Shown: in pieces, positions 1 through 64,000 of the stretch
Layout of the letters: every line of letters begins with the position of its first letter
How positions within the stretch are numbered: position 1 is the first letter of the stretch
Assembly (NCBI RefSeq): GCF_032271945.1
Contig: NZ_CP130319.1
Span: forward strand, 4,669,001 to 4,733,000
DNA length: 64,000 bases
From: Paenibacillus sp. MBLB1832
Lineage (GTDB): Bacteria > Bacillota > Bacilli > Paenibacillales > NBRC-103111
Direction of reading: 5' to 3'
Program-made: the position numbers and the translations under genes
Notes under the pieces: generated by a model
The model's database searches: none
What the model was told of the DNA's origin: nothing
What the model saw: the letters and a program-made list of their open reading frames with translations, nothing else

Positions 1-266
1 TTATTAAGAATGGAGAACGGGATGTAGATGACTTTACCGAAAACAAAACCGATTAATGCGGCAGGCAAGTTAGCTCTCAACAGATACACCAACGGAAAAA
101 TGAGAGCGAAAGCGAACCCTGCGGTTGGCAGGGTAAACATTTCAACGAATAAACCGATTGAAAAGCCACGCGCTACCATGGATGGACCACCCTTGGCACG
201 TAAAAGAAGAATATATTTGTACTTAAACCAACGTTTAATACTTTTCCAATCGTAGCGAGCTTTCAT
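1..266 (-). CDS. DUF2062-like small membrane protein (C-terminus off the left edge)
   Basis: The minus strand is open from the edge back to an ATG at 266 (another ATG lies at 269). An AAGGTG ribosome site precedes them; its spacing suits the 266 start better. About 88 residues are visible. They start with a basic W/K/R-rich segment, then KGGPSMVARGFSIGLFVE and two hydrophobic stretches typical of membrane segments. The pattern matches the DUF2062 family as I recall it: small membrane proteins of unknown role, often near glycosyltransferases. The C-terminal part lies outside the window. It runs in the same direction as ispH, but ispH lies upstream across a gap of about 60 bases. Confidence 0.6.
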   Translation of the reverse strand, partial: MKARYDWKSIKRWFKYKYILLLRAKGGPSMVARGFSIGLFVEMFTLPTAGFAFALIFPLVYLLRANLPAALIGFVFGKVIYIPFSILN

Positions 267-328
267 CATTTTCACCTTCTGGATACTTTGCATGCTGGTT
301 CAATCCCGTCGAGTGGAATAAGCAGGAA

Positions 329-1285
329 TTACGCTTGTGATGCTGCTTTAGATTTAACTGAGGGAATTAGTTTCTTCATATTAATAGTACGTACCAATTC
401 CCATGTGGTTTCATCTTTCGCATCATAGTTTTCTAAATAGGAAATGACCTCTTTGGTAATCGGTGTTGGTGTGGAGGCACCTGACGTAACACCTACTTTG
501 CGCACATGCGCCAGCCAGTCACGGTCCAATTCAGACAGATCCGAAATGCGGTACGCTTTGACCCCAGCAATATCCTCGGATACTTGAGCTAGTCGATTGG
601 AGTTGTTGCTTTTCGGATCTCCGACGACGATAACTAGATCGACTTCCTTCGCTTGCTCCGCGACAGCTTCTTGACGAACTTGGGTCGCTAAGCAAATTTC
701 ATTATGAATTTCAGCATGTGGGAACAGGTCCAGCAACCGATTCATAATGTGCTTAATATCCCATTGACTCATCGTCGTTTGATTCGTGATGATGATTCGT
801 TTCGAATTCAATTGAAGATGCTCCGCCTCTTCCAATTTCTCAATGAGATGGACATGATCGGGAGCAACACCGATCGCGCCTTCCGGCTCTGGGTGTCCCT
901 TTTTGCCAATATAAATAATCTCGTAACCATCCGCTACTTTCTCACGAATCAAATCATGCGTCTTAGTCACATCCGGGCAAGTTGCATCCACAACCGTTAA
1001 GCCTTTATCTCTAGCCAATCGGCGTACTTCTGGGGAGACCCCATGCGCAGTAAAAATAACTGTACCTGTTTCGACTTGGGACAAAATATCAAGACGATTC
1101 TCGCCATCCAGCGTAATCACGCCTTCTTCCTTAAAGAAATCCGTAACATGCGCGTTATGAACGATCATGCCGAGAATATATATAGGACGGGGTAGATTCA
1201 AATTTTTAGCCGTTTGCATAGCTAGCGCCATCGCATCAACTACACCGTAACAATAACCTCTTGGAGAAATTCGAACAACTTCCAT
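329..1285 (-). CDS. ispH: 4-hydroxy-3-methylbut-2-enyl diphosphate reductase
   Basis: Last enzyme of the methylerythritol phosphate pathway: it reduces HMBPP to IPP and DMAPP with a [4Fe-4S] cluster in the cytosol. The three cluster cysteines are visible in GYCYGV (C12), DATCPDV (C103) and [11 protein letters not shown] (C198). The substrate-binding motifs FTAHGVS, GHPEPEG, TNQTTMS and SNNSNRL are also present. I place the start at the ATG at 1285 because it puts the first cysteine at residue 12, as in known IspH, and follows an AGGTGG site; an in-frame GTG lies 9 bases upstream. 318 residues is the usual size. The C-terminus has about 20 extra residues ending KSKAASQA. Confidence 0.95.
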
Positions 1286-1331
1286 GACTTCCACCTGCCT
1301 AAGACAATGTATTTCTTCATATTATATCTGA

Positions 1332-2807
1332 TTATACGACATGAGGGAAGTTAGCTGGAAGCCATACCAAAAAGGTGCTCCCCGCATCCTTGCGAGTTGT
1401 TACTTCAACAGAGCCATCATGCTCATCAATGATCCATTTGGCGATGGACAAACCTAGCCCCGTCCCCGTCGTAACCCCGCGAGATAAGTCTGCACGATAA
1501 AAGCGGTCGAAGATCCGCGGAATATCCTCTTTATCCATACCGATGCCTGTGTCTGAGATGCGAATGCCAACAAAGCTGTCTCTACGGGTCGCTTCAATCG
1601 TTACGGTGCCAGTCAAGGTGTACTTGAACGCATTCTCGATAAAAATAAACAGGAGCTGCTGCAAGTAATCGCGATTCCCATGAACGTAAGCGCCATCCAA
1701 CGCCTCGAGATCGCCAACCCGCCACTCCGCTGTATGCTCAAGCAGCTGAGCTCTCCTCACGACTTCCTGTACGAGTGGCATAATTTCGACGGGCTTCTTC
1801 TCCATCATGACGCCAGCATCTGCCCTAGCTAGCGCCAGTAAATCATTCACCAACCTGCTCATCCGCTGCGCCTCACCAGCAATATCATGCATCGCCTCTA
1901 GAGACATCTGCACTTGATCTGGTGTTGCCAATGCTTGGGTACCGGACGTTTGCTTCCACATCTTCTCGAGTAGATCCACATTGCCTCGAATGGTCGTAAG
2001 CGGCGTCCTTAGCTCATGCGAAGCATCCGATACGAATCGCCGCTGCGCCCGGTACGCTTCATCTAATTCATCATACGTAATTTGAATCCGTGACAGCATA
2101 CCGTTAATGGTATTCGTTAAACGACCGATTTCATCCTGTGGACCATCATAGTAAATGCGCTTCTCCAGATCATCGCCGCTCTCAATTTGATTCGCAGCTT
2201 CAATGACGCGTTCAATTGGCTTTAACGCTTTACGGGCGAGGAACCACCCTAAAGAAGCAGCAACGATAATCGTAAGTATGGCCCAAATAATGAGCGTGTA
2301 TCGCAGCGAAACAGCGGTTTTCTCGTAGCTGCCAATCGGTACGGCCGATTGCAGCACGCCAATGAGCCGTGATTGGTCATCTGACTTAATCGCTAGGTTA
2401 TAGATGAGGAAATCCTGCCCAAGGATTTTCGTCTTCTCAAAATACCCGTCTTGTTGTTGCAGCTTATCCAACGTTGTTTGCGTAATTGGCAGCGCTACAT
2501 CTTTATAGTATTGCAGATTGGCTGATCGGTTAAAGCTTTTCAGTGCAATATTATATAATTGTAAAAATGTATTGGTTGAATAGAAGTCTCGACTCTCCAA
2601 CTCGAGATCGACAACCAGCCCTTTCTGTGAAAGGGCGAGACTCTTTTGAAGCCGTGTTGAGCTGCTAAGCGCCTCTCCCTTGACATCTTGACGAATTTGA
2701 TCATAAAGGAAATAGTTCAAGAAGAAATAAAGAACAATACCGAAGAGCAACATCGTGACCGCCAAGATGCCTGAATACCATAATGTGAGCCGCAGGCGAA
2801 GAGACAT
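1332..2807 (-). CDS. Membrane sensor histidine kinase, HAMP/HisKA type
   Basis: Sensor partner of the response regulator next to it. Two membrane segments (about residues 9-31 and 171-190) flank an extracellular domain of roughly 140 residues with no motif I recognise. A HAMP linker follows (about 190-245), then a HisKA dimerisation domain with FVSDASHELRTPL (phospho-acceptor H264), and a HATPase domain with the N box FIENAFKYT and the G boxes DTGIGM and GTGLGL. 491 residues is normal. It starts 2 bases after the regulator stop, so the two are co-transcribed, regulator first. The stimulus cannot be read from sequence. The neighbouring HtrA gene would fit a CssS-like envelope-stress role, but that is only context. 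Confidence 0.9.
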   Translation of the reverse strand: MSLRLRLTLWYSGILAVTMLLFGIVLYFFLNYFLYDQIRQDVKGEALSSSTRLQKSLALSQKGLVVDLELESRDFYSTNTFLQLYNIALKSFNRSANLQYYKDVALPITQTTLDKLQQQDGYFEKTKILGQDFLIYNLAIKSDDQSRLIGVLQSAVPIGSYEKTAVSLRYTLIIWAILTIIVAASLGWFLARKALKPIERVIEAANQIESGDDLEKRIYYDGPQDEIGRLTNTINGMLSRIQITYDELDEAYRAQRRFVSDASHELRTPLTTIRGNVDLLEKMWKQTSGTQALATPDQVQMSLEAMHDIAGEAQRMSRLVNDLLALARADAGVMMEKKPVEIMPLVQEVVRRAQLLEHTAEWRVGDLEALDGAYVHGNRDYLQQLLFIFIENAFKYTLTGTVTIEATRRDSFVGIRISDTGIGMDKEDIPRIFDRFYRADLSRGVTTGTGLGLSIAKWIIDEHDGSVEVTTRKDAGSTFLVWLPANFPHVV

Positions 2808-2809
2808 TG

Positions 2810-3499
2810 TTAATTTTCCCCTCTCAATACGTAACCTGCTCCTCGCACCGTTTGAATAATACGCTTATGGCCATACTCTTCTGTTTTCTGGCGCAATAGC
2901 GCTATGTAAACCTCAAGGACATTGGACTCTCCGCTGTAGTCATAGCCCCAAATTTTTTCCATAATAATATCCCTGGACAACACGCGCTTTGGGTTCTGCA
3001 TAAATAGATGCAACAAATCAAACTCTTTGGTTGTGAGTTCAATAAGCTTCTCGCCGCGGAATACTTCCCGCGTATCCAAATCCAAAATCGCATCATCAAA
3101 GCTTAATCGATTGGTCGTCTGTTCCGGTCGCTCTGCACGTCGCCGAAGCAGCACGCGTACTCTCGCTAAAAGCTCTTCGAGTGCGAAGGGCTTGACCAAA
3201 TAATCGTCAGCGCCTAAATCCAACCCTTTGACGCGGTCGCTAATATCATCTTTGGCTGTCAGCATGAGAATCGGAACTTCACTTCCGCTCTCACGAACGC
3301 GGCGCACCACTTCCCAGCCATCGATTTGAGGCATCATCACGTCTAAAATGACTAGCTGCGGCTCCGTAACTAACATTTGTTTCAATCCTTCAAGTCCATT
3401 CGTTGCAGTGACGACCGAATATCCTTCAAAAGCAAGTCCACGCCTTAGCATGGACGTAATTTTCTCATCATCATCAATGACCATTATTGTTTCTCTCAT
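2810..3499 (-). CDS. OmpR/PhoB-family response regulator
   Basis: 229 residues. The receiver domain has the acidic pocket near residues 9-11, the phospho-acceptor D53 in VILDVMMPQ, and the conserved K in DDYLVKPFALEEL. The C-terminal winged helix (about 130-229) includes TTKEFDLLHLFM and VRGAGYVLR, which are diagnostic of the OmpR group. It is the first gene of a two-gene operon with the histidine kinase, after an AGAGGGGGG ribosome site. The htrA gene lies upstream on the same strand, separated by a possible terminator, so htrA could be a target, as in CssRS systems. That link is inference. Confidence 0.92.
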   Translation of the reverse strand: MRETIMVIDDDEKITSMLRRGLAFEGYSVVTATNGLEGLKQMLVTEPQLVILDVMMPQIDGWEVVRRVRESGSEVPILMLTAKDDISDRVKGLDLGADDYLVKPFALEELLARVRVLLRRRAERPEQTTNRLSFDDAILDLDTREVFRGEKLIELTTKEFDLLHLFMQNPKRVLSRDIIMEKIWGYDYSGESNVLEVYIALLRQKTEEYGHKRIIQTVRGAGYVLRGEN

Positions 3500-3547
3500 T
3501 GGCTCGTCCCCCCTCTTTTTCCCTTATTGTAGCAAATTTCCACCCTA

Positions 3548-3597
3548 GCAAAAAGAAGCAGAGCCAGCAAGCTTGCGGCCGCGGACTCCACTTCTTC
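3548..3597 (-). terminator. Possible terminator after htrA
   Basis: On the minus strand an imperfect inverted repeat (AGAAG-x-AG-x-GxC arms) ends in CTTCTTTTT. It lies directly after the htrA stop codon and before the response regulator. The loop holds adjacent short palindromes. The stem has several mismatches, so confidence is moderate. Confidence 0.45.
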
Positions 3598-3613
3598 TTT
3601 AATTCCATCTTGC

Positions 3614-5200
3614 TTACTCAGCTGGCGTTTCAGCTAATGTATTCTTATCTCCAACGACGACTGGAACTTCGATACGTTTGCCATCACGGATGAGGCCAAG
3701 TGTTACCTTGTCGCCAACCTTCGTTGCTTGCACTTTTGTTATCAGCTCTTGGGAGTTCTTAATCTTCGTGCCATTCAAATCAACGATCACATCGTACTGG
3801 CGTACGCCTGCTTGGAAAGCTGGGCTTTTCCGTGTCACGCTGCCCACAAGTGCGCCATCCGTATTCGACAGTTTCAATTCGCTGACCCAGTCTTGACCGA
3901 TATCTTGTAAACCTACACCAAGGAATGGAACAGGTTCTTTAGGGATTTTCACATTGTTTTTCAAATTCTCAAGAACGGAAGAGATCGTGCTTGTTGGAAT
4001 TGCAAAGCCAATACCTTGCGCTTGGGAACTTACAGCCGTATTAATACCGATTACCTCACCGTTCAAGTTGAGCAACGGACCGCCTGAGTTACCAGGGTTA
4101 ATGGAAGCATCCGTTTGCAATAAGTGTTTGTATTCACGCGTACCTTTCTCATCTGGAATGGAGATGGGACGCTCTTTCGCACTAAGCACACCAACGGTTA
4201 CCGTGTGGTCGAATCCGTACGGGTTACCGATCGCTACGACCCAGTCACCAACATTCACATCATCGGCTTTGCCAAGAGGGAGGATCGGGAAATCTTTGGT
4301 CCCCTCAATTTTTAAAACAGCTAAGTCTAAATCATAGCTATTGCCTAACAATTTCGCCGTAAACGGCTTGTCGTAACCTTCAACCGTGACATGAATTTCA
4401 TCCGCGCCATCAACAACGTGTTCATTGGTTAAAATGTAGCCAGTTTTCTCGAAAATGAAACCTGTTCCCATACCCGCTGGCTGCAACTCTGTGCTGCCTG
4501 AATTGTTTTGATTGCTCTTCGGCGTTTGGCCGCCACCGCCACCATTATTGCCAAAGAACTGGCGGAAGAACGGGTCATCGAATAGCGAATTGCCACCGTT
4601 ACTGCGCGCTTTCGGTTTCACGAGCGATTCAACTTTGACAATGGCTGGACCTGCATTTTGTGCAATCGCTGCAATATTACCAGGACGAACGACGTCAAGT
4701 GATGCATTCTTCACTTCACCGTTTCCGTTGGAGCCGCTAGCTACTGTAGCAGCTGAGTTTGAACCAGAAGCTAGGGGCTGCTTGCCCGTAAATAGATTAA
4801 TTTTGTCCGCTGTGAACATCAATGCGCTAACAACGAGCGCCCCTGCCATGAAAGCAGCGAAGATGCTTTTGACCGAAGAACGTTTCTTCGCATGTGAATG
4901 TGCATCCCAAGGACCAGACCCTTGTTGCCCTTGATCATGTCCGAAGCTGAATGGACGCAACGTCTTAGGCGGTGTCACTTCGACATTCGAAGTGCCTTCG
5001 GAATCGGACGAAGATGTCGTCAGCGATTGCTGCCCTTCATTTTCTTCATTAAAAGCAGATTTGTAAGGACCATAAGAGTAGTAGTAAGAAGGTCTTTCTT
5101 TGTTCGACTCATGCCCTTCATTCGGTTGTGCCTGCTCCTCGTGCTTATCATTATTCTGCGGCTTGAAAAAGTCGCTATAGTCTTTTTTGTTGTCGTCCAT
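3614..5200 (-). CDS. htrA: HtrA/DegP-family membrane-anchored serine protease
   Basis: Envelope quality-control protease. I take the ATG at 5200 because GGAGGT lies 7 bases ahead of it; an in-frame ATG 15 bases upstream sits on the Shine-Dalgarno itself. A 110-residue Q/N/S-rich cytosolic tail precedes one membrane segment (about 112-131) and a low-complexity linker. The trypsin-like domain shows all three catalytic residues: ILTNEHVVDG (H261), YDLDLAVLK (D292) and GNSGGPLLN (S372). A PDZ domain follows from about 420 to the end (VGSVTRKSPAFQAGVRQYD). 528 residues is longer than B. subtilis HtrA because of the long polar N-terminus. Confidence 0.93.
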   Translation of the reverse strand: MDDNKKDYSDFFKPQNNDKHEEQAQPNEGHESNKERPSYYYSYGPYKSAFNEENEGQQSLTTSSSDSEGTSNVEVTPPKTLRPFSFGHDQGQQGSGPWDAHSHAKKRSSVKSIFAAFMAGALVVSALMFTADKINLFTGKQPLASGSNSAATVASGSNGNGEVKNASLDVVRPGNIAAIAQNAGPAIVKVESLVKPKARSNGGNSLFDDPFFRQFFGNNGGGGGQTPKSNQNNSGSTELQPAGMGTGFIFEKTGYILTNEHVVDGADEIHVTVEGYDKPFTAKLLGNSYDLDLAVLKIEGTKDFPILPLGKADDVNVGDWVVAIGNPYGFDHTVTVGVLSAKERPISIPDEKGTREYKHLLQTDASINPGNSGGPLLNLNGEVIGINTAVSSQAQGIGFAIPTSTISSVLENLKNNVKIPKEPVPFLGVGLQDIGQDWVSELKLSNTDGALVGSVTRKSPAFQAGVRQYDVIVDLNGTKIKNSQELITKVQATKVGDKVTLGLIRDGKRIEVPVVVGDKNTLAETPAE

Positions 5201-5337
5201 AGGTCTTACCTCCATTAGATTGGTATAAGTGCATGCTCGCTTGATCTATGATGTCGTTCTCTATGTGTCTATCATGCACCCACAACCTTAAACGAATATT
5301 AAAAAACAATAAAATGGAGGTAAAAATAGGTCAGTTC

Positions 5338-5751
5338 TTAATGAATCCAAGCTTTTTCGACGGAATTTAGCACATTTGCTGCTTCTTTTACCCATTTCTC
5401 CTCAATGGAAGCATCGGCATCCAAAGGAGCTTGAAACTGATCAATGAGTGCGCCATACGTTTCGGCTTCGGCTTCTTCATCAAGTCCTTCATTATAGACA
5501 TGCTTCAGCACAAAGGGTTGTCCAACTTCGACAACAGCATCCGTCGCTTCCGTATCTCCTTCAATCCGGCCCGTGATGACTTGAACAGGAATCCGCAGCC
5601 AAACTTTATGCGCTTCATCCAAGTAGCGATCAAAGTAGCCATGATCATACTCCCAGCCTCCGCCCAAAGTAAAATCAAACTTTTCCAGTTGGGCACGCAC
5701 TTTGTCAAAAGATTCTTGAACCTGCTCTAGTGATGATGATAATGGTTTCAT
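5338..5751 (-). CDS. YugN-like family protein
   Basis: A protein of 137 residues with the KPLSSSLEQVQ start and GGGWEYDHGYFD core that I associate with the Bacillus YugN-like family, whose function is unknown. It has no signal peptide or membrane segment and is rich in acidic residues, as expected of a cytosolic protein. I prefer the ATG at 5751 because AAGGAG lies 11 bases before it; an in-frame GTG at 5763 overlaps that ribosome site. It sits alone between liaR and htrA, both on the same strand, with no obvious terminator on either side. Confidence 0.65.
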   Translation of the reverse strand: MKPLSSSLEQVQESFDKVRAQLEKFDFTLGGGWEYDHGYFDRYLDEAHKVWLRIPVQVITGRIEGDTEATDAVVEVGQPFVLKHVYNEGLDEEAEAETYGALIDQFQAPLDADASIEEKWVKEAANVLNSVEKAWIH

Positions 5752-5852
5752 GCGGGCAGACACTCCTTAAGCGCTCATATTATTGTACTTACGCATAGAA
5801 TGTGCCAAATCCAAGGTTTTATGTGTGAATGTACCGCTATTTGTTCAATCTG

Positions 5853-6503
5853 TTAAACCCATCCTTTGCGGTGGGCAAAAATAGCTAGCTGGGTCCGATC
5901 CTCCAACTCACATTTCATCAGTAAATTGGAGACATGTGTTTTGACTGTTTTAATACTAATAAAAAGCTCTTCCGAAATATCTTTATTACTCTTTCCTTCG
6001 GCGATCAATAGCAAGACTTCTCGTTCGCGCGCCGTCAAGCCTTCTTCCTCTGGCATTTCGCTCCGCTGTCTAATTCCTCTAGTTAGGGCTTGTGAAACCT
6101 CCGCATTCATGACAGGCATGCCGCGGTAAGCGCTCTGAATCGCATGGATCAGTTGATCCGATGAAACTGTTTTGAGCATATAGCTGATTGCCCCTGATTC
6201 AACAGCTTCGAGCACTTTCGCTTCTTCTAGAAATGAGGTCAGCATGATAACTTTGATTTGTGGAAACTTCTCGCTGATCAGCTTGGTCGCACCGATTCCA
6301 TCCAGTACTGGCATCGTGAGATCCATAAGAATGACATCAGGAAGCATGCCCATGCGCCCGCTTTGCAATTGATCGAACGCATCTCTCCCATTGGATGCCT
6401 CACCTACAACCTCCAAATCTGGCTCCAGTGAAATATACGTTCTTAGCCCTACACGGACCATATCGTGATCATCGACAATCATGACGTTAATGCTCGTACT
6501 CAT
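5853..6503 (-). CDS. liaR: NarL/LuxR-family response regulator, LiaR-like
   Basis: 216 residues. The receiver domain has phospho-acceptor D61 in VILMDLTMPVLDG. The C-terminal LuxR-type helix-turn-helix is visible in LTAREREVLLLIAEGKSNKDIS and SIKTVKTHVSNLL. Its start overlaps the liaS stop by 4 bases (ATGA), and liaF precedes liaS, which is the liaF-liaS-liaR order of the cell-envelope stress system. In that system LiaR responds to lipid II-binding antibiotics and is held off by LiaF. No liaIH operon is seen in the window, so its targets may lie elsewhere. Confidence 0.88.
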   Translation of the reverse strand: MSTSINVMIVDDHDMVRVGLRTYISLEPDLEVVGEASNGRDAFDQLQSGRMGMLPDVILMDLTMPVLDGIGATKLISEKFPQIKVIMLTSFLEEAKVLEAVESGAISYMLKTVSSDQLIHAIQSAYRGMPVMNAEVSQALTRGIRQRSEMPEEEGLTAREREVLLLIAEGKSNKDISEELFISIKTVKTHVSNLLMKCELEDRTQLAIFAHRKGWV

Positions 6504-7534
6504 TCTTGTTTTCCCCCTCCTGTAAAACGCGGAATACGTACACGTACACGTGTACCTGAACCTAACTTGCTATCAATATCAACCTCGCCGCCCAGCTTCT
6601 GTGCCCGTTCTCTCATCGTAGATAAGCCGTGTGAAGCAGAAGGAATATCTCGTCGTTCAAAGCCTTGCCCATTATCCTGCAACTGCAGCACATATTGGTG
6701 CTCTCTTTCGTAGATCGCCAACCGCACCTGACTGGCCGATGCATGCTTAATGACATTTGCAAGTCCCTCTTGAATAATGAGAAAAAATTGATGCTCAATC
6801 GCCTCCGAAATGGACTCGGGCAGCGAAACATCAAGTTGACCCTGAAGTTCATGGGTCCGGCACCATTCCGGAAACCATTTCTCCAGGGCTTCTTGTAGGC
6901 TCATATCTTTCAATTCGATCGGTCTAAGTTGTGAAATGAGCCCTCTCATCTGCTTCTGAGCATGATGCGACATCTCGATCAGCTGGTTCATGACGGTTGG
7001 TGCGGCGGCTGGATTTCTCTCCAAAATTTTGGGAAGGGAGGAAGCTGACATATGCATCGCGAAAAGTTCCTGACTCACTGTATCGTGCAGATCACGCGCG
7101 AGTCTACGTCGTTCTTCCATGACGGCATTCTCCGTCAACTCTTGATCGCGAAGCGCTTCGGCTTCACCAAGCTTCTGCATCAGCTGCACACGTTCTTCGA
7201 CTGCGGAAGCCATACTATTGAAAGCATCGTACAAATAAAGGAACGGCTCTACGGGCTCCATTTCAATACGCACTGAGAAATTGCCTTTCGATAATTCCAA
7301 CATCGCCACGTGCAGCTCATCCACTTTCCGCTGCCATCTTCTTGTAGCGATATAGCCGACAGTCAAGCAGACGATTAGGATCGCAAGTACGAACCAGATG
7401 CGAAACTCCCAAGAACTCAGCGCATTCTCATAGTACTCCAGTACGATATAAATACCTGAAACCGTCAGTACACTTGAGATCAGAAAGTAATTCAGCAGCT
7501 GCCACTTCATATTGAACATTCGCAATTTGTACAT
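6500..7534 (-). CDS. liaS: LiaS-like sensor histidine kinase
   Basis: Intramembrane-sensing kinase of 344 residues. Two membrane segments (about 14-32 and 45-64) are separated by a short outside loop of about 12 residues. A HAMP region follows, then a HisKA_3 domain with ERRRLARDLHDTVSQEL (H150) and a HATPase domain with IIQEGLANVIKHA and DNGQGF. The tiny extracellular loop is typical of kinases that sense through a membrane partner, here LiaF. The gene starts 8 bases after the liaF stop and overlaps liaR by 4 bases. Confidence 0.88.
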   Translation of the reverse strand: MYKLRMFNMKWQLLNYFLISSVLTVSGIYIVLEYYENALSSWEFRIWFVLAILIVCLTVGYIATRRWQRKVDELHVAMLELSKGNFSVRIEMEPVEPFLYLYDAFNSMASAVEERVQLMQKLGEAEALRDQELTENAVMEERRRLARDLHDTVSQELFAMHMSASSLPKILERNPAAAPTVMNQLIEMSHHAQKQMRGLISQLRPIELKDMSLQEALEKWFPEWCRTHELQGQLDVSLPESISEAIEHQFFLIIQEGLANVIKHASASQVRLAIYEREHQYVLQLQDNGQGFERRDIPSASHGLSTMRERAQKLGGEVDIDSKLGSGTRVRVRIPRFTGGGKQE

Positions 7535-7542
7535 GCTCCATC

Positions 7543-8631
7543 CTAACCTATCTTTTTAATGGTAATGTCTCCGATAAACATGCTGGTTGTGACGACGATT
7601 TTGTGCTCGGCTTCCTCGTAATGTGAGGTTTGCGTTCTTACACTTCGGAGAAATCCGCTTTCTCTACGATCTAGCACCTTCATATCACCAATGAAAGAGC
7701 TAGCCATAACCCGAACTTCCACATCCATATCATTCGGAATGAAGATTTTCACATCGCCAATAAAGGCAGTTACATGAATGGACGTCTCGCCTCGCGGAAT
7801 GGCCGCACGTGTTAAATCAATGACAGAGTCGCCTATAAAATGTGAAATCTGAATCGGCTTAAGCTCCCAAGCTTCCTGCCCCAGATGAACATCCCCGATA
7901 AAACCGTGGCGGTGAAGTACATCGCCAGGATTGTAATTATGAACAAAGCCATCATACTTATGCTTGTGCGAATCATCGCATTTGTCGTTCGCTTGCTCTT
8001 CTTTCTTCCAATGAAGCTCATGATCTTCAGGATATTTCCCGTGAATATCCTTTAAAACTTCCTTTTCCTCATCGGTAAGTCCATAGTTCACTTTCGTCGC
8101 TTGTGATGATGGGTCATCGTTGTTTACAGGATTCGAACTAGGTTTCGAAGTTTGCCAAGCACCTGATTCCCAATGTCTCTTATGGTTTTCATGACGCATG
8201 CGATGCATCTCACGTCGTTCTTCCCGTCTTGCCATCCGCATTTCGTGTCTAGCTTTCTGCAAGTTAGACCATTCTGGAGACTCTTTCTTGCTCGGCCTGA
8301 AAATAACATTCAATCCCAATAAAATTAATGTGACTGGCACGAGAAATTTGAACATTTCACCAATTGAAAGATCCGTAACGCTTAAATTTTTCAATAAAAA
8401 AATCGTTCCAACGCCGCATAAGATTAAGCTCCAGATCGATCCGCCCCAATGATGCCTTCGTTGTGATAGAAATCCGACGACACCGTAAAAAATTAAAATG
8501 ACTGGCCAATACGTTGAAAACATATAGGCCACATCCACATGGATGACCCCTAATTGATTTAATAAAAAGAGCGTACCTGCGGATACGAGTACTAGTCCCC
8601 AGATCATTCTTTGAAACATATGCGGATTCAT
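7543..8631 (-). CDS. liaF: LiaF-like inhibitor of the LiaRS system
   Basis: 362 residues from the ATG at 8631, which follows GGAGG with 8-base spacing; the longer frame begins inside the ribosome site. The N-terminal third has four membrane segments, as in LiaI/LiaF-type proteins. A charged, R/H/E-rich cytosolic middle (about 120-240) is longer than I expect for LiaF. The C-terminal LiaF domain has three FIGDV/FIGDI-type turns (SHFIGDSVIDL, TAFIGDVKIF, MFIGDITIKK), forming a beta-helix-like repeat. It heads the liaFSR operon. In the known system LiaF represses LiaRS signalling without envelope stress. Confidence 0.85.
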   Translation of the reverse strand: MNPHMFQRMIWGLVLVSAGTLFLLNQLGVIHVDVAYMFSTYWPVILIFYGVVGFLSQRRHHWGGSIWSLILCGVGTIFLLKNLSVTDLSIGEMFKFLVPVTLILLGLNVIFRPSKKESPEWSNLQKARHEMRMARREERREMHRMRHENHKRHWESGAWQTSKPSSNPVNNDDPSSQATKVNYGLTDEEKEVLKDIHGKYPEDHELHWKKEEQANDKCDDSHKHKYDGFVHNYNPGDVLHRHGFIGDVHLGQEAWELKPIQISHFIGDSVIDLTRAAIPRGETSIHVTAFIGDVKIFIPNDMDVEVRVMASSFIGDMKVLDRRESGFLRSVRTQTSHYEEAEHKIVVTTSMFIGDITIKKIG

Positions 8632-8808
8632 ACGTTCTTCCTCCATTTGTGTAAAGCGTTGTTAAGATAACTCTAGTTTATAAGATAGGACTAGGATTGA
8701 AAAGAGACGTTAGATTGAAGGCGTCCTCGGTCTTGAGACCGATTCCAATTCAGCCGCTTTTACCAAACCTGACATGATTGTCGAATAAAACGAACATTCG
8801 CCATTCCG

Positions 8809-8825
8809 TGTTATGTAATCTTACG
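8809..8825 (+). promoter_or_regulatory. GlnR/TnrA-like binding site upstream of amt
   Basis: The bases fit TGTNA-N7-TNACA with one mismatch: TGTTA, seven bases, then TTACG. The site ends 7 bases before the amt -35 box. Ammonium transporter genes are classic GlnR/TnrA targets in Bacillales, and this location would suit activation or repression. Confidence 0.55.
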
Positions 8826-8832
8826 TATTTCG

Positions 8833-8862
8833 TTGACATCGTTATCATCAGAACCGTATAAT
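8833..8862 (+). promoter_or_regulatory. Sigma-A promoter of amt
   Basis: Perfect TTGACA at 8833-8838 and perfect TATAAT at 8857-8862 with an 18-base spacer, about 40 bases before the amt start. Confidence 0.8.
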
Positions 8863-8903
8863 TGGTGCTGAGAAAGCAAGTATCATAAGGGGAGATTACG
8901 ATT

Positions 8904-10193
8904 ATGGATCAAATTGGGCAGATTATTTCCGGCCTGGATACGATATGGGTCGTACTGACGGCGGCTATGATTTTACTCATGGAAGGCGGCTTCGCCTTGC
9001 TAGAAGCAGGGTTCGTCAGACAGAAAAATGCAGTAAGCATTATCATGAAAGTATTCGTAGATATTTCTTTCGGCGCACTAATCTTTTACTTCTTCGGGTT
9101 TGCACTGATGTATGGCAAGGATGCAGGGGGCATCATTGGTACAACGGGCTTCTTTATGGGTGGCGACCTCTCTCATATCGCCTTGACAATCTCACATGAG
9201 ACATACTGGTTGTTCCAATGCGCATTCGTCATCGCCGTTATTTCCATTGTATCTGGTGCTGTTGCTGAACGCATTAATTTCCGTGCTTATATTTTATATA
9301 CAATCGCCATGACAGGATTAATTTATCCCATTGCAGGCCACTGGGTCTGGGGAGTTAATGGCTGGCTCGGCAAACTCGGCATGGTCGATTTCGCTGGTTC
9401 GGCCGTCATCCACGGTTTAGGCGGATTCTCAGCCTTAGCTGCTGCTATCATTATCGGACCTCGTATCGGCAAGTTCTCGCCAGACGGGACTGCGAATATC
9501 GTTCCGCCGTCCAACTTGCCGCTCGCGTCCGTCGGCGCTTTCATCCTCTGGTTCGGTTGGTTCGGCTTCAATTCAGGCAGTACACTCAGCGCGACGAACT
9601 CTTCGATCGGACATATCGCAGTAACAACAATGCTTTCCGCCGCGGCAGGCTGTGCCGCATGTATCCTCTTCACAATGATGCGCTACCGCAAAGCCGATCC
9701 GCCTATGGTCATCAACGGCGCACTTGCAGGGCTCGTCGGCATTACAGCAGGCTGCGCCTTCGTGAGTGATGTGGCAGCAATCTGCATTGGCGCGATCTGC
9801 GGCATTGCCATGGTCTATGCCACAGAGATGCTGGAAGCCAGACAGATCGACGACCCCGTAGGCGCCTTTCCTGTTCACGGTCTAAGCGGAAGCATTGGCA
9901 CCTTGGCTGTTGGATTATGCGCGAAGCCAGATGCCATTCACGAAGGTACAGCAGGGTTGTTCTACGGTGGCGGCTTTCATCTCTTCGGGGTTCAAGCGCT
10001 TGGCTTGGTCACTGTTTGTATTTGGGGCTTCGCCCTCACATGGGTTTGTCTAAAACTCATTAAAAAGATGGTACCTCTTCGCGTAAGCCGCGACGAAGAA
10101 TTGGTCGGATTAGATGTAGGTTCACATGGCATGCCAGCCTACAGCCAGGAGGAAGGTTTCTTGGACCTTCAGCAGCTAAAGAACAACTCCTAG
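8904..10193 (+). CDS. amt: Ammonium transporter, Amt family
   Basis: Inner-membrane ammonium channel of 429 residues with the usual eleven or so hydrophobic segments. The twin pore histidines are visible in DFAGSAVIHGLGG and in FPVHGLSGSIG. The segments GAVAERINFRAY and WFGFNSGS are typical of the family. The start ATG follows AAGGGGAG. In many relatives a PII gene (glnK/glnB) follows; here none does, as the next plus-strand feature is a terminator. The GlnR/TnrA-like box upstream suggests nitrogen control. Confidence 0.95.
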   Translation: MDQIGQIISGLDTIWVVLTAAMILLMEGGFALLEAGFVRQKNAVSIIMKVFVDISFGALIFYFFGFALMYGKDAGGIIGTTGFFMGGDLSHIALTISHETYWLFQCAFVIAVISIVSGAVAERINFRAYILYTIAMTGLIYPIAGHWVWGVNGWLGKLGMVDFAGSAVIHGLGGFSALAAAIIIGPRIGKFSPDGTANIVPPSNLPLASVGAFILWFGWFGFNSGSTLSATNSSIGHIAVTTMLSAAAGCAACILFTMMRYRKADPPMVINGALAGLVGITAGCAFVSDVAAICIGAICGIAMVYATEMLEARQIDDPVGAFPVHGLSGSIGTLAVGLCAKPDAIHEGTAGLFYGGGFHLFGVQALGLVTVCIWGFALTWVCLKLIKKMVPLRVSRDEELVGLDVGSHGMPAYSQEEGFLDLQQLKNNS

Positions 10194-10200
10194 CATAAAG

Positions 10201-10236
10201 CAACGCGCTCGTTCTTCAATGAACGGGCGCGTTGTT
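10201..10236 (+). terminator. Terminator after amt
   Basis: Inverted repeat CAACGCGC / GCGCGTTG with CGTTC / GAACG inside it, just after the amt stop. The following T run is short and broken. Confidence 0.6.
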
Positions 10237-10257
10237 GTGTTCCAGCCATTAAGCATC

Positions 10258-10295
10258 AAAAAGAGGACCCCGCTCACACCGAGCAGGGTCCTCAC
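10258..10295 (-). terminator. Terminator after the 125-aa coiled-coil gene
   Basis: On the minus strand GAGGACCCTGCTC pairs with GAGCGGGGTCCTC, followed by TTTTT. It lies 6 bases past the stop of the minus-strand gene. Confidence 0.8.
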
Positions 10296-10300
10296 GTCAT

Positions 10301-10678
10301 TTAGGAGAAGATCTCATCTAATTCATCTGGAACGGTGATCTCATCACCAGGTTTGGAATCATTCATAATTTGTCTTGCCCGCTCAATCTCACCACGAAGC
10401 TTCCTAACCTGCTCCATCGGCTTCTTCACATAGTGAATATATTCAACCGCAAGATGATGGTCAGGCTTTTTGCCCGAGAACATGCGGCGTAACGATGACA
10501 TCGATTGATAGGCACGTTCTTCCTTCATTCTCTTCATCTCGTATCGCTCAACAACCTGTTCGATCTCACGAACTTGTTGTTCCTTGCGGGCAATGTAAGA
10601 TTCTAAGAAAGGAAACACCTCCGCCGCTTGTCGAGGCGACCTCAACGGCTTACCATCCGCTCGTAATGCGCTTAGCAT
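10301..10678 (-). CDS. Conserved-looking coiled-coil protein of unknown function
   Basis: 125 residues, which I do not recognise as a named family. It begins MLSALRADGKPLRSPRQAAE. Most of the rest is heptad-like and highly charged, consistent with one long helix or coiled coil from about 25 to 110. It has no signal peptide or membrane segment. A GGTGG ribosome site, an own terminator and its position between divergent and convergent neighbours indicate an independent real gene. No function is assigned. Confidence 0.6.
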   Translation of the reverse strand: MLSALRADGKPLRSPRQAAEVFPFLESYIARKEQQVREIEQVVERYEMKRMKEERAYQSMSSLRRMFSGKKPDHHLAVEYIHYVKKPMEQVRKLRGEIERARQIMNDSKPGDEITVPDELDEIFS

Positions 10679-10757
10679 CGTCTAACCACCTATCTTCCCG
10701 TGTCAAGATTTATAACAGTAATCTTATTTTACACTAAAAAGTTCGGTTTGAGAACAC

Positions 10758-12287
10758 CTAATTTAACACTAAATCGATCCCAACAACCCCAATTGGGTTT
10801 CCCATGTCATCTATTACCGCTTTGGAGAGCGTAATACATGGTTTTTTCGTAATAGCTGACACGTACTCCTGCGAAATGAACAGTTCACCACCCATCGCTC
10901 GCTTCCACCACTCGCGACCTTTGGCATTCACTAAGCCAGCCGCAGGCTCTGAATAGATAAATGTCCCGTCGCCACGATTCGACCAAATCGCTTCTATGCC
11001 CTTCGTTTTGTTCAAGACACTATGTAATTGAGCCGCATGTTTGTCTTCAACCAGCGACTTGATGTCAGGAACTCGGACAAGGCCATTCAGCAACGATTTC
11101 ATTTCATCCAAATTAACACCAATGCTGCCTTGCTTACTCTTCAGACCAACCGCTTGAATCGCATCAATAAGTTCTGAAGATGAGCGGTCTAAATTTTGAT
11201 TAATATGCTGCAAGCGTGAAACTTCTGTCCGCTGCTTTTTCATTTGATCCAAGGTATGCTCGACGCTGGACATCGTTTCATTCATGAGATCTACGACCTC
11301 ACCAAGGGCAGAACGCGTTCCCGTCACAAGTGTAGATTGATGTTTCGTAGATGATGTTGTACTCGCAACCAGACTGTTCACGTGCAGGATCAGCGAGAAA
11401 ATCGTATCGATTTTCCCCTTCATGATTCTCATTTCATCAATTCCATGAATGACGGAAGCTTTCTCCTCCGCAACAGCAGCAACAACTTGGGACACACCGC
11501 TCTCGATATCCGCTAAGAGCTCGGACGATTTCTGAACAGCCTCATGACTTTGCGAAGCCAGCTTCTTAATTTCCTGCGCAACAACAGAGAAGCCTCTGCC
11601 ATGCTCACCGGCACGTGCAGCTTCAATCGATGCGTTCAAGGCAAGTAATGACGTTTGATTCACGACCTCGGTGATAAACGTATTGATTTCTTCAATTTTG
11701 GACGTATGCTCAGTCAAATCCTGAATCTTCTTCTGCATCGTGTCATTGTTGACATGCAAATCATTCATTACTTCATCCGTCGCGTTCAACGATCGGCATA
11801 CATCCACGACCGTGTCCTTCGTTTGTTCACTCTCCCGATGCATATGAAGCGATGAGTCCAGGATGTGATCAGCTGCAGCAGCAACTTGTTGAATGGCCGC
11901 AAATGCCTCCTGCAATTGTCCAACCGCATGCTGGCTGCGCCCTTTCAACTCTTCCTCGCCTTGAATGGAGGCATCAGCAATGTGTAACAACTGTCCGATG
12001 GAACGATTCACTTCTTCCACTGCTGCGGCTAAGCGGTCTGCGACGACCTGAGATTCTTGAATAAAAGTAAGAAATTGGTCTTCTTGGTCAATGTCTCTCG
12101 CTTGCACTGACCTTGCAGTCAAGTAGGTGGAAAACCAAGCAGTGACACCAATAAGCAGGAAAATTGCGATGCTTGCACTCGTTATCCACGGTTTTGCAGC
12201 CCATAAAGCGAAACTATTAAGACCTATACCAATCAACACAAAAGCGTATAACCCTATCTTCCATTTCGATTCCTGCCACATGCCCAA
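10758..12287 (-). CDS. Methyl-accepting chemotaxis protein with a C-terminal Cache-like domain
   Basis: 509 residues. Two N-terminal membrane segments (about 10-29 and 35-54) are joined by only a few residues, so there is no periplasmic sensor. The signalling domain follows, with the conserved hairpin tip [33 protein letters not shown]-type sequence near 205-235. After it, about 400-509 is a PDC/Cache-like module ([31 protein letters not shown]) that must be cytosolic in this topology. GGGAGG lies 8 bases before a TTG at 12287 and 14 before the next ATG, so I take the TTG start. No other chemotaxis genes are nearby. Confidence 0.85.
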
Positions 12288-12360
12288 TCGGAACGCCTCC
12301 CAAAAAGAACCAAATGTTAGTTTTTGTTACATTATATCGAATTTCGTAAGGGATGAAAAG

Positions 12361-12393
12361 AAAATAAAAACGGAGACCCACGAGGATCTCCGT
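12361..12393 (-). terminator. Terminator after the 36-aa spore-protein-like ORF
   Basis: On the minus strand CGGAGATCC pairs with GGTCTCCG, followed by TTTTTATTTT. It lies 27 bases beyond the small ORF stop, which supports that ORF as a real transcription unit. Confidence 0.8.
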
Positions 12394-12419
12394 CTGCTTT
12401 GTTTCTTATTTCTTATTTG

Positions 12420-12530
12420 TTATTTATTTTGGTTTTGTGTGTTGTTTTGCTGCTGTTTACTAGGTACCGCTACTTCTGTAGCAAATTCCGCGTCTTGCGC
12501 TGCTTTCTTGTTGTTCTTGTTCTTTGCCAT
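12420..12530 (-). CDS. 36-residue small acid-soluble spore protein-like peptide
   Basis: A short frame with a near-perfect AGGAGGTGAT ribosome site 6 bases before its ATG and its own terminator. The product is hydrophilic and rich in N, K and Q: MAKNKNNKKAAQ, then AEFATEVAV, ending in an N/Q-rich tail. The AEFATE segment recalls the AEFGTE/AEFASE motifs of gamma-type small acid-soluble spore proteins, which act as amino-acid stores in spores. That family assignment rests on a short motif, so I treat it as likely but unproven. The neighbours (MCP and 3D-domain protein) give no further clue. Confidence 0.6.
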   Translation of the reverse strand: MAKNKNNKKAAQDAEFATEVAVPSKQQQNNTQNQNK

Positions 12531-12605
12531 GATTCAATCACCTCCTGTATGCTTATGTTTTCCCAAACAGGATTTTTTATGAATGTTTTTTGGCATTTCA
12601 TCGCA

Positions 12606-13259
12606 TTACAAAGATTTGGCAGGTGTCAGAATTTCATCCCTCAACTGATTCCAGATGACTTCAGTAACCTTGCCATTTCCCCTTTTTACAACAAACACCT
12701 TGACCGTTTTCTTACCCCATTCTTTATAAACCTGATCCTTCGTATTAAAATACAAATCAATTTTCTTCCCTTTAATGGCACTTCCCGTGTCTGCAACAAC
12801 CCCGTAACCATAACCAGGAATGAACAAAACGGTACCCAACGGAAATATCTTCGTATCCGCGGCAATCGTGGACAGCGCCTTATCGTCGCGTTTCACTTTG
12901 ATGCCTGAGTACGTAATGCCATAGCTCGGATGATCCGGGTTCTTGCCTGTCGATTCTTTCCCAGCAGAATACCCTGTTGCTGTTACCTCGACAACGGTGT
13001 ACTTCGACAATTCCGAATCAAGCTTCGGTATGAAGCGATGACTCGTTTGCTGGCGTCTCTCCTGTGAAACAGGCATGGCCACTGGAAGAGAAACGCCTGT
13101 CTTATTGCCTTGCTGTTGATCTCGTATATGGGTATCGGCCTTCGCCGCCCGACTGCTACTCTCATCGCTGGCCTTTTCCCCGAATAGAACGACCATCATG
13201 GTGACGATCAGCCAAGCAAACATCCATTTCGATTGCATGGACGTATCGGTAAGTTTCAT
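12606..13259 (-). CDS. Exported 3D-domain cell-wall protein (YuiC-like)
   Basis: 217 residues. An N-terminal hydrophobic segment (about 12-27) acts as signal or anchor, followed by a polar linker to about 85. The C-terminal 3D domain is clear: [36 protein letters not shown], then [15 protein letters not shown] with the three conserved aspartates. 3D domains occur in lytic transglycosylase-like enzymes (MltA-type folds, YocH, YuiC), some linked to spore cortex or peptidoglycan turnover. The adjacent spore-protein-like ORF is consistent with a sporulation link, but this is inference. Confidence 0.8.
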
Positions 13260-13426
13260 TTCAATAAGCCTCCCCCTACTAAAGCAGGTTGTCCATTTCC
13301 TTGCATTTACAAACCTCCACTAACAGACTTACTGTATAAGGTACCCTCTTGTCGCACGATTATGCATACAGCCTAAACGCAAAAAAGCAGAGAAGTGGCT
13401 ATCCACTTCTCTGCTTTATGTCACAT

Positions 13427-15361
13427 TTATAGTTTTTGGTTAATCTCATCAAGAATTAATTGGATAACTTGCCCAACAGGCTGCGTACCAAGATCACCTT
13501 GACCGCGTTTGCGAATCGACAAGCTCTCGTTGGTCACTTCGTTTTCGCCGACAACGAGCATGAAAGGAATTTTTTCAAGCTGCGCTTCGCGGATTTTGTA
13601 ACCTAGCTTCTCATTGCGATTATCCGCTTCAACGCGAATCCCCGCTTCTCTCAGCTTCTCAGTAACTTGATTGGAGTATTCCTCGAAGGCAGGAGATACT
13701 GGGATTACCTTCGCTTGCGTCGGCATCAACCAAGTTGGCAGTGCTCCCGCGAAATTCTCCAACAGGAACGCAGTCATACGCTCCATAGTGGAGATAATAC
13801 CGCGGTGAATAACGACTGGACGATGTTTCTGGCCGTCTTCGCCTGTATACTCCAATTGGAAACGCTCTGGCAGCAAGAAATCAATTTGCGCTGTGGAAAG
13901 CGTCTCTTCTTTCTTCAATGCAGTCTTGATTTGCACGTCCAGCTTCGGACCGTAGAACGCGGCTTCACCTTCCGCTTCATAGAACGGTAAACCTAACTCT
14001 TCAACAACCTCACGCAGCATGCGCTGTGCAGTTTCCCACATTTGATCGTCTTGGAAGTATTTCTCTTTATCGTTAGGGTCCCTATAAGAAAGACGGAAAC
14101 GGTAATCCGTGATACCGAAGTCAGCATACACTTGACGAATCAAGTTCACAACACGGGAGAATTCTTCTTTGATTTGATCCAAACGACAGAAGATGTGAGC
14201 GTCATTCAATGTCATAGCGCGCACGCGGTGCAAACCAGTCAAAGCGCCTGACATTTCATAGCGGTGCATCGTGCCTAGCTCAGCAATACGAACCGGCAGG
14301 TCACGATAGCTGCGCATATCACTCTTATACACCATCATGTGGTGAGGACAGTTCATCGGACGTAGAACCAATTCTTCATTGTCCATGATCATTTTCGGGA
14401 ACATATCTTCTTGATAGTGCTCCCAGTGACCAGACGTTTTGTACAACTCAACATTCGCAAGAACTGGTGTATACACGTGTTGGTAGCCAAGACGCTCTTC
14501 CAAATCCACGATGTAACGTTCCATTGTACGTCTGAGCTTCGCGCCATTCGGCAGCCATAGCGGCAATCCTTGACCAACCTCACGGGAGAAACCGAACATT
14601 TTCAGCTCACGGCCTAGTTTACGGTGGTCACGCTTCTTCGCTTCTTCGAGCAAATGCAAATGCTCATCCAGCTGCGCTTTCTTAGGGAACGCTGTTCCAT
14701 AAATGCGTTGCAGCATTTTGTTTTTCGCATCACCGCGCCAGTAAGCTCCCGCCACACTCAACAGCTTGAACGCTTTGATGCGTCCAGTGGACGGCAAATG
14801 CGGTCCGCGGCAGAGGTCGAAAAACTCGCCTTGATCATAAATCGTTAACACCGAATCCTCTGGCAGATCGCGAATCAATTCCAATTTGAACGGATCCTCC
14901 AGCTCTGTGAAAATGCGAATCGCTTCTTCACGAGAAACCACGCGGCGAGTAATCGCCAGGTTTTCGTTCGTAATTCGTTCCATTTCCTTCTCGATTTTCA
15001 CCAAATCCTCGGGATTTAAAGGTGTTTCCAAATCGATATCATAGTAGAAGCCATCTTCAATAACGGGACCGATTCCAAGCTTAACCGCCTTGTTGCCGTA
15101 AATACGCTTGATCGCTTGTGCCATCAAATGCGCTGTGCTATGACGGTACATTTCTAAGCCTGCTTCACTATCCAGCGTCAAAATTTCAAGATCTGCATCG
15201 TGATCCAATGCAAAGGAAAGATCAACGGATTTCCCGTTTACTTTGCCGCCGATCGCATTTTTTTTCAAACCAGTTGAAATGGACTCCGCCACTTGCTCAA
15301 TGGTCGTCCCTACTGCGTACTCTCTTACTGCGCCATCTGGTAATTTCACCTGTACAACCAT
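13427..15361 (-). CDS. thrS: Threonyl-tRNA synthetase
   Basis: 644 residues, the normal full length for ThrRS. An N-terminal TGS domain ([11 protein letters not shown]) is followed by the editing domain with [10 protein letters not shown] and [19 protein letters not shown]. The class II catalytic core includes motif 2-like [21 protein letters not shown] and motif 3 in [14 protein letters not shown]. The C-terminal anticodon-binding domain starts near 540. The ATG follows GGAGG. It charges tRNA-Thr and is controlled by an upstream T-box leader. It sits directly downstream of ytxC, and its promoter lies at the ytxC stop codon. Confidence 0.97.
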
Positions 15362-15394
15362 TTGCCAAGCCTCCTAATAAGTTAAATTGAACGC

Positions 15395-15660
15395 AAAAAA
15401 GCACACTGCATCCCATAAGGGACGAGTGCGCTCAGCTCGTGGTTCCACCCTAGTTCGATTCGCACATGCGAATCCTCATCAGCATTCGTTAACGGGAATG
15501 AGTCGGTACTGTATAGTATCGCACCTGCCAATCAGGCCGAGTTCCACAATACGGCTACAAAGGGGTAAACAATCCGATTCGCTGAAGGAGATTGCAGCCT
15601 GGTCTCCTCTCTCTGAGCAGTTCATACAGAAAGTTCTTGTCTTTGATACTAACGCCTTCG
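15395..15660 (-). promoter_or_regulatory. T-box leader of thrS
   Basis: A 14-base core T-box (AGGGTGGAACCACG) is at 15438-15451 on the minus strand. The terminator hairpin (GCGCACT...GGGA / TCCC...AGTGTGC) with six T lies at 15395-15432. Stem I base arms CAAAG and CTTTG enclose an ACC triplet next to the 3' arm, a plausible threonine specifier. The AGAGAG-like Stem I element is also visible. Uncharged tRNA-Thr should promote read-through. Confidence 0.9.
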
Positions 15661-15666
15661 AACCCT

Positions 15667-15695
15667 ATTATAAAGGGCTTGCGGGGCAAGGTCAA
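15667..15695 (-). promoter_or_regulatory. Sigma-A promoter of thrS
   Basis: On the minus strand TTGACC and perfect TATAAT are separated by 17 bases. The -35 box overlaps the ytxC stop codon. Confidence 0.8.
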
Positions 15696-16639
15696 GGGGA
15701 TAGTTGATCCTGCTTTTTCGCATCACCTAGATATAAGTCACAGGTTCGGCAATAACTGCATACCGTCGTACGGTCCTCGAAGATCTGACGAATGGTCTTG
15801 ATAATCGTAAGCTCTGGATCGCGTGTATGAATATATATATTCGCAGGAGAGACCGTTATAAGCGTACTTACAATCATATCCTCCAAGTTGATATCCTTCT
15901 CTAGCATCTCCATCCGAAAGCTGGCATCAAATTCATTGGCGTCAATGAGCTCCATTTTATCATTCAAAATAATGAACTCATGACCACCCTTATGGATGAG
16001 ATGGGCTACAGGAATCTTCGCTTCTTGAATGTAAACGAAATATTGCAAGAGCGAGATGAATTCCTGGTACTGACGATCCATGATGAATTCATCAATGGCA
16101 TACTCGGCGATTTCGCGCAGTTCTTCCTTGTATTCTTGAAGGCGGAACTTCAGAAAGCCGTTTAAACTGAGCTGATGTTTCTCTTCCAGCAAGGTGATGA
16201 GCTGATCCTTCAGCATCTGTATACGACGTTGTCGGCTAGGGCTGCTGGTCATTAACGGTGAGCCATCCAATTGGCTTTCTTGAATTAACGATTGCTTGCA
16301 ATAGCCTTCAATGGCGTCAATATCTGCCGTCTTCTCATATTTAAAAACCTTCTCAATCAGCATACGCAAAATGCCTGATTCCTTGTCCGCTACGATATGG
16401 GTCGCTAACACGTCAGCCAAACAAGCCCTCACCCTATCCTCATGAGTATGAGGGTCATTGTTGACACTTCCCGCTTCCGCTTCCACATAAATAAAGGAAC
16501 GTTTGTCATTCCACGTGAAGGTAGCCTTAAAACCATTTTGAACGATATGTAAATGCTGTAACGCCTGATGGATTTGCGCGCTCAGCGAACGTACATAGGA
16601 TTCTTCGACATTGATTAGGGCAATTGTAAACAGTTCCAT
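15692..16639 (-). CDS. ytxC: Sporulation protein YtxC family
   Basis: 315 residues from the ATG at 16639, which has AAGGAG 7 bases ahead; an in-frame start farther upstream lacks this. The sequence is mostly helical, with SLNGFLKFRLQEYKEELREI and AIDEFIMDRQYQEF, the core I recall for YtxC. Near the C-terminus CSYCRTCDLY holds three closely spaced cysteines. YtxC is linked to sporulation in Bacillus, with no known activity. Its position just upstream of thrS matches the arrangement I recall in relatives. Confidence 0.82.
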   Translation of the reverse strand: MELFTIALINVEESYVRSLSAQIHQALQHLHIVQNGFKATFTWNDKRSFIYVEAEAGSVNNDPHTHEDRVRACLADVLATHIVADKESGILRMLIEKVFKYEKTADIDAIEGYCKQSLIQESQLDGSPLMTSSPSRQRRIQMLKDQLITLLEEKHQLSLNGFLKFRLQEYKEELREIAEYAIDEFIMDRQYQEFISLLQYFVYIQEAKIPVAHLIHKGGHEFIILNDKMELIDANEFDASFRMEMLEKDINLEDMIVSTLITVSPANIYIHTRDPELTIIKTIRQIFEDRTTVCSYCRTCDLYLGDAKKQDQLSP

Positions 16640-16741
16640 ATGCTCACTCCTTCCATCTATGCATCCTCCTTGTAAGAGTATATGGTCGATAGGAGAGAGA
16701 TATACAACGAACAATTTGCCATTTCAGGTAACGATGCGCGC

Positions 16742-16770
16742 AAAAAAGGAGCAGCACAGGGCCGCTCCTC
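16742..16770 (-). terminator. Terminator after the 32-aa hydrophobic ORF
   Basis: On the minus strand GGAGCGGC pairs with GCTGCTCC, followed by TTTTTTG. It lies 16 bases beyond the small ORF stop. Confidence 0.7.
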
Positions 16771-16786
16771 AGTAAAGTATTAGATA

Positions 16787-16885
16787 CTACAGCTCCAACA
16801 GAGATTTCACAAGTAAGAAAGGAAGAGCACCGATAGAGACAAAAGCATACAGGAATCCTTGAAAAAAACTTTTCCAAAGTTTCAC
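16787..16885 (-). CDS. Small hydrophobic peptide (32 aa)
   Basis: A frame with a GTG start behind GGAGTG (6-base spacing) and its own terminator. The product starts VKLWKSFFQGFLYAF, continues with a hydrophobic run through ALPFLLV and ends KSLLEL. It is one amphipathic or membrane-spanning helix with basic residues at both ends. I recognise no family. Ribosome site plus terminator argue that it is expressed, but at this size chance cannot be excluded. It lies between ytxC and mqnC, all on the minus strand. Confidence 0.45.
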   Translation of the reverse strand: MKLWKSFFQGFLYAFVSIGALPFLLVKSLLEL

Positions 16886-16996
16886 GTCAATCACTCCGAT
16901 CTTTAATCTCAAATTTGTGGTGTTCCTTTATTCTATGCTTATTAACCATTGGTTACCTGAAAATTAGATTAATTTTTATTGTTATTCCAATAAAAA

Positions 16997-17027
16997 AAGA
17001 AGCAGCAGCCGCTACTCCTTCACATCA
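16997..17027 (-). terminator. Probable terminator after mqnC
   Basis: On the minus strand AGTAGC-GGCT-GCTGCT with flanking GAAG/CTTC is followed by TTTTTTT. The stem is imperfect. It lies just past the mqnC stop. Confidence 0.55.
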
Positions 17028-17031
17028 TTAT

Positions 17032-18168
17032 TTAGTTCTGCATCACGAAATCTTTATCGACTTTCACGCTCTCGTCGTCAAATACACGCAAGATCTGATA
17101 TTTCGTGTTCCGCTGTGCTGGGATTTTGCCCGCTTGACGAATGATGTCCAGCGTCGAGCTAACATTGACCTTGTGGGTCGTGCCCGCCGCGGAAACCACG
17201 TTCTCCTCGATCATCGTACTGCCAAAATCGTTACATCCGTAGCTCAGCGTCTGCTTACCAACCTCTGGTCCCATGGTGACCCATGAGGATTGGAAGTTCG
17301 GCACGTTATCTAGCATGATACGTGAGATCGCAAGCGTCTTGAGGTACTCCTCAGGTGTCACTTTCTCCGCTTTCATATTCGTATTGTCCGGTTGGAACGT
17401 CCACGGGATAAATGCCAGGAAGCCAGGTGTGTTCAGCTTTTGCAGCAGCACATCGTCCTGTGCGTCACGGATGCGCAGCATATGCAGCGCGCGCTCTTCC
17501 ATGGATTCGCCAAAGCCGATCACCATGGTGCCCGTTGTATGCATGCCGATGCGATGAGCCGTCTGCATAACGTCCATCCAATCGCGCCAGGAACCCTTCA
17601 GCCTAGAGATCTTGCGTCGTGTGCGGTCGTCAAGAATTTCTGCGCCGCCGCCAGGCAAGGAATCCAAGCCTGCTTCGTGCAATTGGCGAACGACTTCTTC
17701 CAGCGACAAGCCGCCGGAGACCTCCTTCATTTTCATAATTTCAGCTGGAGAGAAGGAGTGCATCGTAATATCAAAGCGTTTCTTAATCTCGCGCAAAATA
17801 TTCGTATAATAGCTGAAAGGCAGATTCGGATTCGTTCCGCCTTGCATTAGAATCTCTGTACCGTTCACATCCAGCGTCTCTTGAATCTTCTGGAAGATCG
17901 TCTCATCCGGCAGGACATACCCTTCTTCCGATCCTGGCGCTCTGTAGAAAGCGCAGAAGCGGCAGTATACGTCACAAATATTCGTATAGTTAATATTCCG
18001 TCCAATGACGAACGTTGTAATCGGGTCTGGGTGCCACTTTTTCATAATGTGATTAGCGGTATTGCCAATTTTCTCTATCTGATCGGATTCAAATAATGTG
18101 ATACATTCCTCAACATCAATTCGTCCGCCTGCTTGTGCTTTATTTAAAATGCGATCGATCGGTTTCAC
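17032..18168 (-). CDS. mqnC: Cyclic dehypoxanthinyl futalosine synthase (radical SAM)
   Basis: Radical SAM enzyme of the futalosine route to menaquinone; it cyclises dehypoxanthinyl futalosine. The cluster motif CDVYCRFC (CxxxCxxC) follows NINYTNICD near residues 60-75, and the LMQGGTNPNLP and GGGAEILDDRTRRKISRLKGSW segments fit MqnC. 378 residues is normal. The start is GTG at 18168 with AAAGGAG 9 bases ahead. No other mqn gene is in the window, so the pathway must be scattered if complete. A related possibility is MqnE, but the length and motifs fit MqnC better. Confidence 0.85.
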   Translation of the reverse strand: MKPIDRILNKAQAGGRIDVEECITLFESDQIEKIGNTANHIMKKWHPDPITTFVIGRNINYTNICDVYCRFCAFYRAPGSEEGYVLPDETIFQKIQETLDVNGTEILMQGGTNPNLPFSYYTNILREIKKRFDITMHSFSPAEIMKMKEVSGGLSLEEVVRQLHEAGLDSLPGGGAEILDDRTRRKISRLKGSWRDWMDVMQTAHRIGMHTTGTMVIGFGESMEERALHMLRIRDAQDDVLLQKLNTPGFLAFIPWTFQPDNTNMKAEKVTPEEYLKTLAISRIMLDNVPNFQSSWVTMGPEVGKQTLSYGCNDFGSTMIEENVVSAAGTTHKVNVSSTLDIIRQAGKIPAQRNTKYQILRVFDDESVKVDKDFVMQN

Positions 18169-18227
18169 AGCATGTCACTCCTTTACTTTGTAAGGCTCGT
18201 ATCCATTAATCGTACCATACTCATGCC

Positions 18228-18254
18228 AAAAAAGCAGCACAGGGCTGCTTTTTT
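18228..18254 (-). terminator. Terminator of the metA-metI-metC operon
   Basis: AAAAAAGCAGC-ACAGG-GCTGCTTTTTT forms a symmetric hairpin with T runs on both strands. It lies about 50 bases past the metC stop. Confidence 0.8.
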
Positions 18255-18302
18255 CAACGGTTATTCCCTTTTAAAAATGAATAATTTCTGACAACATGAT
18301 GG

Positions 18303-19469
18303 CTATCCGCGTAACGCTTGTTCCAAATCTTCAATAATATCCTCGATATCTTCCAGCCCTACCGAATATCGGACAAGCCCGTCTGTAATGCCGCGTTGCA
18401 AGCGAACTTCCCTTGGCATGGCCGCATGAGACATCTTCGCTGGGTAGGATAAAATACTTTCCACGGCCCCTAAGCTCACCGCAACGAGCGGAATCTTCAC
18501 TTTGCTCATCAATTGCTTCGCTTTCTCGCCAGAGCCAACGTCAAATGAGACGACTGCGCCATAGCCAGCGGATTGCTTCTCGTGAATTTCTCTGCCTGGG
18601 TGGTTCGGCAGTCCTGGATAGTACACCACATCAATGTCTGGCTGTTCAGACAGCCACTGAGCTAAGCGGCGCGCGCTCTTCTCTGACGCTTCCATCCGTG
18701 CTTGCAGCGTCTTCATGCCGCGAATGAGCAGCCATGAATCTTGAATGCCGAGCACATTGCCCATGCCGTTCTGAATTTGCTTCATACGACGTCCCAAGTT
18801 ATCGTTCGCTACGACAGCTAGTCCAGCCAACACGTCGCTATGACCGCCTAAGAATTTCGTCGCACTGTGCAGCACGATATCAATACCGAGCTCAATCGGA
18901 CGCTGATGATACGGCGTCATGAACGTGTTGTCCAGCATTGTGAGCAGGTCATGCTCTTTGGCAAAGGCAGCGATCGCCCCGATGTCCGTAATCCGAAGTG
19001 TCGGATTGGATGGCGTCTCGATGAAGACTGCTCGCGTATTGGAACGCAGCGCATTCCGCACTTGTGCGATATCGGTCATATCGACAAAGGTCGATTCCAC
19101 GCCCATCCGATTCATGATGGTCGTGAGCAAACGATATGTGCCACCGTACACATCCTCGGTGCAAATCACGTGATCGCCCTGCGAGAGCAGCATCAACGCT
19201 GAGGAGATCGCCGCCATCCCCGAGGCGAACGCAAAGCCGCGTGTACCGCCTTCGAGTAAAGCGATATAATCCTCTAACGCCTGACGGGTTGGGTTGCCCG
19301 AGCGAGTGTAATCATATTCTTGACCGGCTTCCACATCAGCTTGATGAAAGGTCGAAGCTTGATATAGGGGTACACTCGATGCCCCTGTTGCGCGGTCGAT
19401 TTCTGCGCCAAAATGAATTAATTTGGTAGCAAATTTGCCATGCGATTTGTTATCGGAAGAGTGGCTCAT
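18303..19469 (-). CDS. metC: Cystathionine beta-lyase-type PLP enzyme
   Basis: 388 residues of the Cys/Met-metabolism PLP family. It should split cystathionine to homocysteine, pyruvate and ammonia. The PLP lysine is in HSATKFLGGHSDV. ASSVPLYQASTFHQADV and EGGTRGFAFASGMAAISSALM closely resemble B. subtilis MetC as I recall it. A gamma-lyase activity (MccB-like) cannot be excluded from sequence. Its start overlaps the metI stop by 4 bases (ATGA), so it is the third gene of the SAM-controlled operon. Confidence 0.85.
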   Translation of the reverse strand: MSHSSDNKSHGKFATKLIHFGAEIDRATGASSVPLYQASTFHQADVEAGQEYDYTRSGNPTRQALEDYIALLEGGTRGFAFASGMAAISSALMLLSQGDHVICTEDVYGGTYRLLTTIMNRMGVESTFVDMTDIAQVRNALRSNTRAVFIETPSNPTLRITDIGAIAAFAKEHDLLTMLDNTFMTPYHQRPIELGIDIVLHSATKFLGGHSDVLAGLAVVANDNLGRRMKQIQNGMGNVLGIQDSWLLIRGMKTLQARMEASEKSARRLAQWLSEQPDIDVVYYPGLPNHPGREIHEKQSAGYGAVVSFDVGSGEKAKQLMSKVKIPLVAVSLGAVESILSYPAKMSHAAMPREVRLQRGITDGLVRYSVGLEDIEDIIEDLEQALRG

Positions 19470-20638
19470 GCTTGTGAAGCTCCTTCCAACTCAGCTTGCG
19501 AAGCTGAGAGCGCATTCGCCAAATCCGCAATCAAATCATCGACATGCTCGATCCCGACGGAGAAGCGCAGCAGACGATCATCAACGCCTACTTTCTGTCT
19601 AATTTCAAGCGGAATGTCCGCATGCGTCTGAACCGCTGGATAGGTCATCAAGGATTCAACCCCGCCTAAGCTTTCAGCAAAAGCGATCAGCTTGATATGG
19701 CGAAGAATCGGCTCAACCAGTCTTGCGTCCGTTACTTTAAACGAGAAAATCCCTGTATTCCCGCTGGATTGTTTATTTTGAACTTCATGGCCAGGATGTG
19801 AAGGAAGCGCTGGGTAATAGACGTCCGAAATGAGCGGATGTGCCAGCAAGAAGTTCGCAATCGCCGTTGCATTATGCTCATGGCGCTCCATGCGCAGAGC
19901 GAGAGTTTTCATCCCTCTCATGAGCAGCCAGCTGTCTTGCGGCCCAAGAACAGCACCGATGGAATTGTGAAGAATCGCCATTTGCTCGGATAATTCTTTG
20001 CCTTTCGTTACGATCAACCCTGCAAGCACATCGTTGTGTCCGCCCAAATACTTCGTAGCGCTATGAATGACGATATCCGCGCCTAGCTCGATCGGACGTT
20101 GCAAGTACGGAGTCAACAACGTGTTATCTACAATGGAAACGATGCCCTTCTTACGGGCCCACGTACACACAAGCTCGAGATCCGTAATCATCATCAACGG
20201 ATTCGTCGGCGTTTCGATAACAAGACCTTTGGTATTGTTTTGGTAAGCGCCTTCCAGTGCATCTAGATCATTCGTATCGACATATGTCGCGGTAACGCCA
20301 AAACGGGCCATAATTCTTTCTAATAGACGGTACGTACCGCCATACAAATCCAAGGAAACAATCAAGTGATCGCCTTGGGAGAAATAAGCGAAAATCGTTT
20401 GCAAAGCCGCCATACCTGAGGAGCAAGCAAAGCCGGCATCGCCAGACTCAAGCTGCGCAATGGCATCTTCAAGTACTTTGCGGGTAGGACTCTTCGTGCG
20501 GGCATAATCGAAACCCGTGCTTTGTCCGAGCTTAGGATGACGAAACGCAGTTGATTGATAAACAGGAAAGCTAACAGCACCAGTTACAGGTTCTTCGATA
20601 GAGCCAATTTGAGCGAGACGACTTTCGATTTTCAACAA
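19466..20638 (-). CDS. metI: Cystathionine gamma-synthase-type PLP enzyme
   Basis: 390 residues, counted from a TTG at 20638 preceded by GAGGAGG with 8-base spacing; this gives the start LLKIESRLAQIG, which matches the MetI N-terminus. The frame is open farther upstream into metA, but without a ribosome site. It should join O-acetylhomoserine with cysteine (or sulfide). The PLP lysine lies in HSATKYLGGHNDV. Other family motifs are GFDYARTKSPTR and DAGFACSSGMAAL. It is the second gene of the metA-metI-metC operon and a paralogue of metC. Confidence 0.85.
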   Translation of the reverse strand: MLKIESRLAQIGSIEEPVTGAVSFPVYQSTAFRHPKLGQSTGFDYARTKSPTRKVLEDAIAQLESGDAGFACSSGMAALQTIFAYFSQGDHLIVSLDLYGGTYRLLERIMARFGVTATYVDTNDLDALEGAYQNNTKGLVIETPTNPLMMITDLELVCTWARKKGIVSIVDNTLLTPYLQRPIELGADIVIHSATKYLGGHNDVLAGLIVTKGKELSEQMAILHNSIGAVLGPQDSWLLMRGMKTLALRMERHEHNATAIANFLLAHPLISDVYYPALPSHPGHEVQNKQSSGNTGIFSFKVTDARLVEPILRHIKLIAFAESLGGVESLMTYPAVQTHADIPLEIRQKVGVDDRLLRFSVGIEHVDDLIADLANALSASQAELEGASQA

Positions 20639-20672
20639 GGGAAATTCCTCCTCAGGTGGTTGGGTTCGATTT

Positions 20673-21617
20673 TTACAATTGTGAGCTGGCAAAACTTTCA
20701 TTAATATGAGTGGTCAACTCAAATGGCGTTTCTTGATATACATAGTAGTTCAACCAGTTTGAGAACAGCAAATTCGCATGCGCTCTCCATGTATTGTAAG
20801 GCTGTCTGCTTGGATCATTATTTGGATAATAATTGTTCGGGATGTCAATTGGCAAGCCTTTGGCTACATCGCGGTCATACTCCCATTTCAACGAACAGGC
20901 GTCATATTCAGAATGACCCGTTACGAAAATATGCTTGCCATCTTTTGTCGCCACGATATACACACCAGAATCTTCAGACTCGGAGAGAATCTCTAACTCT
21001 GGACATCGCTCAATATCGGCACGGGTGATGTCGGTATGACGTGACTGCGGCACATTAAACACCTCATCGAAACCGCGCAGCAGCTTCGTGTTCGGAACCG
21101 TGACGGTGTGCGGGAATACGCCGAACATCTTTTTGTCCAAGCCATATTTCCGTACGCCAAAGTGATGGTACAAGCCCGCTTGCGCAGCCCAGCAAATGTG
21201 CAGGGTTGAGGTTACGTTTTGCTTGCTCCACTCCAGGATTTGCGTCAGCTCCTCCCAGTAATTCACATCCTCGAATTCCATTTGTTCCACAGGAGCACCC
21301 GTAATGATCATACCATCGAGCTTTTCATCTTTGATATCATCAAATGTTTTGTAGAACATATCCAAATGCTCGAGCGATGTATTCTTGGAGGTATGCGTCT
21401 TAGGATGAAGCAGCACGAATTCCACTTGCAGCGGCGTGTTCCCAATTAAGCGCAGCAGCTGGGTTTCTGTCGTTTCTTTCGTAGGCATTAGATTCAGCAA
21501 AGCTATGCGAAGTGGACGAATGTCTTGATGATACGCGACAGACTCATCCATGGTGAAAATGTTCTCTTGGTTTAAAATTTCTTTGGCAGGCAGGTTGTCA
21601 GGAATCTTGATTGGCAT
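20673..21617 (-). CDS. metA: Homoserine O-acyltransferase, predicted acetyl-CoA type
   Basis: First committed step of methionine synthesis. From the ATG at 21617 (AGAGGAG 8 bases ahead) the protein has 314 residues. Numbering then matches known MetA exactly: nucleophile C142 in [10 protein letters not shown], and H235 and E237 in TGHSEYDA. Position 111 is glutamate (GAPVEQMEF). Published work on MetA specificity ties E111 to acetyl-CoA and G111 to succinyl-CoA, so I predict an acetyltransferase despite the common succinyltransferase label. It leads the operon behind the SAM-I riboswitch. Confidence 0.93.
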
Positions 21618-21651
21618 CCTGTTCACTCCTCTTCTGTAGTTTTATAAATGC

Positions 21652-21686
21652 AAAAATGACCTCACTCTGGAATCAGAGAAAGGCCA
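21652..21686 (-). terminator. Riboswitch terminator upstream of metA
   Basis: On the minus strand GGCCTTTCTCTG pairs with CAGAGTGAGGTC around ATTC, followed by ATTTTT. It is the expression platform of the SAM-I riboswitch. Confidence 0.85.
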
Positions 21687-21710
21687 TGGAAAATCAAAGT
21701 CAATGTCCTT

Positions 21711-21840
21711 CTCTTATCTCCCAGATTCGCTGTTCGCAGCGTTTCCGCAAGAATTAGCACCGTGCTCCCCTTTGTTTCCAAAGGCTTGTCGGTTGCCGGG
21801 TGTCATAGGGCTAGTCCCTCCACCTACTCTTGATAAGAAA
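21711..21840 (-). promoter_or_regulatory. SAM-I (S-box) riboswitch controlling metA-metI-metC
   Basis: The minus strand shows the canonical S-box elements in order: CTTATCAAGAG, GGTGGAGGGACT, GCCCTATGACACCCGGCAACC, GCACGGTGCTAATTC and the closing GGGAGATAAG that pairs with the 5' CTTATC. S-adenosylmethionine binding should favour the terminator and shut off the operon. Confidence 0.96.
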
Positions 21841-21863
21841 ATGTAACGTATGTGATTAGCACT

Positions 21864-21891
21864 ATCATACTATAATTTTGACCAAAGTCAA
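21864..21891 (-). promoter_or_regulatory. Sigma-A promoter of the met operon
   Basis: On the minus strand TTGACT and TATGAT are separated by 16 bases and sit about 25 bases before the riboswitch. Confidence 0.7.
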
Positions 21892-22005
21892 TATCCCATG
21901 TAGAAACCGTTGTCACCTATGCCATAAATTTTTAATCACCGACCTAGCTTCAATCCCATATGTTATTTAGACTAGAATTCCCCTTGTTTCACCAAACTTT
22001 TTGGC

Positions 22006-22035
22006 TTGAAACATTAGGTTATGAACGGGTATACT
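22006..22035 (+). promoter_or_regulatory. Probable corA promoter
   Basis: TTGAAA at 22006-22011 and TATACT at 22030-22035, 18 bases apart, about 180 bases before corA. This implies a long leader RNA. Confidence 0.6.
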
Positions 22036-22075
22036 AGACAAGTATTCGACACGGACGGAAAAGGAGGGCATACGC

Positions 22076-22162
22076 TTGGACGGAGAACCGAGGAGTAGCA
22101 CCTGCAAATTAAACAAACAATTTCAAACTGTAGGAATGCAGTCGGTTATTCCCTCATCCTGA
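22076..22162 (+). CDS. Possible leader peptide upstream of corA (28 aa)
   Basis: AAGGAGG stands 8 bases before a TTG that opens 28 codons (LDGEPRSSTCKL and on to IPSS) and ends in TGA at 22162. The last 10 codons run through the 5' arm of the hairpin described below, so a translating ribosome would hold it open. The peptide resembles no family I know. In Salmonella, corA also has a leader ORF (corL), but I see no sequence likeness. Confidence 0.4.
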   Translation: MDGEPRSSTCKLNKQFQTVGMQSVIPSS

Positions 22163-22197
22163 GCTTTGCTCTTCTAGATGACCAACCGGCTGATTCC
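22133..22197 (+). promoter_or_regulatory. Large hairpin in the corA leader
   Basis: GGAAT plus CAGTCGGTT pairs with AACCGGCTG plus ATTCC: 14 base pairs with a single bulged G. The 3' arm ends 5 bases before the corA ribosome site AAGGGG. No T run follows, so it is not a simple intrinsic terminator. Confidence 0.6.
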
Positions 22198-22215
22198 ATT
22201 CTAAGGGGTGGGCAG

Positions 22216-23151
22216 ATGAAAACACGGTTGGTTCAAAATGGTATTTTCACGCTAGTTGACGATGTGACCGCTGCGCTTACACCGCCTAGCCAAGGCTTCT
22301 ACTGGATTGATGCGGGAATCGAGGATTTGGAATTACTTCAACCTCTCTTCCATTTGCATGATTTGGCTGTTGAAGACTGTCTAAGTGAGGAAGAACAGCG
22401 TCCTAAGATTGAATTTTATGACTCGCATTATTTTATCGTTATTAATAGCATTCGATTCGATGATGAAGAAATTTTCTTACGCGCACTTAATTTATTCCTA
22501 AGTAAACATGTCATAATTACTGTTACTCGCCAGAAAATCAACGAGCTTCGTGCGCTCAAGCCCTTCCTTTGGGAGGAAGAAGTCAATAGCGCCGACCGTT
22601 TCCTTTATCATTTGGTCGATCTTGTTGTCGATAACTATGTGGCTGTCGGTGACCGAATTGAAGCCAAGATCGAGAAGCTGGAAGAAGATATTCTGATGGC
22701 GACGAAAAAGACACATTTGAATGAGATTATTGGACTTCGTTCAGAGATCTTATGGTTGAAAAAAGTGCTCGTTCCGCAACGCGATGTGATCGGCACGCTC
22801 GGCAAAAAAGAACTGCGGCTGATTGATCATCAGCTTCAGAAATATTTCGGCGACATTTATGAGAATGCCGTCAAAATCGTAGATACATTTGATACGCTCC
22901 GCGATCTCATGGGGAACTTACGAGAGGCTTATCAGTCGAGCCTAGCGAACCGCGCGAATGATATCATGCGTGTGTTTACGGCATTGACGACGATCTTCAT
23001 GCCGCTGACCTTCATCACGGGGGTATTCGGGATGAATTTCGATAACATTCTCGGCCTGCATGTAGCGCATGGCGACGAAATTGTGCTGGCCTTCATGGGT
23101 GTGCTCGGTATTGCCATGTATGTGCTTTTCCGCAAGAAAGAATGGTTGTGA
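22216..23151 (+). CDS. corA: CorA-family magnesium/divalent cation transporter
   Basis: Pentameric Mg2+ channel in the cytoplasmic membrane; 311 residues. A long cytosolic domain (alpha/beta, then coiled helices from about 140 to 245) leads to two C-terminal membrane helices. The signature GMN is at 272-274 in TGVFGMNFDN, at the end of the first helix, and the protein ends in the basic RKKEWL, as in CorA. The start ATG follows AAGGGGTGGG. Co2+ or Ni2+ may also be carried. The gene has a long structured leader with a small ORF, which suggests post-transcriptional control. Confidence 0.93.
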   Translation: MKTRLVQNGIFTLVDDVTAALTPPSQGFYWIDAGIEDLELLQPLFHLHDLAVEDCLSEEEQRPKIEFYDSHYFIVINSIRFDDEEIFLRALNLFLSKHVIITVTRQKINELRALKPFLWEEEVNSADRFLYHLVDLVVDNYVAVGDRIEAKIEKLEEDILMATKKTHLNEIIGLRSEILWLKKVLVPQRDVIGTLGKKELRLIDHQLQKYFGDIYENAVKIVDTFDTLRDLMGNLREAYQSSLANRANDIMRVFTALTTIFMPLTFITGVFGMNFDNILGLHVAHGDEIVLAFMGVLGIAMYVLFRKKEWL

Positions 23152-23161
23152 GCCTTTCGAT

Positions 23162-23209
23162 GGGTGATTTTTCTGCGCAGGAGACTGAGCAGGAAGTCAC
23201 CCTTTTTTT
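23162..23209 (+). terminator. Terminator after corA
   Basis: GGGTGATTTTTCTGC pairs with GCAGGAAGTCACCC, followed by seven T. Confidence 0.85.
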
Positions 23210-23261
23210 GTGTTTGAGCTTCTGAGATTCCCGAAATGGGACGCTCATGGGCGCTTTTACA

Positions 23262-24521
23262 TTACGTGAGCTTAATTTTGACAAATTTACGCTTGCCGAC
23301 TTGAAGGATGTCTCCATCCTGCGGTGTGATTTGCACAGTAATATCCGTGATTTTCACTTCATTGAATCTTACGGCACCTTGCTCTATACTCCGTCTTGCT
23401 TCACCGTTCGAGGCCTGAAGTCCTAGCTGAACGAGCAGCTTAATAAGCCCAATGCGCTCCGCATCCAAGTCGTTGCGGCTCAGGCTTACTTCTTCAATTT
23501 CTTCTGGCAGCGCGCCCTTTTGGAAAACCGTAAGGAAATGCTGCACAGCTTCCTCGGCCACTTGCTCGCCATGGTACATGGCTACATACGTTTTGGCCAG
23601 GTTCAGCTTCGCATCTCGGGGATGAATCGTACACGCTGCCAAGCCTTGGCGCATCTCCTCGATTTGTTCAAATGACAGCACAGTCGTCAATTCAAAATAT
23701 TTGAGGGTGAGCGTGTCTGGAATGGACATGGTTTTGCCAAACATCTCATTTGGGGACTCATTGATACCGATGTAATTGCGCAGGCTTTTGCTCATTTTCT
23801 GAGCGCCGTCCAGCCCCTCAAGAAGCGGCATCAAGATCGCAACTTGTCCCTCTTTTATCTCATAAGCGCCTTGGAGCGTGCGCCCCATCAAAATGTTAAA
23901 CGTCTGATCGGTTCCGCCTAATTCGATATCGCTCTCTAACGAAACCGAGTCATAGCCCTGCATCAGCGGGTAGAAAAACTCGTGCACATGAATGGCCTGA
24001 TTCGCCGCATAGCGCTTCGCAAAATCATCCCGTTCCAGCATTCGCGCTACGGTCATCTTGCCAGCCAGACGTAGGACGTCATCAAACTTTAGCTCCCCGA
24101 GCCAGGATGAATTGTAGTAAAAAGTTGTCTTCGTAATGTCCAGAACTTTGGACAATTGGGTTTGGTAGGTTTGTGCGTTGCGCTTCACATCCTCCTCTGA
24201 AAGCTGCTTGCGCGTCTCGGATTTCCCCGTCGGGTCGCCGATCCGGCCTGTGAAATCACCGATGATCAACTGGACCTCGTGGCCCAGATCTTGGAACTGG
24301 CGGAGCTTTTGCAGGACGACGGTATGCCCGATGTGGATGTCAGGCGCTGATGGATCCAAGCCTAATTTGACTTTTAACGGCTTCCCCGTCACAACAGACT
24401 TGATAATTTTCAACTTGAGCGCTTCTTCTGGTACAATGTCTGCTGCGCCTCGTTTGAGAATTTGGAGCTGATGCTCCACTTGGTGTTGCTGCTCTTCGGT
24501 TAACTTCTCCCATGAACTCAT
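23262..24521 (-). CDS. tyrS: Tyrosyl-tRNA synthetase
   Basis: 419 residues, class I synthetase. The HIGH-type motif is DIHIGHTVV near 57-62 and the KMSKS motif is in AQKMSKSLRNYIG. The tyrosine-binding GGTDQ is present in IELGGTDQTFN. A C-terminal S4 RNA-binding domain covers about 355-419 (EARRSIEQGAVRFNEVKI). The ATG follows GGAGGG. The length and motifs fit the TyrS type found in Bacillus. It is controlled by an upstream T-box. Confidence 0.97.
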   Translation of the reverse strand: MSSWEKLTEEQQHQVEHQLQILKRGAADIVPEEALKLKIIKSVVTGKPLKVKLGLDPSAPDIHIGHTVVLQKLRQFQDLGHEVQLIIGDFTGRIGDPTGKSETRKQLSEEDVKRNAQTYQTQLSKVLDITKTTFYYNSSWLGELKFDDVLRLAGKMTVARMLERDDFAKRYAANQAIHVHEFFYPLMQGYDSVSLESDIELGGTDQTFNILMGRTLQGAYEIKEGQVAILMPLLEGLDGAQKMSKSLRNYIGINESPNEMFGKTMSIPDTLTLKYFELTTVLSFEQIEEMRQGLAACTIHPRDAKLNLAKTYVAMYHGEQVAEEAVQHFLTVFQKGALPEEIEEVSLSRNDLDAERIGLIKLLVQLGLQASNGEARRSIEQGAVRFNEVKITDITVQITPQDGDILQVGKRKFVKIKLT

Positions 24522-24549
24522 ATGATCCCTCCGCTCGATTCTTAGTAGA

Positions 24550-24840
24550 AAACAAAAAAGACAACCTCCACGTCCACAAAGGGACGAGAAGGTTGTCTCG
24601 CGGTACCACCCTAATTAAAGAGTCGCTTGCACGCCATAGGCAGGCAGCTGCTCTTTCACTTAGAAATTTAACGGCAAATCATTGCCGGGTGTAGACTACT
24701 GATGCTTCAAGAAGCACGTTCCCCTCACCAACTCAGAACTGTAATTCGGAAATGAAGCATGCATCGGTTTGCACCGTCCACCGACTCTCTGTTGCAGCGG
24801 CTACTTTCCTACTTTGGGCTATCGCCCGTGTTCGTCATCG
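24550..24840 (-). promoter_or_regulatory. T-box leader of tyrS
   Basis: A perfect T-box core AGGGTGGTACCGCG is at 24599-24612 on the minus strand. The terminator hairpin (GACAACCT...CGTCC / GGACG...AGGTTGTC) with six T is at 24550-24598. Upstream the Stem I AGAGAGTCGGTGG element is visible. A TAC triplet in GAATTACAGTTC is a possible tyrosine specifier, though I could not fold the whole stem by eye. Confidence 0.9.
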
Positions 24841-24867
24841 CGTTTAAATATTTGATTATTTTGAATA

Positions 24868-24896
24868 TTTAAACATAATCTTAGGAGCTTTGTCAA
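24868..24896 (-). promoter_or_regulatory. tyrS promoter with overlapping AT-rich palindrome
   Basis: On the minus strand a perfect TTGACA is followed after 17 bases by TTTAAA. The -10 lies inside an inverted repeat at 24842-24874 with perfect 11-base arms GTTTAAATATT and AATATTTAAAC. Confidence 0.55.
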
Positions 24897-24901
24897 TGCA
24901 T

Positions 24902-25918
24902 TTAGCTCGCTGCTTGCGACGTAAACTTTTCCTTCTCTCTACGGAAGCGAAGGCGAAGCAGGCGAAGCCATTCATACGCGCGATCCAGCTCCTTGCCTTT
25001 CAGCTCTTCGGTTCCCGTTAGGCTTTTGAGAACAGGCTTCAAGTAACGATCTCCTTCCGATTCATAGGAGTTCCATGCTTTGATCTGCTCTTCCTCTGGG
25101 ATTGCAGTAAGCTCCGCTTCCACAAGCGGATCCATGTCATATCCTTCGCGATCCAGCTCCTCGACCCACAGGAGCAACTCTCTGCGCGGCATCGTGAGCT
25201 GGGCTTGAAGATCCGCCAAGCTGCCGCCGCCAGCAACGATTTCAAGCAGCTTTCGCTTGCTGACCTCACGGTCAAGCTCCATGCGCAGCTTTTGCTCCTT
25301 CTGGGCAAGCAGCCAGCCATCGAATTTCATTGGATCGACATAGCTTGCCACCCAATCCAATGGAAACCCGTTCGTTCGTATGCACTCACCGATCAACTTG
25401 AGAATATCGTCCGCATAGAGCGCGGTTTTCTGCTCGCCAAAGCCAGGGATTTGCAGCAATTCTTCCTTACTTTGCGGGAGAAAAACGGAGATCATGCGCA
25501 GCACGCGGTTCGTCGCGAGGATGTAAGGCGCCTTCTTCTCACGGACCGCTTGCTCGCGGCGCCATGTGCGAAGGGATTCGTACATCTCTTCGTTCGGATT
25601 TTCTTCGCAGTAATACGTCAGCATTTGTGTCATTTTGGCTTTGCCTGTAAGACCATGAGCAGGTTCCAAATCCGTATGGACTAAGGGGCTGAAGCCGCTG
25701 CGAACCTTCTCCCGCAAGCCAAGACGGAACGCATACAGCATCTCGTCCCAGGAGATCCCTTGGTACCAAATATCTTGCTGTTGCTGGCCCTGCTCATCAG
25801 GCGCGGCCCAATGTACGCTCCAAATTCCCTGCTCTTCAGCAATGGAAACTTGCGCAGACTGAGAAGTCCCCCGATCCCCTACATGTCTCTCTAACGTGTT
25901 CAGAAATACAATGTTCAT
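24902..25918 (-). CDS. HRDC-domain protein
   Basis: 338 residues, cytosolic. The middle part (about 108-185) is an HRDC fold: LRTWRREQAVREKKAPYILATNRVLRMISVFLPQSKEELLQIPGFGEQK, a nucleic-acid-binding module usually found in RecQ helicases and RNase D. No helicase or exonuclease domain is attached. The N-terminal 100 residues and the helical C-terminal part (about 215-338) match no family I recognise. The ATG follows GGAGG. The gene stands alone behind a promoter that is at once followed by a terminator-like hairpin. Confidence 0.75.
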   Translation of the reverse strand: MNIVFLNTLERHVGDRGTSQSAQVSIAEEQGIWSVHWAAPDEQGQQQQDIWYQGISWDEMLYAFRLGLREKVRSGFSPLVHTDLEPAHGLTGKAKMTQMLTYYCEENPNEEMYESLRTWRREQAVREKKAPYILATNRVLRMISVFLPQSKEELLQIPGFGEQKTALYADDILKLIGECIRTNGFPLDWVASYVDPMKFDGWLLAQKEQKLRMELDREVSKRKLLEIVAGGGSLADLQAQLTMPRRELLLWVEELDREGYDMDPLVEAELTAIPEEEQIKAWNSYESEGDRYLKPVLKSLTGTEELKGKELDRAYEWLRLLRLRFRREKEKFTSQAAS

Positions 25919-25964
25919 CTTTTCATTCCTCCAGACGATTATCGAAATTAGTTTCAGAAAAACG

Positions 25965-26002
25965 AAAAAGCACCCCTTCTGCCACTTGGACAGAAAAGGT
26001 GC
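25965..26002 (-). terminator. Terminator-like hairpin in the HRDC gene leader
   Basis: GCACCCCTTCTG and CAGAAAAGGTGC pair around nine bases, with TTTTTC on the minus strand and TTCCTTTTT on the plus strand. On the minus strand it lies between the HRDC promoter and its start codon. Confidence 0.65.
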
Positions 26003-26022
26003 TTCCTTTTTCTAATATCCAA

Positions 26023-26051
26023 ATCATACCATGTTTGTCAGATAGGCGCAA
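26023..26051 (-). promoter_or_regulatory. Probable promoter of the HRDC gene
   Basis: On the minus strand TTGCGC and TATGAT are separated by 17 bases. It lies back to back with the plus-strand promoter at 26059-26086. Confidence 0.5.
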
Positions 26052-26058
26052 TACCGTT

Positions 26059-26086
26059 TTGCCCACGGACCTTTATCGGTTATAAT
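26059..26086 (+). promoter_or_regulatory. Promoter of the DUF3055-like gene
   Basis: TTGCCC and perfect TATAAT with a 16-base spacer, about 34 bases before the start codon. Confidence 0.6.
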
Positions 26087-26119
26087 GTTGTCATACGAGA
26101 AAGAGGATGGAGGGCCCTT

Positions 26120-26413
26120 ATGTCTGATTTTGACTTTTTATATGACCATCAAGAAGAAACCACAACACGATTTGTCTGTTTCGTTGGGAAAGCTTTGCAT
26201 CGTTTTGACCTTGCGATTATGACTACTACCCGGTATTACGGCAAGAAACTGGTTATAGAATTGCAATCGGGCCGCAGCGCTGTTATTGGACCAGACGATT
26301 TGGCGGAAGAAGGCTATTTGGAGTACGTGTTTAAACTGGATGAGGAACAAGCCCAAGAGCTGAATGAGTTCTTATCACAAATTATCGGATCTATCCATTT
26401 CACGGATATTTAA
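26120..26413 (+). CDS. DUF3055-like small cytosolic protein
   Basis: 97 residues with a GGAGGG ribosome site. The sequence TTTRFVCFVG, then RFDLAIMTTTRYYGKKLV, SGRSAVIGPDDLAEEGYLE and a helical end recalls the DUF3055 family of Firmicutes, of unknown function. I name it from memory of the pattern rather than a search. It has no signal peptide or membrane segment. It probably forms a unit with the next gene, 52 bases downstream. Confidence 0.6.
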   Translation: MSDFDFLYDHQEETTTRFVCFVGKALHRFDLAIMTTTRYYGKKLVIELQSGRSAVIGPDDLAEEGYLEYVFKLDEEQAQELNEFLSQIIGSIHFTDI

Positions 26414-26465
26414 GCAGACCGCGGGGGACACTGGAAAAAGCATCACCTGTAAAGGAGGCTTATCC

Positions 26466-26780
26466 ATGCGTCAGAAGAAGTCAGTCATGAATGACTATGT
26501 AGAGGGATTAGGCTTCCTCTCAGAAGATCGCCGTGCTGCCTACGCAGACCTGAAAACGGTGGAATCTCAGCGGAATGACCTGATTCCTGAAGAATTTCCC
26601 GAAGGTCCCTATGGCACGAGTATGTTGACAGAATCACTTGGCAAAAGCACACCTTGGAGAGAAGATCAGCGCTCGCCCAATCGCTTTTCCTACGAAAACC
26701 GCGAACTGCATGCGGGCATTACACGGGACTATCCAGGTGCCGATGATGCACAGCAAGAGACTCACGAAGATTTGTCTTGA
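26466..26780 (+). CDS. Small polar protein of unknown function
   Basis: 104 residues from the ATG at 26466, which has AAAGGAGG just upstream; the frame is open earlier but without a ribosome site. The product is hydrophilic and acidic, with SVMNDYVEGLGFLSEDRRAAY at the start and a P/E/D-rich remainder that looks poorly ordered. I do not recognise the family. It is followed by a strong terminator and probably shares a transcript with the gene before it. Confidence 0.6.
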   Translation: MRQKKSVMNDYVEGLGFLSEDRRAAYADLKTVESQRNDLIPEEFPEGPYGTSMLTESLGKSTPWREDQRSPNRFSYENRELHAGITRDYPGADDAQQETHEDLS

Positions 26781-26791
26781 TTCAAAAGAAA

Positions 26792-26835
26792 ATGACCCAA
26801 ACACCAGTGAAGCTGGCGTCTGGGTCGTTTTTTAT
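26792..26835 (+). terminator. Terminator after the DUF3055-like pair
   Basis: ATGACCCA-x-AC-x-CCAG pairs with CTGG-x-GT-x-TGGGTC, followed by six T. It may also serve uxaE from the other side less well. Confidence 0.8.
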
Positions 26836-26865
26836 TAGTCGTGGCGCAAGGTGCTGCGCGTTCAA

Positions 26866-28350
26866 TTACTTGCCAAGCAATGTTAAGTGTCTGCCAATAT
26901 GATGACGAAGTCCTTCTGCAAACGCATCCTCTTGATCAGCCATCGTTTGGAAGAAATCATCTGCAAACATGGCGCTGCCGTCGGCATTTTTCGCTTGGAG
27001 AAGCAAGCCGTACGTAATGTGCAGCAGTTGACGGGCATTGTTTTCTTCCATGTAGTCAGGCAGTTGTGAATCTGTCACTTCAGCAAGCGGCACGATCGCG
27101 TTGATGTCGGTTGTGACGTGGTAATACGCCGTAGCTTCGACGAAATGATCCAGTGCAAATTGGTGCATACGACGGTAGAGCGATGGGTTTACCTTTGCAA
27201 TTACACGCACCGCTTCAAGCCAGTTCGTTCCTGCTGTTTTGATATGGAAGAGGCCATTCGTATATTGCCCGATTAACGGGAACACGCTGAATTTATCACT
27301 GCCGGAGTGAATGCTTAGCTTATATTCAAAATGTACCGCAATCGCCGCATGGCTCGCTAATTCACGCTCAAATTGGGCGATGTCGCCGATATAATCGATC
27401 CCTTTTTGGAACTCACCGCAGAATCGCGGCGCCATGCTGAAAATCGTAACACCACGTTCACGAAGCTCATTTGCTACCAAATAGTGAGCTTCTGGCGACG
27501 TAGGCGTCGCTGTTTCATCAATCGAAATTTCAAAATCAACCGCACGATCAAGCGTCGCGATATAGCGGCGGAAGATCGCTTCCATGAAATTAATCGCCGC
27601 ATCATAAATCAAGACATCTTTCTGCAGCGCTTCTGCCGTATAGGCAAGCGTAGCTCCTGGTACATTGGGCGCTGTTTGCAGATAGCGCTCCTCATAATAA
27701 CTGCGCAGGCTAGCTGGCAATTCCGCATATTTCGCAGCAATTTCTGCCGTGGACAAAGATTCAATCGTGTTGTCGATATTCTCTGAGCAATCCAATGTCA
27801 ACATCGTGAAGCCTAGACGGAGTGCATACTCAATGTCAGCTTCTTTCTTCAAATGGTCGCCGTCAGCGCCATAGCCATCCTTGTAGCCTTCTTGCAGAAC
27901 CGCATAGGCTGCGGCATCCAGCACATCCTCATATGTGCGGCCAGTCAAGGCAAGCTCACGGATACTTTGCTGTGCAAGCACCGGGCGAATATCTTTACCG
28001 CGAAGCGTTTGGATATGACCTGGGCTGGCAATGCCAAGGCGATCCCCTAAGCCCATTGTTGCCACTTGTGTACCAAAGGCTTGCGGGGCTGTATACGGCA
28101 AGAAATGATTAATGACGAGACGATTCGCGTGCGAAAGCCGTGCTATTTTAACCCCTGCCACGATCTCGCCTTGTAATTGATCAAACAGCTCGCCAGTTCC
28201 CGATACGAGTAGACGTTTACCTTCGGTCGTACGGACCATTAGAAGCGTTGTGTCTCCCACTTGTGTAAGCGATGTCTCGTACACTTTCACCACATTTGAA
28301 TTGAGCTCACGAATGTTCCCCGTACGTACAGCTTCTATTAATTCGATCAT
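26866..28350 (-). CDS. uxaE: Tagaturonate epimerase family protein
   Basis: 494 residues. The sequence resembles UxaE, which interconverts D-tagaturonate and D-fructuronate in hexuronate breakdown: LGDRLGIASPGHI near the N-terminus, YGADGDHLKKEADIEYAL, FEISIDETATPTSPE and YKLSIHSGSDKFSVFP, which supply the D, E and H residues expected of a metal-binding barrel. The ATG follows AGGAGG. No uxaA, uxaB, uxaC or uxuA gene is adjacent. An AraC-type regulator is divergent, and a near-palindromic operator lies beside the ribosome site. Confidence 0.75.
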   Translation of the reverse strand: MIELIEAVRTGNIRELNSNVVKVYETSLTQVGDTTLLMVRTTEGKRLLVSGTGELFDQLQGEIVAGVKIARLSHANRLVINHFLPYTAPQAFGTQVATMGLGDRLGIASPGHIQTLRGKDIRPVLAQQSIRELALTGRTYEDVLDAAAYAVLQEGYKDGYGADGDHLKKEADIEYALRLGFTMLTLDCSENIDNTIESLSTAEIAAKYAELPASLRSYYEERYLQTAPNVPGATLAYTAEALQKDVLIYDAAINFMEAIFRRYIATLDRAVDFEISIDETATPTSPEAHYLVANELRERGVTIFSMAPRFCGEFQKGIDYIGDIAQFERELASHAAIAVHFEYKLSIHSGSDKFSVFPLIGQYTNGLFHIKTAGTNWLEAVRVIAKVNPSLYRRMHQFALDHFVEATAYYHVTTDINAIVPLAEVTDSQLPDYMEENNARQLLHITYGLLLQAKNADGSAMFADDFFQTMADQEDAFAEGLRHHIGRHLTLLGK

Positions 28351-28370
28351 GTCGATTTCCTCCTATTTTT

Positions 28371-28382
28371 GCAAGCGTTTGC
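28371..28382. promoter_or_regulatory. cre/LacI-type operator-like site near uxaE
   Basis: GCAAGCGTTTGC is a near-perfect palindrome of the CG-centred LacI/CcpA class and lies just upstream of the uxaE ribosome site. It could mediate carbon catabolite repression. Confidence 0.45.
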
Positions 28383-28524
28383 TATCTTTCCATAGCTACA
28401 TTTTATCGCAAGTAAAGAGAATTTTCTCATCATCTATTCTTATTTTCCTTTAAAACTATTCATATTTTTCACTAAAATCATGTTATACTGCAATTACCTA
28501 CTTTTCAGAAAAGGAGATGATGAC

Positions 28525-29370
28525 ATGTCACGCACCGTTACCTTCGGCGATGAGGATGAAGGGCCCTTTTACATCCAGCATATTCATCGTTCTGGCTCGT
28601 TCGAGCGAACACAGCATATGCATGAGATGTATGAGCTCTATTATTTGTACGAAGGAGAACGGATGTATTTCATCCGCGATCGTTCGTATCTCATCCTTCC
28701 TGGTGACTTGGTGCTTATCAATCGGCGTGAGCTTCATGCCACTTCGGATTCGGACAAGCTCGGTCACGCGCGTGTGGTTATGAATTTCGCAGACAGCTTC
28801 GTTGAAGCTGCGCTTGTTGAAGCGCCTTTCCTACTGAATGCGTTCCAGCATGGCTCACCTGTGCTTCGACTCGACTTGCCGACTAGGCGAATTGTCGAAG
28901 ATATACTGGGTAAAATGACGCAGGAGGCCAGCGATTCCTTACTCGGTCAAAACTTCGCCATGCGCCACTATTTGATCGAGCTACTGCTCTTTACCGCCCG
29001 CTTCGTTCGGATGCACCCTGTCACATCGCCCGACCACGTCTCTCCGCTGCATCGCAAAATTTCTACGATCGTTCGCCATATTAATGCGCATTTTGCGGAA
29101 ACAGTTCGCTTGGAAGAGCTAGCTGAGCAATTCGAAATCAGTCCAGCTTATTTGAGCCGGATGTTTAAGGAGATTACTGGCTTCTCGCTGGTGGAGTATG
29201 TGAATCTCGTTCGTGTTCAAGAAGCTCAGCGGTTGCTGGCAACGACGAGGCTGAAAGTGATCGTGATCGCAGAGCAAGTTGGGTTCGGCTCACTCGTGCA
29301 GTTCGGGCGCGTGTTCCGTCAAATGGCGAAGGTGACGCCGCTTCGATACCGCCAGTCGAGAGCCACATAA
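28525..29370 (+). CDS. AraC-family transcriptional regulator with cupin domain
   Basis: 281 residues from the ATG at 28525, which follows AAAAGGAG. The N-terminal cupin-like sensing domain has HMHEMYELYYLYEGERMYFI and LILPGDLVLINRRELHAT. The C-terminal AraC double helix-turn-helix (about 185-281) shows LEELAEQFEISPAYLSRMFKEITG and IAEQVGFGSLVQFGRVFRQMAKVTPLRYR. It is divergent from uxaE across about 170 bases and so likely controls it, with a hexuronate intermediate as a possible ligand. The ligand is inference. Confidence 0.88.
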   Translation: MSRTVTFGDEDEGPFYIQHIHRSGSFERTQHMHEMYELYYLYEGERMYFIRDRSYLILPGDLVLINRRELHATSDSDKLGHARVVMNFADSFVEAALVEAPFLLNAFQHGSPVLRLDLPTRRIVEDILGKMTQEASDSLLGQNFAMRHYLIELLLFTARFVRMHPVTSPDHVSPLHRKISTIVRHINAHFAETVRLEELAEQFEISPAYLSRMFKEITGFSLVEYVNLVRVQEAQRLLATTRLKVIVIAEQVGFGSLVQFGRVFRQMAKVTPLRYRQSRAT

Positions 29371-29372
29371 CC

Positions 29373-29404
29373 AAAAAAGAGGACCGATGTTTGGTCCCCT
29401 CTTC
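29373..29404. terminator. Hairpin terminator after the AraC gene
   Basis: GAGGACC and GGTCCCCTC pair with A/T runs on the outside. The T run is better on the minus strand, where it would end the degraded gene next to it. Confidence 0.65.
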
Positions 29405-29406
29405 GC

Positions 29407-29664
29407 ATTACTTACTATTTTTCGCCAAAATCGCATTCGCCGCCGCGCTCGCCTTTAATGATTTTGTTTGCTTCAATATCATTGAACAAACAGCTTATCG
29501 TCGGTGTACCCTAGCGCTGTCCCTTCAGCGTTATACATTTTCTGAGCAACTGTACGCAAGTAGTAAGGGGAGAACACATCATCTCGGAACCCGCCAATCA
29601 TTTTACCAGCAGCCTTCGCTTTGGTTGCCAATGCATCCATGTCATTCCATGTCCACGTTTTCTC
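29407..29664 (-). pseudogene. Remnant of a sugar ABC transporter solute-binding protein
   Basis: A short minus-strand reading starting in the neighbouring terminator gives TWTWNDMDALATKAKAAGK, then MIGGFRDDVFSPYYL and AEGTALGYTDDKLFVQ, then stops. This resembles the middle part of extracellular sugar-binding lipoproteins (TWDE-type start, then YTDDKLF). No start region, signal peptide or ribosome site belongs to it. Downstream, other frames stay open up to the terminator. I read it as a decayed fragment. Confidence 0.5.
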
Positions 29665-29665
29665 T

Positions 29666-29702
29666 AAAAAGGACATCGCCCGCAACCGGGCAACGTCCTT
29701 CT
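29666..29702 (-). terminator. Terminator after the 5'-3' exonuclease gene
   Basis: On the minus strand AAGGAC-x-T-x-GCCCG pairs with CGGGC-x-A-x-GTCC, followed by TTTTTAG. Confidence 0.8.
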
Positions 29703-29710
29703 CATTTGTG

Positions 29711-30586
29711 TTAACTGATCAATTTGATAAATCCTTTATAAGCAATTTCCTCGAATTTATTCAACACTTTCTCCCGATCCATCGCCCATTCGCTTTCTTC
29801 CAACGCACACGCCACTGGCGCATCCAAGCGAATCGTCGCTAGATCAAGTGATAAATGCAGCATCTCCAGCTCCGCCTCGATCTTGGCTCTCACTCCTTTG
29901 GGAAGCGCTGCTAAGTTCTCAAGGATGCCCGCAATGTTCTGGTACTCATTCAACAGTTTCACGGCCGTTTTCTCGCCTATGCCTTTGACACCTGGGTAGT
30001 TATCTGCCGTATCCCCCGTTAATCCCTTCAGATCAATGATCTGAGAAGGGGTCAAGCTTTTCTCCTCCATTAGTGTTTCGAGCGTATACACCATGTAGTT
30101 GGATTGCCCTTTTTTCATAATAATGACTTCCGTGTTCTCATTAACAAGCTGGAGCATATCATGATCCCCAGTCAGAATCTGCACTTTGGTTGCTGGGCTG
30201 TATGTACGAGCCAATGTCCCGATGCAATCATCTGCTTCATAGCCAACTACACCGACATTGGGAATGTTGAAGCTAGCTGTCACTTCTTTGACCAGGTCAA
30301 ATTGTGGGATTAATTCCTCTGGTGCTGGTCCGCGATTCGCTTTGTACGCTTCGAATTTCTCGGTTCGGAACGTCTTGCTGCCCATATCCCAACAACACAC
30401 CACGTGAGTCGGCTTGAAGGTCGCAATCGCATCGAGTAAATATTTGAGGAAACCGTATACGCCGTTTACTGGCACCCCTTTTTCACTTCGAATAATATAG
30501 CCGCTGGATGAAGTTGCATAATAACCGCGAAATAATAAAGCCATGCCGTCGACAAGCAGCACAGATTCAGATGAATGTTGTGACAT
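29711..30586 (-). CDS. 5'-3' exonuclease (PolA-type exonuclease domain)
   Basis: 291 residues from the ATG at 30586, behind GGGAGAG; an in-frame ATG 15 bases upstream overlaps that site. The protein is a stand-alone FEN/PolA-type nuclease like B. subtilis YpcP (ExoR). Metal ligands lie in LLVDGMALLFRGY, CCWDMGSKTFR, GYEADDCIGTLA and ILTGDHDMLQLV. The helix-hairpin-helix GVKGIGEKTAVKLL follows at about 200. It should remove RNA primers or flaps, acting with or in place of the PolA 5' nuclease. The gene is monocistronic. Confidence 0.88.
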   Translation of the reverse strand: MSQHSSESVLLVDGMALLFRGYYATSSSGYIIRSEKGVPVNGVYGFLKYLLDAIATFKPTHVVCCWDMGSKTFRTEKFEAYKANRGPAPEELIPQFDLVKEVTASFNIPNVGVVGYEADDCIGTLARTYSPATKVQILTGDHDMLQLVNENTEVIIMKKGQSNYMVYTLETLMEEKSLTPSQIIDLKGLTGDTADNYPGVKGIGEKTAVKLLNEYQNIAGILENLAALPKGVRAKIEAELEMLHLSLDLATIRLDAPVACALEESEWAMDREKVLNKFEEIAYKGFIKLIS

Positions 30587-30669
30587 ATTAATCTCTCCCA
30601 TTACGATCAGTCTATGAATAGTAAAACCAATAGTAGTAGTATAGCACGGGAGCTATCCTCCAGACACGC

Positions 30670-30706
30670 AAAAACCCGCCATCAGTAAAAGTTACCAATG
30701 ACGGGC
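30670..30706 (-). terminator. Terminator after ssuE
   Basis: On the minus strand GCCCGTCATTGGTAAC pairs imperfectly with the complementary arm ending GATGGCGGGT, followed by TTTTTG. Confidence 0.7.
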
Positions 30707-30718
30707 TCTTTCATCCTA

Positions 30719-31261
30719 TTAGCGGCTAGTATGCCAGTTAATTTCCTGTATGAATTCGGAGACGGATTCCTCCAAGCGCGCGGAGATTTCATCATCCAAT
30801 ATCGCTTGTCCTTGATCTCCCCATGTCACTTGTTTATCTAGCACATAAACGCCTTGCAGAATGTTCTGCGCACCAAGTGCAGACAGTACGGGCTTGAGTG
30901 CATAGTCAATCGCGAGCAAATGGGAGAGCGTTCCGCCTACAGCGAGGGGAAGTACGATTTTGCGCTGCAAGCCTTTTTGCGGAAGCAAGTCCAAGAAAGC
31001 TTTCAATACGCCAGTATAGGAAGCTTTGTAGACAGGTGTTGCAACGAATACTGCATCTGCCGCAGCCACTTGCTGATTCGCTTTGACAATCGCTTCGCTA
31101 TCGAATTTCGCATAGAGTAAGTCCTCCGCGGGAATATCGCGCACTTTAATCCACTCGACCTCTAAGCCTGCTTGCTGCAGCTGGTCCTTGGCAATGTCGA
31201 TGACGCCATGTATACGGGAGGTAGGGGTTGGACTTCCTGAAATGATGACAACTTTGGCCAT
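30719..31261 (-). CDS. ssuE: NADPH-dependent FMN reductase, SsuE-like
   Basis: 180 residues of flavodoxin-like fold. IISGSPTPTSR near the N-terminus binds the flavin phosphate. ATPVYKASYTGVLKAFLDLLP and VGGTLSHLLAIDYALKPVLSALGA are typical of SsuE, the reductase that feeds FMNH2 to alkanesulfonate monooxygenase for sulfur scavenging. The partner ssuD and the transporter ssuABC are not in the window, so it may serve another monooxygenase. It is a single gene with its own terminator. Confidence 0.82.
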   Translation of the reverse strand: MAKVVIISGSPTPTSRIHGVIDIAKDQLQQAGLEVEWIKVRDIPAEDLLYAKFDSEAIVKANQQVAAADAVFVATPVYKASYTGVLKAFLDLLPQKGLQRKIVLPLAVGGTLSHLLAIDYALKPVLSALGAQNILQGVYVLDKQVTWGDQGQAILDDEISARLEESVSEFIQEINWHTSR

Positions 31262-31299
31262 GACAATTCACTCTCCAATTGATAGTATCCGATAGTCAG

Positions 31300-31340
31300 A
31301 AAAAAAAACTCCACACCTTGGTTCGATACAAAGTGGGAGT
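31300..31340 (-). terminator. Terminator after the glycosyltransferase gene
   Basis: On the minus strand ACTCCCACTTTG pairs with CAAGGTGTGGAGT, followed by eight T. It lies about 90 bases past the stop. Confidence 0.75.
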
Positions 31341-31431
31341 CTCCTGCTGTTCGGTCGACGTAAATTTTAATTCATAGTATTTAACTTGGAATTATCTTAC
31401 CATGGTCTTGGATGATCGTCAATCGTCTAGC

Positions 31432-34400
31432 CTAAAAGAAGTTCCAACCCGGCAGCCATCTCAGAAAGAAGGAATAGCGAGAGGGAATGATCATGCCCGA
31501 AAGGATCGGATAGAAGAGGGCAAATAGCACGACAACGGCGATCAAGTAGCCGAAAACCCATCTTCTTTTGTGCAGCGGACCTTGCTCTAAGTAGTCTTTG
31601 ATGTAGTAGGTCAAGATCAGGACTAAGAAGGGTACCATGGCAAAATAGTGATAAATGAACGTCAATCTCGGTACGAGAATCCACGGTAAGTATTGCGAAC
31701 AGTATGCGATTAATAGCATCCGCAACACTTTGTTCTTGCGTTTAACCGCAATGTAGAAGGACATCAACACCGCGATGAAGCCCGGCCACCACACGAGCGG
31801 ATTGCCGAAGGACACGATGCTCGACAGCATGCCTGCCGGCATTAGCTTCGCTTGGTAGTACCAGATCGGGCGCAGCATCATCGGCCATTCCCACCAAGGT
31901 GAAGAGAACGGATGCGTTGCAACTAAATCTTTGTGATATTTATACATGTGAACCTGGTAAGTGACGACATCCTTCAATCCGTGGCCTGGACCTGGCACCA
32001 TCATGAATGGGATATAGGATAGCGTGTAAACACCTAAAGGGATGATGACGAACATCAAGATGCACCAGAGCAAGGTGAGCAGCGTGCTTGGCAGGAATCG
32101 TTTGCGAACTAGCTGCAGCTTCGACGTTTCCGCCTCGGTTAGTCGTTCGCTTTCCCTGAGCCATTTCTTGGCAAAATCATACTCGCGATATCGCTCCCAC
32201 AAGGTGATAAACAGGAGCACCGCCAGCCCTGCGCCGCCATAAATGACGATCCATTTGGAAGCGGCACCGATCCCGAAGAACAAACCCGAGAGCCCCAAGG
32301 GAATCAGGGTCGTCCAAAGCTTCTCTCGGAAGAAGCTCAAGGTCGTATAGCGATACATGAAATAGAACATCAGCATGATGAAAAACACACCATACACATC
32401 AATCGTAGAAATTCGCGTCTGGGCAAAATGCATAAAATCAAAGGTGAATAAGAACGCTGCGATGAAGGCATATTCGGAACGGCCAAACATCCGCTTCGCG
32501 AATACATACATGATCGGGATCATGCCAACACCGAATAGCGTGCCCACAATCCGCCAGCCAAACGGGTTCAAACCGAACACGTAAATTCCGAGGGAAATCA
32601 AGATTTTACCAAGCGGCGGATGCGTGCTCTCATAAGGCTCGATCTGATGCAGATGCTCATAAGCTGTTCTTGCATGATAAATTTCATCGAAATAGGTACC
32701 ATTCATATATGTTGGCGTATATGGAACAACCTCAGGTTCGTCGAATAAATGGGACGTTGTCCCCTCATCCGAGGCATTGATCTCTTGTTCCTTGACACTT
32801 GCGATAGGCAGAGGCGCCGTACCGCCATCACCGAAAATACCGATTTCATGCAGATGCAAGGCCGCATTTTCTTGCGTATCGATGACAATTTTCACATATC
32901 GCGCTGATTTATTGGCCTCAACAGTATGCCACGTAAATACTTTCGTATGGTCCGATTTCACACCTGTCGCATCCTGCCACTGCTCGCCATCCTGCGAGAA
33001 CCAGTAGGAATATGCGCCTTCCCCGACACCTGCGAAACTATTAATACGTGTGATTTGATGTGTTGCTCCAAGATCAGCAATGACCGCCTCTCCTGCATTC
33101 GTCGGCTTCCAAAAAGTCGTCGGCGCCTTGTGACCACCAAGGTGGAATAAGGCGATTATCGTATAAACAAGCATAAGTGCGCCTAAGTAAATCATATCTT
33201 TTTTCGAAAAGAAACGGCCTCTTCGGCTTTGTTCGATCGCGTCTTCTTTCCCATTAAAAATCGCTTTCCATTGCGAGGTTTCCCTCACATTTCTTGTTGT
33301 TTCGGGTTCATCCGCTGGTGATTTGGTTACCGTCTCTGTCGTAGCTGCAACAGAGGATACCGCTTCCTCCAGGGCCCCTTCTTGATCCCATTTCACAAAA
33401 AGCCTCCATCCCAATATACAAGCATAGATAAACATCATAACATTGATGGCCGAAACCGTCAGCATGAGCGGATCATAACGGGGAATGTGATAGTCCTGAT
33501 GAAAACTGCGTTTCAGCACATCTGCAATATTAATCGCATGGGTGATACTGAAGCCGATAAACAGCCACAGAATCCGCCGATCCTTGATATAAATAAAGCT
33601 AACTAAGGCAAGTAACAGGCCGTAGTGCAAGTAACGCTCGTGCATTTTGGTCATACACATAAAGACGGCCGTAATAAATAAGAATGAGATGTACAGAACC
33701 ACTCCGCGCCGTTCTTTCCCCACCGTATAAAGAAAGCAAGTGTAGAAGATGGCAAGCCCCATTCCTATATATCCGATTGTTTGGTAAGAAATATGCAGTA
33801 CCGTGTTATGTATATCTATGAAATTGCCGCCCAGTAAAGCGATCCCATTAAACGCATTCAATGAACCGTACGGATAGGAGGCTAGCGTTCCTCCATAGAG
33901 CTCAATCAACCACTGATAGCCCCTGTTTATGGCAAAAGGAAGAGCTAACACTAGCATCGTCGCGATCCCCGTCAATACGCTTAACAACCAGACCATGAGA
34001 TCTCGTCTACGGATGACATCGATTAATAGGAAAATGCCAAACAACAACGCCTGCGGCTTCAACAGTAAGGCTAGCGCGATGAAAAACGCCGCTTGCGGCA
34101 GCTTTCCCTTCATCTGCATCAGCAGGGTTGCCACAATGAAAAGCATGAAGAATGAATCCACCTGACCCCAAACCGCGGAATTCAACCAAATCGCAGGGTT
34201 AAAAGCGAACAGCGCAGCCAAAATAAGCGCGACCTTCCACGAACGGCCGCCTTCCTGTCGATGGTTCGCAATTCGGAATACCAGATAAGACGTTACTAGG
34301 TCCGCCAGAATGGCTGGCAGCTTCAGAATCAGGAGCGAAGCCCCGCTCTCCCAAGGAATCGACAGCTTATGGTGCAGGAAGCCCACGATGTATAAGACAT

Positions 34401-34632
34401 ACATATAACCGGGCGGATAATCTAGGAAATAGTCTTTCGCATTCGTATAAAGGTCACTTAATCCTACCGTATAGGCACGATCCGACCAAGCCATGAACGT
34501 TCGTACGTCCGTATCGTACCCCACCCACATCGGGGCCAAAAAAAGTCGAAGTATGAAGGCGATCAGCAACATGAAACCGAGTAGTAACCATGTAGGTGGA
34601 GCTATGCCCCTCTGCTTGAACCAGCTTGCCAT
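31432..34632 (-). CDS. Twin GT-C glycosyltransferase with a discoidin-like domain, PMT family
   Basis: 1066 residues, a very large membrane protein. The first half (about 1-415) is a GT-C transferase with many membrane segments and an acidic DTD loop (VGYDTDVRTFMAWSDRA). A cytosolic linker and another membrane helix (about 480-498) lead to an F5/8 type C-like domain at 500-602 (ITRINSFAGVGEGAYSYWFSQDGEQW, SARYVKIVID). The second half (about 640-1066) is a PMT/GT39-type transferase with FDEIYHARTAYE and STHPPLGK. It should move a sugar from a polyprenyl carrier to protein or wall polymer. The ATG follows AAGGAG. Confidence 0.85.
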   Translation of the reverse strand: MASWFKQRGIAPPTWLLLGFMLLIAFILRLFLAPMWVGYDTDVRTFMAWSDRAYTVGLSDLYTNAKDYFLDYPPGYMYVLYIVGFLHHKLSIPWESGASLLILKLPAILADLVTSYLVFRIANHRQEGGRSWKVALILAALFAFNPAIWLNSAVWGQVDSFFMLFIVATLLMQMKGKLPQAAFFIALALLLKPQALLFGIFLLIDVIRRRDLMVWLLSVLTGIATMLVLALPFAINRGYQWLIELYGGTLASYPYGSLNAFNGIALLGGNFIDIHNTVLHISYQTIGYIGMGLAIFYTCFLYTVGKERRGVVLYISFLFITAVFMCMTKMHERYLHYGLLLALVSFIYIKDRRILWLFIGFSITHAINIADVLKRSFHQDYHIPRYDPLMLTVSAINVMMFIYACILGWRLFVKWDQEGALEEAVSSVAATTETVTKSPADEPETTRNVRETSQWKAIFNGKEDAIEQSRRGRFFSKKDMIYLGALMLVYTIIALFHLGGHKAPTTFWKPTNAGEAVIADLGATHQITRINSFAGVGEGAYSYWFSQDGEQWQDATGVKSDHTKVFTWHTVEANKSARYVKIVIDTQENAALHLHEIGIFGDGGTAPLPIASVKEQEINASDEGTTSHLFDEPEVVPYTPTYMNGTYFDEIYHARTAYEHLHQIEPYESTHPPLGKILISLGIYVFGLNPFGWRIVGTLFGVGMIPIMYVFAKRMFGRSEYAFIAAFLFTFDFMHFAQTRISTIDVYGVFFIMLMFYFMYRYTTLSFFREKLWTTLIPLGLSGLFFGIGAASKWIVIYGGAGLAVLLFITLWERYREYDFAKKWLRESERLTEAETSKLQLVRKRFLPSTLLTLLWCILMFVIIPLGVYTLSYIPFMMVPGPGHGLKDVVTYQVHMYKYHKDLVATHPFSSPWWEWPMMLRPIWYYQAKLMPAGMLSSIVSFGNPLVWWPGFIAVLMSFYIAVKRKNKVLRMLLIAYCSQYLPWILVPRLTFIYHYFAMVPFLVLILTYYIKDYLEQGPLHKRRWVFGYLIAVVVLFALFYPILSGMIIPSRYSFFLRWLPGWNFF

Positions 34633-34697
34633 GCGACATCTCCTTAGCTATGAACTATTCCTTATTATACCTGTCCACACCCGTCCAGAAAAGGAAA

Positions 34698-34727
34698 AAA
34701 GCACCGACGCTTAGGTCAGTGCTTGGG
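34698..34727 (-). terminator. Terminator after the 75-aa gene
   Basis: On the minus strand AAGCACTGACC pairs with GTCGGTGCTT, followed by TTTTTT. The 5' arm overlaps the last codons of the gene. Confidence 0.75.
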
Positions 34728-34943
34728 CTCAAGCTTTTCGATACGCTCGCAAATGTCATGCAACCAGTCGTAATCCCCTGTCAGGGAGGCGCAGAGAGAT
34801 AAATTTTCAAGCTTTAACCGATTCCACACATAGGTCGCGTTAGCTTCCATGCAAAGCATTAACTCATCTTGCTCAACTTGTGTCAGCTCGCGGGCTCTGC
34901 GTATTGTCCATAACTCCGCCATACGTTGATGAACGGCTAACAT
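34716..34943 (-). CDS. Small helical protein, DUF7667-like
   Basis: 75 residues, helical and acidic, beginning MLAVHQRMAELWTIRRARELT and ending in a helix with GDYDWLHDICERIEKL. This resembles small Paenibacillus proteins that I recall as DUF7667, of unknown function; the name is from memory. No signal peptide or membrane segment is seen. The gene lies between the glycosyltransferase and the divergent neopullulanase gene and has its own terminator. Confidence 0.5.
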   Translation of the reverse strand: MLAVHQRMAELWTIRRARELTQVEQDELMLCMEANATYVWNRLKLENLSLCASLTGDYDWLHDICERIEKLEPKH

Positions 34944-35041
34944 GGTTCGTCTGCCTCCTGCTCGGTGAAGTCGCTTCCATTCCTAGTATGGACAATGTAA
35001 TTGCACTCAAAACTAGATGAGGCAGCTTATGATGGGAAACA

Positions 35042-35070
35042 TTGAAATTATTTTGGAATACACCTATAAT
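35042..35070 (+). promoter_or_regulatory. Sigma-A promoter of the neopullulanase gene
   Basis: TTGAAA at 35042-35047 and perfect TATAAT at 35065-35070, 17 bases apart. Transcription would begin about 20 bases before the leader hairpin. Confidence 0.75.
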
Positions 35071-35098
35071 TAAACTAAATTAAAGGCAATGCTACCTA

Positions 35099-35151
35099 AC
35101 AGGTACAACCTCGGATTCGAATTTTCGAATGGAGGTAAGTACCTGTTTTTT
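35099..35151 (+). terminator. Leader terminator (attenuator candidate) before neopullulanase
   Basis: ACAGGTAC, then ACCTC and ATTCGA, pair with CGAAT, GAGGT and GTACCTGT, followed by six T. It sits between the promoter and the start codon. A small alternative hairpin, TACCT/AGGTA at 35093-35105, would overlap its 5' arm and could act as antiterminator. Confidence 0.65.
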
Positions 35152-35187
35152 GCGTTGTCAACACCTACAAAGAGAGAGGTCATTCTC

Positions 35188-36945
35188 ATGTCAATGGTTA
35201 TTGAAGCAGTCTACCACCGGCCCAAATTGAATTGGTCTTACGCCTACGATGACAAAACAGTCCATGTCCGCATCCGCACCAAGCGGAATAATGTTAGCAA
35301 GATGTTTGTCTACGCAGGGGATAAATATGCTTGGGAGCGGACCTCATCGTATATCGAGATGCGGATTCTTACAAGCGATGCCTTATTTGATTATTGGGAG
35401 GCGGCCATTCAACCGCCCTATCGCCGCTTGCGATATGGCTTCAAGCTGCAATCCGGCAAGGAAACGCTCTGGCTGACAGAGCAAGGCTTCCATCCGCAAG
35501 AGCCGAAAACTTCTGACGGCATGTTCGAGTATCCCTTCCTCAATCCTGCGGATATTCTCAAACCGCCATCTTGGGTGAAGGATGCTGTGTTTTATCAAAT
35601 ATTCCCTGAGCGCTTTGCGAATGGCGATCCTAGCCTGGATCCCGCGGAGGTCGAAGCTTGGGGCGGTAAGCCTACGCCGACGAACTTTTTTGGCGGGGAT
35701 TTGCCTGGTGTCATGCAGCACCTCGATCATTTATCGGAGCTCGGCATTACGGCGATCTATTTCACACCTGTGTTCGCGGCAACGACGAATCATAAGTATG
35801 ACACGCGGGATTATAAGCTTGTCGATCCCCAATTCGGCACGAATGAGACGTTGAAAGAGCTCGTTGATGCCTGCCATGCCCGCGGTATTCGTGTTGTGCT
35901 TGATGCCGTCTTCAACCATTGCGGGCACAGCTTCGCTCCTTTTGTTGATGTTATGGAAAAAGGTGCCGACTCCCCGTATGCCGATTGGTTCCATGTGAAG
36001 GAATGGCCGCTCCGCATTGAAGACGGCATCCCCACGTATGAGACGTTCGCCTTCGAGCCGATCATGCCAAAGCTGAATACCGAGAATGAAGACGTGAAAG
36101 CATATCTGCTCGATGTCGCTGAATTCTGGGTCAAAGAGATTGGCATCGACGGCTGGCGCCTCGATGTGGCGAACGAGGTTGACCATCGCTTCTGGCGCCT
36201 GTTCCACGATAAGGTGAAGGGCATTAATCCAGATGCTTATATTCTGGGCGAAATTTGGCACGATTCGATGATGTGGCTGCAAGGCGACCAGTTCGACGCC
36301 GTGATGAACTATCCGTTCACGACCGCTGTGCTCGACTTCGCCGCTAACGGGAAGCTGGACGGCTACGGCTTCGCGAATGCCGTCGGTTCGCAGCTTGCCA
36401 GCTATCCGCAGCAAGCGAATGAGGCTGCCTTCAACTTGTTAGGCAGCCATGACACGCCTCGCCTGCTGACGCAGTGCGGCGAGGATAAGCGTCGCATGAA
36501 GCTGGCCACGCTGCTTCAGTTCACGTTCCCAGGGACGCCGTGTATATACTACGGCGACGAGATCGGTCTGAGCGGCGGCGGGGATCCCGATTGCCGCCGC
36601 TGTATGGAGTGGGACGCGTCCTTGCAGGACCGCGACCTGTTTGCGTTTTACCGCGGGCTCATTGCCCTGCGGCAGGGCAGTAAGGCGCTGCGCACAGGCG
36701 CGCTGCGCTTCTTGCACGCCAAGCCGGGCGATGCGCGGCTTGTGCTGGAGCGCGTTCACGAAGATGGTGAGCATCTGCTCATCTTCGTGAACGCCAGCCG
36801 ACGCTCGGCGCAGCTGAGCGTCAAGGGCTTGGGCGAGCGCCGCTGGCGCGACGCGCTCGGGGGCGACGCCGCGCCGGAGGCGAGCGGCGGGCACCTGCGG
36901 CTGCGGCTGCCCGCGTACGGCTACGCGGTGCTGCGCGCGGAGTAG
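35188..36945 (+). CDS. Neopullulanase/cyclomaltodextrinase, GH13
   Basis: 585 residues from the ATG at 35188 (AGAGAGAGGT ahead), which matches the usual length; the frame is open 99 bases farther up, but that part forms the leader hairpin. An N-terminal CBM34-like domain (about 1-125) is followed by the GH13 barrel. Catalytic residues are visible in DGWRLDVANEV (nucleophile D), ILGEIWHDS (acid E) and LLGSHDTPRLL (D). There is no signal peptide, so it should act in the cytosol on imported maltodextrins. The last 300 bases are far richer in GC than the rest. Confidence 0.9.
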   Translation: MSMVIEAVYHRPKLNWSYAYDDKTVHVRIRTKRNNVSKMFVYAGDKYAWERTSSYIEMRILTSDALFDYWEAAIQPPYRRLRYGFKLQSGKETLWLTEQGFHPQEPKTSDGMFEYPFLNPADILKPPSWVKDAVFYQIFPERFANGDPSLDPAEVEAWGGKPTPTNFFGGDLPGVMQHLDHLSELGITAIYFTPVFAATTNHKYDTRDYKLVDPQFGTNETLKELVDACHARGIRVVLDAVFNHCGHSFAPFVDVMEKGADSPYADWFHVKEWPLRIEDGIPTYETFAFEPIMPKLNTENEDVKAYLLDVAEFWVKEIGIDGWRLDVANEVDHRFWRLFHDKVKGINPDAYILGEIWHDSMMWLQGDQFDAVMNYPFTTAVLDFAANGKLDGYGFANAVGSQLASYPQQANEAAFNLLGSHDTPRLLTQCGEDKRRMKLATLLQFTFPGTPCIYYGDEIGLSGGGDPDCRRCMEWDASLQDRDLFAFYRGLIALRQGSKALRTGALRFLHAKPGDARLVLERVHEDGEHLLIFVNASRRSAQLSVKGLGERRWRDALGGDAAPEASGGHLRLRLPAYGYAVLRAE

Positions 36946-36991
36946 CGGCAACTGTTGCAAGTATTGCGCCGGGACATTTAAGCCATTTGGG

Positions 36992-37536
36992 TCGAGATAG
37001 ACGGAAAAACCGTCTATCTCGTACAAATCGCCGGTCATTCGTGTGAAGATAGACGGAAAAACCGTCTATCTCATGCAAATTGCCGGCCATTCGTGTGAAG
37101 ATAGACGGAAAAACCGTCTATCCCATGCAAATTGCCGGCCATTCGTGTGAAGATAGACGAAAAAACCGTCTATCCCATGCAAATTGCCGGCCATTCGTGT
37201 GAAGATAGACGGAAAAACCGTCTATCCCATGCAAAATGCCGGCCATTCGTGTGAGATAGACGGAAAAACCGTCTATCCCATGCAAAATGCCGGCCATTCG
37301 TGTGAGATAGACGGAAAAACCGTCTATCCCATGCAAATTGCCGGCCATTCGTGTGAAGATAGACGGAAAAACCGTCTATCTCATGCAAAATGCCGGCCAT
37401 TCGTGTGAAGATAGACGGAAAAACCGTCTATCCCATGCAAATTGCCGGCCATTCGTGTGAGATAGACGAAAAAACCGTCTATCCCATGCAAATTGCCGGC
37501 CATTCGTGTGAAGATAGACGGAAAAACCGTCTATCC
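36992..37536. repeat. Minisatellite of 11 hairpin units, 51-52 bp each
   Basis: Eleven copies of a hairpin (stem GATAGACGG, loop AAAAA, stem CCGTCTATC) start at 36996, 37048, 37100, 37152, 37204, 37255, 37306, 37358, 37410, 37461 and 37513. The spacer between them is also conserved (ATGCAAATTGCCGGCCATTC, then GTGTGA). The unit is 52 bp, or 51 when GAAGATAG is GAGATAG. Copies 4 and 10 carry one G-to-A change in the stem. The array fills the space between two convergent glycosidase genes. The unit is not a multiple of three and no frame is coding. Confidence 0.97.
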
Positions 37537-37609
37537 CTCCCCCTCCATCGCGTATCAGACGCGACAAAGGGGGTATCTCATCAATGTCCACTCATTGTCG
37601 CTTCATTAT

Positions 37610-39181
37610 TCACTTCTTCACTATCAAGCTCGAATAAGCAGGAACCACGAGCTTACCGCCATCCAGCTTGTTTCCTTTACTCGTAGACAGTTTCACTTTT
37701 GTGTACCCTGTATTCACGTTATCCTCGCTCAGATCCAGCACTTGCTCCTGTCCCGAAAGATTATGAACAACGAGCAAGCTATCTTTGCCTTCGCCTCGGA
37801 CATATGCCGCGATGTGCGTGTTGCTCGTCTTATATTCACTAATCTTGCCACCCTGCAGAGCAGGTTCTTCGTTGCGCCATTGAATGAGCTTCTTGTAGTG
37901 GTTCAGCAGCGAATTCGCATCCTTGAGCTGCGCCTCTACATTCGGCGCACCTTCTTTGTTGTAGCGCGGCGCTTCCCAGGTCGTTTGACCCGCACCGCCA
38001 GCAGCCTTCCAAACCATCGGCTCACGCAGGTACTCGTCTGGCTTCATGCCGAGCATGCCGATTTCCTCGCCATAATAGAGGAACGGGTTACCTGGCATGG
38101 TGAGCAGCAGGGCTGCCGCCATTTTCGCATGATCCACATTACCTTGAAGCGCACTCATCACTCGTGTCTGATCATGATTAGACAGGAACGGTGCATCGAT
38201 GAAATTCCCGCCAGAGCTTTTCTCATACAAGCCGTAGGTGCGTTCCAGCGTAAATGCGATGTTGCCTGCTGTTTCCGTGTTCGCGGAACTAATCAAGGTT
38301 TTCGCAAGATCGAAGTTAAACCCTGAATTCAGCGCATGGTCCAAATACGGCGCGATAACGGCAATACTATCCCAAATTTCACCGACCAGATAGGCATCCT
38401 TGTTCACTTCTTGCAGCCCTGCGCGGAATTCTTTCCACCAGGCAACGTTTTTCTGTGAGGTTTTAGGATCTTTCTTGGAGTCCGTGAAATCTTCATAGAC
38501 ATGCTTGGCCGCATCCAATCGGAAGCCATCCGCTCCCTTTTGCAGCCAGAATTGACCGACCTTAATGATTTCCTTCCGTACGTCAGGATTGTCGAAGTTC
38601 AAATCCGGCATGCTTTCCGAGAAAATACCGAGATAATGATTGCCATTCTTCATATGCCATGCCTTGTCGCCAGCGGCGCTTTGACCTGTTGCAGGACGGC
38701 CTTGATCCTCAGCCCACGTATACCAATTGCGATAAGGACTGTTTTTATCTTTGGACGACTCAACAAACCAAGGATTCTCTGAGCTCGAGTGATTCACGAC
38801 CAAGTCCATAATAACCTCGATCCCGCGCTTATGCGCCTCTTGCGTCAAGGCTTGAAAATCAGCTATCGTACCAAACTGTGGATTAATCTCATAATAATTC
38901 GAGACATCATAACCATGATAGCTAGGAGAAGTCATAATCGGCGTCAGCCAAATACCTTTGATCCCTAGATCCTTGAGATAATCGAGCTTCGCCGTTACCC
39001 CATTCAGGTCACCGATGCCATCCCCATTCGAATCTTGAAACGAACGAACAAAAATCTCATAAAAGACCCCGTGATTACCGTTCGAAGGTTCTTTCGTCAT
39101 GTCCTTGGAGCATCCCACGATCAGCATCACACAGGCAAGCGTTAACAGCCCAATACGACTTCTCTTTGCGATCCCTCTCAT
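37610..39181 (-). CDS. Alpha-amylase family lipoprotein, GH13
   Basis: 523 residues. A lipoprotein signal peptide ends in LIVGC (C24), so the enzyme should be tethered outside the membrane. The barrel begins at once (GVFYEIFVRSFQDSNGDGIGDL). Catalytic residues lie in GFRLDAAKHV (D), LVGEIWDS (E) and FLSNHDQTRVM (D). It should trim starch or maltodextrins before uptake. Its start overlaps the malG stop by 4 bases, so it is the last gene of the malEFG operon. Exact specificity cannot be told. Confidence 0.92.
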   Translation of the reverse strand: MRGIAKRSRIGLLTLACVMLIVGCSKDMTKEPSNGNHGVFYEIFVRSFQDSNGDGIGDLNGVTAKLDYLKDLGIKGIWLTPIMTSPSYHGYDVSNYYEINPQFGTIADFQALTQEAHKRGIEVIMDLVVNHSSSENPWFVESSKDKNSPYRNWYTWAEDQGRPATGQSAAGDKAWHMKNGNHYLGIFSESMPDLNFDNPDVRKEIIKVGQFWLQKGADGFRLDAAKHVYEDFTDSKKDPKTSQKNVAWWKEFRAGLQEVNKDAYLVGEIWDSIAVIAPYLDHALNSGFNFDLAKTLISSANTETAGNIAFTLERTYGLYEKSSGGNFIDAPFLSNHDQTRVMSALQGNVDHAKMAAALLLTMPGNPFLYYGEEIGMLGMKPDEYLREPMVWKAAGGAGQTTWEAPRYNKEGAPNVEAQLKDANSLLNHYKKLIQWRNEEPALQGGKISEYKTSNTHIAAYVRGEGKDSLLVVHNLSGQEQVLDLSEDNVNTGYTKVKLSTSKGNKLDGGKLVVPAYSSLIVKK

Positions 39182-40029
39182 CCTTTGGACGCCCCAGCCG
39201 TCAATCCATCTACAAGGAAGCGTTGCAAGAAGACGAATAAAATCGTAATCGGCAAGGCGATTAAGACGGACCCTGTGGCGAAAAGGGCAAAGTTACTGTT
39301 CTGCTCCTTATCGACTAAGTCGAACAATCCGACTGCAACCGACCAATGATCTTTGGAACGCAGCACGACTTTGGCTAAAATGAAATCGACCCATGCGCCC
39401 GTAAACGACATTAAAGCGACATACGTCAGCATCGGTTTGGAAAGCGGCAGCATGATTCTGGCGAAAATTTGCAGGTTCGATGCACCATCTATGCGTGCCG
39501 ATTCTTCTAAGCTCCGCGGGATTGTGTCGAAGAAACCTTTCACCACGAAAGCTTGCAGCAAACCGGCTGCTGAATAAATCGCGACAAGCGCATAAATGTT
39601 ATCGAATAATTTAAGCTGGAGCAATAAGACATAGAAAGCCGTTAAGCTCATAAACGTCGGGAACATACTCAGGATGAGCACGCCGGTCATGATCGTTTTT
39701 CTGCTTCTGAAACGGAATCTCGATAAGGAATATCCGCTTAGTGTCGTTAGGATGGTGGAGAATACCATCGTTAAGGTTGCGATTTTCAGCGTATTCCAGT
39801 ACCAGGTTGTAAATTTAAAACGCGTAGACGTTAGGAGCTCATGATAGTGATCGAGAGTTAAACTTTTCGGAATTAAAGTCGGACTATATAGTGCAGCACC
39901 TGGACGGAAGGACGCAAGAACGACCCACAGAGCTGGATAGATGCAGCAAATGGCAATAATAACAAGGAGCACATAGCTGAGAAACAGCCCCAATGTGAGT
40001 TTAGATTTTTTGCGTGATGTTGTACTCAT
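39178..40029 (-). CDS. malG: Maltose/maltodextrin ABC transporter permease MalG-type
   Basis: 283 residues with six predicted membrane segments. The EAA loop that contacts the ATPase is clear: EESARIDGASNLQIFARIMLPLSKP near 190. The N-terminus (YVLLVIIAICCIYPALWVVLASF) and C-terminus (LQRFLVDGLTAGASKG) fit MalG. It overlaps malF and the amylase gene by 4 bases on each side. It works with MalF, MalE and an ATPase not encoded here. Confidence 0.92.
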   Translation of the reverse strand: MSTTSRKKSKLTLGLFLSYVLLVIIAICCIYPALWVVLASFRPGAALYSPTLIPKSLTLDHYHELLTSTRFKFTTWYWNTLKIATLTMVFSTILTTLSGYSLSRFRFRSRKTIMTGVLILSMFPTFMSLTAFYVLLLQLKLFDNIYALVAIYSAAGLLQAFVVKGFFDTIPRSLEESARIDGASNLQIFARIMLPLSKPMLTYVALMSFTGAWVDFILAKVVLRSKDHWSVAVGLFDLVDKEQNSNFALFATGSVLIALPITILFVFLQRFLVDGLTAGASKG

Positions 40030-41339
40030 TGGATCATATCCTCCTCTTTGAATGAGCGCGTCTTACGATAGCTCCAGATGGATAGCGAAGCAATCATAAT
40101 GAAGATAATAATCCCAACGGCTGCTGCGATGTTGTACTTCTGTTGATCTAAAGTCAGCTTATACAGCCATGTTACTAGCAAATCTGTGCTGCCGCCGTAT
40201 TGGAATTTACCGTTTACCGGATCACCTTTGGTCAATAAGAAAATAACGTTAAAGTTGTTGATGTTACCTGCAAACTGAATGATGAGTAATGGCGCTGTCG
40301 TGAATAGAATGAACGGCATCGTGATTAGTCTGAATTTCATAAAGGCGGAGGCTCCGTCCACTTCTGCCGCTTCATACAGATCCTTAGGAATCGCCGTTAA
40401 AACACCCATGATGAGAATCATGGAGACAGGAATACCGACCCACATGTTGACAATAATAACGGTAATCTTCGCCATCGTTGGATCTGTCAGCCAAGGCAGC
40501 TTGCCTAAACCGAAATAGCCTAAGTACTGATTAATTGGTCCGAATTGACCATTAAACATATTTTTCATAACGAGCAGGGAAACTAACTGTGGAATCGCAT
40601 ACGGAATGATGAAAATCGTTCTCCACATGCCTTTAAGGCGAATGCCTTTTTGATTCACGAGTAAAGCTACTAAGACGCCGCCCATATACGTCGTGAACGT
40701 TGCAACAACCGCCCAGACGATCGTCCATCCCAAAATGTGGAAAAACGTATAGCTCCATGTTTTGAACATGATCAAGTCATGAAACGTACGGAAGCCAACC
40801 CATTTCAACACTTTTGCCGGAGGCAGATTATCAGGACCTGAATAATTCGTGAACGCAATCAACATAGTGAAAATAATTGGAAGAATGGTCACGAACAATA
40901 CACCTAGAATCGGGATGGAAAGAAAAATCTCAGGAAAACGCTTATCCATGACATAACGGACGGATTCTACAATGTTTGCAGGCTTGTGCCCTTCCTCCCG
41001 TTTCTTGCCTGTACGGTAAGCGTCCTTAATGTTCATTACATAAGCAGCCACAAATAAAAATAACAGCAGCAGCGTAATCAATCCGCCTAACATCAGGAAG
41101 ATGGAATGATCCCCTTTCACTGTTGTGGCAACACCGTTGATCGTTTCAAAATGCGTTGGTGTTTTGCCTAGCGTGACAAGCCCCCAAATCGCATGACTCA
41201 GGTTATTAATAAAATAGGACAGTCCCACTACTTCAACAAGCAGCAAGATCAAGCCTTTCATATACTGGCGATTGTACAGTTGTCCAAGGCCGAAACTAAG
41301 TACAGACAATACCGCGGCAACCTGGCGGTGAGCATTCAT
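40026..41339 (-). CDS. malF: Maltose/maltodextrin ABC transporter permease MalF-type
   Basis: 437 residues from the ATG at 41339 (GGGGGAG close ahead); an upstream in-frame start at 41378 would overlap the intergenic stem-loop. It is longer than most sugar permeases because of an extra N-terminal region with three membrane segments (about 5-110), as in MalF. The EAA loop EAAEVDGASAFMKFRLITMPF lies near 340. It forms the membrane channel with MalG. The start is moderately certain. Confidence 0.9.
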   Translation of the reverse strand: MNAHRQVAAVLSVLSFGLGQLYNRQYMKGLILLLVEVVGLSYFINNLSHAIWGLVTLGKTPTHFETINGVATTVKGDHSIFLMLGGLITLLLLFLFVAAYVMNIKDAYRTGKKREEGHKPANIVESVRYVMDKRFPEIFLSIPILGVLFVTILPIIFTMLIAFTNYSGPDNLPPAKVLKWVGFRTFHDLIMFKTWSYTFFHILGWTIVWAVVATFTTYMGGVLVALLVNQKGIRLKGMWRTIFIIPYAIPQLVSLLVMKNMFNGQFGPINQYLGYFGLGKLPWLTDPTMAKITVIIVNMWVGIPVSMILIMGVLTAIPKDLYEAAEVDGASAFMKFRLITMPFILFTTAPLLIIQFAGNINNFNVIFLLTKGDPVNGKFQYGGSTDLLVTWLYKLTLDQQKYNIAAAVGIIIFIMIASLSIWSYRKTRSFKEEDMIQ

Positions 41340-41375
41340 TTCTCCCCCAGCTCCTTCCCTATCTATGAATGGAAT

Positions 41376-41399
41376 CACCCGCCGATTCCTCGACGGGTG
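41376..41399 (-). repeat. Stem-loop between malE and malF
   Basis: CACCCGCCGA and TCGACGGGTG pair around TTCC with one mismatch and no T run. Such stem-loops between binding-protein and permease genes often stabilise the upstream message and lower expression of the downstream genes. Confidence 0.6.
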
Positions 41400-41433
41400 T
41401 CCTCTTACCTATCCAAGTGTCCTCGCAGGCACA

Positions 41434-42753
41434 TTATTTCGTTGCTGCGTTCGTATCCTTGATTTGTTTCACTGCGTTATCAAGCGTCGCTTTAGGATCT
41501 TTACCATCGTTCCAGATGTCGCCTAGTGCTGCGCCCATTGGTGTCCAGATGTTGCCCATTTCAGGGATGGACGGCATAGCTTGGGATGTTTTCAACTGTT
41601 GTAGGAAGCCAGTTGCAAGCTCATCGTTTTTCACAGTTGCATCTTCAGCTGCTGCTTTATTGGAAGGAAGCTGACCGGAAATTTTGAAGTTTTCCAATTG
41701 TGCTGCTTGGGAAGTTGCAAAGTGTGCGAACAATTTCGCTGCATTCGGGTATTTCGTATAAGCGTTAACACCTAGAATTTTGATACCTGCAAAAGATACA
41801 GCTGGTTTACCGTTGATTGTAGGAATTGGTGCTACGCCAATGTTGATTTTTGCATTTTTGTAATCAAGAATGGTCCAAGGTCCGTTTAGATCCATAGCAA
41901 GCTTACCGCTTGTGAATAGACCTTTTTTGATGTCATATGTCACATCGCCGGATTTCACTGGAAGCACATCTTTCTTCAAGGAAGCAAAGAACTTCGCTCC
42001 AGCAACCGCACCGTCGTTGTTAAGTCCGATATCCGTTTTATCAGTACCGTTTTTACCAAATACGTAACCGCCAGGACCCGCTAGGAACGCATAGTCAAAA
42101 TAGAAGTTCCCAATATCGAACATGAATGCGAATTTGTTTTTGCCTGGATCATTGTATGTTTTTGCAAAAGCTACAACATCATCGAAGGATTTAGGAGCTG
42201 TTTTCACCAAATCTTTGTTGTAGATCAAGGCATACGTTTCTACGGATTTCGGATAACCGAATAGCGTATTATTGAAGGTTGCGCCTTGTACGGCTGCTTC
42301 CGCGTTTTCTTTTTTCGTTTGATCCGCGAATACATCATTCGGCAGATACAAGTTTGCAGATACCATTTTACCTAAGTTATCGTGTGGAATTACTGTTACG
42401 TCAGCCGCTACGCCTGCTGGGCCGTCTGCTGTTAATTTAGCTGGTTGATCTGGTGGGTTAACTTCTTCAAATTTAACAGGTACTTTATATTTAGCTTCAA
42501 ATTGCTTTGCCATGGACTCGATGAATGCTTTTTGGTCTGGTGCATCCCATACAACTAATTTCGCGCCAGCTTCTGGCTTAAGACCCATGTCCGTATCAGT
42601 TGTTGCAGCCGCTGTTGCTGCTGCAGTCGCTTTAGGTGCTTCTGTTGCTGCAGCTGCAGATGGTTTTGCTGTTTCTTCTGGAGTAGATGAACATGCAGTT
42701 ACAGTTAGTGCAACAGCGGACACAGCAGCAAGCATGGATAAAGACTTTTTCAT
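41434..42753 (-). CDS. malE: Maltose/maltodextrin-binding lipoprotein
   Basis: 439 residues from the ATG at 42753 (AGAGGGG ahead). A signal peptide ends in a lipobox TVTAC (C21), followed by an Ala/Thr/Pro-rich linker (about 25-55). The mature part is a cluster-B-like sugar-binding protein: AKLVVWDAPDQKAFIESMAKQFEAKY, ANLYLPNDVF, AKINIGVAPIPTINGKPAVSF and WTPMGAALGDIWN. It delivers maltodextrins to MalFG and heads the operon. A perfect-core LacI-type operator lies just upstream. Confidence 0.92.
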   Translation of the reverse strand: MKKSLSMLAAVSAVALTVTACSSTPEETAKPSAAAATEAPKATAAATAAATTDTDMGLKPEAGAKLVVWDAPDQKAFIESMAKQFEAKYKVPVKFEEVNPPDQPAKLTADGPAGVAADVTVIPHDNLGKMVSANLYLPNDVFADQTKKENAEAAVQGATFNNTLFGYPKSVETYALIYNKDLVKTAPKSFDDVVAFAKTYNDPGKNKFAFMFDIGNFYFDYAFLAGPGGYVFGKNGTDKTDIGLNNDGAVAGAKFFASLKKDVLPVKSGDVTYDIKKGLFTSGKLAMDLNGPWTILDYKNAKINIGVAPIPTINGKPAVSFAGIKILGVNAYTKYPNAAKLFAHFATSQAAQLENFKISGQLPSNKAAAEDATVKNDELATGFLQQLKTSQAMPSIPEMGNIWTPMGAALGDIWNDGKDPKATLDNAVKQIKDTNAATK

Positions 42754-42845
42754 TGTGGTAAAACCCCTCTCGTATTGTGTACTTAGTGAATTGCGAACCT
42801 TCATTTGCAGTAGAATGAGTCGTTAGGTGAAAACGAATTCATTCC

Positions 42846-42867
42846 ATTGCGCAAACGTTTGCTCAAT
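42846..42867. promoter_or_regulatory. LacI-family operator upstream of malE
   Basis: ATTG-C-GCAAACGTTTGC-T-CAAT is a 22-base palindrome broken only at one symmetric pair. It lies about 90 bases before malE and is a good target for the divergent LacI-type regulator or CcpA. Confidence 0.75.
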
Positions 42868-42935
42868 TCAAATGATAAACGGTGGAAACTAGCTTTTTCC
42901 TGTGAAAAAGCGGCTTGTTTGTGGATTTATCCTTC

Positions 42936-42949
42936 TTGCAAGCGCTTTA
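42936..42949. promoter_or_regulatory. Second operator/cre-like site in the malE-lacI region
   Basis: TTGCAAGCGCTTTA shares the CG-centred core of cre/LacI sites. It fits the cre consensus over most of its length but diverges at the right end. Confidence 0.45.
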
Positions 42950-42982
42950 TTCATGAGTAATCATACAACAGAGATGATCATT

Positions 42983-43000
42983 TGTAAAAACGTTTGCACA
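42983..43000. promoter_or_regulatory. Third operator-like site in the malE-lacI region
   Basis: TGTAAAAACGTTTGCACA is a nearly symmetric 18-base site sharing AAACGTTTGC with the malE operator. Confidence 0.55.
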
Positions 43001-43241
43001 GATTATATTCCGTCATTTTCATGGACAAACCCTTCGATATCTTTCATTTACTCTGTTTTTCAAAGTATTTAAAAATTTTATACATTGGTCAATTTTCGTC
43101 ATTTGCACAAAATAAGCGACACCGCATTCTGCCTGTATTTCTTGCGAAACTCGTAGAAATTTCTTGAATTTTCTTAGCTTGATGATTTACATTTCCGTAA
43201 ATAATGGCTAACATAGAGTCAAATGCATCTAAATGCATCCA

Positions 43242-43257
43242 GCACAATCGTTTGCAC
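43242..43257. promoter_or_regulatory. Operator-like site at the lacI-type gene start
   Basis: GCACAATCGTTTGCAC is a near-palindrome of the same class ending just before the ribosome site of the regulator gene, as expected for autoregulation. Confidence 0.5.
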
Positions 43258-43271
43258 TGGAGGTTCGGACC

Positions 43272-44297
43272 ATGTCCGTAACGATAATCGACGTAGCCAA
43301 AAAAGCAGGGGTTTCCCCTTCTACAGTTTCCCGTGTTATATCCGGACATTCGCGCATTAGTCCCGCGACGATCCGTAAAGTGAAAGAGATTATGGACGAA
43401 CTCGGCTACCATCCGAATGTGATGGCGAAGAGCCTCGTATCCAAAACAACACAAACCATCGGAATTCTCCTGCCGCGATCGGCTGAAGAACTCTTCCTAA
43501 ACTTATTTTTCTCCGAAATCATTCGCGGGGTTGTTACCCAATCGACACGCAGCGGCTATGATTTGATGATGACCACAGGCACTTCGGAGCGAGAAGAAGT
43601 CGAAGCCATTACTAGACTCGTTAAAGGACGCAGGGTAGATGGCATTATCCTTTTATACTCTCGTAAATCAGACCCGGTTATTTCGTTCTTGCAAGAGATG
43701 AAATTCCCATTCGTTTTAGTGGGGCGCAGTGAAGATTTCCCTCACGTTCTTTCGATCGATAATAATAATGTTCTCGCCGCCTACGACGCGACCCGGCACC
43801 TCATTGCTCAAGGTCATAAGCGCATTGGTTTTGTCAGCGGACCACCTAATTTGATTGTTTCACGCGATCGTATGGATGGGTATGTACAAGCCATGCGAGA
43901 GGCTAAGCTCGAGATCCAAACCGAATGGATCGTAGAGGGTGAATTCCTGCAGGAGAGCGGGTATAGGGCGATGTCCTTCTTTATGAATTTGCCCCATCGC
44001 CCAACTGCCCTTGTCGTCATTGATGACATCGTCGCTTTCGGCGTCCTTCGCGGGGTGACAGAGCTTGGCTATAAAGTACCGTCAGACCTTAGCCTGGTCG
44101 GATTCAACAATATTCCGATGTCTGAGCTATCCTCACCACCAATCAGCTCCATCGATATCGGCATCTATCAATTGGGTTACACGGCCTCACAAACCTTGAT
44201 TAAAGCGGTCAAGGGCGAGCCGATCCACCACAATCACATCATCATTCCTCATCGATTAATGACGAGAGAATCCTCTCTACATACCATTCATCCTTAA
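43272..44297 (+). CDS. malR: LacI-family regulator, probable maltose operon repressor
   Basis: 341 residues from the ATG at 43272, with GGAGG 8 bases ahead; the longer frame upstream overlaps operator sequence. The LacI helix-turn-helix is at the very N-terminus (TIIDVAKKAGVSPSTVSRVISGHSRIS), followed by the hinge helix HPNVMAKSLVSKTTQTIGILLP and a periplasmic-binding-like effector domain. It is divergent from malE with four similar operators in between, so it very likely controls the malEFG-amylase operon. The gene name is by context. Confidence 0.88.
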   Translation: MSVTIIDVAKKAGVSPSTVSRVISGHSRISPATIRKVKEIMDELGYHPNVMAKSLVSKTTQTIGILLPRSAEELFLNLFFSEIIRGVVTQSTRSGYDLMMTTGTSEREEVEAITRLVKGRRVDGIILLYSRKSDPVISFLQEMKFPFVLVGRSEDFPHVLSIDNNNVLAAYDATRHLIAQGHKRIGFVSGPPNLIVSRDRMDGYVQAMREAKLEIQTEWIVEGEFLQESGYRAMSFFMNLPHRPTALVVIDDIVAFGVLRGVTELGYKVPSDLSLVGFNNIPMSELSSPPISSIDIGIYQLGYTASQTLIKAVKGEPIHHNHIIIPHRLMTRESSLHTIHP

Positions 44298-44325
44298 TCC
44301 AACTATGTTAACCATGTAAATGGGC

Positions 44326-44356
44326 AAAAAAAGCAAGAGAGCTCGTCCTCTCTTGC
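44326..44356. terminator. Terminator between malR and the 63-aa gene
   Basis: GCAAGAGAG and CTCTCTTGC pair perfectly. Seven T follow on the minus strand, so it mainly ends the small minus-strand gene. It may also stop malR transcripts. Confidence 0.8.
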
Positions 44357-44386
44357 TCTCTACTTATATGCGATTGTGAACCAATA

Positions 44387-44578
44387 TTAAGGAATATGAA
44401 CAACTGCGATTTTATCAATTGGGAAAAAGAAGATAGTACCGTTATTAGCTGCTAGAACAGCATTTCCATTTTCAATACCAAGAAATCTTCCTGTATGATT
44501 TGGTGTAGTACCTGCATGAATTGTAATAACAGTACCAAGGCTGATGCGAGCCAATGTAGCAAATACAGAGCAACTCAT
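44387..44578 (-). CDS. Small beta-rich protein, DUF2642-like
   Basis: 63 residues with GGGAGG ahead of the ATG and a terminator behind it. The pattern LGTVITIHAG, HTGRFLGIENGNAVLAANNGTIFFFPIDKIAVVHIP looks like a small Sm-type barrel, similar to DUF2642 proteins that occur in spore-formers. The assignment is by pattern only. No signal peptide is evident; a spore-coat link is possible but not shown. Confidence 0.5.
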   Translation of the reverse strand: MSCSVFATLARISLGTVITIHAGTTPNHTGRFLGIENGNAVLAANNGTIFFFPIDKIAVVHIP

Positions 44579-44869
44579 TGTGTTTTCCTCCCTTCAATCT
44601 TTATACGATATCGTATGCTAGTTTGCGATGATTGGTATAGACGAATGAAGAATACGCTGCGAATATTTTAAGAACCCAGGTCGGAATTCGAGAGATTGCG
44701 TGGGTGGGCTCAGGGCGAACATCACCTGCTGAAAGGTGATTTTTCATCACTTCAGAGACTTCAAAGTGGGCTTGGAGTGCTGTAGTGATGTTTTTCAACA
44801 CTATAGCTGTAGGGGAGGCATCTGTGGGGGACGGGGGCTTGGGGACTGCGTTGGTAGGTCGCAAACAAG

Positions 44870-44967
44870 CTACATTCGCACAACTGTCGCGTTGAGAGTG
44901 CCACTTTGGGAGGCTCGCAGCCACTTTACAAGTTATTCTCTTCCGAGCCTCCCATTTCGGGAGGCTC
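44870..44967. repeat. Hairpin minisatellite remnant, 51-bp period
   Basis: GGGAGGCTC recurs at 44908 and 44959, 51 bases apart. At 44945-44967 it forms a perfect hairpin: stem GAGCCTCCC, loop ATTTC, stem GGGAGGCTC. The unit before it is degenerate (GAG, TGCCAC, TTT in place of the left arm and loop) but still alignable. Confidence 0.7.
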
Positions 44968-44979
44968 AGCCTGCAACGC

Positions 44980-45022
44980 AAAAAAGCCCCTCTATCTCCA
45001 TAGAACTTTGAGTTAGAGGGAC
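44980..45022 (-). terminator. Terminator of the DndB-like gene pair
   Basis: On the minus strand GTCCCTCTAACTC pairs with GATAGAGGGGC, followed by six T. It lies 11 bases beyond the stop. Confidence 0.8.
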
Positions 45023-45033
45023 TCTCTATGATT

Positions 45034-46209
45034 TTAAGCAGTAGATTCTTCTTCTGAATTAGCAGCGGAATCCGTGCCTTCGAGGAAGAATTGGACGAGC
45101 TTCACGTGCTTTTTCAGTGATTTTTCATGAATCAGATTGATCTTGCCATTATCCAAAGAACCGAATACATAAATCAGTTCTTCGTTATCATGGGACCAAT
45201 CGAAGCCTTCCAACAACTGCAAGCATTGCGTCCACTCCTCGTTGTATTCCCCATTCGGGAACAAGAAGCGGTTCGCATACAAGGCGATACTCTCTTGAAT
45301 CACACGATTCGCGGAGGTATACTGTGCGAGCCCTGGTTGCTCCGGCATCATCGGAAGCAGCGTGTTAAAGAACTGGTGCAAAATTTCTACATAGGTCGAA
45401 GGGTCATGACGAATTTTGCGCTGCAGCTCATACGAAGGCTGCATTCTGCCAGAGAACAGCATTGTCGCAGTTGCATACAACCAGCTGAAACATGTAAAGT
45501 TGCGGTTAAAGGAGGTCAAATTACTTCTTTGCTCCACACCAGCCGCTTTCAGATACACATTGTGATCAACGACCTGCTGAATAACAAGGTTAAGCGGATC
45601 GATTGAGTCGAAAGAGTGACCAAGTTCTTTGCTCACCAGCTGAACCTTCGAGTTAATGTCACCGAACAGCTGCTGCTCTTCTTCTTCGGTAAGGCCGATA
45701 TAGATTTGCACCGCCAGCTGCGTTTCCATCAAATCAAGACGTCTACCTTCCAGCTGATTAATCGTGCCCTCGGTATCTTCTACCTCTTGCTTAATATCGG
45801 CGTCATCGGCAAACTTCCGCTGCTTGATTTTGAGAATTGCCAGCTTTTTCTCGAAACGGCGAACTTCTTTCTGCATCTGATCATTCACATAGCCTAGGGC
45901 AAGAATACGATGCTGTCCATCAAGAATGGAAAGCTTCGAGCCGTGCCGCAGAACGAACTCTTTGGCACCTTTGGACAGCTGGTTCACTTCACGCAGCGAT
46001 AGGGTAACAGGACCGAAGAAGACATGATCCAGTTCACGCTCCTGCAAATAAGTCGAAATCTTCCGGCGCTGCATGTTACTCAACTTCCGCTGGACCATCG
46101 GATCAATCATCGTATAGTTAAGAAGATCCTGAACGCGCAAAGCGACGGTCGCGAGACCGAACTTCTCGCAGAAAGGATGAATGGTCATTTTTAGGCGTAA
46201 TCCTTCCAT
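45034..46209 (-). CDS. DndB-like DGQHR-domain protein, second of a tandem pair
   Basis: 391 residues. The signature DGQHRILALGY is at 97-107 and the second conserved block QQLFGDINSKVQLVSKEL near 190, as in DndB and related DGQHR proteins (a ParB-like fold). A charged helical insert lies between them (about 110-165). DndB regulates DNA phosphorothioation in dnd systems, but no dndA, C, D or E gene is nearby. Its ATG shares a base with the stop of the paralogue upstream (TAATG), so the two are translationally coupled. The C-terminus is acidic. Confidence 0.78.
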   Translation of the reverse strand: MEGLRLKMTIHPFCEKFGLATVALRVQDLLNYTMIDPMVQRKLSNMQRRKISTYLQERELDHVFFGPVTLSLREVNQLSKGAKEFVLRHGSKLSILDGQHRILALGYVNDQMQKEVRRFEKKLAILKIKQRKFADDADIKQEVEDTEGTINQLEGRRLDLMETQLAVQIYIGLTEEEEQQLFGDINSKVQLVSKELGHSFDSIDPLNLVIQQVVDHNVYLKAAGVEQRSNLTSFNRNFTCFSWLYATATMLFSGRMQPSYELQRKIRHDPSTYVEILHQFFNTLLPMMPEQPGLAQYTSANRVIQESIALYANRFLFPNGEYNEEWTQCLQLLEGFDWSHDNEELIYVFGSLDNGKINLIHEKSLKKHVKLVQFFLEGTDSAANSEEESTA

Positions 46210-47375
46210 TAGCTCACATCCTCCTTATTCGCAAAACTTGCTTTATAAGCCTCGGCATCACTGATAAGGAAGGCATTCTGATCTTGATAGAAGCTCTTAA
46301 TAAAGTTGTAGGCCTTCATGATCCGCGTCCGTCTAGGCAAGCGATCTTTCTCTTCGCCAGCATAAATGCCGTTCCAATCAATATGCGGTAAAATCCGCAG
46401 CGCATGCTCGAGGGCATAGCGGTTAAAGCTGCCCGTTTTGGTCGCTTCTTCATGCATGAACAAGGCCAATGCAATCTGAATGTTCTCTGACCATACGATT
46501 TCACCTTTCGCAGGCGGAGGCAAATGTGTCAGCAATCCATTGAAATAGGCGCCAGCCAAACCAATGAGCTCTTGTAAATCTTTGTCGGCATATTGGTAGC
46601 CGTTATTACGAGCTGCTGATTTCATTCGGCCTTCAAACAAGCCAACAAGAATCTCAATCAACAGGTGATAGGAGAACAAGTATTCAGGCGATTTCCCGCG
46701 CTCGGAGAACATATCGACAGTTAGCTTCTGCATTGCAGGCGCTTTGGCAGCGAGCTCTGTTGCAGCTACGTGATAGAAACGGCGTTGATCCCGAAGCACA
46801 GCAAGGTTGCCGCCAAGTTTCCGTGGAAGCTTATTGATGTCGGAGAACAATTGGCGTTCCTGGCGCGCATTAATGTCCAGATACGTCATTGTTGAAATCG
46901 GGAACGCATACAAACGGCGAAGCTTCTCTGTAATCTCTTCCATTTTGTCATATTCGCGGCGATCCTTCGCACGTGCCATTTGGCTCTGTAACGTTTCCAT
47001 AATACGTTGGAAAGCAGCCAAACGATGCTGACCGTCGACAACGTAAAGTTTCTCAATCGGTTGAAGACGAAGGGCTTGATGCTCGTCATCATAGTACCCA
47101 GCGCCTCTCGCTGAGAAAATAATACCTGGGAAATAGATCGGCTGACGATCCTCTAAATATAAATTTACATAATCAATAAGCTTGGATAGATTACGCGGAA
47201 TAATCGCACGTTGTACTTCTAAATCTACCTCAAAGATAGAAAATAGTTTGCTAATTGGTAAGGTAGCCGCGATTGTTGCTTGCCCAAACGTCTGTCCTAG
47301 AACCCCTGGAATCTCAACGAATGAGGAAGGCTTCTGATCAGCTAACAGTTCTGATAACGAAGAAATGGCATCCAT
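46209..47375 (-). CDS. DndB-like DGQHR-domain protein, first of a tandem pair
   Basis: 388 residues with DGQHRLAAFQRI at 114-125 and RQLFSDINKLPRKLGGNLAV near 180-200. It aligns with its neighbour also at the N-terminus: FGQATIAATLPISKLFSIFEVD here against FGLATVALRVQDLLNYTMID there, each followed by VQR and a basic helix. So the two are paralogues that probably work together, perhaps as a heteromer. AAAGGGG precedes the ATG. The aminotransferase gene lies 89 bases upstream on the same strand but need not be functionally related. Confidence 0.78.
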   Translation of the reverse strand: MDAISSLSELLADQKPSSFVEIPGVLGQTFGQATIAATLPISKLFSIFEVDLEVQRAIIPRNLSKLIDYVNLYLEDRQPIYFPGIIFSARGAGYYDDEHQALRLQPIEKLYVVDGQHRLAAFQRIMETLQSQMARAKDRREYDKMEEITEKLRRLYAFPISTMTYLDINARQERQLFSDINKLPRKLGGNLAVLRDQRRFYHVAATELAAKAPAMQKLTVDMFSERGKSPEYLFSYHLLIEILVGLFEGRMKSAARNNGYQYADKDLQELIGLAGAYFNGLLTHLPPPAKGEIVWSENIQIALALFMHEEATKTGSFNRYALEHALRILPHIDWNGIYAGEEKDRLPRRTRIMKAYNFIKSFYQDQNAFLISDAEAYKASFANKEDVS

Positions 47376-47464
47376 ATGTTTACCCCTTTCAACTATAAAA
47401 TTTCTAAATTACATACGCAGACGCATGTCTCTTATTCTCCTATTTTTACCAACAAAACTCATTT

Positions 47465-48640
47465 TCATTCTAGGGAATGCAACCATTCTCCGATGCGCCT
47501 TGCTGCCTCCACTAAACGAGCCTTCTCTTGCACAAGCGCAATACGGACGAAGCCTTCCCCTTCTGCGCCAAACGCGTCACCAGGAATGACTACGACACCT
47601 GTCTGAAAAAGCATTTCCCGGGAAATTTGTCGAGACGTCCAACCTGCTGGTATGGGAGCCCAAATAAACATCGTTGCTTTCGGCGGCGTAATGACCCAGC
47701 CTGCTTCGTGCAAGGCCGAAATAAAAGCATTTCGCCTTTCCTCATAGATACCTGAGACAGAATGATCGTTCTCCATATCCTCCTCTAAAGCTGCAATACC
47801 AGCCGCCTGAACAGCACCAAAAACGCCGTAATCAATGTTCGATTTCAATGTTTTGAGTGCTTTAACCGCATCAGCATGCCCCGTGAGGAAAGCGATGCGA
47901 CAGCCTGCCATATTGAAGCTTTTGGATAGGGAATGGAATTCAACGGCAACCTCCTTAGCGCCTTCAATTTCCAAAATGCTCATCGGCTTATATCCGTCAA
48001 AAGCCATTTCGGAATAGGCAAGATCGTGTACGATAAGCAACTCGTGTTTCTTGGCATAAGCGATCAAATGCTCGAAGAAAGCACGATCTGCAACAGCAGA
48101 CAGCGGATTGCTTGGATAGTTTAGCAGGATGAATTTTGCCTTCGCAGCCACATCATCTGGGATGTCCTGTAAGCGGGGTAGAAATTGATTCTCTGCTCGC
48201 AATGGCAGCAGATACGGTTCAACGCCAGCAAGCACGAGACTTGCCGAATATATAGGGTAACCTGGATCAGGGACAATGGCAACATCCCCAGGATCACAAA
48301 GGGAAAGCGCTAAGTGAGCAAGACCATCTTGAGAACCCATTAACGTTAAAATTTCGGTTTCTGGGTTTAGTTCAACACCGAATCGATACTGATACCATTT
48401 GGCAACAGCTTCACGGAAGGCTAAGCTTCCCTCGGATGTCGGGTAACCATAATTGGCTGGGTTCTGTACAGCTTCCGTGATTGCAGCTAAAATGCGAGAT
48501 GAAGGAGGAAGATCAGGACTTCCTATACCTAAATCTATGACGTCCACCCCTTGGTTCATAACCTCGCGCTTCCATTCTGCTACTTCGGAAAATATGGCTG
48601 AGCCTAGCTGCTGCAGCCGCCTTGATCCTGTAAATGTCAT
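47465..48640 (-). CDS. Class I/II aminotransferase, LL-DAP aminotransferase-like
   Basis: 391 residues from the ATG at 48640 (GAGGAAG ahead). Fold-type I PLP enzyme: DLGIGSPDLPPSS near the N-terminus, GSQDGLAHLALSLCDPGD, DPGYPIYSASL, NYPSNPLSAVA, and the PLP lysine in EFHSLSKSFNMAGCRI. The sequence is closest in pattern to the DapL/AlaT-like subgroup, yet the substrate cannot be fixed by eye. It lies between the M50 protease gene and the DndB-like pair, all on the minus strand. Confidence 0.8.
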   Translation of the reverse strand: MTFTGSRRLQQLGSAIFSEVAEWKREVMNQGVDVIDLGIGSPDLPPSSRILAAITEAVQNPANYGYPTSEGSLAFREAVAKWYQYRFGVELNPETEILTLMGSQDGLAHLALSLCDPGDVAIVPDPGYPIYSASLVLAGVEPYLLPLRAENQFLPRLQDIPDDVAAKAKFILLNYPSNPLSAVADRAFFEHLIAYAKKHELLIVHDLAYSEMAFDGYKPMSILEIEGAKEVAVEFHSLSKSFNMAGCRIAFLTGHADAVKALKTLKSNIDYGVFGAVQAAGIAALEEDMENDHSVSGIYEERRNAFISALHEAGWVITPPKATMFIWAPIPAGWTSRQISREMLFQTGVVVIPGDAFGAEGEGFVRIALVQEKARLVEAARRIGEWLHSLE

Positions 48641-48665
48641 AGATTGCTTCCTCATTCTGTGATAG

Positions 48666-49766
48666 TTAAGATAGGATCCCGACTCCATGCACAAGTCTGA
48701 TCATATAAAGTAAGAACAAAATTAGGGCTACATACGCAGCACCGAATTTCCATCTTGTTCTCGCAGGAACGTCATAATAGTGTTCTTGGATGCCTAGGGG
48801 CGTATATTCCACTTGGACATGCAGTCCCAAATAAAATCCATCCTCTTTTTCCAATCGATCGACTTTCACTAATTGAACTTTCCTAACGAGCGCCTGCACA
48901 GGCAGATAAGCTTGTCCCTCAAATCCAATCCCTTGCCATTCCATGACTAATGTTTGGCGGCCTGCCCCTGTACCTTGCAGCTCCGAATACGTCCTATAGT
49001 CCAAATCTCGCGTGTGGTTCTCTCCAGGGATCATGTAGCTTTGCTGCAACAAATGATTGGCTGGGAACTCAAATCGTGTTGCTACTGTAACGCGTTCTTC
49101 CTTGTGACGATATCTCACATATTTCTTGTACAAATCCCAGGCAAACATCGCCCAGATGATGAAGAAAATAACCTTACTCGAAAAATAACTATCGATGTAC
49201 ACAATGACGATGAGCCCGCCAATCAAACCAAGCAACCATAACCAACGTGTTACCGCCGTCGAAATTCTCCCCCCATCCAAGGGATGAATTGGCAGTAAAT
49301 TAAATAGATTTAGATAAAATGCAGCATACGCAACTGATACGATCACGCCCGAATCCAAATATACACCGAGACCGAAGGCCGCAACGCCGCCTACGGTTCC
49401 CAAAATCGGCCCTCCAATGCCAATAAAAGCTTCTGTGACAGCATCCGTCGGATTCTTTTTCATTGTAATCAGGGCACCCAGAAAGGGTATAAATACAGGA
49501 GCCGAAACGGGAAGCCCTTTCATTTTGGCTGCAAGCACGTGACCCAGTTCATGAATGAGAATCATCACCACGATGCCAATTGCAAATGGCAGGGGAGCCA
49601 AGTACGCATAAGCCCAGATCGTAATGAACATAGAGATCACGGCGCCGCCTACTTTGCCAAATTTCAAAGCAGCCACAAGCAGCTTGCCTTGTGAGAGGAG
49701 GACGGCAAGGAAGCCGCCAATGGCTAATGGTGACTTTTTACGTGCAGGCTTCTGCTTGTCATCCAT
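48666..49766 (-). CDS. Site-2 protease family (M50) membrane metallopeptidase
   Basis: 366 residues. The zinc motif HELGH sits in a membrane segment (MILIHELGHVLAAK, about 90-104) and the third ligand is in LLPIHPLDGGRIS, near 160. About six membrane helices are visible, plus one at the C-terminus. A soluble domain of about 125 residues (about 220-345) precedes the last helix and matches nothing I know. Such proteases cut membrane-bound substrates. GTGAGGAAAG precedes the ATG. Neighbours give no hint of the substrate. Confidence 0.85.
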   Translation of the reverse strand: MDDKQKPARKKSPLAIGGFLAVLLSQGKLLVAALKFGKVGGAVISMFITIWAYAYLAPLPFAIGIVVMILIHELGHVLAAKMKGLPVSAPVFIPFLGALITMKKNPTDAVTEAFIGIGGPILGTVGGVAAFGLGVYLDSGVIVSVAYAAFYLNLFNLLPIHPLDGGRISTAVTRWLWLLGLIGGLIVIVYIDSYFSSKVIFFIIWAMFAWDLYKKYVRYRHKEERVTVATRFEFPANHLLQQSYMIPGENHTRDLDYRTYSELQGTGAGRQTLVMEWQGIGFEGQAYLPVQALVRKVQLVKVDRLEKEDGFYLGLHVQVEYTPLGIQEHYYDVPARTRWKFGAAYVALILFLLYMIRLVHGVGILS

Positions 49767-49772
49767 CTTTCC

Positions 49773-50138
49773 TCACCCTTTCGCCCAAACGTCCTCAAAT
49801 ACATCTTCCTTGAAGCCGAGGGTTACTTTATGTCCATCTGTTACAATGGGACGCTTAATTAACCTTCCGTTAGAGGCTAGCAAGGTCAGCATCTCCTCTT
49901 GCGTCATCGACGGCAGCTTGTCTTTCAAATTCATCTCTTTGTACACTTCGCCAGATGTATTAAAAAACTTCTTAATGCCAACACCGCTCAATGTCAGCAA
50001 CTCCGCTAGTTCCGCAGATGAAGGCGGTGTTTCAAATAAAGGGACTTGATCCGTGATGTCTATATTATGAGCTTTGAGCCACTTTACTGTGCTGCGACAT
50101 GTCCCGCATTTATCATAACCATACACTTTCACACCCAT
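49773..50138 (-). CDS. ArsC/Spx-family thioredoxin-fold protein (YusI-like)
   Basis: 121 residues of the ArsC/Spx family. The N-terminal YGYDKCGTCRSTVKWL contains CGTC, the CxxC pair also seen in Spx and MgsR. RPIVTDG matches the family pattern near 95. True arsenate reductases of this class need specific arginines that I cannot confirm, and Spx-type regulators have a similar size. The length and sequence look most like YusI, of unknown role. The stop is 6 bases before the M50 gene, so the two may share a transcript. Confidence 0.75.
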   Translation of the reverse strand: MGVKVYGYDKCGTCRSTVKWLKAHNIDITDQVPLFETPPSSAELAELLTLSGVGIKKFFNTSGEVYKEMNLKDKLPSMTQEEMLTLLASNGRLIKRPIVTDGHKVTLGFKEDVFEDVWAKG

Positions 50139-50230
50139 GTTGCCGTAACTCCTTTATGCGTTATGATGAAGGTAATAGAACTACTTAAAATTTTGGGCTA
50201 ATTAACAAGGAAAGTCAAGCAAATGTAAAT

Positions 50231-50258
50231 AAAAACCATCCAAAATGGCATGGTTTTT
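50231..50258 (-). terminator. Terminator of the cobalamin/rluA cluster
   Basis: AAAAACCAT and ATGGTTTTT pair around CCAAAATGGC-type bases, with T runs on both strands. It lies 6 bases past the pseudouridine synthase stop. Confidence 0.75.
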
Positions 50259-50264
50259 ATTTTT

Positions 50265-51206
50265 TCACCCTCTATTCATTAGCCACTCCTCAAGTCGAGT
50301 CAAATCTTCAGGCAAAGGGGCACGATACTCCGTCCATTCCCGCGTTCCTGGATGCACAAAGCCCAGTTGATAAGCATGCAGCGCCTGCCGTTGCAAACAA
50401 CCACTGGCCTCAAGTTCAGCTGCGAGTTCATCGTATTGGTCCAGCTTATACATTTTATCTCCAAGCAACGGATGACCTAAATGACGCATGTGCACACGTA
50501 TCTGGTGCGTGCGTCCCGTTTCCAGCCAGATGCGAACGAGCGCCGCCTGCGAGAATTGCTGAGCGACCTCATAATGCGTAACCGCCGAATACCCATCTGG
50601 ACGAACGATACGCACATGCGGTTGATCGGGATCACGGTCAATGGGCTCATTGATTGTTCCCCTTGGCGCTGCTACCGTTCCCCACACGAAGGCTAGGTAC
50701 ACTTTTTTCACAAGATGCTCGATCATCTGTTCCGAAATTTGCTGGTGAACATAAGGCGTCTTCGCGATCGCCAGGACACCTGAAGTTTCCTGATCGAGGC
50801 GATGCACAGGCCGGAAACGGCACGTAATGCCCGCTTGCTGCCAATGATACACAACGCCATTCGCAATCGTATTCGTATAATGGCCGTGTGTCGGATGAAC
50901 GATGATCCCCGCATCCTTAGCGAGAATCAGCAGATGCTCGTCCTCGTGCAGAATATGAAGAGGGAGATCCTGAGGCAAAATGTCCTCAGACTGCTCCTCC
51001 TCCATGCGAATTTCGACACGGTCGCCAGCCTTGACTTTGATATTAATGTACTGCCTCTCCCCGTTTACCGTAATCCCTCGTTCGGTCAATTTGATACGGG
51101 ATAACAGTTTGCGGGAAACCATCAATCTTTTTTGCAGCACCGTTTTCAGAATAAAGCCCTCTTCCTCTGGCGGCACTACATATACTAAAGGTTCATAATA
51201 GCTCAT
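50265..51206 (-). CDS. RluA-family pseudouridine synthase
   Basis: 313 residues. The catalytic motif [15 protein letters not shown] (active D) is near 137-151, and [29 protein letters not shown] is typical of the family. The N-terminal 80 residues look like an S4-type RNA-binding part ([22 protein letters not shown]). Which RNA is modified cannot be told; RluD-, YhcT- and YjbO-like enzymes share these features. Its start overlaps the adenosyltransferase stop by 4 bases, so it is translated from the end of the cobalamin operon, a curious neighbour. Confidence 0.85.
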   Translation of the reverse strand: [313 protein letters not shown]

Positions 51207-51772
51207 GATTTGCGTTTAAACACCTCGGCGCTGCGTACATACTCCACATCGGCAATTCCTTCACGGAAATTCGCTGTGCGGGCAATCGTAAAGAAGAAAT
51301 CCGACAATCGATTGAGATAACGACGAACCTCTGGATTAATCTCCTGCGTGCGAGCCAGCGTGACGACTAGACGTTCAGCTCTTCGGCAGACGGTTCGACA
51401 GACGTGCAATGTGGATGAAACCGTCCCTCCTCCAGGCAAAATAAAACGCGTAATATCCGGCGTCTCCGCATCATATTTATCGATCCACGCCTCCAAGGCA
51501 TCGACCATGTCCGCGGTTACCTTGTAAGGACGAAGCTCCGGCTTGAGAAGCGCCAGATCGGCTCCGCAATCGAACAATTCATGCTGCACTTGCAGTAGGT
51601 CTGGCAGTAGATCAGGGTATTTCTGCGGATCCATGAAGCTTATCGCTTGACCTACGAAACAATTCAGCTCATCCGTCGTACCGTAAGCTTCAACACGGTC
51701 GTCGTCTTTGTCAACACGACCTCCAATGACACCCGTTTGACCCTGATCGCCAGTTCGCGTATAGATTTTCAT
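51203..51772 (-). CDS. Cob(I)alamin adenosyltransferase, PduO type
   Basis: 189 residues. It transfers the adenosyl group of ATP to Co(I) corrinoids to form adenosylcobalamin or its precursors. The ATP-binding N-terminus TRTGDQGQTGVIGG and the motifs DRVEAYGTTDELNCFVG, RFILPGGG and CRRAERLVV are all present, as in PduO-type trimeric enzymes. It overlaps cobQ and the pseudouridine synthase gene by 4 bases on each side. Confidence 0.93.
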   Translation of the reverse strand: MKIYTRTGDQGQTGVIGGRVDKDDDRVEAYGTTDELNCFVGQAISFMDPQKYPDLLPDLLQVQHELFDCGADLALLKPELRPYKVTADMVDALEAWIDKYDAETPDITRFILPGGGTVSSTLHVCRTVCRRAERLVVTLARTQEINPEVRRYLNRLSDFFFTIARTANFREGIADVEYVRSAEVFKRKS

Positions 51773-53361
51773 TGGAATTTCCCTCCTTTTTTCGTACGCA
51801 TCTCAATTCGCATCATCTCATAGATTCGCTGCATATCCAGGTTTGCTCGTACATGCGCTGCCAAACGATCAAATGCGGCCTCACGGCGTTCCAGGAATCG
51901 AAGTCCCTGCGAAATCGGTAATAACCCTCTGTGCATGCGGATGTCATTCAACCAAGCTCTGCGAAAATCATCATTATGCAGAATCCCGTGAATGTAAGTG
52001 CCCCACACACGCCCGTCCTCAGACGCCGCCCCATCCGCGTGATGAGGGAGTCCATTTGCCACTTCTGTGATTTGAAAAGGTGCGCCACTTTCCTCTCTTA
52101 CATGTGTACGCCCCATGTGGATTTCGTATCCCTTAATCGGAAGCGCTTCTCCAGCGTCGGCAAAAAGCGTACTAAACCCGTGCACGCGCACGGTTCGTTT
52201 ATCCGCTGTAAAAACGGTAGCCGTCGGAAGCAGCCCCAAGCCTTGAAGCTCCTCATAATCCGATTCGTATCTACCAGGGTCGGATAAGGTTTCACCAAGC
52301 ATTTGATACCCCGCACAAATCCCTATGACGAAGCCCTTCTCCGTTCGGGCAAAAGAATGAATGCGTTCCGCTAAGCCGGACTCGCGTAAATAAAGTAAAT
52401 CCGCCATCGTATTCTTACTGCCTGGCAGCAACACCACATCAGGCTCACCCCATTCGGCAAGGTGCTCGATATAACGGAAATGAACATCGGGCTCCTCCTG
52501 CAGTGGATCGAAATCGGTGAAATTCGATAATCGAGGCAATCGCAGGACAGCAATATCCAATTGATCGGGATGCTTGCCATTGGGGGATGAAAACTTTTGG
52601 TTCTGTGCACGCTTACTATCCAGTGAAGCCGAATCTTCATCCTCAATACCCAATTGCGGCAAATACGGAATAACCCCAAGCACAGGCTTCCCCGTCCGCT
52701 CCTCGAGCCAATCAAGGCCGGGCTTCAGCAAGCTAACATCTCCGCGAAATTTATTAATAATAAAGCCCTGCACACGATCTCGTTCTTCCTGCGTCAGGAT
52801 TTCTAGTGTGCCCACAATGGATGCGAACACACCGCCACGATCAATATCCGCCACAAGAAGGACAGGCGCATCGGCCCAGCCCGCAAGCCGCATATTGACG
52901 ATGTCGCGATCCTTGAGATTGACTTCCGCTGGGCTCCCAGCACCTTCTAGAACAACAATTTCATGTTCGTTGCGCAAGCGTTCCAAAGCCTCTTTCACAA
53001 TGCCTTCCGCTTGTGATAAATACGATTCGCGATATGTTCTGGCATCCAAATCAGCATAAGGCTTGCCATGCACAACCACTTGCGCCACCATGTCCTGCTT
53101 GGGCTTCAAGAGGATCGGGTTCATATCCGTCGTGGCGATAATACGGCAAGCATCAGCTTGTACACCTTGCGCTCTGCCAATCTCTTTGCCATCCCAAGTG
53201 ATATACGAATTGAGAGACATATTTTGCGATTTAAAAGGTGCCGTCCGCCACCCATCCTCCACAAAAATACGGCAGAGCGCTGCCGTAAGAATACTTTTGC
53301 CTACATCCGAAGCTGTTCCTTGTATCATGAGGACGGACGATTTCGAAGCAGTATTATGCAC
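51769..53361 (-). CDS. cobQ: Cobyric acid synthase
   Basis: 530 residues; glutamine-dependent amidation of four side chains of adenosylcobyrinic a,c-diamide. The ATP-binding N-terminus has IQGTASDVGKSILTAALCR and PFKSQNMSLNSY. The C-terminal class I-like amidotransferase part has the nucleophile motif GFVIGICAGYQMLGE and the paired histidine in WGTYIHGILHND. It overlaps cobC by 8 bases and the adenosyltransferase by 4. Its presence implies corrin-ring genes elsewhere, or cobyrinate salvage. Confidence 0.96.
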   Translation of the reverse strand: MHNTASKSSVLMIQGTASDVGKSILTAALCRIFVEDGWRTAPFKSQNMSLNSYITWDGKEIGRAQGVQADACRIIATTDMNPILLKPKQDMVAQVVVHGKPYADLDARTYRESYLSQAEGIVKEALERLRNEHEIVVLEGAGSPAEVNLKDRDIVNMRLAGWADAPVLLVADIDRGGVFASIVGTLEILTQEERDRVQGFIINKFRGDVSLLKPGLDWLEERTGKPVLGVIPYLPQLGIEDEDSASLDSKRAQNQKFSSPNGKHPDQLDIAVLRLPRLSNFTDFDPLQEEPDVHFRYIEHLAEWGEPDVVLLPGSKNTMADLLYLRESGLAERIHSFARTEKGFVIGICAGYQMLGETLSDPGRYESDYEELQGLGLLPTATVFTADKRTVRVHGFSTLFADAGEALPIKGYEIHMGRTHVREESGAPFQITEVANGLPHHADGAASEDGRVWGTYIHGILHNDDFRRAWLNDIRMHRGLLPISQGLRFLERREAAFDRLAAHVRANLDMQRIYEMMRIEMRTKKGGKFQ

Positions 53362-54460
53362 GGGTCACACCTCCGTTCTTTGTGAATTGCTCGATGAACT
53401 GACGCAAGACAAGAAGCAACCGCTCGTTATCTGCTCTTAAGCGAATCGCGATACGACAATAGCGATCATCTAATCCTTCAAAAAGTGAAGCATCCCGAAT
53501 TAAGATGCCTTGGTGCCCCATATAGCGCTGAGCATCTTTCACTGTTATCTGGAACGCTTCTGGGAACGAGAAAAGCAGAAAGTTCACTTCGCTAGGCACG
53601 ACTTCCAAACCCAGTTGTCGCAGCTGCTCGATCAGCCAAGGCTTCTCCACGCGCAGCCAAGCTTTCGTGGATTGCTCGAATACTTCCTCCTCTACAACTG
53701 CTGAACCCATTCGCTGCGCGAGGTAATTGACACTCCACTGCACTTGCAGCTGACACATCCGTGCAATTAAGTCGGGATGAGCCACGATAAACCCTAGTCG
53801 AATACCTGGAATGGAATAAAACTTCGTCATCGAGCGAATCACCGTCAATTTAGGTGTCCTCGAAGCAAGCTGCAACATGGAATGCTCGCGCTCTTTGGGG
53901 ACAAAATCCATAAACGCTTCATCCAGCACAAGGTGTCTATTGCTCTGCAGTAGGCCCTGAATGACCTGGGAAGGAAGCAATTTGCCTGTCGGATTATTCG
54001 GATGACCGAGGAAAAACAAATCTACATCCGCTAACCTCGCTTCGACGTCAGACCACTGTAATTCAAACTGATGTTGCGCAAATAACGGGATATTAACGAT
54101 CCCACCGCCTGATTTATGTACGGCTTCCTCATACTCGCTAAATGACGGTCTAGCTAGTCCTGTAGTTGCAGGCTGCAGCACACGCACGATGAGATCAATC
54201 AGCTCCGCCGCCCCATTACCAACGAGAATACTCGCTGGATCAATGTCATACTTGGCCGCCAGCTTCTGCGTCAATTCACGTACAACAGGGTCTGGATATT
54301 TGACGATGTCACGCCAACTCTCTTGCAGAATCTGCTTCACTACCTCTGGCGGGCCCAGCGGATTCATGTTGGAGCTATAATCGAGAAATTGCTCCTTCGG
54401 CCGCCCAAAGGCCTCCTCAGCGGTCCACAAGTCCCCGCCATGGCCGTATCGTTCTAACAT
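53354..54460 (-). CDS. cobC: Threonine-phosphate decarboxylase
   Basis: 368 residues of the class I PLP family, resembling histidinol-phosphate aminotransferase. In this cluster it should make (R)-1-amino-2-propanol phosphate, the linker of the nucleotide loop (called CobD in Salmonella, CobC in others). FLDYSSNMNPLGPP at the start, LVGNGAAELIDL, FLGHPNNPTGKLLP and the PLP lysine in RSMTKFYSIPGIRLGF are visible. AAGGAGG precedes the ATG. The operon position beside cobS, cbiB and cobU decides between the two activities. Confidence 0.88.
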   Translation of the reverse strand: MLERYGHGGDLWTAEEAFGRPKEQFLDYSSNMNPLGPPEVVKQILQESWRDIVKYPDPVVRELTQKLAAKYDIDPASILVGNGAAELIDLIVRVLQPATTGLARPSFSEYEEAVHKSGGGIVNIPLFAQHQFELQWSDVEARLADVDLFFLGHPNNPTGKLLPSQVIQGLLQSNRHLVLDEAFMDFVPKEREHSMLQLASRTPKLTVIRSMTKFYSIPGIRLGFIVAHPDLIARMCQLQVQWSVNYLAQRMGSAVVEEEVFEQSTKAWLRVEKPWLIEQLRQLGLEVVPSEVNFLLFSFPEAFQITVKDAQRYMGHQGILIRDASLFEGLDDRYCRIAIRLRADNERLLLVLRQFIEQFTKNGGVTRA

Positions 54461-54495
54461 CAGGGTCTCCTCCTTTCTTAATGGAGTTAGGACGG

Positions 54496-55308
54496 TTACA
54501 AGAAATGAATCAGCGTGAACAACAGCGCTGTCTCTATGAGTTCATTCAGAGCGCCATAGGTATCGCCTGTAAGCCCGCCTAATTTACTGCTAATATAAGC
54601 AGCTAGGCCAATTCCACAGAGTAAAGTCACTGCTAAGAAGCCAAGGACTGTGCTCCAGAGTGCAGCGTTATCCGAGCCCAATGCAAGCATATAAAGCATA
54701 GTTGCAATTAGAGCTAATAATAGAGAAGTAACGACATAGCCTCCCGTTACCCCACGGAACAAACTCCCCAATCCAGAACTCGGTCTGGCATATGGCCAAT
54801 GACGAATAGCAGCTACCATGAACCAACGGCTCCATATCGGTACGATGGCTACCAGCAGCAGTTGACTGTGCTGCCCTGATTTGGCCGTATCAAGCATCGT
54901 ATATAAGAGAGAGCATTTCAACATGAGCTGCAACACGCAAACGATCACACCCATCGCGCCCACGCGACTGTCTTTCATGATTTCAAGCATTTGCTCGCGA
55001 GGCCGATGACTCAGAATCCCATCCGCCGTATCCATGAGACCATCCAAGTGAAGCCCCCCCGTGAGCACGACCCACAAGCCGAGCAGCAGGACTGCGCCTG
55101 GCATGGCAGGAACCGCATAAGCCACTCCGACTCCCGCCAACTGTAGAAGCACACCGATCACGAAACCGACCAGCGGGTACCACACCGTGCTTCGCTGGAA
55201 TACCCGCTCCGTATAGTCAATCTGGAACGGCAGCGGTAAACGGGTCAAAAATTGAAAAGCGGCCAGGCCGGCACGCAGCCAGTCTAGCCCAATACGAAGA
55301 TGACGCAC
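54496..55308 (-). CDS. cobS: Adenosylcobinamide-GDP ribazoletransferase (cobalamin synthase)
   Basis: 270 residues with about seven membrane segments. It joins alpha-ribazole to adenosylcobinamide-GDP in the membrane. The acidic metal-binding motif LTGGLHLDGLMDTADGILSH near 80-100 is diagnostic, with KLGGLTGDTYGALNEL near the C-terminus. The start is a GTG at 55308 with GGGAGG 6 bases ahead, inside the end of cbiB; the two genes overlap by 25 bases. Confidence 0.95.
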   Translation of the reverse strand: MRHLRIGLDWLRAGLAAFQFLTRLPLPFQIDYTERVFQRSTVWYPLVGFVIGVLLQLAGVGVAYAVPAMPGAVLLLGLWVVLTGGLHLDGLMDTADGILSHRPREQMLEIMKDSRVGAMGVIVCVLQLMLKCSLLYTMLDTAKSGQHSQLLLVAIVPIWSRWFMVAAIRHWPYARPSSGLGSLFRGVTGGYVVTSLLLALIATMLYMLALGSDNAALWSTVLGFLAVTLLCGIGLAAYISSKLGGLTGDTYGALNELIETALLFTLIHFL

Positions 55309-56282
55309 AGGAGTCCTCCCATCATGATGAAACTGACGCCGTAGAGCATTCTCACGGCGTAGACAATGTCCTGCTGCGTTCGCGGACGCAGCGGCCAGCC
55401 CAAGCGGGCGCGCTCACTCGCAGCGCCTCCGTAGCTGTTCAGCCCGCCAAGCTCGATCCCGAGTGCCCCGGCAACCGCCGACTCGGGTATCCCGCTGTTC
55501 GGGCTGGGGTGTAGATGCGCGAAGCGGCGTATCGCTGCCGCAGCGCGCCCAGCTGAGCAGCCCGGCGTGAGCAGGGCTGTCAGGACGAGCAGGGCGCCGG
55601 TCAGGCGCGCCGGCAGCCAGTTCATGACGTCGTCCCAGCGGGCCGACGCCCAGCCGAAATGACGGTATCTGTCATTTCGGTAACCGACCATCGAATCCAG
55701 CGTATTCGATGCGCGGTACAACATCGCGAGCGGCGAACCGCCGAGCAGCGCGTAGATCAAGGGCGCGACGACCGCGTCCACGATGTTCTCCGCGACCGTC
55801 TCCACGACGGCTCGCGTCAGCTCTGCCTCGGGCAGATGCGCGGTATCCCGGCCTACGATGTAGCCGGTGTACTTGCGAGCATCTGCGAGGTTGCCTGTGC
55901 GCAGCGGACGGTAGACGAGGTACGCGGCGTCTTTCAAGCCCTTGATCGCCACCGTGGTGGCGATCAGCCAGGTGGATACCGCATACCCCAACCAGGGGTG
56001 AATGCGGTGTGCAGTCGACACAAACAAGAGGACGATGCCGAAACTGAGCGCAACGGTAGATATCGTCAGCACGACTCCCTTCCACTTCACCCACCTCGGG
56101 TTCGCAGCCACGCTAGTGACGTCGCCGTTTTTTCCCGGATGCAGCTTATGTTCCATCCAACGAATCCAACGACCGATCCAAATCACGGGATGAGTTGGCC
56201 ATTTCGGATCGCCAATCAGCCAGTCCAACATAATGGCTGCAGCCGTCATACTTACTATTTCCAGCGGGCTATACAGCCACAT
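55284..56282 (-). CDS. cbiB: Adenosylcobinamide-phosphate synthase
   Basis: 332 residues, membrane protein with several hydrophobic segments. It attaches aminopropanol phosphate to adenosylcobyric acid. Family motifs are visible: LIGDPKWPTHPVIWIGRWI at the N-terminus, GRDTAHLPEAELTRAVVETVAENIVDAVVAP, NTLDSMVGYRND and SPNSGIPESAVAGAL. The stretch 55440-55800 is much richer in GC (up to 47 of 60 bases) than the rest of the gene. The ribosome site is weak (GGGTG). It overlaps cobS. Confidence 0.93.
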   Translation of the reverse strand: MWLYSPLEIVSMTAAAIMLDWLIGDPKWPTHPVIWIGRWIRWMEHKLHPGKNGDVTSVAANPRWVKWKGVVLTISTVALSFGIVLLFVSTAHRIHPWLGYAVSTWLIATTVAIKGLKDAAYLVYRPLRTGNLADARKYTGYIVGRDTAHLPEAELTRAVVETVAENIVDAVVAPLIYALLGGSPLAMLYRASNTLDSMVGYRNDRYRHFGWASARWDDVMNWLPARLTGALLVLTALLTPGCSAGRAAAAIRRFAHLHPSPNSGIPESAVAGALGIELGGLNSYGGAASERARLGWPLRPRTQQDIVYAVRMLYGVSFIMMGGLLCVIFVLG

Positions 56283-56333
56283 CGGCGTTCACCCAACTAT
56301 TTTTACATAAGCCCATCTCTTCGCCCAACCTAT

Positions 56334-56897
56334 CTATGTCTCAAATACGTAAGCTCTGCTTTTTAATTCAACTGGAATCCCCACGGTCACGAGGAAAACC
56401 TCCTCACAAACCGCAGCGAGCCGTTGATTCATACGACCCGCCAAATCTCGGAACTGTCGACCAAGCGGATATTCCGGCACAATGCCGTCGCCCACTTCGT
56501 TCGTCACCAAGATGACTTGTCCAGGGTGGGAAGCTACCGCTTGCACAAGCTCATCAATGCGCTTGCCGACATGCTCAGCCGCATAGCTGGAAGCTTCGTA
56601 GTACAATAGCCAATTCGTAAGCCATAGTGTTAGGCAGTCCACCAACACAACAGCCCCTTCACCGCTCTCCTGTAGCTTGTTAAGCTCATCCACCAGCGCA
56701 TACGGCTCCTCCCGCGTTTCCCAAGGGAAACCCGCCTGCAGCCTCATCTGCTGGTGCAGTCCCACCCGCTCCTTCATTTCCTCATCTTCGGCAAGACAGG
56801 TCGCGATGTAAATTCCGCGCTGATTGCGATGCATCGCCAGCTTCTCAGCGAAAGAGCTCTTTCCGCTGCGCGCGCCGCCTGTAACCAATACCGCCAT
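56334..56897 (-). CDS. cobU: Adenosylcobinamide kinase / guanylyltransferase
   Basis: 187 residues from the ATG at 56897, with AAGGTGG 8 bases ahead; a GTG 12 bases upstream overlaps that site. The P loop VTGGARSGKSSFAEKL is at the N-terminus. VLVDCLTLWLTNWLL and ILVTNEVGDGIVPEYPLGRQFRDLAGRMNQ are typical of CobU. The enzyme phosphorylates adenosylcobinamide and then makes the GDP derivative. A 52-bp hairpin repeat separates it from cobT. Confidence 0.95.
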   Translation of the reverse strand: MAVLVTGGARSGKSSFAEKLAMHRNQRGIYIATCLAEDEEMKERVGLHQQMRLQAGFPWETREEPYALVDELNKLQESGEGAVVLVDCLTLWLTNWLLYYEASSYAAEHVGKRIDELVQAVASHPGQVILVTNEVGDGIVPEYPLGRQFRDLAGRMNQRLAAVCEEVFLVTVGIPVELKSRAYVFET

Positions 56898-56919
56898 GAC
56901 ATCCGCCACCTTCTCTTCT

Positions 56920-56995
56920 ACTAACTCGAGCGCTTCTATCGCCGTGCAGTCGCTGTTAGTCGATAAATTCGACTAACTCGAGCGCTTCTATCGCC
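56920..56995. repeat. Hairpin minisatellite between cobT and cobU, 52-bp period
   Basis: ACTAACTCGAGCGCTTCTAT plus CGCC occurs at 56920-56943 and 56972-56995, exactly 52 bases apart. At 56955-56977 is a perfect hairpin: stem GTTAGTCGA, loop TAAAT, stem TCGACTAAC. There are about one and a half units. The geometry equals that of the 36992-37536 array though the bases differ. Confidence 0.85.
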
Positions 56996-57029
56996 ATGCG
57001 GGAGCTAATCCCCTCTTACGCTCTTCATC

Positions 57030-58100
57030 TTACCCGCGCGACACGCCGGCACTGTCGAATGTCGCCATCTCTCTCATGATCTTGCCTGCAGCATCGATCA
57101 AGTTAAACACAAGCACTGCGCCCGTGCCTTCGCCCAACCGCATATCCATCTGCAGCATCGCTTTGAGGCCAAGCGACTCCAGGAGCTTCGCATGCCCTTG
57201 CTCCTGCGACAAGTGCGAGGCGAGCATGTAGGACGCGCTTAGCGGAGCTAATCGGCTCGCCACGAGCGCTGCTGTCGACGAGATGAAGCCGTCGACGACA
57301 ACCGGGCAGCGGTGCTTCGCCGCGCCAAGAATCACCCCAACCAGTCCGGCGATCTCCAATCCGCCGACTTTACTCAACACTTCAAGCCCATACGCAGCGC
57401 TTGTCTCTCCACCCTCGGCGCGCAGACCGTTCACGTTCAGCGCCTTCGTAACGACCGATTGCTTATGCAGCCATGTCGCATCGTCTATCCCTGTGCCACG
57501 GCCCACGGCCTGGCCAGCTTCCAAGCCCGTCAACGCGCATAGGATCGCAGCGCTTGCTGTTGTATTGCCGATCCCCATTTCGCCTGTGGCGAAAAGTCGA
57601 TAGCCTTTTTCAACCAAATCATCCACGATCCGCACACCTGCTAGAATTGCATCCACCGTCTCATCCAGAGATAGCGCAGCCTCTCGTGCCATATTGCGCG
57701 TGCCCTTGCGAACTTTGCATGAGACCAGATTCGGATGCTCCAAATCCGCATTCACGCCGATATCCACACACACGACATCCGCTCCCGCATGTCGGGCAAG
57801 TACATTGACAGCAGCGCCGCCAGATAAGAAGTTAAGCACCATCTGAGGCGTTACTTCCGCTGGGAAGGCAGAAATGCCTTCTTCACACACACCATGGTCG
57901 CCTGCCATAACAATCACGGCTTTTTTCGATAAGTCCGGCATCACTTCACCCGTAATACCCGCGACTTGTCGTGCAATATCCTCTAACTTGCCTAAACTTC
58001 CCTGCGGCTTCGTCAATTGGTTTAAATGATCATTTGCTTGTCCTACGATCTCCGCATGGAGCGGTTCAATCGCTTGAAGCAAAGCTTCTAATCTATTCAT
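57030..58100 (-). CDS. cobT: Nicotinate-nucleotide-dimethylbenzimidazole phosphoribosyltransferase
   Basis: 356 residues. It makes alpha-ribazole phosphate, the lower ligand of cobalamin. Motifs: LTKPQGSLGKLEDIARQVAGI, VIVMAGDHGVCEEGISAFPAEVT, ATGEMGIGNTTASAA, VVDGFISSTAALVA, and the catalytic glutamate in DMRLGEGTGA near 320. GGAGG precedes the ATG. It lies downstream of the btu genes after a 200-base gap filled by a repeat element, so it may be on the same transcript or a separate one. Confidence 0.96.
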   Translation of the reverse strand: MNRLEALLQAIEPLHAEIVGQANDHLNQLTKPQGSLGKLEDIARQVAGITGEVMPDLSKKAVIVMAGDHGVCEEGISAFPAEVTPQMVLNFLSGGAAVNVLARHAGADVVCVDIGVNADLEHPNLVSCKVRKGTRNMAREAALSLDETVDAILAGVRIVDDLVEKGYRLFATGEMGIGNTTASAAILCALTGLEAGQAVGRGTGIDDATWLHKQSVVTKALNVNGLRAEGGETSAAYGLEVLSKVGGLEIAGLVGVILGAAKHRCPVVVDGFISSTAALVASRLAPLSASYMLASHLSQEQGHAKLLESLGLKAMLQMDMRLGEGTGAVLVFNLIDAAGKIMREMATFDSAGVSRG

Positions 58101-58127
58101 TTTTCATGCCTCCGTTTATGAGGTAGC

Positions 58128-58288
58128 TCAAAAAGTCGTATTTGACCACGAAGCAATCCAAGAATTCAATTCGACATCGAATCTTGCGTTCACCTTGGAA
58201 GTCCGGTACTCATGTAGGTTTGCCTACACTCCGTTCCTCTTCGTCCCATTCTCGCAACCTTCTCGGTGCTGAAAACCCGACTTTTTGA
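58128..58288. repeat. About 160-bp element with 11-bp inverted ends
   Basis: TCAAAAAGTCG at 58128-58138 is the exact inverse of CGACTTTTTGA at 58278-58288. The inside (minus strand: GGGTTTTCAGCACCGAGAAGG, then CACTCCGTTCC-type and GAACGCAAGATTCGAT segments) has no ORF. I recall near-identical sequence in intergenic spaces of Paenibacillus-like genomes, so it is probably a dispersed non-coding repeat. It lies between btuD and cobT. Confidence 0.65.
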
Positions 58289-58304
58289 ACACGCACATTA
58301 TGTG

Positions 58305-59090
58305 TTATTTTCCAGGTTGTAATAATATCTGCGGTACATCTGTAACAGGATGTTTCAACACAATCGGTTCTGTCCCGTACACATGAGCAATCAGGTCACT
58401 CTTCATGATCTCCTCAGGTGTGCCAATAGCGGCAACACGCCCCTCATGGATGATCATCAAACGCGTGCAATACTGCGCCGCCAAATTCAGATCATGCAGG
58501 ACAGCCACTACCGTCAGCTCCGCTTCCTGCTGCCAGCTTCGGATATAGTCCATCATTTGGACTTGATAGCCGATATCGAGGAAGGTCGTCGGCTCATCCA
58601 GCATGAGCAAACTCGGCTGCTGGGCCATCACTTTAGCTAGTGCAACGCGCTGCCGTTCGCCACCGCTCAACCGCTCAATCGTTCGATGGACGAGCGCTTC
58701 CAGTTCTAATTTTGCCACAATTGCCTCAATAAGTCTCTCTGCATTTTCCAGATCTCCGCCTAGCCAGCTTTGAAAAGGGAACCGCCCCATCTCGATCACT
58801 TCGCGAACCGTGAACCCGACAGGCGGAAGAGCGTCTTGTTGAAGAACGGCGAGCCATTTGGCCAGCTCTTTGCGAGAGTAAGAGCCCACTTTTTTCCCTT
58901 TCAAAAGCACACGGCCATCGTTCACAGGATCCATGCCGGAAAGCAAGCGAAGCAGGGTAGACTTGCCGCTGCCATTCGGACCAATAATGCCAAAAAACTC
59001 CCCATGCGCCACCTCAAAACTAATCTGGTCTAACACACTCTGATCGTGAAAACGGCGGGAGAGCCCCTCTACTTGTATCATCGACATCAA
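58305..59090 (-). CDS. btuD: B12/cobinamide ABC transporter ATP-binding protein
   Basis: 261 residues. Walker A GPNGSGKST near 38-46, signature LSGGERQR near 145, Walker B LLMLDEPTTFLD, and the switch histidine in AVLHDLNLA are all intact. The sequence belongs to the iron-chelate/B12 importer group. Its start overlaps btuC by 4 bases. Position behind a cobalamin riboswitch and beside cob genes points to corrinoid rather than siderophore uptake. Confidence 0.92.
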   Translation of the reverse strand: MMSMIQVEGLSRRFHDQSVLDQISFEVAHGEFFGIIGPNGSGKSTLLRLLSGMDPVNDGRVLLKGKKVGSYSRKELAKWLAVLQQDALPPVGFTVREVIEMGRFPFQSWLGGDLENAERLIEAIVAKLELEALVHRTIERLSGGERQRVALAKVMAQQPSLLMLDEPTTFLDIGYQVQMMDYIRSWQQEAELTVVAVLHDLNLAAQYCTRLMIIHEGRVAAIGTPEEIMKSDLIAHVYGTEPIVLKHPVTDVPQILLQPGK

Positions 59091-60124
59091 CCTCTTAACG
59101 TTTTCTTATCCTTGTGAAGCAGATAGGCGAAAAACGGGGCACCCAGGAAAGCCGTGATGACACCCAGTGGAATTTCCGTCGGACTGAGTAACGTTCGGGC
59201 GATCGTATCCGCCCATAAGACATAAATTCCCCCGCCAATGGCGGAAAGCGGAATGATCAAGCGATAGTCGGGCCCCACGATCAGTCGTATCAAATGGGGA
59301 ACGATTAATCCTACGAAGCCAATAACGCCAGCCACCGATACAGCTGAAGCTGTTATCAACGTCGCCGTAGTGAGAACGATCAGTTTCGTGCGTTCTACAT
59401 GCACGCCTAGATGTGCGGCTTGACGCTCCCCGAGCGCTAACAAATTTAACGACCTCGCATAGCCCATTAAAATGATCATCCCGACGGCAAGATAAGGCAT
59501 AATCATGTACACATACGACCATCCTCGCAGTGCAAGGCTGCCCATCAACCAGAAAATAATCTCATTAATCACTTGGTTGGAAATCGATACGAGGAACGAA
59601 ACGAACGCTCCTAGAAAAGCCTGCATGACGACTCCAGATAAGATCAACGTTTCCATTTTGAGCTTTCCATCAATGAGTGCCAATTTTAATACTAAAAATA
59701 AAGAAATAGCTCCTGTCGCGAAGGCCACAATAGGAATGGACCACTGGCCGAACCAAGCGAATTGGAGTCCGAAATAGATGAGGATGGCCGCCCCCACCGA
59801 TGCCCCCGAGGAAACCCCTAAGGAATAAGGATCAGCGAGCGGATTGCGAAGCACGCCTTGGAAGGCTGCCCCTGCAATTGAAAGCGAAGCGCCGACAAGA
59901 ATTCCTAGCAGTACGCGCGGAATACGCACTTTATTCAAAATTTGCTCTGATGATTGCGGCCAGCTCATCTCGATATGACTGCTTACACCTGGAATATGTT
60001 TCCCCAGAATGCCCACAATGTCGGCGATCGGCAGATTTGCTGTTCCTATCGATAAACTCACCACAATAGAAAGAAGAAGGAGTATGACTCCTACTCCTCC
60101 CCCAACGATTAGTTTTCTTTTCAT
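59087..60124 (-). CDS. btuC: B12/cobinamide ABC transporter permease
   Basis: 345 residues, FecCD/BtuC family with about ten membrane helices. Motifs: FQGVLRNPLADPYSLGVSSGASVGA, GLIVPHLIRLIVGPDYR and the C-terminal PTEIPLGVITAFLGAPFFAYLL. Its start shares a base with the btuF stop (TAATG), and its stop overlaps btuD, so the three genes are tightly coupled. Confidence 0.93.
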   Translation of the reverse strand: MKRKLIVGGGVGVILLLLSIVVSLSIGTANLPIADIVGILGKHIPGVSSHIEMSWPQSSEQILNKVRIPRVLLGILVGASLSIAGAAFQGVLRNPLADPYSLGVSSGASVGAAILIYFGLQFAWFGQWSIPIVAFATGAISLFLVLKLALIDGKLKMETLILSGVVMQAFLGAFVSFLVSISNQVINEIIFWLMGSLALRGWSYVYMIMPYLAVGMIILMGYARSLNLLALGERQAAHLGVHVERTKLIVLTTATLITASAVSVAGVIGFVGLIVPHLIRLIVGPDYRLIIPLSAIGGGIYVLWADTIARTLLSPTEIPLGVITAFLGAPFFAYLLHKDKKTLRG

Positions 60125-61140
60125 TATTTCACCAATTCAGGATAGATTCCTTTCGCCATTTCCACCAATCCGTCTGTTAATCTTGGCCCTGGACGGCTGA
60201 GCAGGTTCTGATCTAACCCAATTACACGTTTATTTTTCACAGCGTCGATTGCATCCCAACCGCCGCGCGTACGAATGATGTCTTCTAGCGGTTTCTTCGT
60301 TTTTGAATCAATAATTCCGTTCCCAAACAAGATCACACTTGGATTTTGTTGAATAATCTTCTCTTCACTGATTTCGTACCAGCCTTCTTTATCCGCAGCC
60401 ACATTCACGCCGCCGGAAAGCTTGATCAGCTCATCCATGAACACGCCGCTTCCAACTGTCCAACCTGGGGCAAATTCGATGTACACTTTTTTCTTATTCT
60501 CTTGCTTCACGTCTTTCACAGCATCAACAACCTTTTGACGGTCCGCTTTCATTTTGCTAACGACCTTGTCCGCTTGCTCCTGATGATCGGTAATTTGACC
60601 GAACGTTTGAATATTGGTGATGGCATCATCTAACGTTTTCGGATCTACTTTGAACACATTAATGTTCAGCGCGCGAAGCTTCTCAACCGATTCCGCATTC
60701 ATCGAAACGCCCGTAATGACTAGATTTGCATTGGACGCAATGACAGCCTCTACATTCGGTTTCACAATGCTGCCCAGCTTCGGTTTCGATTTAGCCGCTT
60801 CTGGGTAGTCATCATAATCCGAAACACCCACGATGTTGGACTCTAAACCGATCGCGAATAGCGCTTCTGTCTCCGCCGGCGATACGGATGCGATCTTCTC
60901 AGGCGCTTTGTCAAATGTAAATTCTTTCCCCGTTGCATCCTTCACTTTCAAAGGATACGTTGTTTTCTTCACTGCGACTGGTGTTGCCGATGCCGTCGAT
61001 ACTGGCGCTTTGGTCGATCCTCCGCCAAGCTTTGATGGATCTGAGATTTCTGCTTCTTTCTTGGCGCATGCGGACAACGAAACTGCTGTTGCAAGCGCTA
61101 GTGTTGCTACTAATCCTTTGGTGACCCACTTTTGTTTCAT
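60124..61140 (-). CDS. btuF: B12/cobinamide-binding lipoprotein
   Basis: 338 residues from the ATG at 61140 (GAAGGG ahead); the longer upstream frame runs into the riboswitch terminator. The lipobox is LSAC (C25), followed by a short S/T/A linker. The mature part is a class III binding protein: FDKAPEKIASVSPAETEALFAIGLESNIVGVSDYDDYPEAA, then a long central helix and RPGPRLTDGLVEMAKGIYPEL at the end. It captures corrinoid outside the cell for BtuCD. It is the first gene behind the riboswitch. Confidence 0.9.
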   Translation of the reverse strand: MKQKWVTKGLVATLALATAVSLSACAKKEAEISDPSKLGGGSTKAPVSTASATPVAVKKTTYPLKVKDATGKEFTFDKAPEKIASVSPAETEALFAIGLESNIVGVSDYDDYPEAAKSKPKLGSIVKPNVEAVIASNANLVITGVSMNAESVEKLRALNINVFKVDPKTLDDAITNIQTFGQITDHQEQADKVVSKMKADRQKVVDAVKDVKQENKKKVYIEFAPGWTVGSGVFMDELIKLSGGVNVAADKEGWYEISEEKIIQQNPSVILFGNGIIDSKTKKPLEDIIRTRGGWDAIDAVKNKRVIGLDQNLLSRPGPRLTDGLVEMAKGIYPELVK

Positions 61141-61186
61141 GATGGAACCCTTCTTTCCGCTCTTTTTGATGTAGATTGATTCCAAC

Positions 61187-61226
61187 AAAAAAGCCCCCCT
61201 GTTCACAAGGAACGAGAGGGACGATA
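61187..61226 (-). terminator. Terminator of the cobalamin riboswitch
   Basis: On the minus strand GTCCCTCTCGTTC pairs imperfectly with GAACAGGGGGGC around CTTGT, followed by six T, just before btuF. Confidence 0.75.
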
Positions 61227-61435
61227 AATCGCGGTATTGGGCAACAAATGAACATGAGTTGCTTCCTGATTTAACGCGACCCTTTCCTCGAAGGATGTCG
61301 TAAACGGCACCATAGGCAGGTATCCTGACTCTCCAGCCAAGCGCTTGGCTGAATTACAGTGGCGGGACCGTGCTGGACTCTAACCAGCTTCCCTTTTAAC
61401 TAATAGACTCCATACTGAAATCTATCAGCACCTAC
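61227..61435 (-). promoter_or_regulatory. Cobalamin riboswitch controlling btuFCD and cob genes
   Basis: The minus strand shows the B12 elements in order: GTAGGTGC, AAAGGGAAGCTGGTTAG, AGTCCAGCACGGTCCCGCCA, CTGTAATTC and the B12 box AGAGTCAGGATACCTGCC. A TATAAT-like -10 lies about 15 bases upstream. Adenosylcobalamin binding should reduce expression of the operon. Confidence 0.95.
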
Positions 61436-61482
61436 GGCTGCAAATTATACTATCAATCTAATTGTCGATTATAGACGTTCTC

Positions 61483-62010
61483 TTACTTTTGTGCAATGAT
61501 TTTCAACACTTGCTTAGCCTCGTCCATTTTGGGAGCATTCTGCGGAATGAAAGCGTAGAGACCTTTGCCCTCAAAACCTTGCTCCTTCATCCATTTGTTC
61601 CCTGCAAGCGGAATGCCGTACAAATGCTTCTGAGCTGCCTTGCCCTCTTCTTTGATTTCGATGACACCGTCTGGATAATCTGCTGGATTTATCACATCAT
61701 CAAGAGATACGAACCCCGCTTGGTTACTCAATCCCTTGAACTGCTCTTCGCCAAGGATGAAAATGCCATTCCCGCCAGCAGCAAGCTCCACAATCATTTT
61801 CTCTAGTGAAAAAATAGGTGATGTATTCAGCTTTACAGTAGGAATTTCGCCAACCTTTGATTTAAGAGAAACCTCCAGCTTCTGTGCCGCATCACTTGGG
61901 AAACCATTCGGCCCCATCATAAATACGGAAACATCTGCTTTAGGACCACCGCAAGCTGTCAGCGTCAGCATCATGCCGAGCATCACAACCAATAACCATT
62001 TCGCCTTCAT
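61483..62010 (-). CDS. Lipoprotein of unknown function
   Basis: 175 residues from the ATG at 62010 (GGAGGG about 11 bases ahead); the longer frame lacks a ribosome site. A signal peptide ends in LTAC (C20) and is followed by GGPKADVSVFMMGPNGFPSDAAQKLE. Segments such as EKMIVELAAGGNGIFILGEEQFKGL suggest a small alpha/beta domain of the kind seen in binding proteins. I do not recognise a named family. It precedes the cobalamin riboswitch on the same strand in map order but is transcribed away from it. Confidence 0.65.
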   Translation of the reverse strand: MKAKWLLVVMLGMMLTLTACGGPKADVSVFMMGPNGFPSDAAQKLEVSLKSKVGEIPTVKLNTSPIFSLEKMIVELAAGGNGIFILGEEQFKGLSNQAGFVSLDDVINPADYPDGVIEIKEEGKAAQKHLYGIPLAGNKWMKEQGFEGKGLYAFIPQNAPKMDEAKQVLKIIAQK

Positions 62011-62069
62011 ATACAGTAATTCCCTCCGTTGTACGCTCACGACCCGATAGTCGCCAGAAAAGCCGGTTT

Positions 62070-62336
62070 TCACCGACTTTTCTTTCCTGACGTCATATAT
62101 TCATTTATTTTCTGATCCAGCATTGTACTTAATTCAACGACTGCATCGGATGTCATTTCTCGACCTTCCATGACCATCTGTTCCATTTTGCGTCTTAACG
62201 TATGAATCTCTTCCTCGAGAATCGACAGGGTATTGGGCTTCTTGGCATTTTTGGATAACCAACGTTTGCCGAAATCTTGCTCGCGAATCTGAAACTGCTT
62301 TTGAAAGCTAGTTAGCTGATATTCCATAAAAGCCAT
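62070..62336 (-). CDS. Spo0E-family aspartyl-phosphate phosphatase
   Basis: 88 residues. The Spo0E core is visible at 40-80: EEEIHTLRRKMEQMV, then VVELSTMLDQKINEYM, which matches the LSxxLDxxIxxY signature. Such proteins dephosphorylate Spo0A and delay sporulation. The N-terminal 40 residues are an extra polar part. AAGGAGGG precedes the ATG with 8-base spacing. It lies 60 bases ahead of the lipoprotein gene and may be co-transcribed with it. Confidence 0.8.
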   Translation of the reverse strand: MAFMEYQLTSFQKQFQIREQDFGKRWLSKNAKKPNTLSILEEEIHTLRRKMEQMVMEGREMTSDAVVELSTMLDQKINEYMTSGKKSR

Positions 62337-62406
62337 GGGCTCATCCCTCCTTACTCTAAGAATACCAGTTTTTGTGTTCTATGAACATATCATTTTAGAA
62401 CGAATC

Positions 62407-63609
62407 TTATAATTTCCTTAAAAATTTTCCAATTCTTTCTAAGGCTTCGCTCAACTGTGAAACACTATAGGCGTAAGAGCAACGCAGGAAGCCCTCTCCA
62501 CCTAATCCGAACACATCACCAGGCACAGCAGCGACCTTGGCTTCAAACAGCAACCGCTGAGCGAATTCTTCCGAAGTTAACCCCGTTGCCACAATGCTTG
62601 GAAATGCGTAGAAAGCGCCTTGCGGTTCATGGCATTGGAGCCCGATCTCGCGAAATCCTTTGACGACAAGACGGCGCCGTTGATTGTAGGATTCGATCAT
62701 GCGATCCTTCTCTTCCAGCCCATTCGTCAATGCTTCATGAGCGGCCACTTGCCCCATAACAGGTGCACACATGACCGTGTATTGGTGAATTTTGGTCATC
62801 GCCGAGATCAGCTCCTGATGCCCACATGCGTATCCCATTCTCCAGCCCGTCATGGCAAAAGCTTTGGAGAAGCCGCTCACGAGAATGGTCCGATCCTTCA
62901 TGCCAGGAATAGCCGCGAAGCTCACATGCTTCTGACCGTAGGTCAGCTCTGCATAGATTTCATCAGAGATGACGATCAAGTCCTTCTCTTCGACGACTTT
63001 AGCAATCGGCAACCAATCTTCATAGCTCATAGTTCCGCCAGTCGGATTGCTCGGATAGCAAAGAATGAGCACTTTAGAGCGCGGTGTGATTGCATCGCGA
63101 AGCGCTTTCTCGGTGAGCTTGAACTGATCTTTTGCGAACGTTTCGATGCCCACAGGCACGCCGCCGCTGAGACTTGTGATCGGTGAGTACGAAATGTAGC
63201 ACGGCTCAGGGATCAAAATTTCATCCCCCGGTGTAATCAAGGAACGCAGCGCTAAATCGATCGCCTCGCTGCCGCCAACGGTGACTAGCACTTCATTCGA
63301 TGGTTCATATTTCACTTTGAAAGACGTATATAAATAATTCGCGATCGCTTCGCGAAGTTCTGGAATACCAGAGTTCGGTGTATATTTGGTTCTTCCGCGC
63401 TCCAAGGAATGCACAGCAGCTTCACGCACATGCCACGGGGTAGAGAAATCAGGCTCGCCTACACCAAGCGAAATAATATCATCCTTGCTGTTGTTAACCA
63501 GATCGAAAAACTTCCGAATACCCGAAGGCTTCATTTCGCGCACGGCAGGAGCGAGGTAATTTTGCATAGATTTGTTGCTCGGTTGAATCGTAGTTTCGTC
63601 CTTGATCAT
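62407..63609 (-). CDS. yugH: Class I/II aminotransferase, YugH/PatA-like
   Basis: 400 residues, fold-type I PLP enzyme. Motifs: ISLGVGEPDFSTPWHVREAA, RTKYTPNSGIPELREAIA, CYPSNPTGGTMSYEDW, the Schiff-base aspartate in VISDEIYAEL and the PLP lysine in VSGFSKAFAMTGWRMGYA. The pattern fits the aspartate/N-acetyl-diaminopimelate aminotransferase group. In B. subtilis yugH follows the Lrp-type gene yugG, as here, which supports the name by context. The substrate is not certain. Confidence 0.85.
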   Translation of the reverse strand: MIKDETTIQPSNKSMQNYLAPAVREMKPSGIRKFFDLVNNSKDDIISLGVGEPDFSTPWHVREAAVHSLERGRTKYTPNSGIPELREAIANYLYTSFKVKYEPSNEVLVTVGGSEAIDLALRSLITPGDEILIPEPCYISYSPITSLSGGVPVGIETFAKDQFKLTEKALRDAITPRSKVLILCYPSNPTGGTMSYEDWLPIAKVVEEKDLIVISDEIYAELTYGQKHVSFAAIPGMKDRTILVSGFSKAFAMTGWRMGYACGHQELISAMTKIHQYTVMCAPVMGQVAAHEALTNGLEEKDRMIESYNQRRRLVVKGFREIGLQCHEPQGAFYAFPSIVATGLTSEEFAQRLLFEAKVAAVPGDVFGLGGEGFLRCSYAYSVSQLSEALERIGKFLRKL

Positions 63610-63624
63610 GATGTTCCCTCTCCC

Positions 63625-64000
63625 TTACGGCGAAACAAGCATCCGGTGATCGTCTTCCTGATCCTCGAAAATAATGCCGTCTTGTTTGTATTTTTTCAAA
63701 ATGAAGTTCGTTTTCGTAGAAAGCACGCGATCGATCGGCGAAAGCTTATTCGAAACAAATGAAGCGACCTGCTTTAATGAGCTGCCTTCAATCTCAACAA
63801 GCAAATCGTAAGCGCCTGACATGAGATAAACCGATTTCACTTCTGGATATAAATAGATCCGTTCCGCAATCGCATCAAATCCGCGTCCGCGTTCCGGCGT
63901 AATTTGCACTTCAATTAGGGCGGTAACCTTCTCGTCATCCACTTTACTCCAGTTCACGACTGTCGCGTATTTGACGATGACCTTATCCGCTTCCATCTCG
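63625..64000 (-). CDS. yugG: Lrp/AsnC-family regulator (N-terminus off the right edge)
   Basis: The frame is open to the right edge. The visible 124 or so residues are the C-terminal ligand-binding (RAM) part: VTALIEVQITPERGRGFDAIAERIYLYPEVKSVYLMSGAYDLLVEIEG, then TNFILKKYKQDGIIFE. The helix-turn-helix expected in the first 50 residues lies outside the window. The gene ends 15 bases before the aminotransferase start, so they form an operon in which the regulator probably responds to an amino acid. Confidence 0.85.
   Translation of the reverse strand, partial: EMEADKVIVKYATVVNWSKVDDEKVTALIEVQITPERGRGFDAIAERIYLYPEVKSVYLMSGAYDLLVEIEGSSLKQVASFVSNKLSPIDRVLSTKTNFILKKYKQDGIIFEDQEDDHRMLVSP

What the first reader, a model, noticed from the sequence alone, without database searches (positions are those of the whole stretch)
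22036..22215. Leader ORF overlapping a 14-bp hairpin ahead of corA
A short ORF with a strong ribosome site (TTG 22076 to TGA 22162) is followed by a large hairpin whose 5' arm (22133-22147) lies inside the ORF and whose 3' arm ends 5 bases before the corA ribosome site. Ribosome progress through the ORF would decide whether the hairpin forms. This resembles the logic of enterobacterial corL/mgtL leaders, yet there is no likeness to the known M-box riboswitch.
Basis: partly seen in the sequence, partly recalled or inferred. Interest (0 to 1): 0.62.

Follow-up and report, generated by a model that had tools for sequence, protein, structure and literature searches.

The report
Ribosome-read magnesium switch before corA
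Ahead of the magnesium-uptake gene corA, Paenibacillus and its relatives carry a tiny gene whose peptide nearly always starts with two acidic residues next to a proline, and the RNA around it can fold in two ways that open or close corA; it looks like a device that senses magnesium through the ribosome, similar in logic to one known from Salmonella but with no sequence relation found.

Summary
Observation confirmed: the 28-aa ORF (TTG 22076 to TGA 22162) and the hairpin (22133-22147 with 22184-22197) are there. Of 149 distinct regions upstream of corA orthologs examined in the order, 139 start an SD-preceded ORF with [M/L/V]-[D/E]-x-[D/E]-(x)-P, 9 have near variants, 1 has none; the rest of the peptide diverges. 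Codon positions 1 and 2 are almost fixed, position 3 varies, and D and E exchange, so the amino acids are under selection. The motif is absent from 8 of 8 orthologs of another family in the class.

In folding models a ribosome held at the ORF head leaves the corA start easier to open than when another is in mid-ORF (129 of 148; shuffles 49 of 296). In the window itself this effect is weak.

Best reading: a ribosome-destabilising, Mg2+-sensing leader peptide that turns corA translation on at low Mg2+, with the logic of Salmonella mgtQ/mgtL. No M-box or MgtE was found in the own genome. Mg2+ response, direction and drop-off are inferred.

The parts
22006..22035 (+). probable sigma-A promoter (TTGAAA - 18 nt - TATACT)
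   Evidence: consensus scan, 10 of 12 positions; the TATACT element also stands in the upstream sequences of close relatives
22062..22068 (+). Shine-Dalgarno of the leader ORF (AGGAGGG)
   Evidence: sequence; a 6-of-6 SD-like match in 140 of 148 leaders, 5 of 6 in the other 8
22076..22162 (+). leader ORF, 28 aa, TTG start (ATG in the same place in some close relatives)
   Evidence: order-wide conservation
22079..22090 (+). conserved acidic/proline head, codons 2-5 (Asp-Gly-Glu-Pro): presumed ribosome-destabilising, Mg2+-sensing stretch
   Evidence: 148 leaders: residue 2 is D 116 / E 32, residue 4 is D 117 / E 27 / other 4; proline at residue 5 or 6 in 143 of 148; variability mostly at third codon positions
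22086..22106 (+). region 1: part of the ORF that can pair with region 2 (anti-hairpin); includes the proline codon
   Evidence: MFE of the ribosome-free leader; 89.9% of cells paired in the genus but no covariation above shuffles
22184..22197 (+). region 3: 3' arm of the hairpin and anti-Shine-Dalgarno strand
   Evidence: 2:3 95.8% paired in 29 distinct genus sequences; pairs with the corA start in the MFE
22203..22231 (+). region 4: corA Shine-Dalgarno AAGGGGTGG (22203-22211), ATG 22216 and codons 4-6, closed by region 3 and its 5' flank (22182-22197)
   Evidence: predicted 3:4 pairing; the genus version CUGAU-U-CC/GG-AUCAG is 97.4% paired with one double change
22216..23151 (+). corA, Mg2+/Co2+ transporter, 311 aa
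   Evidence: Pfam and NCBIfam; solved CorA relatives such as 3jcf

Best explanation
This is a cis-acting leader-peptide switch for corA. Ribosomes start on the leader ORF and first meet an acidic/proline head (Asp-Gly-Glu-Pro; Asp/Glu-Gly-Asp/Glu-(x)-Pro in relatives). At low cytoplasmic Mg2+ the ribosome is destabilised there and falls off or stalls, so only the head of the ORF (region 1) stays occupied. Without translation of the leader, regions 1:2 and 3:4 pair and corA is also off. Shown by sequence comparison: a real coding ORF, selection for the acids and a nearby proline, and the 2:3 stem. Shown in folding models only: its competition with the corA start. Inferred: that Mg2+ is the signal, that drop-off is the event, the direction (on at low Mg2+), and that control is translational.
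For: Coding: 139 of 149 distinct within-order upstream regions match [MLV][DE]x[DE]x?P at the start of an ORF, 9 more are near variants, 1 (L095) has none. Entropy at codon positions 1/2/3 is 0/0/1.15, 0.12/0.25/1.56 and 0.10/0.12/1.08 bits for codons 2, 3 and 4; D and E interchange. Background rate of the narrower R?P form of the motif: 5 in 533,358 bases. In the own genome, of 7 pattern matches only this one is, by eye, an ORF under 60 aa with a clear ribosome site. Switch: cost of opening the corA start (-16..+3) in 148 leaders is 9.41 kcal/mol with no ribosome, 6.82 with a ribosome initiating on the leader, 11.08 with a second one at codon 18. The last exceeds the second by more than 1 kcal/mol in 129 of 148 and is lower by more than 1 in 0; in shuffled controls 49 of 296 and 56 of 296. 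A sweep on 101 leaders held on 47 collected later: 38 of 47 above 1 kcal/mol, controls 8 of 141. The same nucleotides change partner (at least 8 nt, best of 7 ribosome positions) in 91 of 148, controls 79 of 444. Compensatory changes in the 2:3 stem of another clade: 11 cells in 6 of 17 pairs, 0 of 500 shuffles reach the covariation score. Context: no M-box found in the own genome (105 of 158 first-look candidates scored) and no MgtE.
Against: No experiment. In the window itself the modelled switch is weak: 8.9, 6.2, 8.9 kcal/mol; only 2 nucleotides change partner in the MFE test; the MFE with only the head occupied still shows 3:4, so kinetic (co-transcriptional) formation of 2:3 would be needed here. 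With an elongating footprint alone the window shows no effect (8.8 against 8.9). In the window's genus the stems are too conserved to show covariation: 2:3 has no two-sided change, 1:2 is not above shuffles. In one search the control slid by +1 column also has 8 two-sided cells (though only 31.6% of cells paired), and two rows (L186, L191) leave much of the stem unpaired in that alignment. Three leaders lack the second acid (MDGNPA twice, MDAGPS) and five lack the proline (MDGDRS twice, MDGERS, MDIDRS, MEGDRS). In mgtQ the proline codon matters through RNA pairing, not as a residue; here too the proline codon is part of region 1. U-runs are enriched in other lineages (44 of 148 against 12.7% expected), so a termination layer there is not excluded.
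Confidence: 0.64

Rival explanations
1. Same leader ORF, but it controls transcription termination (intrinsic, or Rho-dependent as in enterobacterial mgtL/corL), not corA translation; the direction could even be reversed if the 2:3 stem were itself a terminator.
For: U-runs of 5 or more occur in 44 of 148 leaders against 12.7% in shuffles; a loose terminator-like criterion hits 30 of 148 against a mean of 8.8 per 148 in shuffles. Among 16 hits printed, some (by eye L079, L152, L193, L208) have the U-run right after what looks like the 2:3 stem. corL/mgtL work through Rho (PMC11552253 abstract and introduction).
Against: None of the 30 hits lies in the window's genus and only 1 of 30 leaders there has such a U-run; the formal scan finds 0 terminator-like sites in the window leader, L126 and L085. 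Of the 16 hits printed, 5 have the U-run inside the leader ORF. In the folds of L121, L126 and L129 the stem goes on past the U-run. The corA start is what region 3 closes in the models. Rho was not testable.
Confidence: 0.17
2. Same architecture, but the signal is not Mg2+: slow decoding or drop-off at the acidic/proline head reports another state of the ribosome (EF-P or ABC-F factor supply, L31/zinc state, prolyl-tRNA charging).
For: Destabilisation depends on ribosome state: L31 and the ABC-F factor EttA counter it in enteric bacteria (PMC8092293; PMC11282234 passages). The proline (143 of 148) is kept about as strictly as the second acid (144 of 148).
Against: Where the head was sought genome-wide (patterns in a few genomes) the only short SD-preceded ORF was the one ahead of a Mg2+ transporter gene; the leaders themselves were collected through corA, so that set cannot speak to this. 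No M-box found in the own genome.
Confidence: 0.13
3. A metal-binding riboswitch: the RNA senses Mg2+ directly and the ORF is incidental.
For: Two alternative folds; Mg2+ riboswitches (M-box) exist in Bacilli.
Against: Codon-periodic conservation and D/E exchange at the most conserved spot; no Rfam match; the stems differ in sequence between clades (by eye).
Confidence: 0.04
4. The peptide acts in trans, for example on the CorA protein.
For: The head is conserved; small peptides that act on Mg2+ transporters exist in Salmonella (MgtR, MgtU, named in the PMC8092293 discussion).
Against: Length varies from 27 to 56 aa and conservation fades after residues 5-6; the ORF overlaps the switch. No membrane-segment prediction was run.
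Confidence: 0.02

Closest known systems
mgtQ, uORF between mgtC and mgtB in Salmonella (PMC8092293; outline, Results parts 1-2 of 3 and Discussion read)
   Same: Short ORF with acids at positions 2 and 5 and a proline at 4; stem-loops 1:2 and 3:4 against 2:3; 3:4 hides the transporter's ribosome site; abortion of uORF translation favours 2:3 and transporter translation; control is translational.
   Different: 8 aa against 27-56 aa; intergenic in a virulence operon against a 5' leader of corA; MgtB against CorA; there the proline codon acts through RNA pairing; the paper finds mgtQ in enteric relatives and a mgtQ-like ORF in Brucella, here the pattern is spread through an order of Bacilli. The peptides were not aligned with each other.
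MgtL, leader peptide of mgtA in E. coli/Salmonella (PMC11282234 passages; PMC11552253 introduction)
   Same: Acid/proline head (EPDP) at which ribosomes drop off at low Mg2+, raising a Mg2+ importer.
   Different: Works through a Rho-dependent terminator; head is alternating acid-proline, here acid-Gly-acid-(x)-Pro.
CorL, leader peptide of corA in E. coli/Salmonella (PMC11552253 abstract and introduction)
   Same: uORF ahead of corA, mutually exclusive folds, corL translation inverse to corA expression.
   Different: Rho-dependent; described in enteric bacteria; not compared residue by residue here.
corA motif RNA (PMC6429828 passages)
   Same: Conserved RNA ahead of corA, proposed to respond to a divalent cation.
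   Different: Representatives reported from Gammaproteobacteria and metagenomic DNA; the Rfam search of this leader gives no match.
M-box riboswitch (RF00380)
   Same: Mg2+ control of a Mg2+ transporter in Bacilli.
   Different: No M-box in this leader and none found in the own genome.

Membership tests
Mg2+-responsive ribosome-destabilising leader peptide (functional kind: mgtL, mgtQ) | short ORF with its own ribosome site, cis to a Mg2+ transporter | tested here: met
   148 of 149 distinct upstream regions; SD-like match 6 of 6 in 140 of 148, 5 of 6 in 8
Mg2+-responsive ribosome-destabilising leader peptide (functional kind: mgtL, mgtQ) | acidic residues with proline at the N terminus, kept as amino acids | tested here: met
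   D/E at residue 2 in 148 of 148, at residue 4 in 144 of 148, proline at 5 or 6 in 143 of 148; variability mostly at third codon positions
Mg2+-responsive ribosome-destabilising leader peptide (functional kind: mgtL, mgtQ) | mutually exclusive folds read by ribosome position | tested here: met
   over the set of leaders and in folding models only: with shuffled controls; for the window itself weak (8.9/6.2/8.9 kcal/mol, 2 switching nucleotides)
Mg2+-responsive ribosome-destabilising leader peptide (functional kind: mgtL, mgtQ) | ribosome drop-off or pausing at low Mg2+ | not testable with these tools
   needs in vitro translation or ribosome profiling
Mg2+-responsive ribosome-destabilising leader peptide (functional kind: mgtL, mgtQ) | transporter expression rises at low Mg2+ | not testable with these tools
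   needs reporters
homologous family of mgtL, mgtQ or corL | sequence relation of peptide or RNA | tested here: inconclusive
   no Rfam match up to E 5, no NCBIfam match for the peptide up to E 1, motif absent from 8 of 8 orthologs in another family of the same class; the enteric peptides themselves were not aligned with this one
enterobacterial corL/mgtL type | Rho-dependent termination in the leader | not testable with these tools
   no Rho assay possible
M-box riboswitch RF00380 | match to the covariance model | tested here: not met
   leader; whole genome, 105 of 158 candidates scored
intrinsic-terminator attenuator (trp type) | GC-rich hairpin directly followed by a U-run, alternative to an antiterminator | tested here: not met
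   for the window: 0 terminator-like sites in 21800-22300, none of 30 loose hits in its genus; open for other lineages

The most novel reading that the evidence does not exclude
The Paenibacillus order has given up the M-box/MgtE way of sensing and importing Mg2+ in most of the members tested, and instead reads cytoplasmic Mg2+ with the ribosome: an acidic-proline leader peptide, unrelated to the enteric ones, controls the order's main CorA importer by translational switching. It would be a Gram-positive Mg2+ sensor of this type that arose separately from mgtL/mgtQ, kept through ten families while the RNA stems that read it out were rebuilt in clade after clade.
Probability: 0.53. Interest if true: 0.8.

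Novelty: new variant of a known kind. Interest (0 to 1): 0.71.

Why it matters
If true, nascent-peptide Mg2+ sensing is a recurrent solution and not an enteric oddity. The 148 leaders with 25 different six-residue heads give a ready set for working out which residues make a Gram-positive ribosome fall off at low Mg2+. It would also explain how bacteria in which neither M-box nor MgtE is found control Mg2+ uptake. The set contains natural controls, such as leaders that lack the second acid (MDGNPA, MDAGPS) or the proline (MDGDRS and others).

Tried and rejected
Rfam (gathering and E 5) gave nothing for the leader. Covariation inside the window's genus was tried for 2:3, 1:2 and 3:4: 2:3 and 3:4 are nearly always paired but almost invariant, and 1:2 is no better than shuffles, so the genus alone cannot prove the folds; 1:2 remains the weakest part. 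RNAalifold on a clade that I label Paenibacillus sensu stricto (17 leaders) predicted other helices, not 2:3; on the clade of P. elgii/ehimensis it gave 2:3, and that structure was then counted, which favours it over the slid controls because it was derived from the same alignment. Terminator idea: U-runs looked promising in L042/L044; the formal scans found no terminator in the two relatives scanned, yet a loose criterion is enriched in other lineages (30 against 8.8), so this is left open. Genome-wide patterns for the same head: pattern 1 in G000, G045, G037, pattern 2 in G000, G034, G037, G048, G049, G053. By eye the corA leader was the only match under 60 aa with a clear ribosome site, in G000, G037, G045, G048 and G053; G034 and G049 gave no leader with pattern 2. 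TIGR01524 (MgtA-type ATPase) has only below-cut-off matches in the own genome. Structure prediction was not run, as it would not bear on the question.

Data dropped or merged: 130 loci and 80 loci were reduced to 102 and 55 distinct 250-nt upstream sequences; 8 of the latter are the out-of-order family, leaving 149 within the order. Of 111 genomes with an ortholog in the order search, the upstream regions of 15 were not fetched (14 of family f10, and the partial G059); 8 of 119 had no ortholog at that threshold (4 of f8, 3 of f1, 1 of f6). L095 (no leader) was left out of the folding sets. Alignment A1 holds 30 of the genus leaders (L074 and L157 left out as divergent), A2 16 of 19 leaders picked by their peptide head (L030, L031, L094 left out as other clades), A3 12 leaders of one group plus 4 of 10 of another plus L125. 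The 149 are related species, so counts are not independent events. The variant list was written after seeing the misses.

For this the odds of the non-Mg2+ rival went from 0.12 to 0.13, of the best explanation from 0.66 to 0.64 and of the novel case from 0.55 to 0.53.

Full report
What is there. The window (Paenibacillus; the nearest named relative by CorA is P. pectinilyticus at 99%) carries a CorA gene at 22216-23151 (PF01544, TIGR00383). The hairpin stretch folds clearly better than shuffles (z -3.69, 1 of 200). No Rfam family covers it.

The ORF is real and its head is what counts. Regions upstream of corA orthologs were collected from 60 genomes, own included (upstreams fetched), 80 named genomes, and the class and order. 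Within the order there are 149 distinct upstream sequences. In 139 an ORF begins [M/L/V]-[D/E]-x-[D/E]-(x)-P, in 9 more it is a near variant (MDGDRS twice, MDGERS, MDIDRS, MEGDRS, MDGADP, MDGNPA twice, MDAGPS), and 1 (L095, a metagenome-assembled genome) has none. Among the 80 named loci, 70 fit the first, narrower motif, 9 are variants and 1 has none. The start codon is ATG in 121, TTG in 26 and GTG in 1 of 148; in some close relatives ATG stands exactly where the window has TTG. Variability in codons 2-4 sits at third positions (1.15, 1.56, 1.08 bits) and hardly at first and second ones (0 to 0.25). Asp and Glu replace each other (116:32 and 117:27). A conserved RNA element would not be expected to show this; it points to selection for two acidic residues one residue apart, with a proline at residue 5 or 6 in 143 of 148. 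The rest of the peptide and its length (27-56 aa) are free. By chance the narrower R?P form of the motif occurs about 0.004 times per 400 nt. In the own genome, of 7 pattern matches only this ORF is short with a clear ribosome site. All ten families of the order (numbered by the tool, not named) in which the ortholog was found have the leader, two of them (f3, f7) only as variants; the eight orthologs found in another family of the class have none.

The folds. In most of the genus the form is CUGAU-U-CC with GG-AUCAG next to the ATG, 97.4% paired, with one leader (L053 by eye) in which both partners changed. By eye other clades use different letters for the same scheme: CUGAUUUUUUCC with GGAGUGAAUCAG, GUUCC with GGAAC, UCCUGCAUG with CAUGCAAAGGA in Cohnella. 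The 2:3 stem is supported by compensatory change in the P. elgii/ehimensis clade: 11 cells in 6 of 17 pairs, covariation score 0.203 against 0.123, 0 of 500 shuffles as high. Against this, the control slid by +1 has 8 two-sided cells with only 31.6% of cells paired, and two rows leave much of the stem unpaired in that alignment. In the window's own genus 2:3 is 95.8% paired but nearly invariant. The 1:2 pairing is 89.9% paired without covariation and is the least certain part.

Does ribosome position matter? The cost of opening the corA start was computed with the ribosome placed along the leader. In 101 leaders it is lower with the ribosome on codons 3-8 than on codons 13-24 in 94 (means 8.22 and 11.02 kcal/mol). 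The control (303 sequences with the middle of the leader shuffled) gives a mean difference of -0.36 on the sampled codons, against +2.78 for the real leaders. The test was repeated on 47 leaders collected later: +3.32, above 1 kcal/mol in 38 of 47, controls 8 of 141. With a ribosome also initiating on the leader, 148 leaders give 9.41 (no ribosome), 6.82 (head only) and 11.08 kcal/mol (one more at codon 18); controls show no such order (7.68, 8.46, 8.34; 296 shuffles). So in the models untranslated and fully translated leaders are more closed and a head-occupied leader is more open. In the window itself the effect is small (8.9, 6.2, 8.9), only 2 nucleotides switch partner and the MFE keeps 3:4 even with the head occupied; 2:3 would form first during transcription, which an equilibrium model does not count. 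This weakness is in the very window asked about and should be told.

How it most likely works. [quoted passage not shown] In mgtQ the proline codon matters through pairing in 1:2 and not as a residue; the proline codon here lies in region 1 too. The layout here matches mgtQ's in what can be read from sequence. I therefore take it as a Mg2+ sensor that turns corA translation on when Mg2+ is low. Mg2+ dependence, drop-off and direction are inferred. The genome context fits: no M-box (105 of 158 candidates scored) and no MgtE was found in the own genome (95.6% complete). Over-cut-off M-boxes occur in 2 of 13 genomes tested and MgtE over cut-off in 4 of 30, own included in both. Family f8 of the order has no CorA match in 4 of 4 genomes, and the one f8 genome tested for MgtE has it.

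What is known. corL and mgtL of enteric bacteria act through Rho (PMC11552253, abstract and introduction). The 'corA motif' of PMC6429828 is reported from Gammaproteobacteria and metagenomic DNA (passages). PMC11109978 has an mgtE motif in Thioalkalivibrio and no mention of corA in its main text (passages). A mycobacterial M-box controls a uORF, with the M-box as the sensor (PMC12810186, passages). PMC12421838 was seen in passages. Seven searches of the open-access library showed, in the rows listed (4 to 29 per search), no report of a corA leader peptide in Paenibacillus or other Gram-positive bacteria; subscription papers and preprints are not covered. So it works like mgtQ/mgtL but is not shown to be their relative: a new variant of a known kind.

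Open points. U-runs are more frequent than expected in other lineages (44 of 148) and a loose terminator criterion is enriched (30 against 8.8). Of 16 such hits printed, 5 have the U-run inside the ORF, while in some it follows what looks like the 2:3 stem; none is in the window's genus. An added termination layer elsewhere is possible. Counts are over related species and are not independent events; 15 of 111 order genomes with an ortholog were not examined.

Noticed in passing
window 21711-21839 (-): SAM riboswitch (S box, 64.2 bits) ahead of a gene at 20673-21626 (-) that reads like a homoserine O-succinyltransferase (name by recall), divergent from corA.
   Followed up: no
window 24577-24835 (-): T-box leader (102.6 bits) ahead of the gene at 23262-24521 (-), which reads like a tyrosyl-tRNA synthetase (name by recall).
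   Followed up: no
window 61298-61450 (-): Cobalamin riboswitch (76.7 bits).
   Followed up: no
L143, L145, L146 (family f32, outside the order): 3 of 8 out-of-order orthologs have a different SD-preceded small ORF (61-74 aa, a shared stretch around ALRSAYDLIL..IWPR by eye) that runs 44 nt into corA; L145 begins MKTSDPD. Another corA leader ORF of unknown role.
   Followed up: partly
L204, L207 (upstream of corA): Two relatives of one unnamed genus have MDGNPA: residue 4, elsewhere Asp/Glu, is Asn.
   Followed up: partly
L095: The only within-order corA ortholog of 149 distinct upstream regions without the leader ORF, from a metagenome-assembled genome; by eye its far upstream looks like an S-box leader.
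   Followed up: no
G039:C4 and G047:C44: In family f4 an MgtE domain lies on the same strand just upstream of the leader and corA; the leader head there is MDAEPS or MDAGPS.
   Followed up: no
G002:C36:885358-885528: One of the two M-boxes found in the genus members tested lies just downstream of a CorA paralog (884318-885235) on the same strand.
   Followed up: no
G032:C1:3913698-3914633: corA ortholog with one in-frame TAG, although the leader ORF (MDGDRPRSRR..., L033) is intact.
   Followed up: no
window genome G000: At 5.85 Mb the genome is smaller than those of the 29 genus members listed (6.3-9.2 Mb); it is rated 95.6% complete.
   Followed up: no
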